Below are positions 1-49,168 of a stretch of 49,168 bases of DNA, piece by piece. Location: NCBI GenBank assembly GCA_902812465.1, contig CADDZE010000028.1, positions 1 to 49,168 of the forward strand, given 5' to 3'. The first letter of the stretch is position 1. Each line of letters starts with the position of its first letter. Source of the stretch: Acidobacteriota bacterium. GTDB taxonomy: Bacteria; Acidobacteriota; Terriglobia; UBA7540. The notes beneath the pieces were generated by a model. It ran no database searches. It saw only the letters and a program-made list of their open reading frames with translations, and was not told where the DNA came from. Made by a program: the position numbers and the translations under genes.

Positions 1-3
1 GTT

Positions 4-2706
4 CTACATTTGCACCATGGGATCCCTGGAGGGCGGCGGTGCATAAAACTGCAGCGATTGCCCATAGCCCGGCGACCGGTCCTGTGCAGGCGAAAGTTGG
101 TTAGCGGGAATGGGGGGCTGGGTGAGCTGCCCGGTGGGTGTGCTGTTAGCGGCCAGCGCCCAGGGGGGACACTGACCCAGGAAAGGGGCGCACTGGCCGG
201 GATTATAACTTCCTTCCCAGTAGGCGAAGATCTGCCACAGTGGTCCGGGCGCCACGCCCTGGCCGTCGTTGTTTAGGGCATTGGTGGCGTTGGTGTAGAT
301 CATGTCGTAGCCTCCACGCACCACGGTTTTGCGGTCGCGCGTGGGACTCCAGGAGAAGTTCAGGCGGGGGCCAAAGTCCTTCTTGTTGACGGGATAAATG
401 CTCGCTCCTACCGGTAACCGGGGTGAACCGGAGTAGATCATGGAGCCGGGCAAGCCGCTTTGCGGATCGACGCAATCCAGGCAGAAGTTCGACATGGGCT
501 GCTGGCGGGTCTTCCAGTAACCGGGGAGGTCATAGCGCAGCCCTAGGTTGAGGGTGAGGTTGGCCCGCAGACGGAAATCGTCCTGCACGAAGAATCCCCA
601 GTAGTGGTCCACTTGGTAGGGCTGGCCGGTGAGCCCTGTCTGCGTATTGCCGGGTGTCGGAGCGCCCATCAGAAATTGCTCCAGACCAAAGCCACCCAGA
701 CCCGTCACGGGGTCGGTCACCAGCCTGCCATCAAAATTGACCTGGGTCGGGTCGTAGATCAGCCGACCATCGCGCTCGTCGCGGTACATGAAGCCCGTGG
801 TCAAGGTGTGTCGTCCGAGAATTTTCGTGACATTGTCCAGGATGGTGTAAGCCTCGCCAGCTCTCATCATGTTGAGGAATCCAGGATTGCCGAAGGTGGA
901 GAAACGCCCTTCCGCCATCCCGACCTCCCACTCCGGCTCAGGCACACCGGGCCCAAGAAAGATTTGGGCTGGGGCGATGACTTTCTGAACCTCGGGCAGA
1001 TCCGTCACGCTATCGGGAAAGGCGCCCTTAGATGGGTGGCTATTCATGTATTGGCGGCTGAAGCTGGCGCGGAATTCGTTGATGAACGTGGGGTTGAAAA
1101 CATAGGTCTGTCCGAACCCCGCCACCTGGTTCGCAAAGTCCACCGGAAAGGAGGCGCCAAAGCCAACCGAAGGGAAGGTAGGGCCAGTCCAGGGGGTATG
1201 GAATATGTTGTACCGGCCGGGATTGAACAGCCACTCGGCGAAGTACTTGCTCTTGTCGCTCCACTGGTGGTCGACTTTGATTGACATGTTGAGTGGGTTC
1301 TGGCTGCTGCCGATCGTCCCCAGGTAGTTGTCGCAAATCTTGTAGGCTCCCCCTGATGCCAGCGGGCAGTTGCTGTTCGGATCGTTGAAATTCGGCAGGG
1401 GGTAGGAATTGATAAAGAATTGCGCTATGGAGCTCTGCAGGGCCGCGGGAATCTGGGTGCTGAAGTTGCAGCTCTTAAGTCCCTTCGCCGCCGCCGCCTC
1501 GACGACCGTATTCAGGCAGCCGTCGGGGAATCCCGGCGCGGGGGTCCCCAACGCCGTGCGCTGGAACAAGCCGCTGGCGTTCGGCCCGGTGGTACTCCAG
1601 GGGTTCCAAATGCCATAGGCGGCGGCGTTCGGATCCTCACTGAAATCACCTTGCCGCATCAGTGGGGTGGGTACGGTGAACACAGAGGTACCGGTCAAGT
1701 GAAGAATGGTTTTGTCGAGCGAGAAGAAGAAGAACGTCTTGTCACGTCCGTGATAAAGATGCGGCAAAACGACGGGACCTCCCAAAGTCCCGCCGAAGTC
1801 GGTAAACTGCAGGCGGCGGCTGGGAATAAGGTTGCCGCTGGCATCGACGGAGGTGAACGGATTACGCGCGTCCAAGGCGCTGTTCCGCAAGTAATCGTAA
1901 AGCGTGCCGTGAAGCTGGTTGGTGCCTGACTTCAGGACCACGTTGAAGACGCCGCCGCCCGTGCGGCCGTATTGCGCGGAAAGGTTGCTGGTGATGGCCT
2001 GGAATTCAGAGACGGCGTCGGGAGACGGGTTGACGCTGATGTTTTCCGATAGTGTCGAGACGTCGAGATTTCCGTCAAGGTACCAGGCATTCGCCCCTCC
2101 TTGCCCGCCATTCACCGAGACGTCCGACCCCTGGACCGACGTGGGGTCCGGGAAAATGCCGAACTGGCTGTTAAACCCGAAGTTGCTGCCTGGAGGCCCG
2201 GCCACATTCTGAACGCCGGGGAGCAGATAAACCAACTGCTGCAGGTCTCTGCCTTGCAGGGGCATCTGCTGGATGACCTGAGAATCCACCGTGCTGGAGG
2301 TGTTGGCCGGCGCGGTCTCAAGCAGAGGTTGTACGGCCCGGACCTCGACCGTCTGCCGCGTGCTGCCGACCTTCAGTTGCCCGTCCACCCGCACCACTTG
2401 TCCAGCCGGAACCACCACCTCGACCACGTCGAGAGGCTCGAATCCCGGCGCGTCGACGTGAACCTTGTAGCGGCCCGGTACGAGGTCCACGGCGCGGTAG
2501 TAACCCGTGCTATTCGTACGAGTGGGCGAGGACACACCCGTCTCGAGCGCCGTAACGGTCACCGAAGCATTTGGAATGGCCGCACCGGCCGGGTCCGTCA
2601 CTGTGCCCTCGATGACGCTGTGGTTGAGTTGTGCCTCAAGTGGCGCCGCGATGAGCAGTAGTACCGCCCCCAGTCGCCAGGCCCGTTGAGTCCCGAGCCC
2701 GTTCAT
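4..2706 (-). pseudogene. Oar-like TonB-dependent receptor, truncated by an amber codon
   Basis: This is an outer-membrane beta-barrel protein of the acidobacterial Oar/TonB-dependent type. Residues 1-25 form a signal peptide ending ...APLEAQ. Residues about 30-115 are a carboxypeptidase-regulatory-like beta-sandwich (IEGTVTDPAGAAIPNA). A plug follows at about 125-265 (LPLQGRDLQQL, VNGGQGGANAWYLDG), and barrel strands run from about 270 onwards. The frame ends after 900 residues in DPMVQM followed by TAG and then an Asn codon. Relatives normally continue through VQxWN for a further 200-300 residues, so the stop appears to replace the Trp codon (TGG to TAG). The missing C-terminal strands would include the sorting aromatic residue. 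The ATG at 2706 has an AGGAGA ribosome site at 2711-2716. A sequencing error cannot be excluded, and the downstream DNA lies outside the window. Confidence 0.8.
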
Positions 2707-2862
2707 GGCTTCTCCTTTTGTCCTGGATTCGCCCGCCTCTCACACTGGGTCATGCCGGCCCCATCTTTCGCATACCAGAGGGTCAGGGTTGTTATGCGGT
2801 TTCTAAGGTGCCCGCTCTGTGGCACATTCGTTGACATTAATCGAGGCATCGGAATTTCTTAA

Positions 2863-2891
2863 ACCTTAGGCACTGCGGCAGGCTTTGTCAA
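2863..2891 (-). promoter_or_regulatory. sigma-70-type promoter of the truncated Oar-like gene
   Basis: On the minus strand a perfect -35 TTGACA (2886-2891) is followed after 17 bases by TAAGGT (2863-2868), a weak -10. It lies about 160 bases before the start codon at 2706. The spacing is ideal but only three -10 positions match. Confidence 0.4.
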
Positions 2892-2979
2892 GATACTTTT
2901 CGCGTTAGCGTTGATAAGTCCATTTTATGCGGCTCCTGTCACCCGGAGCGTCGGGATTGTATACCGCTTTTACGGATTG

Positions 2980-3000
2980 CAACATTTGTTGGGAATGTTG
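2980..3000. promoter_or_regulatory. inverted repeat, candidate RpiR operator
   Basis: A perfect 7-bp inverted repeat, CAACATT-N7-AATGTTG, ends 32 bases before the start of the RpiR-type regulator. It lies in the intergenic region shared with the divergent receptor gene. Position and symmetry suit an autoregulatory operator. The assignment to RpiR is inference. The remainder of the 2707-3032 gap holds the receptor promoter and nothing else I recognise. Confidence 0.4.
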
Positions 3001-3032
3001 ATATCTGGGCCGTTTTGGCCTATTAGTGAAGC

Positions 3033-3923
3033 ATGGGTTCCACGCTTAGAGGGGTTCCAGGCCAAACGTCGGTCGTGGCAGGGCAAGGCTTCGATAGCTT
3101 GCTCGAACACCTCAGCCCGAAGCGGCGGGAAATCATGCGTCCGGTGCTCGAGCAGCCGCGCGAGTATGTGCTGCTCACGCTCCGTGGGCTGAGCCGGCGG
3201 TTGCGATTGGATCCCTCTTCGATGGTGCGCATTGTTCGGGGGATGGGGTTCGAGAGCTACGCCGCGTTCCGCCAGTATCTCCATGAGCTGAGTATCGTTG
3301 CGGCGACGCCCCTGGAGGTGATGCAGGCTGACTCGGGTGACTCCAACCTTCCGACTCATCTTCGTGCGTCGTTGGGCCAGGACTTGAAGAATCTGCAGCT
3401 GCTGCGCCAGAGTACCGATTTACCAAGAATCGTCCGGCTTGCGGGCCGCTTGTACCGGGCGCGGCGCATACTCATTCTGGGTGGCGACATGGCTACCAGC
3501 CTGGTCCACTTTCTGGAGTGGAACCTGACGATATTGGGCCTACCCGTTTCGAGCGCTGTCAGCCCTGGTAGTGTGGTCCACCGCGTGCGGACCCTGGGTC
3601 GCTCCGATGTCGTCGTGGCCATCACATTCCGGCGTGGCCTTCGCCAGACGGTCGAAGGGCTGCAGGCAGCTCGGGCCCGCGGCGCCTACTGCGTGGGCAT
3701 TTCGGATACCTACCTCTCACCATTGCATCGCTTTGCCCATGAGTGCTTTCACGCTTCGATCCAAAGCCCGTCGTTTCCAGGATCATACGTGGCCCCGATG
3801 GCACTGCTGAACCTTATCATTGTGGCAACGGCCAACTACCGGCGGTCACGCACGCTCGCCTTGCTGAAAGCCGCCGATGGAGAGCAGCGGCGCGGATTCC
3901 GCTGGTTCAGTGACCACCGTTAG
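3033..3923 (+). CDS. MurR/RpiR-family transcriptional regulator
   Basis: The protein has 296 residues. It begins with an RpiR-type helix-turn-helix domain at about 10-85 (LRRLDPSSMVRIVRGMGF-like segment), in which members bind DNA. A SIS sugar-phosphate-binding domain follows at about 125-265 (RRILILGGDMATSL, then SDVVVAITF). These regulators sense phosphorylated sugars and control sugar or amino-sugar use. It is transcribed away from the Oar-like receptor and sits about 300 bases ahead of the polysaccharide cluster, so either could be a target. The SIS loop reads TFRRGLRQT where many relatives have SxSG/RxxxT, so ligand recognition may differ. No strong ribosome site precedes the ATG, and the first residues are uncertain. 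Confidence 0.85.
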   Translation: MGSTLRGVPGQTSVVAGQGFDSLLEHLSPKRREIMRPVLEQPREYVLLTLRGLSRRLRLDPSSMVRIVRGMGFESYAAFRQYLHELSIVAATPLEVMQADSGDSNLPTHLRASLGQDLKNLQLLRQSTDLPRIVRLAGRLYRARRILILGGDMATSLVHFLEWNLTILGLPVSSAVSPGSVVHRVRTLGRSDVVVAITFRRGLRQTVEGLQAARARGAYCVGISDTYLSPLHRFAHECFHASIQSPSFPGSYVAPMALLNLIIVATANYRRSRTLALLKAADGEQRRGFRWFSDHR

Positions 3924-4028
3924 ACCTTTGCAGGCAGGTGCCGGCGTGCGGCCAGGCTGTGGTCTGGTGCGCCCGGGCGAGGAGGGGTGAAATCGCGAAA
4001 TAGTCTGGAGCATCAGATACGAGTGGTG

Positions 4029-4046
4029 GGTCGGCGCAAGCCGACC
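4029..4046 (+). other. hairpin with GCAA tetraloop in the galE leader
   Basis: GGTCGGC-GCAA-GCCGACC is a perfect 7-bp stem closed by a GNRA tetraloop, about 175 bases before galE. A second small hairpin (GGCGAG-GAT-CTCGCC) lies downstream near 4092-4106. No T-run follows, so a classical terminator is unlikely. No known riboswitch class was recognised in the 297-base gap 3924-4220. Confidence 0.4.
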
Positions 4047-4220
4047 GCCCCCAGGCTGTCTGAGTTCCGAGCCGGGCGGCCGAGGGTGACAAGGCGAGGA
4101 TCTCGCCAGGTCGGCGCTTACCACTGATACAATTGTCGGACGGCCTAGCCCCGCGTCGGTAGCTTGCCAAATCGGGAGCTACGCTGGCTCGGAAAATGAG
4201 CAACAAAGTAGGGGTGGCAG

Positions 4221-5213
4221 ATGAACGTTCTGGTGACGGGTGGAGCGGGCTACATTGGCAGTGTCTGTGCTGAGCAGCTCCTGATGCGGAAGTACCGGGT
4301 CATCGTTTACGACAATTTGTCCGCGGGGCATCGTGCGGCCGTGCCTAAGGGGGCGCAGTTTGTTCGAGGTGATGTGGCTGATGCTCAGTCACTCGCCCGC
4401 ACGTTTCGCCGGTTCAAAATCGACGCGGTGATGCATTTCGCCGCCAATATTCTGGTGGAAGAGTCGGTGCGCGACCCGGCGGTCTTCTACCGGAACAATG
4501 TGGCCGCCAGCCTGACGCTGCTCGAAGTTATGAAGGAGCACGGCATCCTAAACTTGGTGTTTTCGTCCAGCGCCGCGGTTTATGGAGAGGCTCAAACGAT
4601 ACCGATCCCCGAAGATCACCCGAAGGCTCCCATCAATCCTTACGGGGAGACCAAGTTGGTGGTGGAGCGGGCCGCGGAATGGTACCACCGTGCCTACGGA
4701 CTGAAGTGCGTCTGCCTGCGCTATTTCAATGCGGCCGGCGCAACTAGACGACTCGGAGAAGACCACCAGCCGGAGACTCATTTGTTGCCCAGAATCCTGG
4801 ACGCCGCGCTCGATACCGGCCGCGACTTTATCCTGTACGGCGACGACTACCCGACGCCGGACGGCACCTGTGTCCGCGATTTCGTTCATGTGGCGGACAT
4901 CGCGCTGGCGCACGTGATGGCCCTGAAAAAGCTTCCGAAAGTGGGCTTCGCGGTATACAATGTCGGGCTTGGCCGAGGCTATTCCCTACGGGAGGTGGTC
5001 AAGGCTGTTCAAGAGGTTACGCGACGGCCGATGAATGTCACGGTCGGCCCGCGACGCGCTGGCGATCCTGCAAGACTTGTCGCCAGCCCCGAAAAGATCT
5101 GTCGGGAACTGGGGTGGCAGCCTCGATATTCGGACTTAAGGTACATTGTGAGATCCGCTTGGAATTGGAAGCGAAAGCATCCGCACGGTTACGGCTCGCG
5201 CCATGATTGCTAA
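4221..5213 (+). CDS. galE: UDP-glucose 4-epimerase
   Basis: This enzyme interconverts UDP-glucose and UDP-galactose using bound NAD in the cytoplasm, supplying sugar nucleotides for polysaccharide synthesis. Its 330 residues are the usual length for the family. The N-terminus carries the Rossmann motif TGGAGYIG (residues 6-13). The catalytic Ser region is SSSAAVYGE (about 114-122) and the YxxxK pair is in NPYGETK (about 134-140). NAAGA and the C-terminal segment RRAGDPARLVAS are also typical. The ATG follows GGGGTGG with good spacing. It is the first gene of the surface-polysaccharide cluster and lies 96 bases ahead of the initiating transferase. The family also contains epimerases for N-acetylated sugars, so exact substrate preference is not certain. 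Confidence 0.93.
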   Translation: MNVLVTGGAGYIGSVCAEQLLMRKYRVIVYDNLSAGHRAAVPKGAQFVRGDVADAQSLARTFRRFKIDAVMHFAANILVEESVRDPAVFYRNNVAASLTLLEVMKEHGILNLVFSSSAAVYGEAQTIPIPEDHPKAPINPYGETKLVVERAAEWYHRAYGLKCVCLRYFNAAGATRRLGEDHQPETHLLPRILDAALDTGRDFILYGDDYPTPDGTCVRDFVHVADIALAHVMALKKLPKVGFAVYNVGLGRGYSLREVVKAVQEVTRRPMNVTVGPRRAGDPARLVASPEKICRELGWQPRYSDLRYIVRSAWNWKRKHPHGYGSRHDC

Positions 5214-5309
5214 CACCAATCCCTACTCCCCGGCCGCAGGCACCAAGCTGAGCATTTCCAGGCTCGATAGCTAGAGGCTGCTCGTTCTGCGGGCGAAAGT
5301 CCTGAGCCG

Positions 5310-6746
5310 ATGAAGAAGGGTCTAACAACCTACGCGCTTTTACTAGCGGACTTGGCAGCAATCGTTCTCGCTTTTCGCGCCGCCTATGGTCTGCGATATG
5401 CCCTGGATGGGCTCGTCCCCGTTCCTGTTTGGGAGCCCTTCCGCGTCCACTGGCCGGCGATTCTCTTCGGCATCGCGCTTTGGATGCTGCTCTTTCGCAG
5501 CCTTGAAATGGATCGCCTGCAGGGGGGAGCCCTTTCGTTTGCTATTTCGCACCTGGTACCGGCAGAGGCCTTACTGGTCGTCTGCATGCTCGCAGCGTCC
5601 TACCTCGCGCGAATCTATTATTCGCGCCTGCTGCTGGCATTTTTCGCCGTGATCCTCTTGGCGATGCTGGCAGCCAACCGGGCAGCCTACCAAGCTATAC
5701 TGACCTCCCTGAGGCGCTACGGTCTAGGATTGCGCCGGGTCGTTATCGTCGGAAAATCCCCGCTGGCGGTCGAGCTTGCGGAACGCATTCAGAAACATCG
5801 TGAATTGCATTACGAGCTGGTCGGCTTTCTCTTTCCGTCAACGGGTAAGCCGTCGCTAGAACGGTGTGGGCAGACATCGGGCGCTTCCGACGAGATGCTG
5901 GAACAATTAGTCCAGCGGCGGGTGGATGAGTTGATCTTTGCGCTGCCCATTCGGCGCGACACCGAAATCCTGGAGTTTGTCGCGCGATGCCAGAAGGCGG
6001 GAATCGCTGTTAAATTTATTCCAGAATACTACGAACTGCACGCCAGCCGCTTGGAGAGCTTCAGTGTGGACGGCATACCCCTGCTGGAACTGAAAGAGAC
6101 CTCCATTCCGGTGCAATACCGTTTGGTGAAAGCGGCTATGGATTATTCCATCGCTCTTATCCTTCTGATGCTCGGATGGCCGCTGATGGTGGTAATTGGA
6201 GCGGTCCTGGCTATCATTACCAAAGGGCATCCCCTGCGGCGGGAGATCTATGTGGGGCAAGGCGGGCAACCTTTTGTGCTTTATCGCTTCAACGCCTTGC
6301 TGCCCTCTTCCGCGAATGTCCTGGAGGACAGTTGGAAAGCCCGTTTTTGCCGCTTTTTGGTGCGCTATAGCTTCTCAGAGTTGCCCCAGCTTTGGAACGT
6401 TCTGAAGGGCGACATGAGCCTGGTGGGGCCTCGGCCGGAGCCTCCCAACCAAGTCCGGCACTACTCAGCGTGGCATCGCCGGCGTCTGGACCTGAAGCCG
6501 GGAATTACGGGGCTTGCCCAGGTCAAAGGACTGCGGGATTCGGATTCCTTAGATGAGAAGACTAAGCACGATCTGGAATACGCTGCGAATTTCTCTCCGC
6601 TGTTGGACCTTACGCTGGCACTCGCGACGCCCGCAACTTTGCTAAAGAGGCGCAAGAACGGGGGTTCGGGGCGCGAGATGCTCTCGGGTTCCGGAGGGAG
6701 GCGCCCGCGCTCTTGGAGCGAACGGCCATGGGTGCGGCCGGAGTAG
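5310..6746 (+). CDS. polyprenyl-phosphate sugar-phosphate transferase (WcaJ/EpsL type)
   Basis: This integral membrane enzyme would start repeat-unit assembly by moving a hexose-1-phosphate from a UDP-sugar to undecaprenyl phosphate. The 478-residue protein has four to five N-terminal membrane helices (about 5-125). A nucleotide-binding-like segment follows (RRVVIVGKSPLAVELAE, about 145-161). Another hydrophobic anchor is at about 280-300. The C-terminal bacterial sugar transferase domain is recognised by FVLYRFNAL, SELPQLWNVLKGDMSLVGPRP and LKPGITGLAQVKG. The usual KFRTM motif is replaced by YRFNAL. The last 30 residues are Arg-rich and weakly conserved. It stands between galE and the heptose genes, as expected for the initiating enzyme of the cluster. 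The sugar transferred cannot be read from the sequence. Confidence 0.88.
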   Translation: MKKGLTTYALLLADLAAIVLAFRAAYGLRYALDGLVPVPVWEPFRVHWPAILFGIALWMLLFRSLEMDRLQGGALSFAISHLVPAEALLVVCMLAASYLARIYYSRLLLAFFAVILLAMLAANRAAYQAILTSLRRYGLGLRRVVIVGKSPLAVELAERIQKHRELHYELVGFLFPSTGKPSLERCGQTSGASDEMLEQLVQRRVDELIFALPIRRDTEILEFVARCQKAGIAVKFIPEYYELHASRLESFSVDGIPLLELKETSIPVQYRLVKAAMDYSIALILLMLGWPLMVVIGAVLAIITKGHPLRREIYVGQGGQPFVLYRFNALLPSSANVLEDSWKARFCRFLVRYSFSELPQLWNVLKGDMSLVGPRPEPPNQVRHYSAWHRRRLDLKPGITGLAQVKGLRDSDSLDEKTKHDLEYAANFSPLLDLTLALATPATLLKRRKNGGSGREMLSGSGGRRPRSWSERPWVRPE

Positions 6747-6779
6747 GGCGGTCGTTTTGTTTCGTGCGCATCCCGTATC

Positions 6780-7862
6780 ATGCTCATCGTACGCACTCCG
6801 GTTCGCATCAGCTTCGCCGGCGGAGGTACAGACCTGCCTTCTTACTACGAAGAGTGGGGAGGTTTGGTTCTAAGTAGCAGCATCGACAAGTATATTTACA
6901 CCGTCCTCACCGAACGCGACGACGGATGCGTTCAGGTCATCTCCTCTGACCTCAAAACCCTGGAAACCGTTGACCGGATCGAGCGCATGCACTTCGAGGG
7001 GACCGATCTCGAAATTCCATTCGCCGTGCTCAAATACCTCGGGAGCGAAGTCAGCGTGAATCTTTTCTTAGCTTCAGAAGTGCCTCCGGGAACCGGACTG
7101 GGATCGTCGGCCGCGGTGTGTGTTAATGTGCTCAAGACCATCTCGGTGCACCTGGGCCGCGAGTTTTCTGAGCATGACCTCGCTGAGAAGGCGTTCTGGA
7201 TTGCCCGCCACATGCTGCGAAGGCCGGTAGGCAAACAGGACGAGTACGCGGCCGCTTTTGGCGGGATCAACATTCTACGCTTTTCGGCCGACCGGGTCGA
7301 GGTGGAGCCCGTACGGCTCACCCAGGAGTCCCTCATGGACTTCGAGCAATGCCTCATGTTGTTTTTCACCGGCTCCTCGCGTAACTCCTCGCAAATTCTG
7401 GAGGCGCAGGATCAATCGGTACAGTCGCGCGACGCCGCCGTACTGGAGGCGCTAGCTGAGCTGAAGGACCTCGTGCTCCCCATGCGCAATGCTCTTCTCA
7501 GCGGCGACCTGGATTCTTTCGGCCATCTCCTGCATTTAAGCTGGGAGGTCAAAAAGCGGGTCTCCGGCAAGATCTCGAGTACCAGTATCGATACCATCTA
7601 CGAGACGGCCCGGACGCATGGGGCACTGGGCGGAAAGATTACCGGCGCGGGCGGCGGCGGCTTTTTGCTGCTCTTTTGCCCGAAGGACAAGCAGCAGCCC
7701 GTGCGCCAGGCGATGCGCGGTTTCGGCCTGAAGGAGCTCCGGTTTCACTGTGATCTCGGTGGTACCCGGGTCGTATACAATGACCCTTTCTTCGACTCCG
7801 ATGCGCGGGGCGGCATGCGGTGGATTTTCACGCCGTCTTTGCAAGGCTACAGTCTTGAATAG
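6780..7862 (+). CDS. hddA: D-glycero-alpha-D-manno-heptose-7-phosphate kinase (GHMP family)
   Basis: HddA phosphorylates D-glycero-alpha-D-manno-heptose 7-phosphate at C1, giving the 1,7-bisphosphate on the route to GDP-heptose. The 360-residue protein opens with RTPVRISFAGGGTDLPSYY, the signature of HddA-type GHMP kinases. The ATP-binding motif is PPGTGLGSSAAV (about 102-113). The C-terminal glycine-rich motif is KITGAGGGGFLLLF (about 283-296). It starts 33 bases after the transferase and is followed by the guanylyltransferase and phosphatase of the same pathway. Fucose kinase-type GHMP enzymes are the main alternative, but the gmhB and hddC neighbours favour heptose. No isomerase gmhA is present in the window, so that step must be supplied elsewhere. 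Confidence 0.88.
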   Translation: MLIVRTPVRISFAGGGTDLPSYYEEWGGLVLSSSIDKYIYTVLTERDDGCVQVISSDLKTLETVDRIERMHFEGTDLEIPFAVLKYLGSEVSVNLFLASEVPPGTGLGSSAAVCVNVLKTISVHLGREFSEHDLAEKAFWIARHMLRRPVGKQDEYAAAFGGINILRFSADRVEVEPVRLTQESLMDFEQCLMLFFTGSSRNSSQILEAQDQSVQSRDAAVLEALAELKDLVLPMRNALLSGDLDSFGHLLHLSWEVKKRVSGKISSTSIDTIYETARTHGALGGKITGAGGGGFLLLFCPKDKQQPVRQAMRGFGLKELRFHCDLGGTRVVYNDPFFDSDARGGMRWIFTPSLQGYSLE

Positions 7863-7892
7863 ACCCAGGTTTCATCGGCTGACGGCAGCCGC

Positions 7893-7905
7893 CCCCGTTT
7901 CGGGG
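7893..7905 (+). other. GC-rich hairpin after hddA
   Basis: CCCCG-TTT-CGGGG forms a compact stem-loop 31 bases after the hddA stop and about 95 bases before hddC. There is no T-run, so it is at most an attenuator or mRNA-stabilising hairpin within the operon. Confidence 0.3.
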
Positions 7906-7998
7906 TCCTAGATTGACCTGGAGCAAAGCATTGAGCCGCCAGACCGCGTGCGTCCGCGGCTATGATTTCCATGCGGTGTTATTCGAGAACCGCGCAAA

Positions 7999-8727
7999 GT
8001 GAGCCTCAAGGTTGCTAAAGCCTTTTTGCTGGCTGCCGGGTTGGGGACGCGTCTGAGACCCCTGACCGAGAGAGTGCCCAAATGCCTGGTCCCGATCGGT
8101 GGCCGGCCCTTGCTAAGCATCTGGCTGGAGGTCTGCGAGAGGCTGGGCTTGCGAGAAGTACTGATCAATACGCATCATCTGGCGGATCAGATCCAATCCT
8201 GGGTTCGGAGCCTACAAAGTCCAGTCCGCATTCGCCTATCCCATGAGCCGATCTTGCGGGGCAGTGGAGGCACCCTGGCCGATAACCGAGATTTCATTCG
8301 AAGCGGAGAGGACTTTTACATCTTTTATGCCGATAACCTGGTGGCTGTTGACCTGACACCTCTCGAGCGATTCCATCGCACCCATGACGGGGCGCTGACA
8401 CTGGGACTCTTCCGTGCGCCAGAACCCGAGCGCTGCGGTATTGTGGCGCTCGACGCGGCGGGTCGCGTGGAGAATTTTGAGGAGAAGCCTCAAAAGCCGA
8501 GGTCAGACCTAGCCAACGCCGGAATCTACTTAGCACGTTCCGAGCTCTTTGACTACTTACCGAAGGACCGCTTCCTCGATCTTGGCCACGACGTGCTGCC
8601 GGGATTGGCTCAGGCAGGCAAGGTGTGGGGAACGGTCTTGCCCGGCTACATTCGTGATATCGGCACACTGGAGAGCTATTGGCGTGCCCAGCAAGAGTGG
8701 CCCTCGGCCAAACGCGCCGCCCCGTGA
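7999..8727 (+). CDS. hddC: nucleotidyltransferase, probable D-glycero-alpha-D-manno-heptose-1-phosphate guanylyltransferase
   Basis: The 242-residue protein has the NTP-transferase fold. Residues about 8-25 carry LLAAGLGTRLRPLTERVPK, the nucleotide-binding loop with its Lys. FYADNL (about 110-115) supplies the metal-binding Asp, and VENFEEKP is the sugar-phosphate-binding segment. In this setting it would join heptose 1-phosphate to GMP, giving GDP-D-glycero-alpha-D-manno-heptose. Sequence alone does not separate GDP from other NDP specificities, so the call rests on hddA upstream and gmhB and gmd downstream. The start is a GTG with only a weak ribosome site, and the TTG at 8011-8013 is out of frame. 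The gap of 136 bases after hddA is long for the cluster. Confidence 0.78.
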   Translation: MSLKVAKAFLLAAGLGTRLRPLTERVPKCLVPIGGRPLLSIWLEVCERLGLREVLINTHHLADQIQSWVRSLQSPVRIRLSHEPILRGSGGTLADNRDFIRSGEDFYIFYADNLVAVDLTPLERFHRTHDGALTLGLFRAPEPERCGIVALDAAGRVENFEEKPQKPRSDLANAGIYLARSELFDYLPKDRFLDLGHDVLPGLAQAGKVWGTVLPGYIRDIGTLESYWRAQQEWPSAKRAAP

Positions 8728-8808
8728 TTCCGGGCGGCAAGCTGGTGAACGAAGCCTGTCCCGTGCCTCGAACCCGGGATCGGGCAAGCGCAAGTAGGAG
8801 CACGAAAC

Positions 8809-9348
8809 TTGGCTACGCCTGGGAAGTTCGTATTGCTCGACCGCGACGGCGTGATCAACCAGCGTATTCCGAACGGATACGTGACCTCGTGGGATCAGTT
8901 CGTGTTTTTGCCGCGGGCGCTGGATGGGCTGCGCTTGCTGAAGCAGTGCGGATACACCTGCCTAGTCGTTTCCAATCAGGCCTGTGTCGGCAAAGGATTG
9001 ATCACGCTGGAGCAGCTCGGTGAGATCACCCGGCACTTTGTTGACGAAATCGAGCGCCACGGAGGCCACATCGACGGGGTATACTATTGCCCGCACCGCA
9101 TGGAAGATGGCTGCGGATGCCGCAAGCCGGAACCCGGTCTGCTCATCGAGGCACAGAGGGAGCACGCGTTTCTCTTTGAGGAGACCTATCTGATCGGCGA
9201 CACGCATACGGACTGCCTCGCCGGGGAGCGAGTAGGCTGCCGGGTGTTGTTACTGAAGGATGGCCAGGCTGACGGGCGGGCGGGTCTCGGCAGGCGGATC
9301 TTTGCGGACCTCTACGCGGCGGCGGAGTTTATCGCCACGGCCGTTTAA
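8809..9348 (+). CDS. gmhB: D-glycero-D-manno-heptose-1,7-bisphosphate 7-phosphatase
   Basis: This HAD-family phosphatase removes the 7-phosphate of heptose 1,7-bisphosphate before nucleotide transfer. Of its 179 residues, LLDRDGVIN carries the catalytic Asp pair (D11, D13). VVSNQA is HAD motif II. CPHRMEDGCGCRKP is the Cys/His zinc loop that distinguishes GmhB and histidinol-phosphate phosphatases, and GDTHTD is the final acidic motif. The start is TTG, chosen because AGGAG (8796-8800) lies eight bases upstream and because translation from it gives the canonical N-terminus. Histidinol-phosphate phosphatase is the alternative, but the heptose neighbours decide. Confidence 0.9.
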   Translation: MATPGKFVLLDRDGVINQRIPNGYVTSWDQFVFLPRALDGLRLLKQCGYTCLVVSNQACVGKGLITLEQLGEITRHFVDEIERHGGHIDGVYYCPHRMEDGCGCRKPEPGLLIEAQREHAFLFEETYLIGDTHTDCLAGERVGCRVLLLKDGQADGRAGLGRRIFADLYAAAEFIATAV

Positions 9349-9425
9349 CTCCGTAGGCTGCACTCCTGGGGTTCTTCAGGCGCTCAGCACCGGACAAAGC
9401 GCCCTTGCGGGAGGAGTGGCGCTAG

Positions 9426-10436
<1,011 letters not shown>

Positions 10437-10442
10437 ATAGGA

Positions 10443-10608
10443 GATATCCCCTCGGATATCCCTTGCGTTTCCGCCGCGCCAGAGGGCCGGGCGTAACAGC
10501 AGGAGAACCTGCCCCGGTAAGGAGGACATCTCGTCGAGGTGAGATCGGGACAAAGCTGGCGGAACCCAGTCGATTAGGTCCGTGGGAGCCTGCCACCGAA
10601 AAGGGCAG
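10443..10608 (+). other. multi-hairpin leader before the O-antigen ligase/polymerase gene
   Basis: The 188-base gap after gmd holds several separate stem-loops. These are GATATCC-CCTC-GGATATC (10443-10460), GCAGG-AGAA-CCTGC (10499-10512), ATCTC-N8-GAGAT (10528-10545) and a CTGCC/GGCAG pair (10590-10608). The first lies seven bases past the gmd stop and could mark transcript end, although no T-run follows. The cluster of folds may be a structured 5' leader. No known RNA family was recognised. Confidence 0.35.
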
Positions 10609-10624
10609 TCCAGTCTTTGGCTGA

Positions 10625-12079
10625 ATGGATCGATTTCTCGAAATCTTCCACGTATTAGTCATTGCAGGCGCCGTCGTGGCGTTTGGAGCGGTCCGACCGC
10701 TCGCCTACTCTTTGATGGAGGTGGCACTGTTCGCCGCCACATTGGCCCTGCTGGTCAAGCAAGCCCGCGAGGGAAGGATTCGGTTCCCGTTGCCTCTGGC
10801 CTCCGTGCTTGTTCTCGGCTGGATAGCCCTGTCTCTGGTACCGCTGCCCGTGTCGCTTGTGAACCACCTGCAACCCGGCAGGCTGGGAATTCCCCAGGCC
10901 CCCGGCGGCCCCGCGAATGCGAAATTCTGGGTTGTCCTGAGTGTCTACCCACATGCCACGATGCTGGGATTAATGAAGTTCCTGGCGTACGTTTGCGCGC
11001 TGGTCCTAGCTGCCTACCTGTTTGACTCGCGCCGGCGGAAGAGCGTGCTAGTGACTGGGCTAATCGCGGTCGGCGTGCTGGAAGCGGCTTACGGTTCATT
11101 CCAGTACCTAACTGGTTTCCAAAGGATTTTCGGAACACCCAAGGTTTACTACCGGGAACAGGCAACAGGCACTTACATCAACCACAATCACTTTGCTGGC
11201 CTGCTGGAGATGGTGGCGCCCTTTGCACTCGCGACCGCCTTCTACTCCTACCGAATCTGGATTGAGGAGCGGCGTCGGGGGCCTGCTGGGGTGGTCTCCG
11301 ACCGGCAGCGGGCTGCCTTGGGCCGCTTCTTGGTTTATTGCTTCCTGGTGGTCGTGCTGGTGGTGAGCAGCTTCTTTTCGCAGTCACGCGCGGGAATTGT
11401 GTCTATGTTGGTGTCTATCTTCCTGGTCGGTATTCTCGCCTTTGTCAAGCTGCGGCGAAGGGCCTGGATTGCAGGCCTTCTGTTCGCGCTGCTAGTTGCC
11501 TTAGGGTACGGGGTGTGGGCAGGACTGGAGCCGGTGGTGGCGCGCTTTGAGATGCTTCAACAGGCGGGCTATCTCTCGACCGAGGGGAGATTGTCGGTCT
11601 GGAGGGACGCCGTCGGAATAATGCGCGACTACCCGTGGACTGGAAGCGGATTGGGAACCTTTGGGTATGTCTACCGTCACTACCAAACTGTGCTGGGAAG
11701 ATTCTTCTTTGATCACGCACACAACGACTACGTTGAGTTTACCTGCGATATCGGATTTGTGGGCGTTGTTCTGCTCTTCTTGCCTATTATTTACTTCGTG
11801 GGGAGGATGATCGTCTCCTTTCTCAGGGACTCGCGGCAGTACCGGCCCTCGGTCCTGCTGGGTTGCATCGGCGCGGCGGTGGCTCTGCTCCTGCACAGCA
11901 TTCTTGACTTCAACCTGCAAATCCCCGCCAATGCCCTGGTCTTCTCCACCGTGCTAGGCCTTGGTTACAAAGCGGGATGCCTGGAGCCCCGCCAAGAGGG
12001 CCGAGCCGCCGGAGCCGTCCAGCGCTCTAACGCCGTTTCCCGGCCATCCGCGCGGGTTCCGAGAAACGCACCCGTTTGA
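10625..12079 (+). CDS. O-antigen ligase/polymerase family membrane protein
   Basis: This 484-residue integral membrane protein has about eleven predicted hydrophobic helices spread over residues 5-450. The Wzy_C/O-antigen ligase signature is visible. TYINHNHFAGLLEM (about 181-194) is followed by SQSRAGIVSMLVS (about 253-265), then a long outside loop with GRLSVWRDAVGIMRDYPW. The conserved HAHNDYVEF follows (about 362-370). Proteins of this family either polymerise repeat units (Wzy) or ligate glycans to an acceptor (WaaL), acting on the periplasmic face. Sequence does not settle which. It closes the polysaccharide cluster. The last 35 residues are basic and poorly conserved. The ATG lacks a strong ribosome site. 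Confidence 0.85.
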   Translation: MDRFLEIFHVLVIAGAVVAFGAVRPLAYSLMEVALFAATLALLVKQAREGRIRFPLPLASVLVLGWIALSLVPLPVSLVNHLQPGRLGIPQAPGGPANAKFWVVLSVYPHATMLGLMKFLAYVCALVLAAYLFDSRRRKSVLVTGLIAVGVLEAAYGSFQYLTGFQRIFGTPKVYYREQATGTYINHNHFAGLLEMVAPFALATAFYSYRIWIEERRRGPAGVVSDRQRAALGRFLVYCFLVVVLVVSSFFSQSRAGIVSMLVSIFLVGILAFVKLRRRAWIAGLLFALLVALGYGVWAGLEPVVARFEMLQQAGYLSTEGRLSVWRDAVGIMRDYPWTGSGLGTFGYVYRHYQTVLGRFFFDHAHNDYVEFTCDIGFVGVVLLFLPIIYFVGRMIVSFLRDSRQYRPSVLLGCIGAAVALLLHSILDFNLQIPANALVFSTVLGLGYKAGCLEPRQEGRAAGAVQRSNAVSRPSARVPRNAPV

Positions 12080-12128
12080 GTTCCACGGAGTCGTGCCGGG
12101 ACCATTCGCCGGAAGTTGACGTGCTGCT

Positions 12129-13547
12129 ATGAAGTCGGCTTATAACGGAGTTCCCTTGCCGGAAGACGGCGAGGCCATCGAGTTTAAGAACGGTCGTTTT
12201 GCTGTGCCGGACATCCCGATTGTGCCCTTCATTGAGGGCGACGGCACGGGTCGGGACATCTGGAGAGCAGCGCGCCGCGTGTTTGACGCCGCGGTGCAGC
12301 GCGCCTACCACGGCAAGCGGCGCGTCGCCTGGTACGAGGTCTTTGCCGGTGAGAAGGCCTACAGGCGGTTCGGTGAATGGCTCCCCCAGGATACGTTGGA
12401 GGCGATCCAGCGGTTCCGGGTGGCGATCAAAGGACCTCTAACCACTCCGGTAGGCGGTGGCATCCGCAGCCTGAACGTGGCGTTGCGCCAACTGCTGAAC
12501 CTCTACGCCTGTTGGAGGCCTGTCAAGTACATCCCCGGGCTCCCTTCGCCGGTAAAGCACCCCGAGCGGATGAACATCGTGATCTTTCGCGAAAATACCG
12601 AGGACGTTTATGCGGGTATCGAATGGGCGGTAGGAACGCCGCAGGCCAAACGGGTGATCGACTTCATCAATGACCTGCTGCGCGAGGAGAAGTCGAACAA
12701 ACAGGTGCGTGAAGACTCGGGCGTGGGTATCAAGCCGATTTCGATTCACGCCACTAAGCAGCTTGTCCGCCGGGCGCTCCGGTACGCACTGGAGCATGGG
12801 CACAAGCGGCTAACTCTCGTGCACAAAGGCAACATCATGAAGTTTACGGAGGGAGCCTTCCGCGACTGGGGCTACGCTTTGGCGAAAGATGAATTTCGCC
12901 AGCAGGTGGTGAGCGAGCGGGAAAGCTGGATTCTGAATCACAAGGACCAGCACCCCGACGCTTCTGTTGAGGCCTGCGCGGCCGCACTGGAACCAGGAAT
13001 CGAAATGGCTTCGGAGGATTTCCGGCACAAGGTGTGCGCAGAGGTGCGTATGTGCCTCGAATCCATTTACGCGACACACGGCAGGGGACGTTGGAAGGAA
13101 AAACTTTTGGTCAACGACCGCATTGCAGACTCGATGCTTCAGCAGATCCTGACCCGTGCTGACGAGTACGAGGTGATCTGCACGCCTAATCTGAACGGTG
13201 ACTACCTCTCCGACGCTTGTGCCGCACAGATTGGCGGCCTGGGTATGGCCCCGGGCGGCAACATTGGCGATGAACATGGAGTTTTTGAAGCCACTCACGG
13301 CACCGCACCCAAGTACGCCGACCAGGACGTGGTCAACCCGGGAGCCGTCATCCGGTCGGGTGCACTGATGTTCGAATTTATGGGCTGGCCGGAGGCTGGC
13401 GACCTGATCGAAAGGGCGCTGGCCAAGACCATCGCTCAGCGCCGCGTTACCTACGACCTCGAGCGCCTGATGAAGCTTGAAGGCATGGAGAACGTTCAAA
13501 AACTGGGGACGAGCGCCTTCGCCGATGCCATCATTGAGAACATGTGA
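12129..13547 (+). CDS. icd: isocitrate dehydrogenase (NADP-type)
   Basis: This TCA-cycle enzyme decarboxylates isocitrate to 2-oxoglutarate. Its 472 residues match bacterial Icd closely. The substrate loop [19 protein letters not shown] supplies S114, N116 and R120; R130 and R154 ([13 protein letters not shown]) complete the site. [13 protein letters not shown] carries the catalytic Lys, and NLNGDYLSD and [12 protein letters not shown] complete the core. Compared with the E. coli enzyme there is an extra stretch of roughly 45 residues at about 260-325, between [10 protein letters not shown] and [11 protein letters not shown]. Similar long forms are known in cyanobacteria, so this is not a defect. 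It is followed by mdh and a cyclophilin gene in the same direction. Confidence 0.96.
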
Positions 13548-13684
13548 CCAACCTGCAAGGTAGACACGCGCCCGCCCCGAGGAACTGACCGATTCCCTCA
13601 CGACGTGGCATCGCCCGGCTGTGGGCGCGCTCGAGAAGGTTGATTTCTGACTCTCGGTTTCCGTTTTCTGTTTCCGGAGGTGGC

Positions 13685-14611
13685 ATGCGTCGAAAGGTTA
13701 CGATAGTGGGATCAGGCAACGTGGGTGCGACGGTTGCCCATCGCCTGGCGGACCGACAGCTGGCTGACGTTGTCCTCATGGACATCCTGGAGGGCATCCC
13801 GCAGGGCAAGGGGCTCGATCTGCTGGAAGCAGGCCCGATTGAAGGCTACGACATTCGCATCACTGGAACGAACAGTTATGCGGACACCGCTAACTCCGAC
13901 TTGGTGGTGATGACGGCGGGCTTTCCGCGCAAGCCTGGCATGAGCCGCGACGACCTACTCAAGGCCAACTTTGAGGTCGTTAAAGGCGCTGTCGAGCAGG
14001 TGGCGAGATATTCCCCTGAGTGCATCCTGATCGTGGTCACCAACCCGCTGGACGCCATGGCCCAGGCGGCCTATAAAGTGAGTGGCTTCTCCAAAAACCG
14101 CGTGATGGGCATGGCGGGCGTGCTCGACACAGCGCGTTATCGCACCTTTCTGGCCGAAGCTTTAAACGTCTCCGTACAGAACGTTCAGGGCTTCGTGCTG
14201 GGCGGCCACGGCGACACGATGGTCCCCGTACCGCGCTACACCACGGTGGCCGGAATCCCCGTCACCGAGCTCCTTCCCCAGGACCAACTCGAGGCCATCA
14301 TCCGACGCACGGCTAATGGCGGGGCCGAGATCGTGAATCTGCTCAAGGCCGGCAGCGCCTACTACGCTCCATCGGCCGCGGTCGTGGAGATGATCGACGC
14401 CATCTTTCACGACCGCAAGAAGATTCTTCCCTGCTCGGCCTATCTTGAAGGGGAATATGGGATTCATGGCCTCTTTGTCGGAGTGCCCGTGAAGCTGGGG
14501 TCACGCGGCATCGAACAGATCATCGAGATCAAGCTGACCCCGGAAGAGCTGGCGGCGCTTCGAAGGTCGGCGGAGGCCGTGAAGGAACTCGTGCAGGTGA
14601 TCGGAGTGTAA
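13685..14611 (+). CDS. mdh: malate dehydrogenase
   Basis: This NAD-dependent, LDH-like malate dehydrogenase oxidises malate to oxaloacetate. From the chosen start it has 308 residues. GSGNVGA (9-15) is the NAD loop and D33 is the NAD-selecting acid. [11 protein letters not shown] supplies R82 and R88; Arg at 82 marks malate rather than lactate specificity. N120, R151 and catalytic H175 (GGHGDTM) are present. The ATG at 13685 is preferred to an in-frame start at 13640 because GGAGGTG sits directly before it and [11 protein letters not shown] is the family N-terminus. It lies about 140 bases after icd, with a cyclophilin gene following. Confidence 0.96.
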
Positions 14612-14662
14612 GCAGCGCCTGGCCTTGTCGAGCTAGACGGACTGGCAGAGGGAGGAGATGGC

Positions 14663-15196
14663 ATGGATGACTTGGCTCCGGGCTTATATGCCGTCATTGA
14701 TACCACGCTGGGAGAGATCACGTGCCGGCTCTTCCCCCACAAGACGCCTAAGACGGTCGAAAATTTCGTGCGTCTGGCCAACGGCGACCGCGAGTTTCTG
14801 GATCCAAAGACGGGCCAGCGCGTAAAGCGCCGTTACTATGACGGTTTGGTCTTCCATCGTGTAATTCCCAACTTCATGATTCAGGGAGGCTGCCCCCTGG
14901 GCACAGGCACCGGCGGACCTGGCTACCGATTTGAAGACGAGTTTGTGCAAGACCTGGTGTTCGACCAGCCAGGCAAGCTGGCGATGGCGAATGCGGGACC
15001 CAACACCAACGGCAGCCAGTTCTTCATCACTGTTGCGCCCGCCGCGTGGCTTAACCACAGGCATACCATCTTCGGAGAGGTGGTGGCTGGCCAGGACGTG
15101 GCGAACCGCATCGCTCACACGCCTCGCGACCGCCACGACCGCCCGCAAACACCCGTCGTGATGCGGAGTGTCAGGATTATCGAAGTCAGCCCTTGA
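14663..15196 (+). CDS. peptidyl-prolyl cis-trans isomerase, cyclophilin type
   Basis: This cyclophilin catalyses proline isomerisation during protein folding. The 177-residue protein is a single cyclophilin domain. Residues about 60-73 contain FHRVIPNFMIQGG with the catalytic Arg and Phe. MANAGPNTNGSQFFIT (about 108-123) and WLNHRHTIFGEVVAG (about 129-143) complete the active face. There is no signal peptide, so it is probably cytoplasmic. GGAGG lies seven bases before the ATG. It follows mdh by about 50 bases and converges on araD. Confidence 0.95.
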   Translation: MDDLAPGLYAVIDTTLGEITCRLFPHKTPKTVENFVRLANGDREFLDPKTGQRVKRRYYDGLVFHRVIPNFMIQGGCPLGTGTGGPGYRFEDEFVQDLVFDQPGKLAMANAGPNTNGSQFFITVAPAAWLNHRHTIFGEVVAGQDVANRIAHTPRDRHDRPQTPVVMRSVRIIEVSP

Positions 15197-15247
15197 TGTG
15201 CAACCAAAGCTGGGTCTTCACCGAGAGCGTCGGGGTACCCGGGTAAC

Positions 15248-15934
15248 TCAGCAGCCGCTTCGGGAAGGCTTCTGCTTTTGGCCGTAAGTTGTGTGATAGC
15301 GTTCGTACCACTTCTCGACTTCGGAGGTGGGCAAGGGTTTGGGTTTGCCGAGGGTCAACGCCAAGTGGCAGGTCTTTGCTACGTCCTCAAGCATGACCGC
15401 CGCCTTGAAAGCGGCTTCGACGGTAGGCCCGAACGCGAAGGCGCCGTGGTGCGCAAGCAGAACCGCAGGCACCCTCCCGTGGCTGGATTTGATCGCTGCC
15501 ACTATCGCTTCGCCGATATGATTCCCCTGGTTGTCCGCATAAGGAGCGCAGGGAATCGTGCCTCCAAATTCGTCTGCAATCGCAGTCAAATACGGAGGAA
15601 TTGGTTTTCCCAGCAAGGCGAAGGCGGTGGCATAATTCGAATGGGTGTGGATGATCCCTCCGACGTCGGGGCAATGCCGGTAGAGGTAAAGGTGGTGGGG
15701 CAGGTCCACCGAGGGCTTCCATCTTCCTTCGACCTGCCTTCCCTCGAGGTCGGTGACGGCAAGGTCCACGGGCCGCAGCTTGTCATAGTCCATGCCGCTC
15801 GGCTTGATCACCACCAGGCCGCATCGCCGGTCGATGCCGCTGGCGTTGCCGCTGTGCATGGTGACCAGACCGGCACGATAAATTCCCACGTTTGCGCGCC
15901 ATACCTCCTGCTTGAGGCGTTTCAGGCTGTCCAT
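15248..15934 (-). CDS. araD: L-ribulose-5-phosphate 4-epimerase
   Basis: This class II aldolase/epimerase converts L-ribulose 5-phosphate to D-xylulose 5-phosphate, the last step of L-arabinose use. The 228 residues show SGNAS (28-32) and KPSGMDY (44-50), which bind phosphate. The metal ligands are H96 and H98 (HTHS) and H163 (AHHGAFAFG). SVDLPHH takes the place of the more common SSDTPTH. The C-terminal YERYHTTYGQ is typical. It lies 60 bases after araB on the same strand, so the two probably form an operon. No L-arabinose isomerase gene is in the window. Confidence 0.93.
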   Translation of the reverse strand: MDSLKRLKQEVWRANVGIYRAGLVTMHSGNASGIDRRCGLVVIKPSGMDYDKLRPVDLAVTDLEGRQVEGRWKPSVDLPHHLYLYRHCPDVGGIIHTHSNYATAFALLGKPIPPYLTAIADEFGGTIPCAPYADNQGNHIGEAIVAAIKSSHGRVPAVLLAHHGAFAFGPTVEAAFKAAVMLEDVAKTCHLALTLGKPKPLPTSEVEKWYERYHTTYGQKQKPSRSGC

Positions 15935-15994
15935 GTGAAAACCGGGCGCTGTTCGTAGCCAGTGGCAGGCAGCACGTTTGCTCCCTGCTGCTGA

Positions 15995-17689
15995 CTAGCC
16001 CCTTACTTGAGGATTGCTCCTCACCTGGCGTTTTAGCGCCTTAAGACGCTTCATGACGTCGTTAGTTCCCCGGCCGAAGTAGTCGTGGAGCTGCTGGTAC
16101 TCTTTGAAGATCAGGTTGTAGATATCGTGATGTTCAGGACAGGGCCGGAAGGTCTTCTTCTGCACCCGGGCCATCTTCTTTGCCGCGTCGAAAATGGAAT
16201 CGTAGCCGCCAGCTCCGGTCCCCGCAGCCACAGCCGCGTGCATCGCCGAGCCCAGGGCCGAACATGTCAGCAGCGGATCAGCAAGCTTGATCTCCCTGCC
16301 CGTCACGTTGGCATAAATCTGCATCAGCAGTTGGTTGCGCTCCGGCAGGCCGCCGCATGCTACCAGCTCGTTCACTCGTACGCCCTTGGACTCGAAAGCT
16401 CCGATGATCTGCCTTGTGCCAAACGCCGTCGCCTCAATCAGGGCACGGTAGATTTCCTCGGGGGTGGTAGCCAGCGTCAGCCCCAGCAAGAGTCCAGTCA
16501 GCTCGACGTCCACCAGGATGGATCGGTTGCCATTCCACCAGTCGAGTGCGAGGAGCCCAGTAGCGCCGGGCTTCAGCCGAGCAGCACGCCTTTCGAGCAG
16601 CGACGTGAAAGGTATCCTTGTCTTGCGCGCTTCACGATGCACATACTCCGGGACTCCATGTTCGAAAAACCAAGCAAAAATGTCACCGACGGCGGACTGA
16701 CCCGCCTCATAACCCCAAAGCCCTGGCACCACGCCGTCCTCGACCACGCCGCAGATGCCCTCTACCATCTGCTTCTGCGGTCCCAACAGCAAATGGCAAA
16801 TCGAGGTGCCCATGATCATCACCATCGATCCCGGCGCGGTCACGGTGCAAGCCGGCACGGCCACGTGAGCGTCCACGTTGCCGATGGAAACCGGCGTACC
16901 AGCCGGGAGCCCGGTCTTACGGGCCCATTCCGCAGTGAGCCCCCCTGCCTTCTCACCCAGGGGGAAATAGTGCTCGGCGACCTTGTCGAGTGCGGTGTCG
17001 AAACCCTCGCGGACGGCAGCGAAGAAGTCGCGCGAGGGGAAACCCCGGCCTTTAATCCACATCGCCTTGTACCCTGCCGTGCAGGCGGACCGCTTCTCGA
17101 CGCCCGTGAGCTGCCACACAATCCAGTCGGCGGCCTCGATGAATCGCTCCGTTGCCTGATAAACGGCCGGTGCTTCATCGAAGATCTGGAGCAGCTTGGA
17201 GAAGAACCATTCGGACGAGTACTTCCCTCCATAGATGCGGATAAACTCCTCGTTCCGCTCGCGTGCAACCTCATTGATACGATTGGCTTCTGCCTGCGCC
17301 GCATGGTGCTTCCAAAGCTTAACCCACGCGTGAGGATGCTTCCTGTACTTCGGCTCGAAGCAAAGTGGCGTCCCATCGCGACGCGTGGGGAGGGGCGAGG
17401 AGGCGGTGAAGTCCGTACCCATGCCGATCACACTTTCGCCCCTAACGCCGGCGTCTTTCAAGGCGCGAGGGATTCCGCGCTCAGCCACCAGCAGGTAGTC
17501 ACGGGGGTTCTGCAGCGCCCAGTCGGGCTCCAGGCGGGGCCCACCGCCTGGAAGGCGTTCGTCGATAACACCGTCTGGATAGGGCACGATGGCCTGACCG
17601 ACCAACTCACCGTTCCGAACCCTGGCCACTACGACTCGTCCGGACTCCGTGCCGTAGTCGATGCCGAGGGTGAATTTTTCCGCGGGCAT
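15995..17689 (-). CDS. araB: ribulokinase (FGGY family)
   Basis: AraB phosphorylates L-ribulose with ATP, giving the substrate of AraD. From the chosen start it has 564 residues, the usual length. The N-terminal phosphate loop is GIDYGTESGRVVV (9-21). VIGMGTDFTASS and LCFEPKYRKHPHAWVKLWKHH belong to the ribulokinase subgroup rather than to xylulokinase or glycerol kinase. GNVDAHVAVP and ACGGLPERNQLLMQIYA form the second FGGY domain. The ATG at 17689 is preferred to a GTG at 17701 because GGAG lies six bases before it. The gene is first in an araBD unit. Confidence 0.95.
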   Translation of the reverse strand: MPAEKFTLGIDYGTESGRVVVARVRNGELVGQAIVPYPDGVIDERLPGGGPRLEPDWALQNPRDYLLVAERGIPRALKDAGVRGESVIGMGTDFTASSPLPTRRDGTPLCFEPKYRKHPHAWVKLWKHHAAQAEANRINEVARERNEEFIRIYGGKYSSEWFFSKLLQIFDEAPAVYQATERFIEAADWIVWQLTGVEKRSACTAGYKAMWIKGRGFPSRDFFAAVREGFDTALDKVAEHYFPLGEKAGGLTAEWARKTGLPAGTPVSIGNVDAHVAVPACTVTAPGSMVMIMGTSICHLLLGPQKQMVEGICGVVEDGVVPGLWGYEAGQSAVGDIFAWFFEHGVPEYVHREARKTRIPFTSLLERRAARLKPGATGLLALDWWNGNRSILVDVELTGLLLGLTLATTPEEIYRALIEATAFGTRQIIGAFESKGVRVNELVACGGLPERNQLLMQIYANVTGREIKLADPLLTCSALGSAMHAAVAAGTGAGGYDSIFDAAKKMARVQKKTFRPCPEHHDIYNLIFKEYQQLHDYFGRGTNDVMKRLKALKRQVRSNPQVRG

Positions 17690-17732
17690 GCATGACTCCA
17701 CGCTATGATGGGCTCACGTCAATGAGGGTAGA

Positions 17733-17761
17733 CGTTTAATTGAACCCGCTCACTATGTCAA
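17733..17761 (-). promoter_or_regulatory. candidate promoter of araBD
   Basis: On the minus strand a perfect TTGACA (17756-17761) is followed after 17 bases by TAAACG (17733-17738), a weak -10, about 45 bases before the araB start. The AGCGCT palindrome overlaps the upstream side of the -35 and could belong to an operator. Confidence 0.35.
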
Positions 17762-17816
17762 GCGCTACCACCGGCTGGCTGCGGTCCCGCTAAGCCTTAA
17801 AATAAGGCGCTTCTGA

Positions 17817-18098
17817 GCCGACAAGCACCATCGCGAGGGACGGCGGGGCGACGCACCGCCGGAATCTTTTCATACTCGACTGATATTCGGCATCGCCGGG
17901 CCCTCCGGAGAAGCGCCCAACAAGCTTGTGCAGGCCAAGATGGAAGGTTTGGGCAAGGAGCTCGCGCAGCACCTGGCGGACTTCAACGCACTTTTGAAGA
18001 CCGATGTTGCCAGCTACAACCGGCTGGCGTACGAGCTGGGTGCCCCCACTGTCTTCGTCGGCGCACCGATCAGCCCGAGGGCTGTGTCAGGGCGTTAG
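17817..18098 (+). pseudogene. remnant of the C-terminus of a sortilin/BNR-type glycosyl hydrolase-like protein
   Basis: An open frame without a usable start reads into a stop at 18096-18098. Its last 65 residues (FGIAGPSGEAPNKLV, LADFNALLKTDVASYNRL, GAPTVFVGAP) look like the helical C-terminal tail of the large beta-propeller VPS10/BNR exo-sialidase-like proteins common in Acidobacteriota. Their ends have the pattern of a helix, then LLKxDVxxxNRL, then a short hydrophobic end. The frame is open only back to about 17817, so the propeller is gone. This is recognition from memory of the family pattern. An unrelated small open frame is possible. Confidence 0.4.
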
Positions 18099-18178
18099 AT
18101 CGGCACAACAAAGCAGGAACCTGGCCCGCCACGTAATGGCCGTGTTGGGGGCTTGATTCTATTACTCGCGTTATATAT

Positions 18179-18192
18179 CTTATCTGCATAAG
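18179..18192. repeat. inverted repeat upstream of the sigma-54 promoter
   Basis: CTTAT-CTGC-ATAAG is a perfect 5-bp inverted repeat in AT-rich DNA, about 107 bases upstream of the -24 element of the PEP-CTERM gene. That is a normal distance for a sigma-54 activator site. The assignment is inference. Confidence 0.3.
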
Positions 18193-18298
18193 AATGGAGC
18201 GGAGTATCCAAAAAGAGTACTAACTTGCCATTTTCGGGTTTGACGCCGGGACAAGCGACCGGCAAATTTATCTAGAGTTTATGGTCATCCCCGAGCTC

Positions 18299-18314
18299 TG
18301 GCACCTAACCTGCA
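18299..18314 (+). promoter_or_regulatory. sigma-54 (RpoN) -24/-12 promoter
   Basis: TGGCAC-N5-CTGCA has the invariant GG (18300-18301) and GC (18312-18313) exactly ten bases apart and matches the consensus TGGCAC-N5-TTGCA at all but one position. It lies 47 bases before the ATG of the PEP-CTERM gene. PEP-CTERM genes in other bacteria are known to be sigma-54-dependent, through PrsK/PrsR-type regulators, which supports the call. Confidence 0.75.
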
Positions 18315-18360
18315 AACGCTCATATGCTAAGCCCCAGGGGTGATGGAGGGAAGAGGGGGC

Positions 18361-19335
18361 ATGAATAGAAGACGCAGGCGAAAGTACATTGGATACTATC
18401 CCGCAGGGCGGCATCACAGGACGCGGCAATTCCCTTCGATTGTCAAGGCTTTGGCGCTCCTGTCGATTGTCGCGACGGCGGGTTTGTGGCTAACCTGCCA
18501 ACAGTTCCAACAAGCGCGCGGCTGGCAGTCGCAGCGGCTGGTAATGCCAGGCCAGGACAGCGCTCCCGATTCACCTATCTTTGACAGCCAAGTTAGTCTT
18601 CCTTCCGACCCCAATGCGGCGGGCCGTGTGGTCTACCCTTATTCGGTGATTCCCGGTGGAGTTCGGGATACCCGGGAACTGCGCCAAGCCATGACCGACC
18701 CCGTCGTCGCCGCGCATTACCGGGATTTTCAGATTTCTCGGGCTCACATTGTAACTTTGCCACACGATGAGCGCTACTACGTTTCCTATCGGCGTGGAAG
18801 CGAGGTCTTCTGGACCAAAAACAAACTGAGGGTGGCAGAAGGAGAAGCCCTCATGACTGATGGCACAAATTACGCCCGCGCCCGATGTGGCAATCGGCTG
18901 TCACCGACAGCCCAAAGCAAGACGGCCCCGAATGAGCCTTCGCCCGAGGAATTAAACACGCCCGTCAATTTGGCCAGCCGAAGTGCGGTCCCGCTCGCAG
19001 TTCGATCGGCAGCACCCAGCCTTTCGGCGCCCGTGCCTCAAGCCGCCGCCGCGGTTCCCGCGGAATTGGTGCCACCTGGTCCTCCACCAGAGGTTCCTAC
19101 CTTTGCGTTCACGTTCCCCGTGGTTCCGCCCAACATCGTGCCACCCGTGCCGCCCACCAAGAAACCAAACAAATGCCCGCCCGGGTCGGTATCCCCCAAT
19201 CCGCCCTGTAAGAAGCGGCCTCCATCACCCGTTCCTGAACCCGGCACTTGGTGGCTGATGAGTGCAGGGGCCGCGACACTGCTGTTGCACCGTTCGCTAC
19301 GCCTTCGAGATCGGGCCGGAAAGAGCTCCGCCTGA
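18361..19335 (+). CDS. PEP-CTERM sorting-domain protein with an uncharacterised middle domain
   Basis: This is an envelope protein of about 324 residues. A basic N-terminus precedes one hydrophobic helix (about 29-46), a signal or anchor. Residues about 85-175 form a compact domain (VIPGGVRDTRELRQAMTDP, DERYYVSYRRGSEVFWT) that I do not recognise by name. A Pro-rich linker occupies about 220-290. The C-terminus carries the PEP-CTERM signal: VPEPGTW (about 291-297), a hydrophobic helix and an Arg-rich tail, the site for exosortase cleavage. No exosortase is in the window. In-frame GTG and ATG codons at 18340 and 18343 are alternative starts; the ATG at 18361 follows GGAGGG and gives the basic N-terminus. 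A sigma-54 promoter lies directly upstream. Confidence 0.82.
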   Translation: MNRRRRRKYIGYYPAGRHHRTRQFPSIVKALALLSIVATAGLWLTCQQFQQARGWQSQRLVMPGQDSAPDSPIFDSQVSLPSDPNAAGRVVYPYSVIPGGVRDTRELRQAMTDPVVAAHYRDFQISRAHIVTLPHDERYYVSYRRGSEVFWTKNKLRVAEGEALMTDGTNYARARCGNRLSPTAQSKTAPNEPSPEELNTPVNLASRSAVPLAVRSAAPSLSAPVPQAAAAVPAELVPPGPPPEVPTFAFTFPVVPPNIVPPVPPTKKPNKCPPGSVSPNPPCKKRPPSPVPEPGTWWLMSAGAATLLLHRSLRLRDRAGKSSA

Positions 19336-19487
19336 GGGACCGCTTGCGGCCTCCACCTAGGCGGCAGCGACGTGGGGCGACTACGTCCCTTTCCACTGTC
19401 ATCGGGGGCGCGATGGGAGGACCGAGCGTTTCTCCAACGCGAAGCAGTCCTGGTGCTCGGTTCACCATCTCGCCCCGAAGCAAGCCG

Positions 19488-19515
19488 TTGACAATAAGGA
19501 GAGATGCCGGATACT
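19488..19515 (+). promoter_or_regulatory. sigma-70-type promoter of purD
   Basis: TTGACA (19488-19493) is followed after 16 bases by GATACT (19510-19515), which matches four of six -10 positions. Transcription would start only a few bases before the purD ATG at 19527, implying a very short or absent leader. That fits the lack of a ribosome site. Confidence 0.5.
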
Positions 19516-19526
19516 GTACCGCGGCT

Positions 19527-20885
19527 ATGAAGATTTTGGTGATTGGTTCAGGGGGACGCGAGCACGCGCTGACTTGGAAGTTGAGGGAAAGCCCTCTGAT
19601 GGAAGAGATCTACTGCGCGCCCGGCAACGCGGGGATCACTCAGGAAGCCGAATGCCTCCCGGTTGACATCGCCAGCCCGCAAGAAATCCTGCAGCTAGCG
19701 CGATCGATCCACGCTGACCTTACGGTGGTGGGTCCTGAAGTCCCCTTGGTCGCCGGCGTTGTAGACGAGTTTGAGCGCGCCGGCATGGCGATCGTCGGTC
19801 CGACAAAGGCCGCGGCCCGTCTGGAGGGGAGCAAGATCTTCGCCAAGCGCTTTATGCAGCGCCATCGTATTCCCACGGCCGAATTCGACGTTGCCGAGAA
19901 CTTCGAACAGGCGACCCGCGTGCTGCGCGATTTTGGTGCGCCGATTGTCGTAAAGGCTGACGGTTTGGCGGCCGGGAAGGGTGTCGCAGTCTGCCAGACA
20001 TTCGAAGAAGCCGAGCAGGCCCTCGAAGGTTTCATGCGTCAGGAGATTCTAGGCGAGGCAGGCAAACGGGTGGTGATGGAGAAACGCCTGACCGGAGAAG
20101 AATTGTCCTTCATCGTTGTAACGGACGGGCGGAGCGTCGTTCCTCTGCCCCCTACCCGGGACCACAAGCCGCTCCTGGACGGGGATCAGGGACCCAACAC
20201 CGGTGGAATGGGCGCTTACAGCGACGACGCCATCCTGGGTGACCGGCTGAGGGATGAGATTCTTCGTACCATTGTACGCCCTACTCTGGCAGGCCTCGCG
20301 GCCGAAGGAATACCCTACCGGGGCTTTCTCTATTTCGGCTTGATGCTGACCTCGGACGGACCTAAGGTGCTTGAGTACAACGTGCGCATGGGAGATCCGG
20401 AAGCGCAACCTATCATGATGCGACTCCGCTCCGATCTGCTCCCGGTGCTGGCAGCTGTGCGCGAGGGCCAGCTCGGGGCTCAAGAAGCCCACTGGACGCC
20501 GAATCCGGCAGTCTGCGTTGTCCTCGCTGCGAAGGGTTACCCTGGACAGGTTCAAGTGGGCCAAGTTATCACGGGTTACGATTCTGCGGAAGCGATTGGG
20601 GGCGTGAAGGTTTTCCATGCTGGCACCGTCATGAAGGACGATCGCTTGGTGACCAGCGGCGGCAGGGTGATGGGCGTCACAGCGATAGCCGAAGACTTGC
20701 CCGGTGCCATCCAGCGCGCCTACCTCGCGGTTAGTAAGATCCGCTTCGACGGCATGCAGTACCGGCGTGATATCGGAGCCAAAGGACTTCGCCATTTGGC
20801 GGCCGGCCACGAACCAGAGAGCTCGCAGCGGCGACGAACTCCCTCAAGCTCGTACACCTTGAAACCTCAACCCCGCCACCATTAG
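19527..20885 (+). CDS. purD: phosphoribosylamine--glycine ligase (GARS)
   Basis: PurD joins phosphoribosylamine and glycine with ATP in the second step of purine synthesis. From the ATG at 19527 it has 452 residues. MKILVIGSGGREHAL is the canonical N-terminus. The ATP-grasp core includes KADGLAAGKGVAVC (about 141-154) and LTGEELSFIVVTDG. DHKPLLDGDQGPNTGGMGAY and LEYNVRMGDPEAQ are also present. An open frame extends upstream to 19248 but shows no conservation and overlaps the previous gene. The C-terminus runs about 25 residues past the usual DIGxxAL end with a Ser/Arg/Pro-rich tail, which is probably not functional. It appears monocistronic, with its own promoter. Confidence 0.95.
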   Translation: MKILVIGSGGREHALTWKLRESPLMEEIYCAPGNAGITQEAECLPVDIASPQEILQLARSIHADLTVVGPEVPLVAGVVDEFERAGMAIVGPTKAAARLEGSKIFAKRFMQRHRIPTAEFDVAENFEQATRVLRDFGAPIVVKADGLAAGKGVAVCQTFEEAEQALEGFMRQEILGEAGKRVVMEKRLTGEELSFIVVTDGRSVVPLPPTRDHKPLLDGDQGPNTGGMGAYSDDAILGDRLRDEILRTIVRPTLAGLAAEGIPYRGFLYFGLMLTSDGPKVLEYNVRMGDPEAQPIMMRLRSDLLPVLAAVREGQLGAQEAHWTPNPAVCVVLAAKGYPGQVQVGQVITGYDSAEAIGGVKVFHAGTVMKDDRLVTSGGRVMGVTAIAEDLPGAIQRAYLAVSKIRFDGMQYRRDIGAKGLRHLAAGHEPESSQRRRTPSSSYTLKPQPRHH

Positions 20886-20946
20886 CGCGGAAGTGAGCGC
20901 GCTGACCCCAAGCCGAAAACTTCTAAGAGCTTGGAGCTCCGCACGG

Positions 20947-20976
20947 TTGAAAATTTGCCTCAAACTGATGTATGGT
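20947..20976 (+). promoter_or_regulatory. sigma-70-type promoter of the amidohydrolase gene
   Basis: TTGAAA (20947-20952) is followed after 18 bases by TATGGT (20971-20976), about 35 bases before the preferred ATG at 21011. Five of six and four of six positions match the consensus. Confidence 0.45.
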
Positions 20977-21010
20977 TTTGGCCCTGCTTAAAGCACCAGA
21001 AGAGGAACCT

Positions 21011-22768
21011 ATGCAGCATGGCGGGTTGTATACCCACCGAGCCGAACCGGTTAGCAGGCAGCGCCACTGGCTTCACGGCGCTTTTCTCGGTGTAACGCTG
21101 CTGGCGATGGCCTTGTGCGCGGTGGGGGAGGAGCCGCCGTATTTCGCCATCCGCGGAGCCCGGATCGTTACCGTTTCCGGGCCGGTCATTCCGAGCGGCA
21201 CGGTAGTGATGGCCAAGGGCCTCATCGTGGCAGTGGGAACAGACGTCACGATCCCGCCGGAAGCTTGGGTGATTGACGGGAACGGTCTCACCGTCTACCC
21301 GGGCTTGATCAATGCCCTGTGCGACCTGGGCCTGCAGGCAGCGCCTGCCACAGCTGGGCCGCCTGGCGCCACGCCAACTCCGGCAGCCACACCCCCGGCT
21401 TCTTCTCGCGCGCAGCCGCCACAGGTAGCGCGTGGACCTGAGGACCGGCCGGGAACCACACCCTGGCGCAATCCAGCCGACGAGCTGAAGACTGACGACC
21501 ACCGCCTGGAGACCTGGCGCAACGGCGGATTCACCACTGCGCTGGCCGCTCTTATGGGGGGCATCTTCCCGGGACAAGGTGCCGTGATTAATTTGGCCGG
21601 TGAGCGTCCTGGCGAGATGGTGGTAAAGGCACCAGCCACTTTAAACGTTTCTTTTCAGGCCGTCGGCAACTTCTGGAGCTTTCCCGATTCGCTGATGGGT
21701 GTGCTCTCCTACGTGCGGCAAGTATTCTTGGACGTGCGGGAATTTTCCCAAGCGGAAGGCATTTACATCTCGCATCCCAATGGCTTGCAACGTCCTGCCT
21801 ACGACCGTTCGGTCCTGGCGATCCGCGAGATTCTCCAGGCGGGCTGTCCCGTGCTGTTGCCGGGCAACCTACGTAAGGAGATCATCCGCGCCCAGGACAT
21901 GGCGCAACGCCTGGGCCTGCACGCCGTCATTTACGGGGGCCAGGAAGGCTATGCTGCAGCGGACGTTCTCGCCGCGGGCCATACTCCGGTGCTGGTCGAT
22001 TTGAAGTGGCCTGAACGGGAGAAGGATGCCGACCCGGACGCTGACGTCCCGCTGCGCATCCTGCGATTCCGCGATCGTGCTCCGAATACTCCAGGGGCGC
22101 TCGCGAAGGCGGGAGTGCCGTTCGCGTTCTACCTGGAGGGCTCGTCCACGCCCAAAGACGCGCTGAGGAATGCCAAGAAGGCCATCGACCGCGGGCTGCC
22201 GGAGGAGGCTGCGCTTCGCGCTTTCACCCTGAGCGCGGCGCAAATTCTCGGAGTCGGCAGCCAGTTGGGAAGCATCGAGCCGGGCAAGATCGCTAACCTT
22301 ACGGTGACCGATGGCGATCTGTTCAGCGAGAAAACGAAGGTGAAGATGATTTTTATCGACGGGCGCCGTTACGCCGTCCATGAAACAGTTCCGCCTAATG
22401 CTCCGCCCGCGTTGAAACTCGGTAGCAGGTGGAGAATCTCGTTGGAAGGCAAGGAAGGCCGGTCCACCATGATGGTCGACTTCGAGGTGAAGGGCGGCTC
22501 GCTGACGGGAACGGTCACCGAAGTTGCAGGAGGCAGCACGAAGGTTAAGCCTGGGGTCATATCGGATGGCTGGGTGAGCGGCGATGATTTCGGTTTCACT
22601 CTCGCGTTGGCGGGCGGCCACACCCAGCCGATCGAGTTCACGGGCAGCGTAGTCGGCGACGAGCTGCGCGGCGAAGCTAGCAGTAGGGGAGCTCAGCGCG
22701 TTCCATTCGAAGGTAAGCGGCCAGACAGTGCCGGTGAAAGTGGGAAGAAGGGTCGTGCAACACTTTAG
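21011..22768 (+). CDS. exported amidohydrolase-like protein lacking the HxH metal motif
   Basis: The protein has 585 residues from the ATG at 21011, which follows AGAGGA. An in-frame start at 20972 is an alternative. Residues about 18-38 form a signal peptide (GAFLGVTLLAMALCAVG), so it acts outside the cytoplasm. The composite amidohydrolase shell is clear: FAIRGARIVTVSG and VYPGLINALCDLG at the N-terminus, and AAQILGVGSQLGSIEPGKIANLTV towards the C-terminus. Where active relatives read PGLIDxHxH, this protein has PGLINALCD, so the first two metal ligands are missing. An Ala/Pro-rich insert occupies about 115-150 and an extra beta-rich domain about 475-585. Hydrolase activity is therefore doubtful. 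Such degenerate members recur in Acidobacteriota. Confidence 0.8.
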   Translation: MQHGGLYTHRAEPVSRQRHWLHGAFLGVTLLAMALCAVGEEPPYFAIRGARIVTVSGPVIPSGTVVMAKGLIVAVGTDVTIPPEAWVIDGNGLTVYPGLINALCDLGLQAAPATAGPPGATPTPAATPPASSRAQPPQVARGPEDRPGTTPWRNPADELKTDDHRLETWRNGGFTTALAALMGGIFPGQGAVINLAGERPGEMVVKAPATLNVSFQAVGNFWSFPDSLMGVLSYVRQVFLDVREFSQAEGIYISHPNGLQRPAYDRSVLAIREILQAGCPVLLPGNLRKEIIRAQDMAQRLGLHAVIYGGQEGYAAADVLAAGHTPVLVDLKWPEREKDADPDADVPLRILRFRDRAPNTPGALAKAGVPFAFYLEGSSTPKDALRNAKKAIDRGLPEEAALRAFTLSAAQILGVGSQLGSIEPGKIANLTVTDGDLFSEKTKVKMIFIDGRRYAVHETVPPNAPPALKLGSRWRISLEGKEGRSTMMVDFEVKGGSLTGTVTEVAGGSTKVKPGVISDGWVSGDDFGFTLALAGGHTQPIEFTGSVVGDELRGEASSRGAQRVPFEGKRPDSAGESGKKGRATL

Positions 22769-22776
22769 CACCCCTG

Positions 22777-22998
22777 CTACGCGGTGGGCATAAAAATCTG
22801 CGTAATGAGGTCGGCTTCTGGCGCCGTTCTGGGACCATTAACGTAATTTTCGATGCAGAAGTCGTCTTGACGCCAGCGCGATAGATTGGTGGCTCCATTT
22901 TGTAGAGGCTGATAAACGGACTTCTCGATGTAGACATAATGGGTCTCGGGCCAGGTAACGACTTCGGGCTTCTGCGTGAGATTGAACGATGGCTCGGC
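22777..22998 (-). pseudogene. collapsed GyrI-like (AraC effector-binding-type) domain gene
   Basis: A 73-codon frame with no in-frame start reads first like the N-terminus and then directly like the C-terminus of a GyrI-like small-molecule-binding protein. The N-terminal part is FNLTQKPEVVTWPETHYVYI. The C-terminal part is RQDDFCIENYVNGPRTAPEA, ending ITQIFMPTA and TAG. About 100 central residues are missing. A good ribosome site (GAGGAGG) and an ATG lie upstream, but the ATG is in another frame, suggesting a small indel next to the start. The gene therefore seems to have suffered an internal deletion and a frameshift. Family recognition is from the conserved end motifs. Confidence 0.6.
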
Positions 22999-23066
22999 AT
23001 TGGACCTACTCTTTCCTCCTCGGGCTGGTAGAACCCGGCTAGACGGATGCGAAAGCGCCTTGGGCC

Positions 23067-24809
23067 TCAGGCTTCTATCCTCTTTTCAGAAGCCGCCACG
23101 ACCGGAAGGTGAATCCGGAAAACCGTTCCTTGCTCGCCGGTACACTCTACCATCACCTCTCCCCCATGTTCCTGAACAATCTTTTGTACGACGGCCAGCC
23201 CCAGGCCTGTGCCCGTTTCCTTCCCGTAGCTGACGAACGGGTGGAACAGGGTGTCGCGAACCGGCCCGGGAATTCCAGGCCCGTTATCGCTGACGCGGAT
23301 CTCCAACCCCTCCGGCTTCCGGCGCGTGCTGATCTCGATTCGCCCGTTGTCGCGCGGCACCGCTTCGCAGGCATTCAGCAGCAAGTTGTGAAAGACGCGC
23401 TCGAGCTTGCTCGGGTCGAACCAACCTTCGCTGCTGCCTTGTTGCGATGACACAAACACAATGTTCCGGAACTCCGGCCGGGCGCGCACCGTCTGGACGG
23501 CGCGCTGGATGATTTCTTCGAGATTGCAATGGACTGGTTTGTAGACGGGCAGCGCCTTGGAGAACTCCAGCACCGCTCCCAGCTGGTCCGTCATGCGGTT
23601 CACCGCACGGCGAATCTCCTCATAAAGGTCAGCGCGCTGGGCTTCGTCGAGATGACCTTCAGCCAGGAACTCCGCGTAGGCTAGGATGGCCGTCAGCGGA
23701 TGGCGCAGGTCATGAGAGATGGTGGTGGCCATGCGGCCAATCGTGGCCAACCGCTCCGCCTGCAACAACTCCTGCTGGGTCTTTTGCAGGGTGCGCCGCA
23801 TACGGTCGAACGACCGGCTGAGGTCCGACACTTCGTCCTTACCGCGCGCCTCGAGAGGATAAGCAAAGTCGCCCTTCTCTAGCGCGTGCACGCCGTCCAC
23901 CAGGTTGGCCAGCGGCCGCGTGAAAGTATCCGAGATGACGAATACCAAGGCGCCGCCAGCCAGGACCGCCACCAGGCCGAGCCCTAGCAGCCAGCGATTG
24001 AGGTTTTCCAGGAAGGCCGTGGCCTGGTCGTAGGATTTAAGAACGGTCAGGCTTACCACGGGAGTGCTGCCCGGAGCCAGTTCGACGGAGGTCATCAAGT
24101 AGCGCTCGCCTTCGAGATCGATGTCTCCGGGTGGCGTCAGGCCGTGGGAGTCCAGTTCCGTGTGCTGCACCAGTGCCGCTTGCTGAGAGGGCGATAGCGT
24201 GCTGACCACTACGGCTTGGTCATAGCGAAAAGCCACTTGGCTGGAGGCGATACGGCGAACGTCGGCGGCCACGCGGTCGTCAATCTCATACCCGAGGGCC
24301 AGGATGCCCAGCAGTGTATGGTCTGACGGGGCACCGAAATAGATCGGCTGGATAAAGACTTCATAGAGGTGTCCCCCCCCGTACCACCAACCCCGCGATT
24401 CCCCCTCGTTGAGCGAACGTTCCAGGAAGCGCTGCGCGTCGTTGCGGCCGAAACCAGAGGTTTTCGTGCGTAGCGCCACCACCCTTCCGCGGCGATCCGC
24501 CAGGGAGAAGAGGTCACTTCCCATCTGCTGCCAAAAGTCGGCGGCGGCGTCGGCAATGGTGGCCTCGTGCTGCGTCGTCATTACCGCCCGGAGAGTGGGC
24601 AGCGAGGCCAGTAAGGCGGCCGAGCGCGCGAGTGTCAGCTCGCGCTGGTGCTGGAAATTCTGAAAGGTCGTGACAGAATCGCGCAGCTCCTCGAAGATCT
24701 CTTCTCGTACCCGCCAACGGACACGCTGCCGCACCACCAGCAGGGTGGCACACGTCAGCGAGGCCGACACTAGTAGAAGGGAGAGCAAAAATTTAGTTCG
24801 GAGCCGCAT
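23067..24809 (-). CDS. membrane sensor histidine kinase
   Basis: This 580-residue kinase is the sensor of a two-component pair. A first membrane helix (about 7-25) and a second (about 270-292) bracket a periplasmic sensor of roughly 240 residues. That sensor looks Cache-like (SLADRRGRVVALRTK, LLGILALGYEIDDR). A HAMP linker follows (about 293-345). The phosphoacceptor His is in TISHDLRHPLTAI. The ATPase boxes are NLLLNACEAV (N), SDNGPGIPGP (G1) and GTGLGLAVVQ (G2). It lies 138 bases after the response regulator on the same strand. The stimulus cannot be read from the sequence. Confidence 0.92.
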   Translation of the reverse strand: MRLRTKFLLSLLLVSASLTCATLLVVRQRVRWRVREEIFEELRDSVTTFQNFQHQRELTLARSAALLASLPTLRAVMTTQHEATIADAAADFWQQMGSDLFSLADRRGRVVALRTKTSGFGRNDAQRFLERSLNEGESRGWWYGGGHLYEVFIQPIYFGAPSDHTLLGILALGYEIDDRVAADVRRIASSQVAFRYDQAVVVSTLSPSQQAALVQHTELDSHGLTPPGDIDLEGERYLMTSVELAPGSTPVVSLTVLKSYDQATAFLENLNRWLLGLGLVAVLAGGALVFVISDTFTRPLANLVDGVHALEKGDFAYPLEARGKDEVSDLSRSFDRMRRTLQKTQQELLQAERLATIGRMATTISHDLRHPLTAILAYAEFLAEGHLDEAQRADLYEEIRRAVNRMTDQLGAVLEFSKALPVYKPVHCNLEEIIQRAVQTVRARPEFRNIVFVSSQQGSSEGWFDPSKLERVFHNLLLNACEAVPRDNGRIEISTRRKPEGLEIRVSDNGPGIPGPVRDTLFHPFVSYGKETGTGLGLAVVQKIVQEHGGEVMVECTGEQGTVFRIHLPVVAASEKRIEA

Positions 24810-24947
24810 CGTGGACGCTGGATCGTGAGGCTTGCCCTTTGGGACTAGGGAAAGGAAACTCGTGTATGGACCGAGAAACGTTCTGGGGGGTCTTCTTGAG
24901 CGCCCGCAGAGCCTCGCTTCTCGCGTCTACCCGCACTCTTTGCTTCC

Positions 24948-25625
24948 TCACGGCACGAACTTGTAGCCCACCCCGTGGACGGTGAGGAAATGCACCGGAT
25001 GAGCCGGATCGCGCTCCAGCTTTTGGCGCAGCTTCAGGATGTGATTGTCGACAGTGCGTGTGGCGGGGTAGCACTCGTATCCCCACACTTTATTCAGCAG
25101 CTCGTCCCGCGAAATCACGCGCTCCGGATTACCCGTGAAGTATCGCAGTGCTTTGAATTCATGCGGCGTCAGCGGGACGGGCTTTCCGCCGCGCTTCAGT
25201 TCCATCTTGGAGAAGTCAATGGAGACGTCATCAAAGCTATAGCGGTCGGCGGGGGCTGCCGGACGTGCACGCCGCAGTACGGCCCTGACACGCGCTAACA
25301 GCTCTTTAGGACTGAAAGGCTTGGTGACGTAATCGTCTGCGCCCAGCTCGAGGAGCAACACCTTGTCGATCTCGTCGTTAGCTGCACTGAGAATGATAAC
25401 GGGCAAGGAAGGCTGTGCCTGCCGGATCTCCCGGCAGATGTCGCGCCCAGAAATGTCGGGAAGCTTCAAATCGAGAATGACGACAGCCGGTGAGGCGGCT
25501 CGAAACGCTGCCAGTCCGCCCGCGCCGTTCGAAGTTGCTTGGAAAGCATAACCCTCGGCCTCGAACAGCAGCTGCAGCGCTTTCTGGATCGCCCGGTCGT
25601 CCTCGATAAGTAAAATCTTCTCCAC
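24948..25625 (-). CDS. OmpR/PhoB-family response regulator
   Basis: The 225-residue protein combines a receiver domain (about 1-118) with a winged-helix DNA-binding domain (about 130-225). The acidic pocket IEDD, the phospho-acceptor Asp in VVILDLKLPD and the KPF Lys (about 101) are present. VISRDELLNKVWGYE and TRTVDNHILKLRQKL mark the OmpR-type winged helix. Candidate starts are TTG, GTG and GTG at 25631, 25628 and 25625. The last is preferred because AGGGA lies six bases before it. It precedes its probable partner kinase. Confidence 0.92.
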   Translation of the reverse strand: MEKILLIEDDRAIQKALQLLFEAEGYAFQATSNGAGGLAAFRAASPAVVILDLKLPDISGRDICREIRQAQPSLPVIILSAANDEIDKVLLLELGADDYVTKPFSPKELLARVRAVLRRARPAAPADRYSFDDVSIDFSKMELKRGGKPVPLTPHEFKALRYFTGNPERVISRDELLNKVWGYECYPATRTVDNHILKLRQKLERDPAHPVHFLTVHGVGYKFVP

Positions 25626-25690
25626 CACCAATCCCTGAAGACGACTCTGACCGCCACCCGACGCCTGATGATCGAGCTTTCTATTGTATG

Positions 25691-25906
25691 TCAGCTTGAC
25701 AACGAACGGTATAGTTCCGGAAGGGGGGTGCAGAACATCTCAAGGAAGGTTCGCCCGGCATCGCGAGGCATGACCCAGCGGGCCATCATTTGCAGGCGTG
25801 CTGGCCATGTTTTTTCAGAGTCTGAGGGTTTTAGCCAATGGTCGTGCCGCCTGCCGCCAGCCCGCACTCCGAGTTCACGATACGCCTCGAGTACGCCCGC
25901 AAGCAT
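25691..25906 (-). CDS. small hypothetical ORF coupled to the SMP-30 stop codon
   Basis: An open frame of 71 codons begins at an ATG that overlaps the SMP-30 stop as TGATG, the arrangement seen in translational coupling. The product has no recognisable domain, signal peptide or membrane helix (MLAGVLEAYRELGVRAG, then ARLQMMARWVMPRDAG). Third-position GC is lower than in neighbouring genes, and no homologue comes to mind. It may be a chance frame in the 280-base gap before the response regulator, which otherwise holds nothing I recognise. Confidence 0.2.
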   Translation of the reverse strand: MLAGVLEAYRELGVRAGGRRHDHWLKPSDSEKTWPARLQMMARWVMPRDAGRTFLEMFCTPLPELYRSLSS

Positions 25907-26943
25907 CACGGCCGTACCCCAGGAATCTTCAGCCGAACACGATAGAGGCTAGTGCTTGCGGTAATGTAGAGCGTCCTGCCGTCGTCGCCCCAAGCGCAGT
26001 TAGCCACTTTCTCTCCGGGTTTGAGGGTGCCAAGGTGCTTGCCTTCGGGCGAAATGATCCACACACCGCCCGGGCCGGCGCTGTAAATGTTGCCCTCTTG
26101 GTCCAGCTTCATGCCGTCGGGCAGGCCTTCCTCCTGGCTGGAGGTGGCGTCATAAAACACCTTGCCGTTGGCCAGCGTCCCGTCCGTCTGAACTTCGTAG
26201 CGCATCCACACCTTGTGGTTCGGGTCGGAGACGGCCACGTAAAGATACTTCTCGTCGGGAGAGAAGGCGATGCCGTTAGGCCGCGTGAGGTCCTTAATGA
26301 GCAGCTGGAGGTCCTCGGGGTCGGGAGGCACGCCGGGTCGGTGGGCCACGGCGTTGCGGATGCGAAACACGCCGTTGAACGGCAGTTCCTTCTTCGGATC
26401 GTTGTCCGCCTGGGTCTCGAGACCATAAGGAGGGTCGGTGAAGTAAAGCGACCCGTCCGACTTGTAGACGAGGTCGTTGGGACTATTCAGGCGCTTGTCC
26501 TCAAAGCGATCGGCGAGGATGGTCTTGTGCCCGCCCGGGGCCAGCGACTCGAGGCGCCACACGTTGCGCGCCGCGTGGCCGGCCACGGTCAAGCGCCCAT
26601 GCGGATCCAGCGTCATGCCGTTCGAGCCCGGCTCGATTCCTTTGAAGGTCCCGGTGTAGCCGGAAGGCTGCATGAAGACGGTCAGCGCACCAGGCGGGGT
26701 CCACTTCATCACACGATTGTTGGGAATGTCCGCAAAGAGCAAATAACCGGCGTGAATCCACACTGGACCTTCCGTCCATCTGCACCCATCGGCCAGCTTT
26801 TCGATCTTCGCGTCTGCTGGGACAATTGCGTCCAGGGCGGGATCGATGCGCTCGATCGAGCCCGCCGCGGGGAACTTGGATTCTCGGTCCATCATCATAA
26901 GGCTCAACGCAAGCAGAGGGAGTAGCATGAAATAGATTCTCAT
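25906..26943 (-). CDS. exported SMP-30/gluconolactonase-like protein
   Basis: This is a six-bladed beta-propeller of the SMP-30/gluconolactonase/LRE family with about 345 residues. MRIYFMLLPLLALSLMMM is a signal peptide. CRWTEGPVWI carries the metal-binding Glu near the N-terminus. PGSNGMTLDPHGRL, LNSPNDLVYKSDGSLYFTDP and RPNGIAFSPDEKYLYV provide the Asn and Asp ligands of the central calcium or zinc site. Members hydrolyse sugar lactones, and some have other ester substrates, so the exact substrate is open. The frame extends to 27030, but the ATG at 26943 starts the signal peptide. It diverges from the Crp/Fnr gene. Confidence 0.85.
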   Translation of the reverse strand: MRIYFMLLPLLALSLMMMDRESKFPAAGSIERIDPALDAIVPADAKIEKLADGCRWTEGPVWIHAGYLLFADIPNNRVMKWTPPGALTVFMQPSGYTGTFKGIEPGSNGMTLDPHGRLTVAGHAARNVWRLESLAPGGHKTILADRFEDKRLNSPNDLVYKSDGSLYFTDPPYGLETQADNDPKKELPFNGVFRIRNAVAHRPGVPPDPEDLQLLIKDLTRPNGIAFSPDEKYLYVAVSDPNHKVWMRYEVQTDGTLANGKVFYDATSSQEEGLPDGMKLDQEGNIYSAGPGGVWIISPEGKHLGTLKPGEKVANCAWGDDGRTLYITASTSLYRVRLKIPGVRP

Positions 26944-27044
26944 GGCGGGAAATCTTATAACAGGAAGGGAGTAGAGAAGGCAAATCCGGGTCCAATGTGG
27001 GTTGCTCCTTTCCCCATGCCACTTCGACACACAATTAATTAACG

Positions 27045-27119
27045 TTGGGCGTCAGACTTAGGAGTGTATGCGAAAGCGAACCGCAGGAACGTGTCTGTCA
27101 CGCCCAATGACGGGACACG
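27045..27119 (+). promoter_or_regulatory. two mutually exclusive hairpins before the Crp/Fnr gene
   Basis: TTGGGCGT-CAGAC (27045-27057) can pair with GTCTG-TC-ACGCCCAA (27093-27107), a 13-bp stem with a two-base bulge around a 35-base loop. The right arm can instead join a downstream fold: CGTGTC (27090-27095) with GACACG (27114-27119), enclosing GTCA and TGAC (27097-27100 and 27108-27111). The two folds cannot coexist. They could be a switch in the leader, or a nested operator (GTCA-N7-TGAC) in the divergent intergenic region. No known RNA family was recognised. Confidence 0.4.
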
Positions 27120-27143
27120 GTGTTGCAAATAAAATACTCACTC

Positions 27144-27839
27144 ATGACTACCCGTCGTTGTAGTTCCTTGAAAGACGTGGCGCTTTTTCGCGACCTCTCG
27201 AGGGCGGAGGTGAAATTTCTTCTGGATCGCGCCGTTGTGCTCCATTACGCAGCCGGCCAGCCGATTTTCGTCGAAGGGGACCCTTGCGCAGGCCTCTATG
27301 TGATCGAATCAGGGAAGGTCAAGATCTTCAGAGTTTCACCCAGCGGTCGCGAACAGATTCTCGCCATTGAGAGCGCTGGCGCTTCGATCGCGGAATTGCC
27401 GGTTTTTGACGGAGGTAATTACCCAGCCTCGGCATCGGCTCTCACCGAATCCACTCTCCTCCACATTCGCAAGAAGGATCTTCAAGAGCTTTGTCTTGCG
27501 CAACCACAGGTGGCTCTGAAGGTGGTGAAGGTGGTGGGTTCGCGGCTCCGCAGGATGGTGGATCTCATTAACGAACTTTCCTTTACTACCGTGCGCCATC
27601 GACTGGCAGCGCTGCTTTTACGGCTGGCGGAAGATACGGGAAGAGCAACGGAGCGAGGTATAGTCTTTCTCCTTCCGTCAACGAATCAGGAGCTGGCAGC
27701 GCAGATTGGGACGGTGCGGGAATTGGTATCGCGAAACCTTAGCCGACTTCAGAGTATGGGCATCATCCGGCTGGATGGAAGAAAGGTGACGGTGCGGGAC
27801 CTCAAGGCTCTCCAAGCGGAGGTTGAGGATAGGGAATGA
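27144..27839 (+). CDS. Crp/Fnr-family transcriptional regulator
   Basis: The protein has 231 residues from the ATG at 27144; a GTG at 27120 is an alternative that would overlap the hairpin region. A cyclic-nucleotide-binding-type beta-roll occupies about 10-130 (FVEGDPCAGLYVIESGKVKI). The dimer helix spans about 130-160, and a winged HTH about 165-225 (LPSTNQELAAQIGTVRELVSRNLSRLQSMG). The N-terminus has only one Cys (SLKDV preceded by RRC), so an Fnr iron-sulfur cluster is unlikely. It stands at the head of genes for NO handling, a common setting for Dnr/NnrR-like members. Effector unknown. Confidence 0.9.
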   Translation: MTTRRCSSLKDVALFRDLSRAEVKFLLDRAVVLHYAAGQPIFVEGDPCAGLYVIESGKVKIFRVSPSGREQILAIESAGASIAELPVFDGGNYPASASALTESTLLHIRKKDLQELCLAQPQVALKVVKVVGSRLRRMVDLINELSFTTVRHRLAALLLRLAEDTGRATERGIVFLLPSTNQELAAQIGTVRELVSRNLSRLQSMGIIRLDGRKVTVRDLKALQAEVEDRE

Positions 27840-27991
27840 TGGGCGTGCCCGACAGCGGCGGGAGGGGTCTTGCCAGCCGAAGCCTGCCGAATGCTGGCCA
27901 TGACTAAAGTCATCGAAATCGAAGTGAGCTCCGTGCTGTGATGCACTTTGCCGAGCCCCGAAGTGCGGCATCTGGAGAATCATGGAAGGTG

Positions 27992-28549
27992 ATGATCGAG
28001 GTCGCTGATCATGAGTTACCGGAAGCCTGGCGGCTGGCTTACGAGAGAGATTGCACGGGCGAGGTGATTTCTGCCGATCCTTCTCCTGAGCGCCATACGG
28101 CACGAGCGCTGGCCGCGTTTATCCTCACTGGTCTGGCCTTCCTTGCTCTCCCCGGGACCTTTCTGGGCGTGTGGAACCTCTTGGTTATTTCCGAGCACCG
28201 GGCCGCGACGGCAGCCAGCACGGCCTGGATCCAGGCTCACGGTCTTGCACAGCTCTTCGGCTGGGTAGGTAGTTTCATTCTGGGAATTTCACTTTATGTC
28301 CTGCCGAAATTTCGCGGGCGGCCACTCAAGATTTTTGGGACGATGTGGCTCATCTGGGCACTGTGGACGGCGGGTGTCGCCTGGCGATGGTGGGCAGGAA
28401 TCGGCACGCGCGAATGGCGTGCGGCGCTGGTTGGCTCGGCGACTTTAAAGTTCGTTGTGTCGCCGACTTGGATCGTCTGCTTGCCCGGCTCAGCGAGTTC
28501 TTCAACCAGCGCCAGCCGCGGCGAGCCGGAAGAAACTAGGCAGCGGTGA
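27992..28549 (+). pseudogene. shortened multi-helix membrane protein, NnrS/heme-copper-like
   Basis: The frame encodes about 185 residues with three hydrophobic helices: FILTGLAFLALPGTFLGVW, LFGWVGSFILGISLYVLP and IFGTMWLIWALWTAGVAW. The motif HGLAQLFGWVGSFILGISLY recalls the HGHxQLFGW motif of NnrS-like heme-copper membrane proteins. Those usually have twelve helices and about 400 residues. After about residue 150 the sequence turns into a low-complexity Ser/Pro/Glu tail and stops, and the following 190 bases carry no continuation. I read this as a C-terminally truncated or frameshifted gene. The start is taken after GGAAGG; an upstream ATG at 27941 is possible. NO-related function is inferred from context. 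Confidence 0.5.
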
Positions 28550-28585
28550 CTGTAAGGTTTCCACCCGCCCCCGGAGCCTCAGGCA

Positions 28586-28690
28586 ATGAGTGTAATGCTT
28601 CTGAAGCTTTCCGCCATGGTCATCATTGCGTATATGGCGGTGATGCTGCTCACCCGCGTATCGACGGGGTTAGTGGGAGCGTGGCTCTGA
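28586..28690 (+). CDS. possible 34-residue single-helix membrane peptide
   Basis: A short frame encodes MSVMLLKLSAMVIIAYMAVM and 14 more residues, ending in TRVSTGLVGAWL. It is a single hydrophobic helix. GGAG lies nine bases upstream. It could be a small membrane protein of the NO-reductase region or a residue of the broken gene before it, since it shares that frame beyond its stop. Evidence is limited to hydropathy and the ribosome site. Confidence 0.3.
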   Translation: MSVMLLKLSAMVIIAYMAVMLLTRVSTGLVGAWL

Positions 28691-28700
28691 TCTCTGAACG

Positions 28701-28716
28701 TGTGACTTTGGTCATA
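28701..28716 (+). promoter_or_regulatory. CRP-type operator TGTGA-N6-TCATA
   Basis: TGTGA-CTTTGG-TCATA matches the CRP consensus TGTGA-N6-TCACA at nine of ten half-site positions. It lies about 60 bases before the hemerythrin remnant and 390 bases before the qNOR start. The adjacent Crp/Fnr gene (27144-27839) is the obvious candidate to bind it. Confidence 0.5.
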
Positions 28717-28777
28717 TTCAGACTCGATCCCGTCCTGCAAGATGCTTGGAGAAGGTGCCGTGAAGAGGCAAGGCACC

Positions 28778-29042
28778 ATGGCTGCGACAATTCAAGTTCT
28801 ACGACAGGAACATCAACTGATCAGGCAGGGGTTGGACTTCGCAGAAGGCCTGTCGATCCACCTTGAGGGTGGGGAGCAGGTTCCGATCGACGTGCTGGCC
28901 AGGGTGATGACTTTCTTTCGGCTATTTGTTGAGCCGTGACGCGATGACACAGGAAAAGATCGGTGCGGGAAAGCATCCGGCACTGGAGGCCAGGGTGAAA
29001 GACCGGATCGTTGGTCGACCCTCTCCGCAGCGGGCAGCTTAA
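28778..29042 (+). pseudogene. decayed hemerythrin-like (HHE domain) gene
   Basis: The first 54 codons read as the N-terminus of a small hemerythrin-like protein: ATIQVLRQEHQLIRQGLDFA, with the first His ligand, then VPIDVLARVMTFFRLFVEP, then TGA at 28937-28939. The matching second part appears in another frame from about 28932 (EKIGAGKHPALEARV, compare the family's LFPALEARGV) and stops at 29042. The segment that should contain the HHxKEE metal ligands is scrambled, so even a simple frameshift would not restore a working site. The downstream HxxxH region is also absent. The gene sits directly before qNOR, where hemerythrins often occur in NO-related operons. Confidence 0.5.
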
Positions 29043-29104
29043 CGAAACCAGCTGCCGTAGCAAGCTTGCGTAAGGTCAACCCGCCGACTGCTCGAGAGGA
29101 TCAT

Positions 29105-31387
29105 ATGGAGGAAGCTGGCAAGCGCGCGTTGTTAGTGGCCCGGGGCTGGGTCCAGGCTGTCACGCTGGTGTTTCTCTTCGGGTTCTTCGTTCTGGGCCTG
29201 CTGGCTTATCGCACCTATACTGGTGAGCCTCCCATTCCCGCGCGGGTGGTCGACGCGGCGGGGAACGCATTATTCACCCGCGCCGACATTCTGGGCGGGC
29301 AGCAGGTATTCCTGCAAAACGGGCTAATGGAATTCGGTTCGATCTTCGGGCACGGCGCCTACCTCGGACCTGATTTTACGGCTGACTACCTGCACCGCGC
29401 CGCCCTCCGGGTGCGTGACTCGTATGGTGGTGCGACGGATCGGGCGCAGGCGCAGACGATCGCCGATTTCAAGACCAACCGCTACGACGCGGCGACCGAC
29501 ACGCTGACCTTGACGGCGGCGCAGGCTGCTGCTTTCAGGGGCTTAGAAGGCTACTACCGCGAGTACTTTGGCGAGCCAACGACCAAGTACGGCCTTCGCC
29601 CACGCGCCATCACCGATCCGGCGCAGATCCACCGGCTCACGGCCTTCTTCGCCTGGTCGGCGTGGGCTGCTGCTGCTTTACGTCCGAGCCGCGAATACTC
29701 CTACACCAACAACTGGCCTCCGGAGCCCTTAGTGGATAACCATCCGACGGCGGACACGGTGGTCTGGAGTGTGCTCTCCTTGATCGCTCTGCTGGGTGGC
29801 ATTGGGCTGCTGCTGGCGGCCTTTGGCCGATGGAGCTTTTTGGGCTGGCACGGACGCGAGCAGCGCACCCTTTCGTTTCGTCCGCCGGGACAGGTGGCGC
29901 TGACTCCGTCGCAGCGCGTGTGTGCTTGGTTCTTCCTGGTGATGGCCGCGCTATTCCTGTTGCAAACGCTGCTGGGTGGCGCCTCGCAACACTACCGGGC
30001 GGAGATCAGCAACTTCTTCGGGTTTGACCTGGCGCGGATTCTGCCGTTCAACGTCGCCCGGACGTGGCATCTGCAACTCGCCATCTTTTGGGTGGCCGCT
30101 TCGTACCTGGCGGCAGGGATTTTCCTGGTGCCGATGATCACGCGCCAGGAGAGCCGCGGGCAGCAGTGGCTTGCTGTCTCCCTGCTAGTTGCTTTGGCGC
30201 TGGTGGTCTTCGGGAGCTTGGCGGGCGAGTTCGCTGGCATCCGCGGCTGGATGGGGAAAGCCTGGGCATGGTTCGGCAACCAAGGCTTCGAGTATCTCGA
30301 CCTCGGCCGCTTCTGGCAGATTCTCCTGACCGGCGGTTTGGTCTTCTGGGTGGTGATCCTCTTTCGCGGGTTGCGCGGACGGCTCAGCCATGAAAGCTTG
30401 GGGAACATGCCCTGGCTGTTCTTCTTCTCCGCCTTGTCCATTCCCGCCTTTTACGCCGTGGGGCTGCTCGCCCGGCCCGCCTCCCACTTCACCACCACCG
30501 ATTTCTGGCGATTCTGGGTCGTCCACCTCTGGGTGGAGGACTTCCTCGAGCTGTTCACCACCATCATGGTTGCTTACATCTTCGTATTGCTGGGTGTGGT
30601 CGACGAGCGCGTGGCCCTGAATGTGATTTATCTCGATATGCTGCTCTACTCGGCGGGCGGGGTGATCGGCACGATGCACCATGTTTATTTCTCCGGCGAG
30701 CCAGCGGTGCACATGGCCCTGGGGGCGTTCTTTTCTGCGGCTGAGGTCATCCCCCTAACGTTCTTGACCCTCGAAGCCTGGTCCTTTCTCCAGCTTGGAG
30801 CGCAACAGGGAGCCAAATCGGCTACCCCGTTTCCTCATCACTGGGCGGTGATGTTCCTCGCTGCTGTGGGGTTCTGGAATTTCCTCGGCGCCGGCATCTT
30901 CGGATTTCTGATCAATCTGCCCATCGTTTCGTATTACGAGATCGGGACGGCGCTGACCGCTAATCACGGGCACGCGGCCATGATGGGCGTCTACGGGATG
31001 CTGGCCGTAGGCCTGGCGCTGTTTTGCCTGCGCTACATGATCCCGGAAGAGCGATGGTCGGAGAGAGCTGCCAGGATCAGCTTCTGGTCGCTGAACCTCG
31101 GGCTCCTCTGGATGGTCTTCGCCACGCTCTTTCCCCTCGGGATCCTGCAGCTCTATCATTCGGTGAGCACGGGCTATTTTGACGCGCGGACGCTGCAGTT
31201 CCTGACCAATCGAACTAACGTGGTGCTCGAATGGTTGCGCCTGCCGGGTGACGTGCTATTCATTGTGGGCGGCGTGTTGCCCTTGCTCTATCTCTGCTGG
31301 CTGGGTGTGCGGCACCAGCGGGCGGCCGCAGCTGAGGCAGCAGGAGAGGTCGCCTTTGGGGAACTGGCCGCCGTCAAGGAGAGCTGA
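29105..31387 (+). CDS. norZ: quinol-dependent nitric oxide reductase (qNOR)
   Basis: qNOR reduces NO to N2O in the inner membrane using quinol electrons, for denitrification or NO detoxification. The 760-residue protein has the N-terminal helix and a long periplasmic domain (about 35-220) typical of the single-subunit form. A catalytic core of about twelve helices follows. Heme and FeB ligands are visible: TWHLQ (H322), VVHLWVEDFLELF (about H473 with nearby Glu), MHHVYFSGEP (H525, H526) and NHGHAAMMG (H621, H623). The ATG at 29105 follows GAGAGGA. An in-frame start at 29066 adds 13 unlikely residues. It is the intact centre of an otherwise decayed NO-handling region. Confidence 0.96.
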   Translation: MEEAGKRALLVARGWVQAVTLVFLFGFFVLGLLAYRTYTGEPPIPARVVDAAGNALFTRADILGGQQVFLQNGLMEFGSIFGHGAYLGPDFTADYLHRAALRVRDSYGGATDRAQAQTIADFKTNRYDAATDTLTLTAAQAAAFRGLEGYYREYFGEPTTKYGLRPRAITDPAQIHRLTAFFAWSAWAAAALRPSREYSYTNNWPPEPLVDNHPTADTVVWSVLSLIALLGGIGLLLAAFGRWSFLGWHGREQRTLSFRPPGQVALTPSQRVCAWFFLVMAALFLLQTLLGGASQHYRAEISNFFGFDLARILPFNVARTWHLQLAIFWVAASYLAAGIFLVPMITRQESRGQQWLAVSLLVALALVVFGSLAGEFAGIRGWMGKAWAWFGNQGFEYLDLGRFWQILLTGGLVFWVVILFRGLRGRLSHESLGNMPWLFFFSALSIPAFYAVGLLARPASHFTTTDFWRFWVVHLWVEDFLELFTTIMVAYIFVLLGVVDERVALNVIYLDMLLYSAGGVIGTMHHVYFSGEPAVHMALGAFFSAAEVIPLTFLTLEAWSFLQLGAQQGAKSATPFPHHWAVMFLAAVGFWNFLGAGIFGFLINLPIVSYYEIGTALTANHGHAAMMGVYGMLAVGLALFCLRYMIPEERWSERAARISFWSLNLGLLWMVFATLFPLGILQLYHSVSTGYFDARTLQFLTNRTNVVLEWLRLPGDVLFIVGGVLPLLYLCWLGVRHQRAAAAEAAGEVAFGELAAVKES

Positions 31388-31394
31388 GCGGCCG

Positions 31395-31895
31395 ATGGTC
31401 CGCGGTATCTCGGTTGAAGTGCTGCTGGCGGCCAGCTATGCCGCCTTCCTGGTCCTGGTGGCGGCGGGCCTGGAAGCGCTGGCCCGCAACTCCCATCGCC
31501 GCGCCGAGCAATTCCAGCTAGCCGGTTTCCGCTACCGGCCGGAACTGGACTTATGGGATTGCCCCGCCGGGCATCAGCTTACCCGCAGTGAGACAGACCA
31601 TCAGCGCCGTATTGTCCGCTACCGAGCACCCTCGCCTATCTGTAACCGCTGCCCAGCCAAGCCGTCGTGCACCGACTCCAGCGAGGGCCGCCAGATTGAG
31701 CAGCACCTCGAATCCTGGTTCAGTTCTGAAATCCGGCGCTTCCATCGCGGACTTTCGCTGGCCCTGCTGCTTTTGGCGGCGTCACTGCTCGCGGTTGAGA
31801 CGGTTCGCCATCACCGGCGGAGCGAGCTGATCACCCTCTCGGGCCTGCTGGCCCCGATCAGCGTGATGGCGGTTAAACGGTTCTCCCGATCTTAG
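31395..31895 (+). CDS. two-helix membrane protein with transposase-like zinc ribbon
   Basis: This 166-residue protein has hydrophobic helices at about 7-27 and 119-136 and a third weaker one at about 145-160. Between them is a soluble segment with four Cys: C56, C83, C86 and C92. It reads WDCPAGHQLTR, then RYRAPSPICNRCPAKPSCTD. This layout, including the YRA before the Cys cluster, closely resembles the Cys-rich zinc-binding segment of IS1182-type transposases. No catalytic DDE region is present, so this is not a transposase but a membrane protein with a related ribbon. It begins eight bases after the qNOR stop, implying co-transcription and a linked role such as metal, redox or NO sensing. 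Function unknown. Confidence 0.8.
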   Translation: MVRGISVEVLLAASYAAFLVLVAAGLEALARNSHRRAEQFQLAGFRYRPELDLWDCPAGHQLTRSETDHQRRIVRYRAPSPICNRCPAKPSCTDSSEGRQIEQHLESWFSSEIRRFHRGLSLALLLLAASLLAVETVRHHRRSELITLSGLLAPISVMAVKRFSRS

Positions 31896-31978
31896 GGGCG
31901 AGCAACCGCCAGGATTTGGACCTTCCGGAATGAACGACGACTCTAGGCGGGACACGCAGGTGCCAAATGGCGGCTCCG

Positions 31979-32767
31979 TTATCGCCCTGAACCGATCCAC
32001 CGCTGCAAGAAGGCGTACCAGCTCCGCTTGGGCTTCGGCTCAACCGGTGGAGGTCCGGGGGGCAGAGGCTTTCCCTCGATGACCGCCTGGGGATTCTTCT
32101 TCATCAGCAGGTCTGCGATCTCCTCCCCTCGCTCGGTGGCCAGCTTCTGATAGCATTGCGAAAGCAGCGGCGGGCGGCGCCGAGTGTCGTGTGCGTCCGA
32201 AGCGAAAAAGTGGACGAGGTTGTTTTCCAGCCACGCTTCGGTGGAGCGCAGCGATTCGATCCCAAACTTGCCCAGATAGGATTGTGCCGTGACCTGCACC
32301 AGGCAACCTCGCAAGACCCAGCGGAGCAGCAGATCCGGCTTGCGTCGAAACATGCCGTTACGTTCCGGGTGGGTAATGATGGGCGTCAGGCCGGCCACCT
32401 GTAGATCGTAGAGGATGTTCTCCATCGGGTCAGGGAGGAAATGCTCGTCAAACTCCACTAGGAGATAACTCGTTCCGTTAATAGTGTATTGGCGATGATC
32501 CGCGGTCACCCGCTGAAGGTTTTCAATCGAGAGATGGAAATCGCAACCTAGCAACAGCTGCGGCCGCTCGCCGACAGCCGCCTGCAGCTGGACTATCTTT
32601 CGCCGGCACTCTTCGGGCTCAAAGCGGAACTGGTAATTGCAGTGCGGCGTCGCCACCAGGTGGGTGATGCCGTCTTCACCAGCCATGCGGCACATGGCCA
32701 GCGCTTCCTCAAACGTTCCGGCTCCGTCGTCCTGCTCGGGCAGCGGGTGGCAATGGATGTCAATCAT
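31979..32767 (-). CDS. CpsB/YwqE-type PHP-domain tyrosine-protein phosphatase
   Basis: This cytoplasmic metal-dependent phosphatase of 262 residues removes phosphate from tyrosine kinases that control capsule or exopolysaccharide synthesis. The PHP motifs are IDIHCHPLPEQDDGA (2-16), ATPHCNY (about 39-45), ITHPERNG and FASDAHDTRRRPP. These supply the His, Asp and Glu metal ligands. The C-terminal tail is Pro-rich and ends in a basic/aromatic segment (KRSWYAFLQRW). No partner BY-kinase is in the window, but the polysaccharide cluster at 4-12 kb is a plausible system. It diverges from the next gene. Confidence 0.9.
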   Translation of the reverse strand: MIDIHCHPLPEQDDGAGTFEEALAMCRMAGEDGITHLVATPHCNYQFRFEPEECRRKIVQLQAAVGERPQLLLGCDFHLSIENLQRVTADHRQYTINGTSYLLVEFDEHFLPDPMENILYDLQVAGLTPIITHPERNGMFRRKPDLLLRWVLRGCLVQVTAQSYLGKFGIESLRSTEAWLENNLVHFFASDAHDTRRRPPLLSQCYQKLATERGEEIADLLMKKNPQAVIEGKPLPPGPPPVEPKPKRSWYAFLQRWIGSGR

Positions 32768-32897
32768 CGAAGGTCAGTTCTGCCCTCCGGAACCGAGGCG
32801 GCGTTCACTATTTGAGGTTAGCATGGCGGGAGCCATCGAGTCACTGGCGGATGGGTGTGACCGGCCGATCGGCGGCTGTTAAGATAGAATAGGCAGG

Positions 32898-33602
32898 ATG
32901 GCAGAGGTTGTAGCTCTCGCACCCGCCGCCATCGAGCATTATCTTGCTTCACGGCCGCGGCGCGTCCGGTGGGCGGAGCGGCTGCGGGGGCGGCAGTATC
33001 GTGCCCTGCGCTTTCCCGACCGCCCCACTCCCGTCCTCGTCGTGGCACACAACGCCCTTGGCCCCTTCGGCGACGCCCCGGTAGCACGCCAGATCGCGTT
33101 GGCCATCGAGCAGGACTGGCTGACAGCTCCGGAATCCTGTCGCCAATCCTACGACGCCGTGCTGTTTGCGGCCCCGGAGTTGATCGTGGTGCAGTTGCGG
33201 CACGACAACTTATGCGGATGCCTCGGCCATCGTCACCTGGCGGTCCGCGAACCGCCTTTTGCCGAGCTCCACGAGCCTTTCCAGGGGGCCAGGGTCGGTG
33301 AAATGGACATCGCCCACCGGCGTATCGACCGCTGGCAGGCTATGCCTCTGGCTGACCTGGCGCTCGATTCGCGCTTCCTCCAGGGAACACGGCTGGACGA
33401 GTTCCACGCCAAGCAGTTCCGCCTGAAGATGTTAAGTGTGATCCTCCACGAGATCCACCACTTGGTGTCGCCGCAGGAGCCGGAAAGCACCATTCGGCAG
33501 CGCAGTCTGACGCTTTACCGCGATGCCCTGGCCAGTTACGTCGAGGGCGCTCTGAAGACCCTGTCGCTCACCATTGACCGGTCCTTCTCCAGGTTTGAAT
33601 AG
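32898..33602 (+). CDS. uncharacterised protein with an HExxH zincin-like motif
   Basis: The 234-residue protein is not recognised by name. It has no signal peptide or membrane helix. The only catalytic-looking feature is ILHEIHHLVSP, in which H184, E185 and H188 form an HExxH zinc-protease motif. A downstream Glu in SYVEGAL could be a third ligand. LRHDNLCGCLGHRHLA in the middle has clustered Cys and His. It lies alone between the divergent phosphatase gene and the CRTAC1 gene. A metalloprotease or other zinc-dependent role is inference from the motif only. Confidence 0.6.
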   Translation: MAEVVALAPAAIEHYLASRPRRVRWAERLRGRQYRALRFPDRPTPVLVVAHNALGPFGDAPVARQIALAIEQDWLTAPESCRQSYDAVLFAAPELIVVQLRHDNLCGCLGHRHLAVREPPFAELHEPFQGARVGEMDIAHRRIDRWQAMPLADLALDSRFLQGTRLDEFHAKQFRLKMLSVILHEIHHLVSPQEPESTIRQRSLTLYRDALASYVEGALKTLSLTIDRSFSRFE

Positions 33603-33722
33603 TGGAGGTACTCCTCGCCATACGAAACAGAACTATCCAGCGCACCGGGAAACCTCTGGGGATGCGGGCCTTGGGCTGCCAACCCAAGCAGACAGCGTAT
33701 GCTTAGGGGAGAACAACTAGGA

Positions 33723-35513
33723 ATGACGTCGCGACAATCACCGCCGCTCGGCCGCCGCGAATTCTTGCGTACGGCAACCGCCGGCCTTGCCGCCGGGGGT
33801 GCTAGACTCCTCGCTTCCGTGCGGGTGGCTGCTCCCTCGCTCGGGGTCGGCTTTGTGAATGTGGCCCAGGCCGCTGGGATCCGCCACCAGACGATCTACG
33901 GCGGCGAGGACCGCAACCTTTATCTGCTAGAGACAACCGGATGCGGCGCTGCCTTCTTTGATTACGATCACGACGGCTGGCTGGACATCTTCCTGGTGAA
34001 CGGGACCACGATTGAGATGTCCGCCGCTTCGGCCAAGTCGTTTATTCCGGAGGCTTCCGCCTCTTCGAACATCCCGACTAACCACCTCTATCACAACAAC
34101 CGCGACGGCACCTTCACAGACGTCACCGCCAAGGCCGGCCTGCTCCGCTCGGGTTGGGGCCAGGGCGTCTGCGTGGGCGACTACGATAATGATGGCTTTG
34201 ACGATCTCTTCGTCACCTACTGGGGCCAGAACGTCCTTTACCACAACAACGGCGACGGCACCTTTACCGATGTCACCGCCAAGGCCGGGCTCGCTGAAAC
34301 GCGCACCCGCTGGAGCACGGGCTGCGCCTTTCTCGACTACGACCGCGACGGCTACCTGGACCTCTTCGTAGCCAATTATGTCGACCTCTCCGACCTGAAG
34401 ACGTGGCCGAGGCCGGAGTCTGGCCCTTGCCTCTACAAGGGTACCTCCGTGGCCTGCGGACCTCCTGGCCTGCCCGGTGCTCGGAACATCCTCTACCAGA
34501 ACAACGGCGACGGTACGTTCACCGACGTGTCGGAGAAGTCCGGCATCCTGAAGACCCACGGGACCTACAGCCTAGGTGTGTTGGTGGCCGACTTCGACAA
34601 CGACGGCTGGCCGGACATTTACGTGGCCAATGACTCGCAGCCCAGCGCTTTTTATCACAACAATCGCGACGGCACGTTTACGGATATCGCCATCACTGCC
34701 GGATGCGCTTACAGCCAGGATGGCAAGCCGCAAGCAGGCATGGGCGTGGCAGCCGGGGACTACGACTGCGACGGCTGGCTGGACATCTTCAAGACCAATT
34801 TTTCCGAGGACACGTCATCCCTCTATCACAACGTCGGCCACGCCGTGTTTGACGATGTCACCTTCGCCGCCGGCCTAGGTATGAACACCCGCTACCTCGG
34901 CTGGGGCTGCGGCTTTCTGGACCTGGATAACGACGGCTGGCCTGACATCCTGGCCTGCAACGGGCACATCTACCCAGAGCTGAAGCGCTTGTCGCTCGAC
35001 ATCCACTACGCTGAACCGAAGGTTGTCTATTACAATCTGGGCAATGGGCGCTTCAAGGACATTTCTTCGGAGCTCGGCGGCGCCATCACCGAGCCCGCCT
35101 CGTCCCGGGGCTGCGCCTTCGGAGACTTTGACAATGACGGCGACATCGACGTGCTGGTCAACACCGTAAACGATCGGCCCCAGCTCCTCCGTTGCGATTC
35201 AACCACTCCTAACCACTGGCTCAAAGTGCGCACCCTAGGTACCAAATCCAACCGTAGCGGTATCGGCGCGCGGATTACCTGCGTCACAGGTAGCCACCGG
35301 CAGACGGACGAAGTGCGCAGCGGAGGTAGTTATGCCTCGCAGAATGACCTCCGGGTGCATTTTGGCCTGGGGCAAGCCTCGAAGATCGATCGCCTGGAGG
35401 TCCGCTGGCCCAGCGGCCAGGTGGATGTGGCCGAGAACGTCGGCGTGGACCAGTTGGTCTGGATCGAAGAAGGCAAGGGAATAGTCAGGACGGTGAACCT
35501 CCGTGGGAAATGA
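33723..35513 (+). CDS. CRTAC1-family FG-GAP/ASPIC repeat protein, Tat-exported
   Basis: This 596-residue protein starts with a twin-arginine signal (GRREFLRTATAGLAAGG), implying folded export. Five or more FG-GAP/VCBS blades follow (about 50-470). They have repeated calcium-loop patterns such as DYDNDGFDDLF, DYDRDGYLDLF and DFDNDGWPDIY, and the partner phrase NNGDGTFTDV. The C-terminus is an ASPIC/UnbV domain (NHWLKVRTLGTKSNRSGIGA, VRWPSGQ). These proteins form calcium-stabilised beta-propellers outside the cell; their partners are largely unknown. The next gene, encoding a TPR protein, overlaps the end by 11 bases. That pairing is very frequent in Acidobacteriota. An in-frame ATG at 33699 is an alternative start. 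Confidence 0.9.
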   Translation: MTSRQSPPLGRREFLRTATAGLAAGGARLLASVRVAAPSLGVGFVNVAQAAGIRHQTIYGGEDRNLYLLETTGCGAAFFDYDHDGWLDIFLVNGTTIEMSAASAKSFIPEASASSNIPTNHLYHNNRDGTFTDVTAKAGLLRSGWGQGVCVGDYDNDGFDDLFVTYWGQNVLYHNNGDGTFTDVTAKAGLAETRTRWSTGCAFLDYDRDGYLDLFVANYVDLSDLKTWPRPESGPCLYKGTSVACGPPGLPGARNILYQNNGDGTFTDVSEKSGILKTHGTYSLGVLVADFDNDGWPDIYVANDSQPSAFYHNNRDGTFTDIAITAGCAYSQDGKPQAGMGVAAGDYDCDGWLDIFKTNFSEDTSSLYHNVGHAVFDDVTFAAGLGMNTRYLGWGCGFLDLDNDGWPDILACNGHIYPELKRLSLDIHYAEPKVVYYNLGNGRFKDISSELGGAITEPASSRGCAFGDFDNDGDIDVLVNTVNDRPQLLRCDSTTPNHWLKVRTLGTKSNRSGIGARITCVTGSHRQTDEVRSGGSYASQNDLRVHFGLGQASKIDRLEVRWPSGQVDVAENVGVDQLVWIEEGKGIVRTVNLRGK

Positions 35514-37296
35514 AGCGGGAGCATCGCGGCTTCGCCTGCCTTCCCCCACTGCGAGAGAGGGCCCGCCTAGGTTCCGACGCTGGGAGCCCCCCTGGACCCG
35601 GGGGGGGTTAACGGCCTCCGGCTGGCTTCTGCTGGTCGTGTGCCTGACCCCCTCCGCCGGGTGGGGAAGCCAGGCTGCCTCGAAGCGTTCTTCGGCCGAA
35701 CGCTACTACCAGGCGGGCGTGGTGGCGCTGGCGAAGCAGGACTGGGCGGCGGCCACGCGTGAATTGGAGCTGGCGGCAAAGGCCAACCCCGGCTCCGCTC
35801 GTACCCACAATGCCTTGGGCCTGGCGCTGCTTGGTGAAAAGAACTACCGCCAGGCGGCGAAGGAATTCCAGCAGGCTGTAGCTCTAGAACCGAAGTTCAT
35901 GGAAGCCTATCTCAACCTTGCCAAGGCTTCGGTTCAGCTTCCTGACCTCGACGCCGCCATCGCCGCCTATCAGCAAGCCCTGCGCATGGATCCGAACCTG
36001 CCCGAGGTTCATGACGCACTGGGCTACGTGCTGGGCAATCGCGGCAACCTGCTGGGGGCGCGCAGTGAATTCGAGGCTGCGCTCAAGCTGAAGCCGGACC
36101 TGGCGGACGCTCGCTATCACTTAGGCGTCGCCGATTATCTCCTCCATGACTATAAGGCTGCCTTGCCGCAGCTCGAAGCAGCCGTGAAGCAAAATCCCGA
36201 GCGAGCGGAAGCGCACTATTACCTCGGGCTGGTGCGACAAGAGCTGAACCAGTCGGAAGGTGCCATTTCTGAGCTCGAGCGCGCCGCAGAGTTGAACCCG
36301 GCGTCTAGCGAGTATCACAACCGCCTCGGCGTGGCACTGCAGCACGGCGGCTATCCTGTGGATGCGATCGCCGAGTTCCGCCGCGCCCTCGACCTCCGGC
36401 CCGATGATCCCGACCCCCACAACAACCTCGGCCTGGCGCTGATGGCCGAAGGCGCCGGCGAGCAGGCAACGCGCGAGTTCCAGGCAGCGCTACAGCTCGA
36501 TCCGCAGTCCATCGAAGCCCGCAACAACCTCGGCCTCGCACTGTTACAGCAGGGCCGCTGGAGCGACGCCATCCAGGTCTATCAGGAGTTAACCCGCCTG
36601 GCGCCCGATGATGCCGAGGCCTATTACAACCTGGGGGTGGCCTTCAAGCAATCAGAGCACTTCGACGAGGCGATTCACGCCCTCCACCGCGCAACGGAGC
36701 TGGACCCGAAGCTCCCCGAAGCGCACTACACATTAGGCGTTATCCTATGGCAACAAGGCAGACTAGACGAGGCGGCAGCCAGCTTCCGCGCCGCTATCGC
36801 CGCGCGTCCCGAGTACCAACAGGCCCACTACATTCTTGGGACTGTGCTGCGGCAGCAGGGCGATCTTCGGGGGGCTGAGTCTGAGCTCGAAATGGCACTG
36901 AAGCTCGATCCGCAGGATGCGGGCGCCCACCAGGCCCTCGGACAAGTCTGCCAACAGGTGGGTGATATCCCCCGGGCCCAGAGAGAATTCGAGCAGGCCG
37001 CCTACCTGAACCAAGCCAAGATGAATCAGCAGGCCGCTACCATCGCTACGCATACGGCAGCCGAAGAACTGCGCCATGGTAACACCCAGGGTGCAATCAC
37101 CAAGCTGCAGGAAGCGCTGAAGTTAGCCCCGGATTTCGCTCCGGCGCACTTCCAGCTCGCCCTGGCGCTGCGTGCCAAGGGTGACATAGCGTCAGCAGCA
37201 GCGGAATTTGCCAAAGCCCAGGCCTTGGATCCCCACCTCAAGCCGCCCCGGGAAGCCAGCAGGCGTCAGAAAGTAGCATCGGGCAGCGACCCTTGA
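35503..37296 (+). CDS. secreted TPR-repeat protein
   Basis: The 597-residue protein starts at a GTG overlapping the CRTAC1 stop, suggesting coupled translation. The start is uncertain because the first 35 residues are Pro/Arg-rich and only then comes a hydrophobic signal (GWLLLVVCLTPSAGWG). From about 65 to 580 it is a near-continuous array of about 14 to 15 tetratricopeptide repeats, for example NPGSARTHNALGLALLGEKN and DPQSIEARNNLGLALLQQGR. TPR arrays are protein-binding scaffolds. Placement after CRTAC1 suggests a joint periplasmic or surface complex, but no substrate can be named. Confidence 0.88.
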   Translation: MGNEAGASRLRLPSPTAREGPPRFRRWEPPWTRGGLTASGWLLLVVCLTPSAGWGSQAASKRSSAERYYQAGVVALAKQDWAAATRELELAAKANPGSARTHNALGLALLGEKNYRQAAKEFQQAVALEPKFMEAYLNLAKASVQLPDLDAAIAAYQQALRMDPNLPEVHDALGYVLGNRGNLLGARSEFEAALKLKPDLADARYHLGVADYLLHDYKAALPQLEAAVKQNPERAEAHYYLGLVRQELNQSEGAISELERAAELNPASSEYHNRLGVALQHGGYPVDAIAEFRRALDLRPDDPDPHNNLGLALMAEGAGEQATREFQAALQLDPQSIEARNNLGLALLQQGRWSDAIQVYQELTRLAPDDAEAYYNLGVAFKQSEHFDEAIHALHRATELDPKLPEAHYTLGVILWQQGRLDEAAASFRAAIAARPEYQQAHYILGTVLRQQGDLRGAESELEMALKLDPQDAGAHQALGQVCQQVGDIPRAQREFEQAAYLNQAKMNQQAATIATHTAAEELRHGNTQGAITKLQEALKLAPDFAPAHFQLALALRAKGDIASAAAEFAKAQALDPHLKPPREASRRQKVASGSDP

Positions 37297-37327
37297 GGCA
37301 AACGCCGAGAACGTAGGCGAAAGAAAC

Positions 37328-39184
37328 CTACAGTGCGGCGGGCACCAGAACTCGAGCCAGGCGGCGGGTGCGGGCGTGCCTGCGGGGCAAACGCTGGCGC
37401 CTGCGCACCGACCGAGAGGCCGAGGCCCCTTTTACCTTGCCACTCGCTGCCCTACGCGTGTAGGACGCGTAGCGGCGGGTGCCGGAGGCGCGGCGATTGA
37501 CATGGCCGCCCACCGGGATGCGCGTGTAGAGGACGATGGTACGGCCGGAAACCAGGCGCTGCGAGCGAAGATGATTCCAGCGGCGAATCTGGTAGGGCGT
37601 AACGTCAAAGTGATCAGCCACCATTTCAATGGTATCCCCACGCCTCACCTGGTAGCGATAGCGGCGCAGCGGCCCGCGCGGGGTAACCCGCGCGAGAGAC
37701 CATTCGTTACCCGGAGCATATGGCAGCAGCAGCTTAGCGCCTTCAACCAGCGATTCCGAGGGGCTGAGCTGGTTGACCGCCGCCACGCTGGCAGGCGAAA
37801 GGTGGAACTTGTGGGCGATGGCGGCCAACGTGTCGCCCGCTTGGACCTTGTAGGCGCGCCACCACATCCGCTTGTCCGGTGGCACGGCACGGATGCTCTG
37901 CTCGAACCGCTCCTTAGTGCCCACAGGAAGGTTGAGGACGAAGTTAGGATCGTCGGCCGGGGTGCTCCAGCGCTGCAGGCTGGGGTTAAGGCGGATCAGT
38001 TCATCCACCGGATGGTCGATTAGAGTCGCGATCAGCCGCAGATCCGTCGGCGCGCCAACGGTGACCTGGTCAAAGGCCAGGGGCGGATTGGGCGCCACGT
38101 CAAATCCATAAGCTTTGGGGTCCTTAGCGATCAGCGCCACAGCGAGGAAAATAGGCACATAGTTTTCCGTTTCCGCGGGCAGGGCATGGAGCTTGCGCAG
38201 CGTCCAGTAATCGGCGTAGCCAGTGCGCTGGACGGCGTGTTCGACGCCCGCCGGGTTCCAGTCGTAGGCCGCCATGGCCAGAAACCAGTCGCCGAAGGTG
38301 TGATAAAGGTCGCGCAGATGGCGCGCTGCTGCCCACGTGGACTTTACCGGGTCCTCGCGCTCATCCACCCAGCGGTTGATCCTCAAGCCGTAGAGCTCGG
38401 CCGTGCCGGGCATGAATTGCCAGATGCCTTTCGCGCCTTTCCTGGATAGAGCGAAGGGATTAAAGGCGCTCTCGCCCGCCGCAAGGAAAATTAGGTCCTG
38501 CGGCAATCCCGCCTGGCGCATGGCTTCGGAGATCAGGGGCTGATACGTGCCCAGGCGCTGGAGCACGGTTTCAACATAGTGCCGGGCGTGAGTCTGAAGA
38601 TAGGCGATGGCTCCATCCACGGCGTCGTTCGAAACCAGCGGCAGGTCTGAATGGACCGATCGCATCTCCTGCTGCACCTGCTGCTTCACCCGCGGGTCCA
38701 CGGGAAAAGTCAGGCCGGAGAACGATTCGATAGGAGGGGGTTCGTACTTGTGGGCACTCAGAATATCGCCGCGTTCGACAGCCGCCAGCTCCACTCCGGA
38801 GATATCGTCCACCAACCTATCGAACTCGGCCCGCAGCCGGTCGTCGCCCTGGACGTCCAGGCCCGAGCCCAGTAGGGTTTCCACCGCCTGGTCAAACTTG
38901 TCCTTGGCGCCCGCCTTGTCCCCGGCTTCATAATCCTTGAGTCCGGCGGCATAGAGGGATTCGGCCCGATTGATGATCTCTTGCGTCTGGTCAGAGGGCT
39001 CTTGAGGTTGGGAATCGAGAGCGCGCAGCGGCAAGTCAGGAGGGTGCAATGGCAGCGGATCGATGGCCGGCGCCATCGCTGCTTGCGGCGGGTCAGCAAC
39101 TGCAGGTTGCCTCTTCTGTTCGGTTACGCAGCCAGCAGTGAGAAATGCCGCTGCCAGGAATACAACTGACCTAAGCCGATGCAA
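37328..39184 (-). CDS. membrane-bound lytic murein transglycosylase with two LysM domains (MltD-like)
   Basis: This envelope lipoprotein cleaves peptidoglycan between MurNAc and GlcNAc, forming 1,6-anhydro ends. The 618-residue protein has a lipobox LTAGC (C19). The SLT domain lies at about 205-340. LAAGESAFNPFAL contains the catalytic Glu. GAKGIWQFMPGTAELYGL and DWFLAMAAYDWNP are typical MltD motifs. Two LysM peptidoglycan-binding domains follow (YKVQAGDTLAAIAHKF and YQVRRGDTIEMVADHF), then an Arg-rich tail. The start is TTG, supported by GGGAGG four bases upstream. It converges on the TPR gene with a gap of only 31 bases. Confidence 0.92.
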   Translation of the reverse strand: MHRLRSVVFLAAAFLTAGCVTEQKRQPAVADPPQAAMAPAIDPLPLHPPDLPLRALDSQPQEPSDQTQEIINRAESLYAAGLKDYEAGDKAGAKDKFDQAVETLLGSGLDVQGDDRLRAEFDRLVDDISGVELAAVERGDILSAHKYEPPPIESFSGLTFPVDPRVKQQVQQEMRSVHSDLPLVSNDAVDGAIAYLQTHARHYVETVLQRLGTYQPLISEAMRQAGLPQDLIFLAAGESAFNPFALSRKGAKGIWQFMPGTAELYGLRINRWVDEREDPVKSTWAAARHLRDLYHTFGDWFLAMAAYDWNPAGVEHAVQRTGYADYWTLRKLHALPAETENYVPIFLAVALIAKDPKAYGFDVAPNPPLAFDQVTVGAPTDLRLIATLIDHPVDELIRLNPSLQRWSTPADDPNFVLNLPVGTKERFEQSIRAVPPDKRMWWRAYKVQAGDTLAAIAHKFHLSPASVAAVNQLSPSESLVEGAKLLLPYAPGNEWSLARVTPRGPLRRYRYQVRRGDTIEMVADHFDVTPYQIRRWNHLRSQRLVSGRTIVLYTRIPVGGHVNRRASGTRRYASYTRRAASGKVKGASASRSVRRRQRLPRRHARTRRLARVLVPAAL

Positions 39185-39261
39185 TACGCCTCCCGCTCCG
39201 GTTCTACCCCTCCCCGGCGCCGTTCAGCGAGCCGGTCTCCGTTCACGGGTGTTGTTTTCCG

Positions 39262-39289
39262 ATTCTAACATCTCAGACGGTGCGGTCAA
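39262..39289 (-). promoter_or_regulatory. sigma-70-type promoter of the lytic transglycosylase gene
   Basis: On the minus strand TTGACC (39284-39289) is followed after 16 bases by TAGAAT (39262-39267). Both hexamers match five of six consensus positions. It lies about 80 bases before the TTG start. Confidence 0.6.
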
Positions 39290-39299
39290 CGCTAAAGTT

Positions 39300-40214
39300 A
39301 GCAAGCGAAACATCTTGTGCTGTGCCGGGGGGGCGATTTTAGAAAAAATCCAAGGCGAAGGGAAGCCAAGCGGGCACCCAAAGCCGGCAAAAGCTTCAGC
39401 AGCTCTGGTGTACTGGCTAAGTAGTGCCCGTAACGAACTTCACAGTTTCATCGGCGGCGGGCGGCCTCACCACCCCCCGGTCAGCGGGCCTCGATTTGGC
39501 CATTTGTCGCGCTTCGGAAGCAGTACAGATGCTATGATAGTTTGGGCCTCGGGGCGATGGAAGTGAAGGCCGAAAATCGGAGGCGAGCTGGCCTGGGGAC
39601 TGGTACGCAATCGGCAGAGCCAGAACACCTTCGCCCCACTGCGGGAGCGCGATTCCGAGTCGGCGGCAGCAACCGATCATTGCTTCGGCGGCGGTAGAGG
39701 TTGGAGGCTGCCGAGCCAGTGTAGGCGCTATGGACGTGCCGAGCCGAATCCTTGCTGTGTCCAGGCGAGCAAATATAGAGTCTGATGGGAGACGCCAACA
39801 GAGAGTCCGTGCTGGCCTCCAGTACGGTGATTTCTTGGGTTCCTAAGCGAAAGGAGAGGCTGGCCTGGAGATAACTTCTTACTATCTATTTTTTCAAACA
39901 AAGCCGTAATGTGCCTTATAATCAATGAGATCCATTTTTTGGAAGAAATCGCTCATCTCGCTGGATCAATTACATACAAGGCATACGAATAGCACAATCG
40001 CAATAACCCTTGAACCTGGCAAGGATTTGAGTTTCATCCCCCTATTTTGGCTTGGCCACTGAGGCTCACTTACGTGTGCCGGCTGACCTGGGGAGCGGAG
40101 GGCGGCGCCCCACTAACCTGTCACCCTTTACTCTGTTGCCCTGCCAGCGGCGGTCAGGGCCAAAGTCTAGATGCGAGCTGCGGTCATCCGACGGGCAGGG
40201 GTCAAGGGAGGGGC
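39300..40214. other. 900-base stretch without a recognisable gene
   Basis: Neither strand has a frame with recognisable conservation. The interior 39860-40040 is markedly AT-rich for this genome and contains a perfect TATAAT (39917-39922, plus strand) without a good -35. If it is used, the MBL-rhodanese gene at 40215 would have a leader of about 290 bases. A GCCCTG/CAGGGC stem-loop lies at about 40139-40161. No tRNA, known riboswitch or insertion-sequence end was recognised. Confidence 0.5.
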
Positions 40215-41618
40215 ATGATGCGGTTTAAACAGTACTACTTGGGCTGTCTGGCTCATGCCTCCTATTTGGTGGGTGACGAGCAGGCGCGCGTGGCCGTGGT
40301 GGTTGATCCCCAGCGGGACGTCGAACAATACCTGGAGGACGCCCGCGCCCTCGACCTCGCTATCCGGCACGTCTTCTTGACGCATTTCCATGCCGACTTC
40401 GTGGCGGGTCATCTCGAGCTGCGCGACCGGACGGGTGCGGCAATTCACCTGGGGTCGAAAGCGGAGGCCGAATACCGCTTCGTCCCGATGGCGGATGGAG
40501 AGACACTTGACCTGGGGCGCACGCGGCTGCAGGTCTTGCACACACCCGGGCACACGCCCGAGTCCATTTCCATCTTGCTGTTCGACCTCAGCCAGGACGC
40601 GACCCGGCCTCAGGCCGTACTGACGGGCGACACCCTGTTCGTCGGTGACGTCGGCCGGCCTGACCTCCGTAGGGCTCTGGGGTGGTCAGCCACCGAGCTG
40701 GGCGGCATGCTCTACGACTCGCTGCACGAAAAATTGCTGCGCCTCCCCGATGAGACGCGCATCTATCCAGCTCATGGCGCGGGCTCATTGTGCGGCAAGC
40801 AGCTTTCCTCCGAGAGCTCGAGTACCATCGGTGAGCAGCGCCGCTTCAACTACGCTTTGCAGCCGATGACCAAGGAGGAGTTCATTCGAATGGTGCTGGC
40901 TGACCAGCCAGACGCGCCGCCCTACTTCACCTATGACGCGGTGCTGAACACCAAGGAGCGCCTGACGCTGGAAGCGTCGCTGGCGCGGTCGCTCAGGCCC
41001 CTCACGCTGGAAACACTTCTTGCGCTGCAAGCCTCCGGCGGGCAGATCCTGGATGTCCGGGATCCCGCCTATTTCGCAGCCGCTCATCTGAGGGGCAGCA
41101 TCAACATTCCGTTGCGGGGCCAGTACGCCACCTGGGCGGGCACGATCCTCAGCCGTGAGAAGCCGATTGGCATTATCGCCGAGCCAGGCCGCGAGCACGA
41201 AGCGGCCATGCGCTTGGGACGGATCGGCTTTGATCATGTCGCTGGCTACCTCCAGGGTGGCATGGAGGCGCTGCGGACGCATCCCGAGTTGGTACAGCAC
41301 GCGTCCCGGATGGACGCTTCGCGGCTCGCGGCCGAACTCGAATCGCCCTGTCCCCCGTGGGTATTGGACGTGCGCACGCCCCGCGAGCGCGCGGAAAAGC
41401 AAATCCCTGGTAGCACGCACATTCCCCTGAACCACCTCGAGGAGCGGATAGGAGAACTGCCCAGGGACCGCCGCATCGTCGCTCACTGCGCCAGCGGCTA
41501 TCGTTCCTCGATTGCCGCGAGCCTTCTGAGGCGCGCGGGCTTCGAGGACGTCAGCGACCTGAGTGGAGGAATAGCTGCCTGGGAAGCGGCCGGAAACTCG
41601 GTACCGGCTACGCCTTAG
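40215..41618 (+). CDS. MBL-fold hydrolase with two rhodanese domains (persulfide dioxygenase-like)
   Basis: The 467-residue protein joins an N-terminal glyoxalase II-like metallo-beta-lactamase domain (about 1-240) to two rhodanese domains (about 265-355 and 370-465). The metal motif is THFHADFVAGH, with TPGHTPES and GDTLFVGDVGRPD completing the site. These features are close to persulfide dioxygenases, which oxidise glutathione persulfide. The first rhodanese has IAEPGREHE where the active Cys should be, so it is non-catalytic. The second retains VAHCASGYRS with the Cys. A role in sulfide or persulfide metabolism is likely. GGGAGGGG precedes tandem ATG codons at 40215 and 40218; the frame also extends upstream to 40047 without conservation. 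Confidence 0.9.
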   Translation: MMRFKQYYLGCLAHASYLVGDEQARVAVVVDPQRDVEQYLEDARALDLAIRHVFLTHFHADFVAGHLELRDRTGAAIHLGSKAEAEYRFVPMADGETLDLGRTRLQVLHTPGHTPESISILLFDLSQDATRPQAVLTGDTLFVGDVGRPDLRRALGWSATELGGMLYDSLHEKLLRLPDETRIYPAHGAGSLCGKQLSSESSSTIGEQRRFNYALQPMTKEEFIRMVLADQPDAPPYFTYDAVLNTKERLTLEASLARSLRPLTLETLLALQASGGQILDVRDPAYFAAAHLRGSINIPLRGQYATWAGTILSREKPIGIIAEPGREHEAAMRLGRIGFDHVAGYLQGGMEALRTHPELVQHASRMDASRLAAELESPCPPWVLDVRTPRERAEKQIPGSTHIPLNHLEERIGELPRDRRIVAHCASGYRSSIAASLLRRAGFEDVSDLSGGIAAWEAAGNSVPATP

Positions 41619-41756
41619 ACGGATGCTCTCCGTGTTATGCTAAGGAGGAGTTTCCGCAGAGCTTGGCTGGACAGCCGACCTCCCTGGGGGCCCCGGAGGC
41701 GTGCCCAGGGTGGCGGCTGCTAGGCCGCTCATCGCCAAAGCGGTAAGTTAGAACCT

Positions 41757-42221
41757 ATGCCTGAAGAACAGAGCAGTGCTGGTTTCAAAGTCGTGGACCG
41801 GCGCCCCTTCAGCCAGGACGGCACCCGGCGCCCGGACGTGCCCACGGAGCCTGACAAGGAGGAGCAGGGCCGCTCAGGCGCCCGCGCGGCGTCGAGCACC
41901 TCAACCAGCCCTCCCACCGCGGCGCCCAGCCTGGAACCTCTCGCTGACGAGGAGGAAGCCAGTGGCGAATTCGAATCGCTGGTCTCCTTTCTCGGCACCA
42001 ACGCGATGTACCAGCTCGGGCAGTTGCCTGGTCCCAGCGGAGAACGTCTGCCCGCGGACCTGGCCGGCGCCCGCCAAATGATCAGCCTGCTGGAAGTCCT
42101 GCAAAGGAAAACCAAAGGCAACCTGACGCGCGCTGAGGCGAAGCTGCTGGACGACGTGCTCTACGAGCTGCGGCTGGCGTTCGTGGAAGTTCAGAAGCGG
42201 GGAACGTCGAAAGGGAGATGA
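41757..42221 (+). CDS. DUF1844-domain protein
   Basis: The 154-residue protein has a variable, charged and Pro/Ser-rich N-terminal half. The C-terminal DUF1844 domain spans about 65-148. Hallmarks are FESLVSFLGTNAMYQLGQLP, ARQMISLLEVLQRKTKGNLT and LLDDVLYELRLAFVEVQK. The family is small, widespread in Acidobacteriota and Deltaproteobacteria, and of unknown function. The stop overlaps the next start as ATGA, so it is translationally coupled to the MBL protein, and ribF follows. No clear ribosome site precedes the ATG. Confidence 0.88.
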   Translation: MPEEQSSAGFKVVDRRPFSQDGTRRPDVPTEPDKEEQGRSGARAASSTSTSPPTAAPSLEPLADEEEASGEFESLVSFLGTNAMYQLGQLPGPSGERLPADLAGARQMISLLEVLQRKTKGNLTRAEAKLLDDVLYELRLAFVEVQKRGTSKGR

Positions 42222-42985
42222 AGCTCACGTTCCTCGGGACTGGTACGTCAACGGGCGTTCCTACCCTGACCTGCAAGTGTCGAGTGTGCACGTCGTCTGA
42301 CCCGCGAGACCGCCGCACGCGCCCCTCGGTCCTGCTCGAGTTTGACGGCCGTGCCGTGGTGATTGATACCGCTCCGGATTTCCGCGAGCAGGCGCTGCGG
42401 GCTGGCCTCTCCCGGCTGGACGCGGTGGTGTTCACTCATGCACACGCGGATCACGTGATGGGCCTCGATGATGTGCGCGTCTTCTACTTCAAGCAGCAAG
42501 TACCCATCCCGATCTATGCTGACGCCCAGTGTATGGCCAGCATTCAGCGTATCTTCAAGTATATTTTCGACCAGACGTACCCTTACGGCGGCATTGCCAA
42601 ACTTGATCCACACGTAATTGACGGCCCTTTTGAGCTCTGGGGAGCTGTGCTCACGCCGGTGCCCGTGCTGCACGGCAATCTGCCGGTGCTGGGCTTCCGC
42701 TTCGGGCGCGCAGCCTACGTTACCGATTTCAGCACCATTCCGGAGACTACGCTGCCCCTCCTGGAAGGTCTGGACCTCCTGATCCTCGACGCCCTCCGGC
42801 ACAAGCCCCACCCTACCCATTCGAACCTGGAGCAGTCCCTGGCCTTGGTCTCGCGTCTGCGTCCGCGGCGCGCGTTCTTCACACACATCGCCCACGAGCT
42901 GCCGCACAGCGAAACAAACGCCCAGCTCCCCGAGCATGTGCAGCTTGCCTACGATGGGCTGAGCGTGGAGGTTCCCGGGTTCTAA
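42218..42985 (+). CDS. MBL-fold metal-dependent hydrolase (PhnP-like)
   Basis: The 255-residue protein is a stand-alone metallo-beta-lactamase-fold phosphodiesterase-like enzyme. It opens with LTFLGTGTSTGVP and contains a CKCRVC metal or structural Cys cluster. The core motif is THAHADHVMGLDD (about 72-84). VLHGNLPVLGFRF supplies a further His, YVTDFS (about 168-173) the bridging Asp, and THIAHELPHSET the last ligands. PhnP-type members cleave cyclic phosphate esters, but the exact substrate is not evident. Its start overlaps the DUF1844 stop by four bases, and ribF begins 20 bases after its end, so the three genes form one unit. Confidence 0.9.
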   Translation: MKLTFLGTGTSTGVPTLTCKCRVCTSSDPRDRRTRPSVLLEFDGRAVVIDTAPDFREQALRAGLSRLDAVVFTHAHADHVMGLDDVRVFYFKQQVPIPIYADAQCMASIQRIFKYIFDQTYPYGGIAKLDPHVIDGPFELWGAVLTPVPVLHGNLPVLGFRFGRAAYVTDFSTIPETTLPLLEGLDLLILDALRHKPHPTHSNLEQSLALVSRLRPRRAFFTHIAHELPHSETNAQLPEHVQLAYDGLSVEVPGF

Positions 42986-43005
42986 CTCGCGGCTGACTCC
43001 TACTT

Positions 43006-43971
43006 ATGCGCCTGGTTCACGGTTTTGAAGGTCTGGAGAAACCCCTTCGCGCCAGCGTCGTTAGCGTGGGGAACTTCGATGGCGTTCACTTGGCTCACCA
43101 GCAACTGCTGCGCGGCGTCGTCGAGCACGCCCGGCAGCTCGGCGCCATCGCCGCTGCAGTCACCTTTGAGCCGCATCCCATCAAGGTGCTCGCCCCGGCC
43201 CGGGCTCCCAAGGTGCTGACGCCGCTTCCATTGAAGGCGCGCCTCATCGAAGAGCTAGGGGTGGACTTGCTTGTGGTGTTGAACTTCACTAAGCAGCTGG
43301 CTCACCTGTCGCCGCTCGAATTCATTCGCCTGATGACCCAAGGTCCACTCCAGGCTAAGGCGTTTCATGAAGGACCCAACTTTACTTTCGGGTATCGCCA
43401 GGCCGGCAACGCTCGAGTGCTCGAAGAACTGGGAAGCCAGGAAGGCTTTGCCGTACGTATCGTGCCGGCGATCACCGTGCGGGGCCGACAGGTGTCGAGC
43501 ACGTGCATCCGGGAGCTGATCAACCAGGGAAAGGTGCACATCGCCTGCCGTCTTCTCGGACGCCCTTTTTCCAACCATGGTCCGATTGTCGCCGGGCTGG
43601 GGGTCGGCCGTCGCCATACGGTGCCCACACTTAACCTGGCACCCGTCGAGGAGCTGCTTCCCCAGGAAGGGGTATATGTGACGCGGACGCTCGCGGCGTG
43701 CGAGAGCTACGACTCGGTCACCAATGTGGGACACAAGCCGACGTTCGGCGAGCACCGGGTAACGGTGGAGTCCTATCTGCTGCAATTTTCCGGAGAGCTG
43801 CAGGCGGAGGAAATGACTGTCCAATATCTCTTCCGGCTGCGCGACGAAATCAAGTTCCAGAATCCCGCGATGCTCAAGCTTCAGATCGAAGAGGATGCAC
43901 GGCGGTCGCTGAAGTTCTTCCGCCTGTTCCGCACCCTGGCGCGAAGTCGGCAAACCGTGGCCCGGGGTTGA
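43006..43971 (+). CDS. ribF: bifunctional riboflavin kinase/FAD synthetase
   Basis: RibF phosphorylates riboflavin to FMN and then adenylates it to FAD. The 321-residue protein has the N-terminal nucleotidyltransferase domain (about 1-185), with VGNFDGVHLAHQQLL and FHEGPNFTFGYRQAGN. The C-terminal flavokinase domain (about 185-310) has NHGPIVAGLGVGRRHTVPT, TNVGHKPTFGE and FRLRDEIKF. The usual GFPTANL reads HTVPTLNL, a mild divergence. It ends the DUF1844-MBL-ribF unit. It lies about 4.6 kb from an FMN riboswitch that controls another gene, but shows no such element itself. Confidence 0.95.
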   Translation: MRLVHGFEGLEKPLRASVVSVGNFDGVHLAHQQLLRGVVEHARQLGAIAAAVTFEPHPIKVLAPARAPKVLTPLPLKARLIEELGVDLLVVLNFTKQLAHLSPLEFIRLMTQGPLQAKAFHEGPNFTFGYRQAGNARVLEELGSQEGFAVRIVPAITVRGRQVSSTCIRELINQGKVHIACRLLGRPFSNHGPIVAGLGVGRRHTVPTLNLAPVEELLPQEGVYVTRTLAACESYDSVTNVGHKPTFGEHRVTVESYLLQFSGELQAEEMTVQYLFRLRDEIKFQNPAMLKLQIEEDARRSLKFFRLFRTLARSRQTVARG

Positions 43972-44010
43972 CCAATGACGGACTCGGGTTGGAAATAGCA
44001 GGAGGAGGGA

Positions 44011-44043
44011 GCGGGCAGCGCCGACGTCGTCAGTGCTGCCCGC
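44011..44043. terminator. strong hairpin between convergent ribF and OmpA-like gene
   Basis: GCGGGCAGC (44011-44019) and GCTGCCCGC (44035-44043) form a perfect 9-bp stem around a 15-base loop that itself contains GACG/CGTC. It lies in the 107-base gap between two converging genes, where it could end transcription from both sides. T-runs are lacking on either flank. Confidence 0.55.
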
Positions 44044-44078
44044 GTTGGGGTCAGAAGGATGGGTTGGGATGAAAACCG

Positions 44079-44834
44079 TTATCGCTGCTGTGCTGCGCCA
44101 GGCGATGAGGCTGGTCCGGCCTGCGCCAACTCCGAAGGAGGTACTAGCACGTTGACCTCTACCCGCCGATTTTCCTTGCGGCCCTTGCGGGTGGAGTTAG
44201 ATGCCACCGGTTGATCCTCGCCATACCCCATCATGTAAATCCGCACCAGCGGAATCTTGGCCTCGGCGGTTAGGTACCGGACTACCGCATCGGCCCGCCT
44301 GCGGCTAAGCTGCAAGTTGTAATCGGGCGAGCCCACCTTGTCCGTGTAGCCCCGAACTTGGATCACATAATGCTTCAGCGATGCAACCGACTGCGCGAGC
44401 TGGTCGAGCTGCTCCTTGTCTTCTTTGGTCAGGTTGGCGCGGTTAAAGCCAAAGAGAAGGGTGGCGGCTTTGGCCTGCTGGTAGTTATCTATGTTCTCAA
44501 CTTCATTCTTAACCTGACCCAGCTCGGCGGAGTTCTTCTGTGCTAGCTGCTGCGCAGCCTGAGCGGTCTGGGCGGCTTGAGCCGCGGCCCTGGCGGCAGC
44601 GTCGGCCGAAGACTGGGCGTTGGAGATCCCCTGTTCTGTCTTGCGGTCTAGTTCCGTGATCCGGTTGGCGTTCTCCGCTGTCTTGATATCGACCTTCTTA
44701 TCGACGTTCCCGATCTTCGCCTCGAGCGGGTCGACAACGTTCTGCTGGACGTACTTCTTAGTCGCGCAGCCCGTACTCCCTACCACCAATCCTGTCAGCC
44801 CGATCACTGCTAAGATGTTACCTAGCCTGCTCAT
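44079..44834 (-). CDS. OmpA-family peptidoglycan-associated lipoprotein
   Basis: This 251-residue envelope lipoprotein has a signal ending VVGSTGC, the lipid-modified Cys. An Ala/Gln/Asn-rich coiled coil follows (about 30-125), and then an OmpA C-terminal domain (about 130-235) that grips peptidoglycan. The OmpA motif is IQVRGYTDKVGSPDYNLQLS, followed by RRADAVVRYL and YGEDQPVASNSTRKGRKENR. The ATG at 44834 is chosen because GGGAGG lies five bases before it and it gives the lipoprotein signal. The frame extends to 44993 without such features. It lies downstream of the FMN-controlled receptor on the same strand, 314 bases away, so it may be separately transcribed. Confidence 0.92.
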   Translation of the reverse strand: MSRLGNILAVIGLTGLVVGSTGCATKKYVQQNVVDPLEAKIGNVDKKVDIKTAENANRITELDRKTEQGISNAQSSADAAARAAAQAAQTAQAAQQLAQKNSAELGQVKNEVENIDNYQQAKAATLLFGFNRANLTKEDKEQLDQLAQSVASLKHYVIQVRGYTDKVGSPDYNLQLSRRRADAVVRYLTAEAKIPLVRIYMMGYGEDQPVASNSTRKGRKENRRVEVNVLVPPSELAQAGPASSPGAAQQR

Positions 44835-45024
44835 ATTCCCTCCCGAACTCCTCTCTTGGCCGATTCTGCCGAGAGAGCTCAACGGCTCTAACCGGAGCAG
44901 TTGGATTACCAAATCCCAGGGCGCGCGGTATCTCATAGAAACAGCAAGGCCAACGCCGTCAGGGCAGCAGACGCCGCACGGCCGATTCTTCACGACCCTG
45001 TGAAATCTCTATACATCCGGACCG

Positions 45025-45056
45025 ACTGAAATCCTTCCGCGTTTCAGTGGCGGAAG
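45025..45056 (-). other. two overlapping alternative hairpins between the receptor and the OmpA-like gene
   Basis: ACTGAAA/TTTCAGT (45025-45031 with 45042-45048) and CTTCCGC/GCGGAAG (45034-45040 with 45050-45056) are both perfect 7-bp stems and share bases, so only one can form at a time. They lie about 95 bases past the receptor stop and 190 bases before the OmpA-like start. This may be a terminator or leader structure; no T-run is evident. The rest of the 44835-45148 gap holds nothing I recognise. Confidence 0.35.
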
Positions 45057-45148
45057 CGGCTCGGCAAGTCGAGTGAGGGAGCAAGGTTACCCTCGGAGGA
45101 AGGCTGACGATGTTCTTTCTGGAGTGATGGAGTCCCTGCTTGGCAGAC

Positions 45149-48100
45149 CTACCAATTCAAGCGTAAGGAGAACTGGATCTGCCTGGCGTTCTGCGCCGAA
45201 CTGATCCGTCCGAAATTGGAGGTGCCGACGATCAGCCCGGGGCGGTCGAAATTCGGATGATTGGTGAGGTTGAAGCAATCGGTGCGAAACACGAGTGCCG
45301 TGCGCTCGGAGAAGCGCCACTGTCGCAGCAGGCTCAAGTCCCAGTCCGTCAGGCCGGGTCCGGTGATGACGTTGCGGCCTTCGTTGCCCGGGATACTGAA
45401 TGCTCCCTGCGAGTCAAAGAAGACGGGCGGAGGCTGGAAGGCTGCGGTGCTAAACCAGCGATTCGGGCTGCGCTGGCCTGGCGGCAGATTCGGATTGGCC
45501 ACGAGATCTGGACGGTCCGTGCCGCTCGACTGGGTGCCGCTAAGCGAGGTGGCCAGCAATGCGGTGAGGGGCTGGCCACTCTGCAGGGTGAGAATGTTGG
45601 CCCATTGCCAATCCCGCAACAGAAAAACGGCGAGGCGTTGGTGCAGCCAGCGGCGTCCTGGACCCAAGGGCAGCGCCCAGGTATTCGAGAAGACCAAGCG
45701 GTGGCGAATGTCAAAATCTGAGAGACCCCTTTCAGCTTTCAGGTTGTAGTTATCCTGCGGTTGGTTGGTCCCCTGCAGGCCTGAAGCATCGTCGATCGAC
45801 TTACCGAAGGTGTAAGCCGCCTCAAACGACAGTCCGGAAGCAAACCGTCGCTGCAGACGCATGATTAGACCGTTGTAGTTCGAATTCACGTCCGTGGCAC
45901 GCACAAAGTAATTCGATCCTGGCTGGGGATGGTAGCCGCGGCGCAGCGCGGGATGATCGTCCTGGGGAGGAAGATTGGGCAAACCCTGATTCTGCAGGGC
46001 CCGGCGCGGCAGCTTGTGCCCTTCTGAGCCCGCGTAGGCTAGGGAAAGCACAGTGTCACGACTCAGCTGCCGCTCAAGGGACAGGCTCCATTGGTAAACG
46101 TACCCGTTACGCAGGTTCGGTGGTGATGACACGCCGGAAGGAGCCGTGTTGCCCAGCTGGTAAGCCAGCGCATAGGTGAGCAGGGGAGGCGCAAACGCCT
46201 GCCCGCAAGCGCCCGGTCCGAAGAAGCGGCAAAGGTCGAGTCCGAACAGCGACTCCGATATCGGTGCGCTCAGCCGCGTTTCGGCCGCGTAATCAAGCTC
46301 GTTGAGCGAGTTAAAAACCCCAAAGCTGCCGCGAAGGGAGGTCTTGGCATCGCCGGTCAGGTCGTAAGCGAAGCCTAAGCGCGGAGCCCAGTTGGACCAA
46401 TCCGGCCGAATCAAGGAGGCGGGTAATCCTGCCGCCTGGGAAGTGATGAACTGAAGCCCGAACTTTTGTTGAAGTTCCAGCGTTAGTGGATTGCTGATCA
46501 GGCGCTGCGCCTGCCCCAGATCGTTACGGACGATAAAGCGCAGCGCGTCACTAGGATCGACAATCGAGCCGCGGCCATCAGCGTTTAAGGGCGGCGAGTA
46601 GAACTCTTCGCGCAACCCGTAAGTTAGGGTCAGCCGCCGCGTGGCGTGAAATTCATCCGTGACGTAGGCACCGAAGTAGTTCACGCGATCGTTGCCGCCG
46701 GAGTTACCGGCCTGAGCAAACGACAAGAAGGGGCGCCCCAGCAGGAAGTCGGAGAAGGCAGTGCCGGACACCGACCCGAATCCGTCGTTAAAGCTAAACA
46801 CGCCTTGCCCAAAGTTCTCCACCAAGTAGAACAGCCGCAGCCGCCGGAAGTCGGCGCCCAGCTGGATGCTGTGACGCCCATGAATCCAGACGAGGTTGTC
46901 GGCCACCTGGAAGGTGTTGTTCTTGCGAATCTGCGGCTGGAAGATGTCGCTGTCACCCAGGTAGGCATACCCGGGAATGTCGATGGCGGGAATGCCATGG
47001 TTCGTCGAGCCGGGGGCGCGGGCGATTCCCAGGGATTCGAGGAAGCCGCTGTGGATATTCTGCCCTTCCTTCGTTCCCAGAAAGTAGTCGTACCCCAGGC
47101 GCAGGTCGTTGCCCAGGGTAGGCCTCAAGGCGGATGTAAGCCCGAGCGCCAGGTTGCGGCCGGAGTCCGTCTTGCGGGTCCCGAACCCGGCGGGTGCCGA
47201 GGGATTCAGGGCAAAAGGATTCGAGACAAAGGGAAAGAGTTGGGCACTGCCGAAGTAGATGAAGCGGCCGAACAGCTGGTGGCGCTCCCCTACCCGATGA
47301 TCCAGCCGGACGGTGAACTGATCGCTGGCGAGGTCGTGCAACCCAACGTTGATGTCGTTGTTCTGGCCAGGCGGAGCGCCGGGCCGATTGGGGAGCGGGA
47401 CGCGTGCCAGGATGGCGCGCGAGACGGGATCGATCCTGTCCTCGGGGATCATGTTTCCGGGGAAGGGCTGGCCGGTGGCCGGATCGATAATGGCAGGGAA
47501 GGGCCGTCCCGTGAGTGGGTTGGTACCGCTAAAGTCCCCTTGATGCTCCGCGGCGGTGGGCAGCAATGTGGTGTTTGTGACGCTCTGGCGGATGCGGAAT
47601 CCCTCGTAGTTGCCAAAGAAGAACGTGTGGTCGCGGCGCAGCGGTCCCCCGAGCGAGGCGCCGAACTGGTTCTGGCGGAAAGGCGGGATGGGCCGGCTGG
47701 GATCGTCAAAGAAATTTCTAGCGTCAAACGCGCTGTTGCGCAGGTACTCGTACGCAGTCCCTGCCAGGCGATTCGAGCCTGCGCGCGTTGCAATCTCCAC
47801 CTGTGCGCCGGAAACGATGCCCTGCGCGGCGGTATAGGAATTTTCGACGACGCGAAATTCATGAATCGCATCCAGGGAGGGGTTCACGGTCACGCTGTAG
47901 GCGAATGGCTCCATGATCGTCACACCGTCGAGGGTGAAGTTGTTGCGCTCCGAGCGCTGCCCGTTCACCGAGAATCCGAGACCGAGGGCGGCAGTGTTGA
48001 ACTGCTGGGTGGCGCCGTTGGGGTAAGGCGGCACGGCGCCGGCGGCCACCAGAGCCAGCTGCGAGAACTGGCGGCCATTGAGCGGCAGCAGGCTGACACG

Positions 48101-48559
48101 CCGGTTGTCGATCTCCTCGCTGGTGGTGGGCGATGTGATCTCCACCAGAGGCGGCCGCGCATCAATCGTCAGCTTCGTTTGCGCGCGCGCGAGCTGGAGC
48201 GAAATGTCCTGGCGCAGGGTCTGCCCCACCTCGAGCACCAGCCCACGGATAATCCGCGCCGCAAAGCCTGGATGCTCCGCACGAAGCTCGTAGGTTCCAA
48301 TAGGCAGGAACGGAAAACTGTAGAAGCCCTTCTCATCGGTCAGCGTCTCGCGCACTTGGCCTGTGGCGGGACAGGTCAGGACTATGCGTGTGTGCGCCAC
48401 CGTCGCGCCCGAAGGGTCCAAAACCACGCCTTGAATGTTGCTATTCCAGTCTTGCGCCAACAACGCCCGCGCTGCGGCCAACAGAACGGCCAGCCCTATC
48501 CATGACATGGGAACAACTTGCGTCCGAAGCCGCCGAGCAGGAGGCAAATAGCCGGGCAT
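45149..48559 (-). CDS. Oar-like TonB-dependent outer-membrane receptor under FMN riboswitch control
   Basis: This complete 1136-residue outer-membrane receptor has a signal peptide at about 15-36 (SWIGLAVLLAAARALLAQ). A carboxypeptidase-regulatory-like domain spans about 42-125 (IQGVVLDPSGATVAHTR, GFYSFPFLPIGTYELRAEHP). A TonB plug lies at about 145-275 (LLPLNGRQFSQLALV, VNGQRSERNNFTLDGVTI). A long beta-barrel runs to the end, RIQFSLRLNW, with the expected terminal aromatic residue. Receptors of this type are usually annotated as sugar or peptide importers, but few substrates are known. GAGGTG lies five bases before the ATG. The FMN riboswitch at 48686-48898 on the same strand means expression should respond to FMN. 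The simplest inference is uptake of riboflavin, FMN or a related compound, although other flavin-linked roles are possible. Confidence 0.93.
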   Translation of the reverse strand: MPGYLPPARRLRTQVVPMSWIGLAVLLAAARALLAQDWNSNIQGVVLDPSGATVAHTRIVLTCPATGQVRETLTDEKGFYSFPFLPIGTYELRAEHPGFAARIIRGLVLEVGQTLRQDISLQLARAQTKLTIDARPPLVEITSPTTSEEIDNRRVSLLPLNGRQFSQLALVAAGAVPPYPNGATQQFNTAALGLGFSVNGQRSERNNFTLDGVTIMEPFAYSVTVNPSLDAIHEFRVVENSYTAAQGIVSGAQVEIATRAGSNRLAGTAYEYLRNSAFDARNFFDDPSRPIPPFRQNQFGASLGGPLRRDHTFFFGNYEGFRIRQSVTNTTLLPTAAEHQGDFSGTNPLTGRPFPAIIDPATGQPFPGNMIPEDRIDPVSRAILARVPLPNRPGAPPGQNNDINVGLHDLASDQFTVRLDHRVGERHQLFGRFIYFGSAQLFPFVSNPFALNPSAPAGFGTRKTDSGRNLALGLTSALRPTLGNDLRLGYDYFLGTKEGQNIHSGFLESLGIARAPGSTNHGIPAIDIPGYAYLGDSDIFQPQIRKNNTFQVADNLVWIHGRHSIQLGADFRRLRLFYLVENFGQGVFSFNDGFGSVSGTAFSDFLLGRPFLSFAQAGNSGGNDRVNYFGAYVTDEFHATRRLTLTYGLREEFYSPPLNADGRGSIVDPSDALRFIVRNDLGQAQRLISNPLTLELQQKFGLQFITSQAAGLPASLIRPDWSNWAPRLGFAYDLTGDAKTSLRGSFGVFNSLNELDYAAETRLSAPISESLFGLDLCRFFGPGACGQAFAPPLLTYALAYQLGNTAPSGVSSPPNLRNGYVYQWSLSLERQLSRDTVLSLAYAGSEGHKLPRRALQNQGLPNLPPQDDHPALRRGYHPQPGSNYFVRATDVNSNYNGLIMRLQRRFASGLSFEAAYTFGKSIDDASGLQGTNQPQDNYNLKAERGLSDFDIRHRLVFSNTWALPLGPGRRWLHQRLAVFLLRDWQWANILTLQSGQPLTALLATSLSGTQSSGTDRPDLVANPNLPPGQRSPNRWFSTAAFQPPPVFFDSQGAFSIPGNEGRNVITGPGLTDWDLSLLRQWRFSERTALVFRTDCFNLTNHPNFDRPGLIVGTSNFGRISSAQNARQIQFSLRLNW

Positions 48560-48677
48560 GTGTCACCTCAAAGCTAAGCTGCTCGGGGCAGAGACAAGGC
48601 AGGCAGACACAAGTCCGCGCACCAACGCCCTTGGCCTCAGACGCTCTCTCTGTGAGCGACACCTACGGCGCGGACTT
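48559..48677 (-). promoter_or_regulatory. candidate expression platform of the FMN riboswitch
   Basis: Between aptamer and start codon, AAGTCCGCGC (48668-48677) and GCGCGGACTT (48611-48620) on the minus strand form a perfect 10-bp stem. Just after it, TGTGTC (48606-48611) is complementary to GACACA (48559-48564), which covers the A of the start codon and the base after GAGGTG. One plausible reading is that FMN binding shifts pairing so that the start region is masked. No T-run follows the long stem, so translational control looks more likely than termination. Mechanism is inference. Confidence 0.45.
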
Positions 48678-48685
48678 ACCTGACG

Positions 48686-48898
48686 GACCTTCTACCATTC
48701 GGACTTTACCGCCGGCCCCGGAGTCTCACCGGATCGTGGGGTAGGAAAGGCGCTGGCTTCAAACCGCTAGAACCCAGCCATCCGTTGCGGCGCGGCACAA
48801 CCTGCGCCGCCAATTTGTGGTGCCTTTCACTCCCCTCGCGGGCTTTACCGCCGATCGGGAATTGGGAGGTTCGTCTCCCTCACCCTGCCCCGAAGGTC
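48686..48898 (-). promoter_or_regulatory. FMN riboswitch (RFN element)
   Basis: Read on the minus strand this is a clear FMN-binding aptamer. P1 pairs GACCTTC (48892-48898) with GAAGGTC (48686-48692). The 5' core is CCTTCGGGGCAGGGTG, identical to classical RFN elements. CGGCGGTAAAGCCCGCGAG follows, then GATCCGGTGAGACTCC, GGGGCCGGCGGTAAAGTCCG and AATGGTAGAAGG, all in consensus order. Two arms are enlarged. A GGGAG/CCTCCC hairpin is inserted in P2, and a roughly 100-base arm (48736-48836) replaces the short variable P4 loop. The element directs the Oar-like receptor that starts 126 bases downstream. High FMN normally turns such genes off. Confidence 0.95.
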
Positions 48899-48907
48899 AC
48901 CGCCACC

Positions 48908-48916
48908 AGTCTACCA
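48908..48916 (-). promoter_or_regulatory. extended -10 promoter just upstream of the FMN riboswitch
   Basis: On the minus strand TGG-TAGACT forms an extended -10 (TGn plus TAGACT, with TAGACT at 48908-48913). The expected transcription start, about seven bases further on, falls right at the 5' edge of the aptamer. No clear -35 is seen, as is common with extended -10 promoters. The 250 bases between here and the window end carry no recognisable gene. Confidence 0.45.
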
Positions 48917-49168
48917 TGTGCCAATGCCGGGAGAGAAGCGTTTGCGGGCGTCCACGGGATTGGTGACGGGGGAGGTGCGGGGCTGGGGCCAACGAGCAGG
49001 TCCTGGTGAGAGAGCCCACCGCCTCAGAGCATCGGCAGAGCCCGCGCCGGGCGGAGGCGTGCGTCGGGCGGGCAAAGCCTCAGATGGCGAGAATTTCCGA
49101 AACGTGGCAGACCGGGTGATACCGTTCACACGCTCGAGACGTTCCACACGCTGCGAGCTATTCGGGAC

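Follow-up and report, generated by a model that had tools for sequence, protein, structure and literature searches.

FMN riboswitch, leader and receptor gene in the window

The window, that is the whole stretch of 49,168 nucleotides of Acidobacteriota DNA that was analysed, carries on its minus strand an FMN riboswitch followed by the gene of a large outer-membrane protein. The features of this locus are as follows:

43006 to 43971, plus strand: ribF, bifunctional riboflavin kinase/FAD synthetase (Pfam PF06574 and PF01687, FAD_syn and Flavokinase; NCBIfam TIGR00083)
45149 to 48559, minus strand: Oar-like TonB-dependent-receptor-type outer-membrane protein of 1136 aa, putative flavin receptor (CarboxypepD_reg and OMP_b-brl_4)
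48560 to 48682, minus strand: expression platform, from the aptamer to the start codon (ViennaRNA folds)
48582 to 48593, minus strand: putative anti-aptamer strand CUCUGCCCCGAG, complementary to the aptamer 5' arm UUCGGGGCAGGG
48683 to 48901, minus strand: aptamer of the FMN riboswitch (RF00050, RFN element), full length, its variable arm enlarged by a long insert (cmscan)
48905 to 48930, minus strand: promoter-like -10 region (TGGTAGACT), directly upstream of the aptamer (by eye only)

Using cmscan (Infernal, Rfam) we found that RF00050 matches positions 48901-48683 of the minus strand with 79.2 bits against a gathering threshold of 66.2 (E 2e-16). The match spans the full model (positions 1-138), and RF00050 is the only RNA family above threshold within the window. 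All 7 of the 7 pairs of the closing helix GACCTTC/GAAGGTC are formed, all the listed core motifs were found, and the aptamer reaches 219 nt because its variable arm holds a long insert. The riboswitch is the only one for FMN in the genome (G000, 3.9 Mb, 98.6% complete). An initial annotation had predicted here an RFN element with the full conserved core and a perfect P1, followed by a complete 1136-aa Oar-like receptor, and both predictions held; a covariance-model score below threshold would have refuted the first. Only its left coordinate needs correction, as 48559 is the start of the receptor gene and the aptamer ends at 48683.

Long inserts were seen in the variable arm of the window's aptamer (about 48740-48830) and at the same place in relatives, many of which carry there a AGTGACAAGTGACGAGTGA-like tract together with its complement, resembling a mobile hairpin-like repeat. 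In relatives scoring below the Rfam cut-off, the FMN matches began within or after such inserts.

The receptor is a complete open reading frame of 1136 codons (48559-45149) and the next gene on the riboswitch strand. Its barrel domain, OMP_b-brl_4 (PF25183), scores 757 bits over 838 model positions and covers residues 258-1129. Among ten orthologs, the Pfam Plug domain was matched in three, at E 0.15 or worse, and the stretch before the barrel is conserved; six TonB_C proteins above the cut-off are encoded in the genome. When the receptor was used in a profile search against the Protein Data Bank, nothing matched, and an AlphaFold model based on 11 aligned sequences (mean pLDDT 35, pTM 0.27) was too poor and was not used. 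The name "Oar-like" is itself no evidence of function, because the family is very large and has other functions, and Oar-type receptors are abundant here, with dozens of candidates per genome.

The leader between the aptamer and the receptor start is 123 nt long, contains no gene and ends with GAGGTGACACATG, and GAGGTG precedes the ATG of the receptor. A TGCTAnAnT-like motif was recognized by eye at the place of the promoter-like site in most relatives (leader sequences of 24 loci). Folded by itself in ViennaRNA, the platform has its Shine-Dalgarno region (GGUGUCGCUC...GAGGUGACAC) paired. The segment CUCUGCCCCGAG can form 12 consecutive pairs with the aptamer 5' arm UUCGGGGCAGGG, which was equalled in none of 300 dinucleotide shuffles, and an anti-arm-like segment is present approximately 70-110 nt past the aptamer in most leaders, irrespective of whether the receptor or riboflavin (rib) genes follow. 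The presence of this segment is thus shown.

In five genomes (G005, G011, G022, G028 and G032) the arm reads UUCAGGGC and the facing anti-arm position is U instead of C. This covariation amounts to an A-T/G-C exchange at one position, which the Rfam model leaves unpaired in the aptamer, and four of the five genomes belong to one genus. We regard the segment and this paired exchange as good evidence for a functional switch in the leader of the receptor. The arm/anti-arm result rests on a shuffle-controlled scan that accepted only uninterrupted helices, and it is not individually significant in every leader. A rescoring with a fixed length of 15 nt tolerated mismatches and placed several of the best positions elsewhere, and was not relied on. 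In the window's leader the Shine-Dalgarno region was paired in both modelled states, with or without the anti-arm segment (ViennaRNA), so that folds of single sequences decide neither the direction of switching nor between translation and termination. The aptamer sits in a leader with an expression platform, and the downstream gene is flavin-related by association only. Altogether, the RF00050 element probably acts as a functional FMN sensor in front of the receptor, with FMN binding and the change in expression being inferred in the absence of expression data.

Riboswitch cargo and riboflavin synthesis genes among relatives

The locus was compared across 61 genomes comprising the window's family (f1) and mates from its order and class. 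An FMN riboswitch was found in 24 of these, every one within the family. It is followed by the receptor ortholog in 13 genomes of 8 genera, with approximately 60-72% identity to the window's receptor; two of these receptor genes (G007 and G027) run off their contigs, and in G002 a frame change breaks the gene apart. The recurrence in 13 genomes of 8 genera excludes chance as the cause of the riboswitch-receptor order, and the conservation of the riboswitch in front of the receptor is shown. In ten other genomes, all rib-positive, the riboswitch precedes the riboflavin operon ribE-ribH-ribBA-ribD, the evidence in G016 being only a ribE fragment at the contig end. In the remaining genome (G010) the contig terminates after the riboswitch.

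Elsewhere in the phylum few genomes carry an FMN riboswitch (7 of 395 further genomes that were sampled). Six of these riboswitches are above the cut-off and lie in front of ribB(A) or ribD; the seventh match is weak (26.8 bits). A riboswitch before the receptor is therefore a trait of one Acidobacteriota family, as far as sampled. The arrangement proposed in the initial annotation thus recurs in relatives, where its absence would have counted against it, and its generality is narrowed to this family and is not phylum-wide. The GTDB genomes with orthologous loci are named 'Acidobacteria gp13' or are Terriglobia MAGs, and several originate from soil depths, fen and bog.

The receptor orthologs share 64-75% identity in 16 family genomes, together with a fragment of 60% in G027, and no receptor homolog of more than 40% identity was found outside this group in the sampled relatives. 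In a tree with two outside paralogs the group forms one long-stemmed clade. Paralogs in family f6 (approximately 36-40% identity) were considered as flavin receptors and rejected, as their genomes are rib-positive and no FMN riboswitch was found there; this rests on the genome-level riboswitch search, without a separate RNA search of the paralog loci. In G041 and G056 the f6 paralogs adjoin an isochorismatase-like gene, as judged by eye.

A locus without the aptamer was observed in G019 (L174, C375:1-6000, around 1100-2200), in which the receptor, the EamA transporter gene described below, an APC permease gene and the anti-arm segment are kept and the FMN aptamer is missing after the promoter-like site; a VapBC-like toxin-antitoxin pair lies upstream (by eye). 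The aptamer may have been deleted naturally or lost through a collapse of the assembly; G019 is an incomplete MAG.

Searches for RibH, RibB and RibE were concordant, with all three present in 39 of the 61 genomes. The receptor ortholog occurs in 17 family genomes, and ribE, ribH and ribB are absent from all 17, whereas none of the 15 rib-positive family genomes has the receptor. The family thus divides into 17 receptor-positive/rib-negative genomes, 15 with the reverse pattern, 5 with neither and 0 with both; the five genomes with neither are only 58-80% complete. Among genomes that are at least 90% complete, the corresponding numbers are 8, 11, 0 and 0. The association gave a Fisher p of 3e-6, uncorrected for kinship. 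In a ribF tree the receptor-bearing genomes do not form one clade (AU p 0.0065; single marker). However, formal independence of the association cannot be claimed, because this tree gives only 4 independent pairs.

The window's genome has no match to PF00885, PF00926 or PF00677. The possibility that the rib genes are missing as a MAG artefact was rejected on completeness, the product of the gaps being approximately 2e-18. RibD was not found in the scanned rib-negative genomes, which had at best deaminase-like matches of about 63 bits, below the cut-off, as compared to at least 326 bits in rib-positive family members. In contrast, ribF is retained in 14 of the 17 receptor-bearing genomes although the synthesis genes are lost; this retention is shown. 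In the window, ribF scores 212.6 bits against TIGR00083, above the cut-off, so the nearby ribF of the initial annotation held as well, on the strand opposite to the receptor. The receptor-bearing bacteria most probably are riboflavin auxotrophs that need to import flavin, although this is inferred from sequence alone.

Five genomes of two genera (G004, G013, G021, G026 and G030; L163-L167) have a complete rib operon without an FMN riboswitch, even at E values up to 1, and nest among the receptor-bearing genomes in the ribF tree. These genera possibly regained riboflavin synthesis or lost its regulation.

The EamA transporter and distant homologs

On the opposite side of the riboswitch, and transcribed away from it, lies a gene for an EamA/DMT transporter (PF00892) of approximately 320 aa wherever the contig is long enough. 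Its ortholog was detected in 18 genomes of the family, every one of them rib-negative; the rib-positive genomes lack it without exception. It is divergent to the receptor gene wherever one contig holds both. The complementarity between the receptor and EamA genes on one side and the rib genes on the other is shown. There are two exceptions, both incomplete MAGs: G018 has no EamA match and G035 no receptor. In the window's genome the EamA gene opens another contig (C37), where it occupies 3-908 and lacks its N-terminus (G001 has a complete ortholog), and the upstream end of the window is 267 nt away from the riboswitch; a contig break within the arrangement is plausible, since C37 starting with EamA fits as the continuation of the window's end. 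No riboswitch was detected before EamA itself. The best solved relative of the EamA partner by sequence is LicB, with a weak match (E 0.004).

In G035 (L177, C43:5000-11054, 3849-5501), a MAG that is 58% complete, the EamA gene adjoins the small gene that usually lies downstream of the receptor, with the riboswitch and the receptor missing in between.

The gene order in several receptor genomes is APC permease, EamA (reverse), riboswitch and receptor. The rib-positive G016 has the same APC permease, then the riboswitch and then ribE, without EamA. These two orders are most simply explained by a swap of cargo behind a riboswitch that did not move. The APC-type permease (approximately 755 aa, named by eye) lies 3-4 kb upstream of the riboswitch at L031, L041, L047, L027, L029 and others, and is a conserved neighbour both in receptor genomes and in G016.

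A more distant pair was found in another class. In G431 (L179, C53:33000-43500) a receptor with 47% identity is followed within 2.5 kb by an EamA gene (51% identical). There is no FMN riboswitch at this pair, and a riboswitch-led rib gene is located elsewhere in that genome, whose bacterium makes riboflavin as judged by sequence. The cluster also includes a GrdB-like selenoprotein, a DeoC/LacD aldolase and a Zn dehydrogenase, as well as an FGGY-type kinase and an aldehyde dehydrogenase (the last two by eye from the translations). G189 (C97; L181) has a receptor homolog without an FMN riboswitch, preceded by a luciferase-like monooxygenase. A SECIS-like element of the catabolic cluster reached 35 bits, below the cut-off of 38.

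Because the pair co-occurs in a distant class too, the receptor and EamA are probably partners; their cooperation in the window's family is likely and remains an inference. The pair in G431 lacks the riboswitch and belongs to a catabolic cluster, so flavin may not have been the ancestral substrate and need not be carried by the wider family.

Proposed flavin uptake route and its alternatives

The interpretation that we favour is that a riboflavin-auxotrophic lineage swapped the cargo of its FMN riboswitch from synthesis to TonB-dependent uptake of riboflavin, FMN or FAD via the receptor and EamA. We regard this as likely, with the substrate and the repression by FMN inferred, as no uptake, binding or expression data are available. 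In this model riboflavin, FMN or FAD would cross the outer membrane via the Oar-type receptor, energised by TonB, and then the inner membrane via the divergently encoded EamA/DMT transporter, after which RibF would convert imported riboflavin to FMN and FAD. The riboswitch would tune the outer-membrane entry step. When FMN is scarce, the aptamer would be empty, its 5' arm would pair with CUGCCCCGA before the start codon and the receptor would be made. With ample FMN, the closed aptamer would release the CUGCCCCGA segment and expression would drop. During evolution the riboswitch would have retained its position and switching parts and exchanged one cargo, the ribE-ribH-ribBA-ribD operon, for another, the receptor.

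TonB-dependent flavin uptake had already been suggested in the initial annotation and is supported here, with the substrate and the direction of regulation still inferred. Support beyond that annotation comes from the confinement of the receptor to genomes without ribE, ribH and ribB and from its pairing with EamA. The 842 FMN riboswitches that a survey recorded across 1133 genomes stood for the most part in front of genes for riboflavin synthesis or transport (PMC4418817), so the transfer of a flavin role from the riboswitch to the gene it precedes has a good record.

The strongest alternative makes the receptor a bystander. After deletion of the rib operon, the orphan riboswitch would have landed before an unrelated receptor, for instance for a sugar, peptide or siderophore, and the flavin control would be an accident or a neutral relic. 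In favour of this, Oar-type receptors are very numerous, with their dozens of candidates per genome, and a related receptor/EamA pair sits in a riboswitch-less catabolic cluster of another class. However, the receptor was no pre-existing neighbour, as its ortholog is missing from rib-positive relatives. Unlike a relic, the aptamer and anti-arm are conserved across 8 genera at 64-75% receptor identity, and the distribution of the EamA gene parallels that of the receptor. Moreover, flavin has to be imported where the rib genes are missing, and it is the receptor gene that bears an FMN switch. We therefore consider this explanation unlikely.

Less probable still is that the substrate of the pair is something other than riboflavin, FMN or FAD, either a relative of the flavins or an analogue active on the riboswitch (for example a degradation product, a deazaflavin or a roseoflavin-like compound), or that flavins are taken up as electron shuttles and not as a vitamin. 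FMN riboswitches tolerate analogues, and sequence cannot reveal the substrate. However, a cell without ribE, ribH and ribB depends on isoalloxazine supplied ready-made, and it has kept ribF, whose product acts on riboflavin. Export or secretion by the receptor, with the flavin control reflecting another need, draws on the description of Myxococcus Oar in the TonB-dependent secretion of the protease PopC (PMC11658791) and is very unlikely, as the pairing with an inner-membrane EamA and the occurrence only in rib-negative genomes fit import.

In the favoured reading, the locus resembles the ribU, ribM, impX, ribN, ribXY and ribZ riboswitches, in which the same RF00050 aptamer and an FMN-sensing leader precede a putative flavin importer. 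The transporters in Table 1 of PMC4418817 are inner-membrane or periplasmic parts without an outer-membrane receptor, unlike that of the window, and the cargo in this 2015 survey consisted only of synthesis genes, inner-membrane or periplasmic transporters and two oddities. RibN and ImpX are among the known riboflavin importers of bacteria, which in the papers searched are systems of the inner membrane or the periplasm, and RibN was reported from Proteobacteria only (PMC4418817). RibN belongs to the DMT transporters, as does the EamA partner, for which only EamA (PF00892) membership is shown and not a kinship to RibN.

Similarly to the window, vitamin riboswitches before TonB-dependent receptors have been described for cobalamin (PMC5756330) and, with a putative thiamine receptor, for TPP (PMC10409787). 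These cases differ in the vitamin and in the receptor family, that of the window being Oar-type (PF25183). The window's receptor shares with Myxococcus xanthus Oar and the Acidobacteriota Oar-like proteins a carboxypeptidase-regulatory domain followed by a large barrel; Oar itself is known to have this architecture. Oar is tied to protease secretion (PMC11658791), whereas the window's ortholog group is a separate long-stemmed clade.

In the open-access literature that we searched (subscription journals and preprints were outside its scope) we found no case of TonB-dependent uptake of riboflavin or other flavins and no description of how flavins pass the outer membrane, and flavin goes unmentioned in a review of TonB-dependent substrates from 2024 (PMC11658791). 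The earlier claim that flavin uptake is undescribed for this receptor family therefore held within this literature, in which the riboswitch and the transporter superfamily are already known, and the vitamin and the pairing are new. The receptor would be the first TonB-dependent outer-membrane receptor for flavin and would, together with a dedicated EamA transporter, complete flavin import across two membranes; this is the likely interpretation, made without uptake or binding data.

If true, one more vitamin would be added to the substrates of TonB-dependent receptors, and the riboswitch would have kept its ligand while its cargo shifted from synthesis to uptake. It would also predict that this uncultured soil and peat lineage depends on flavins, which may be useful for its cultivation.
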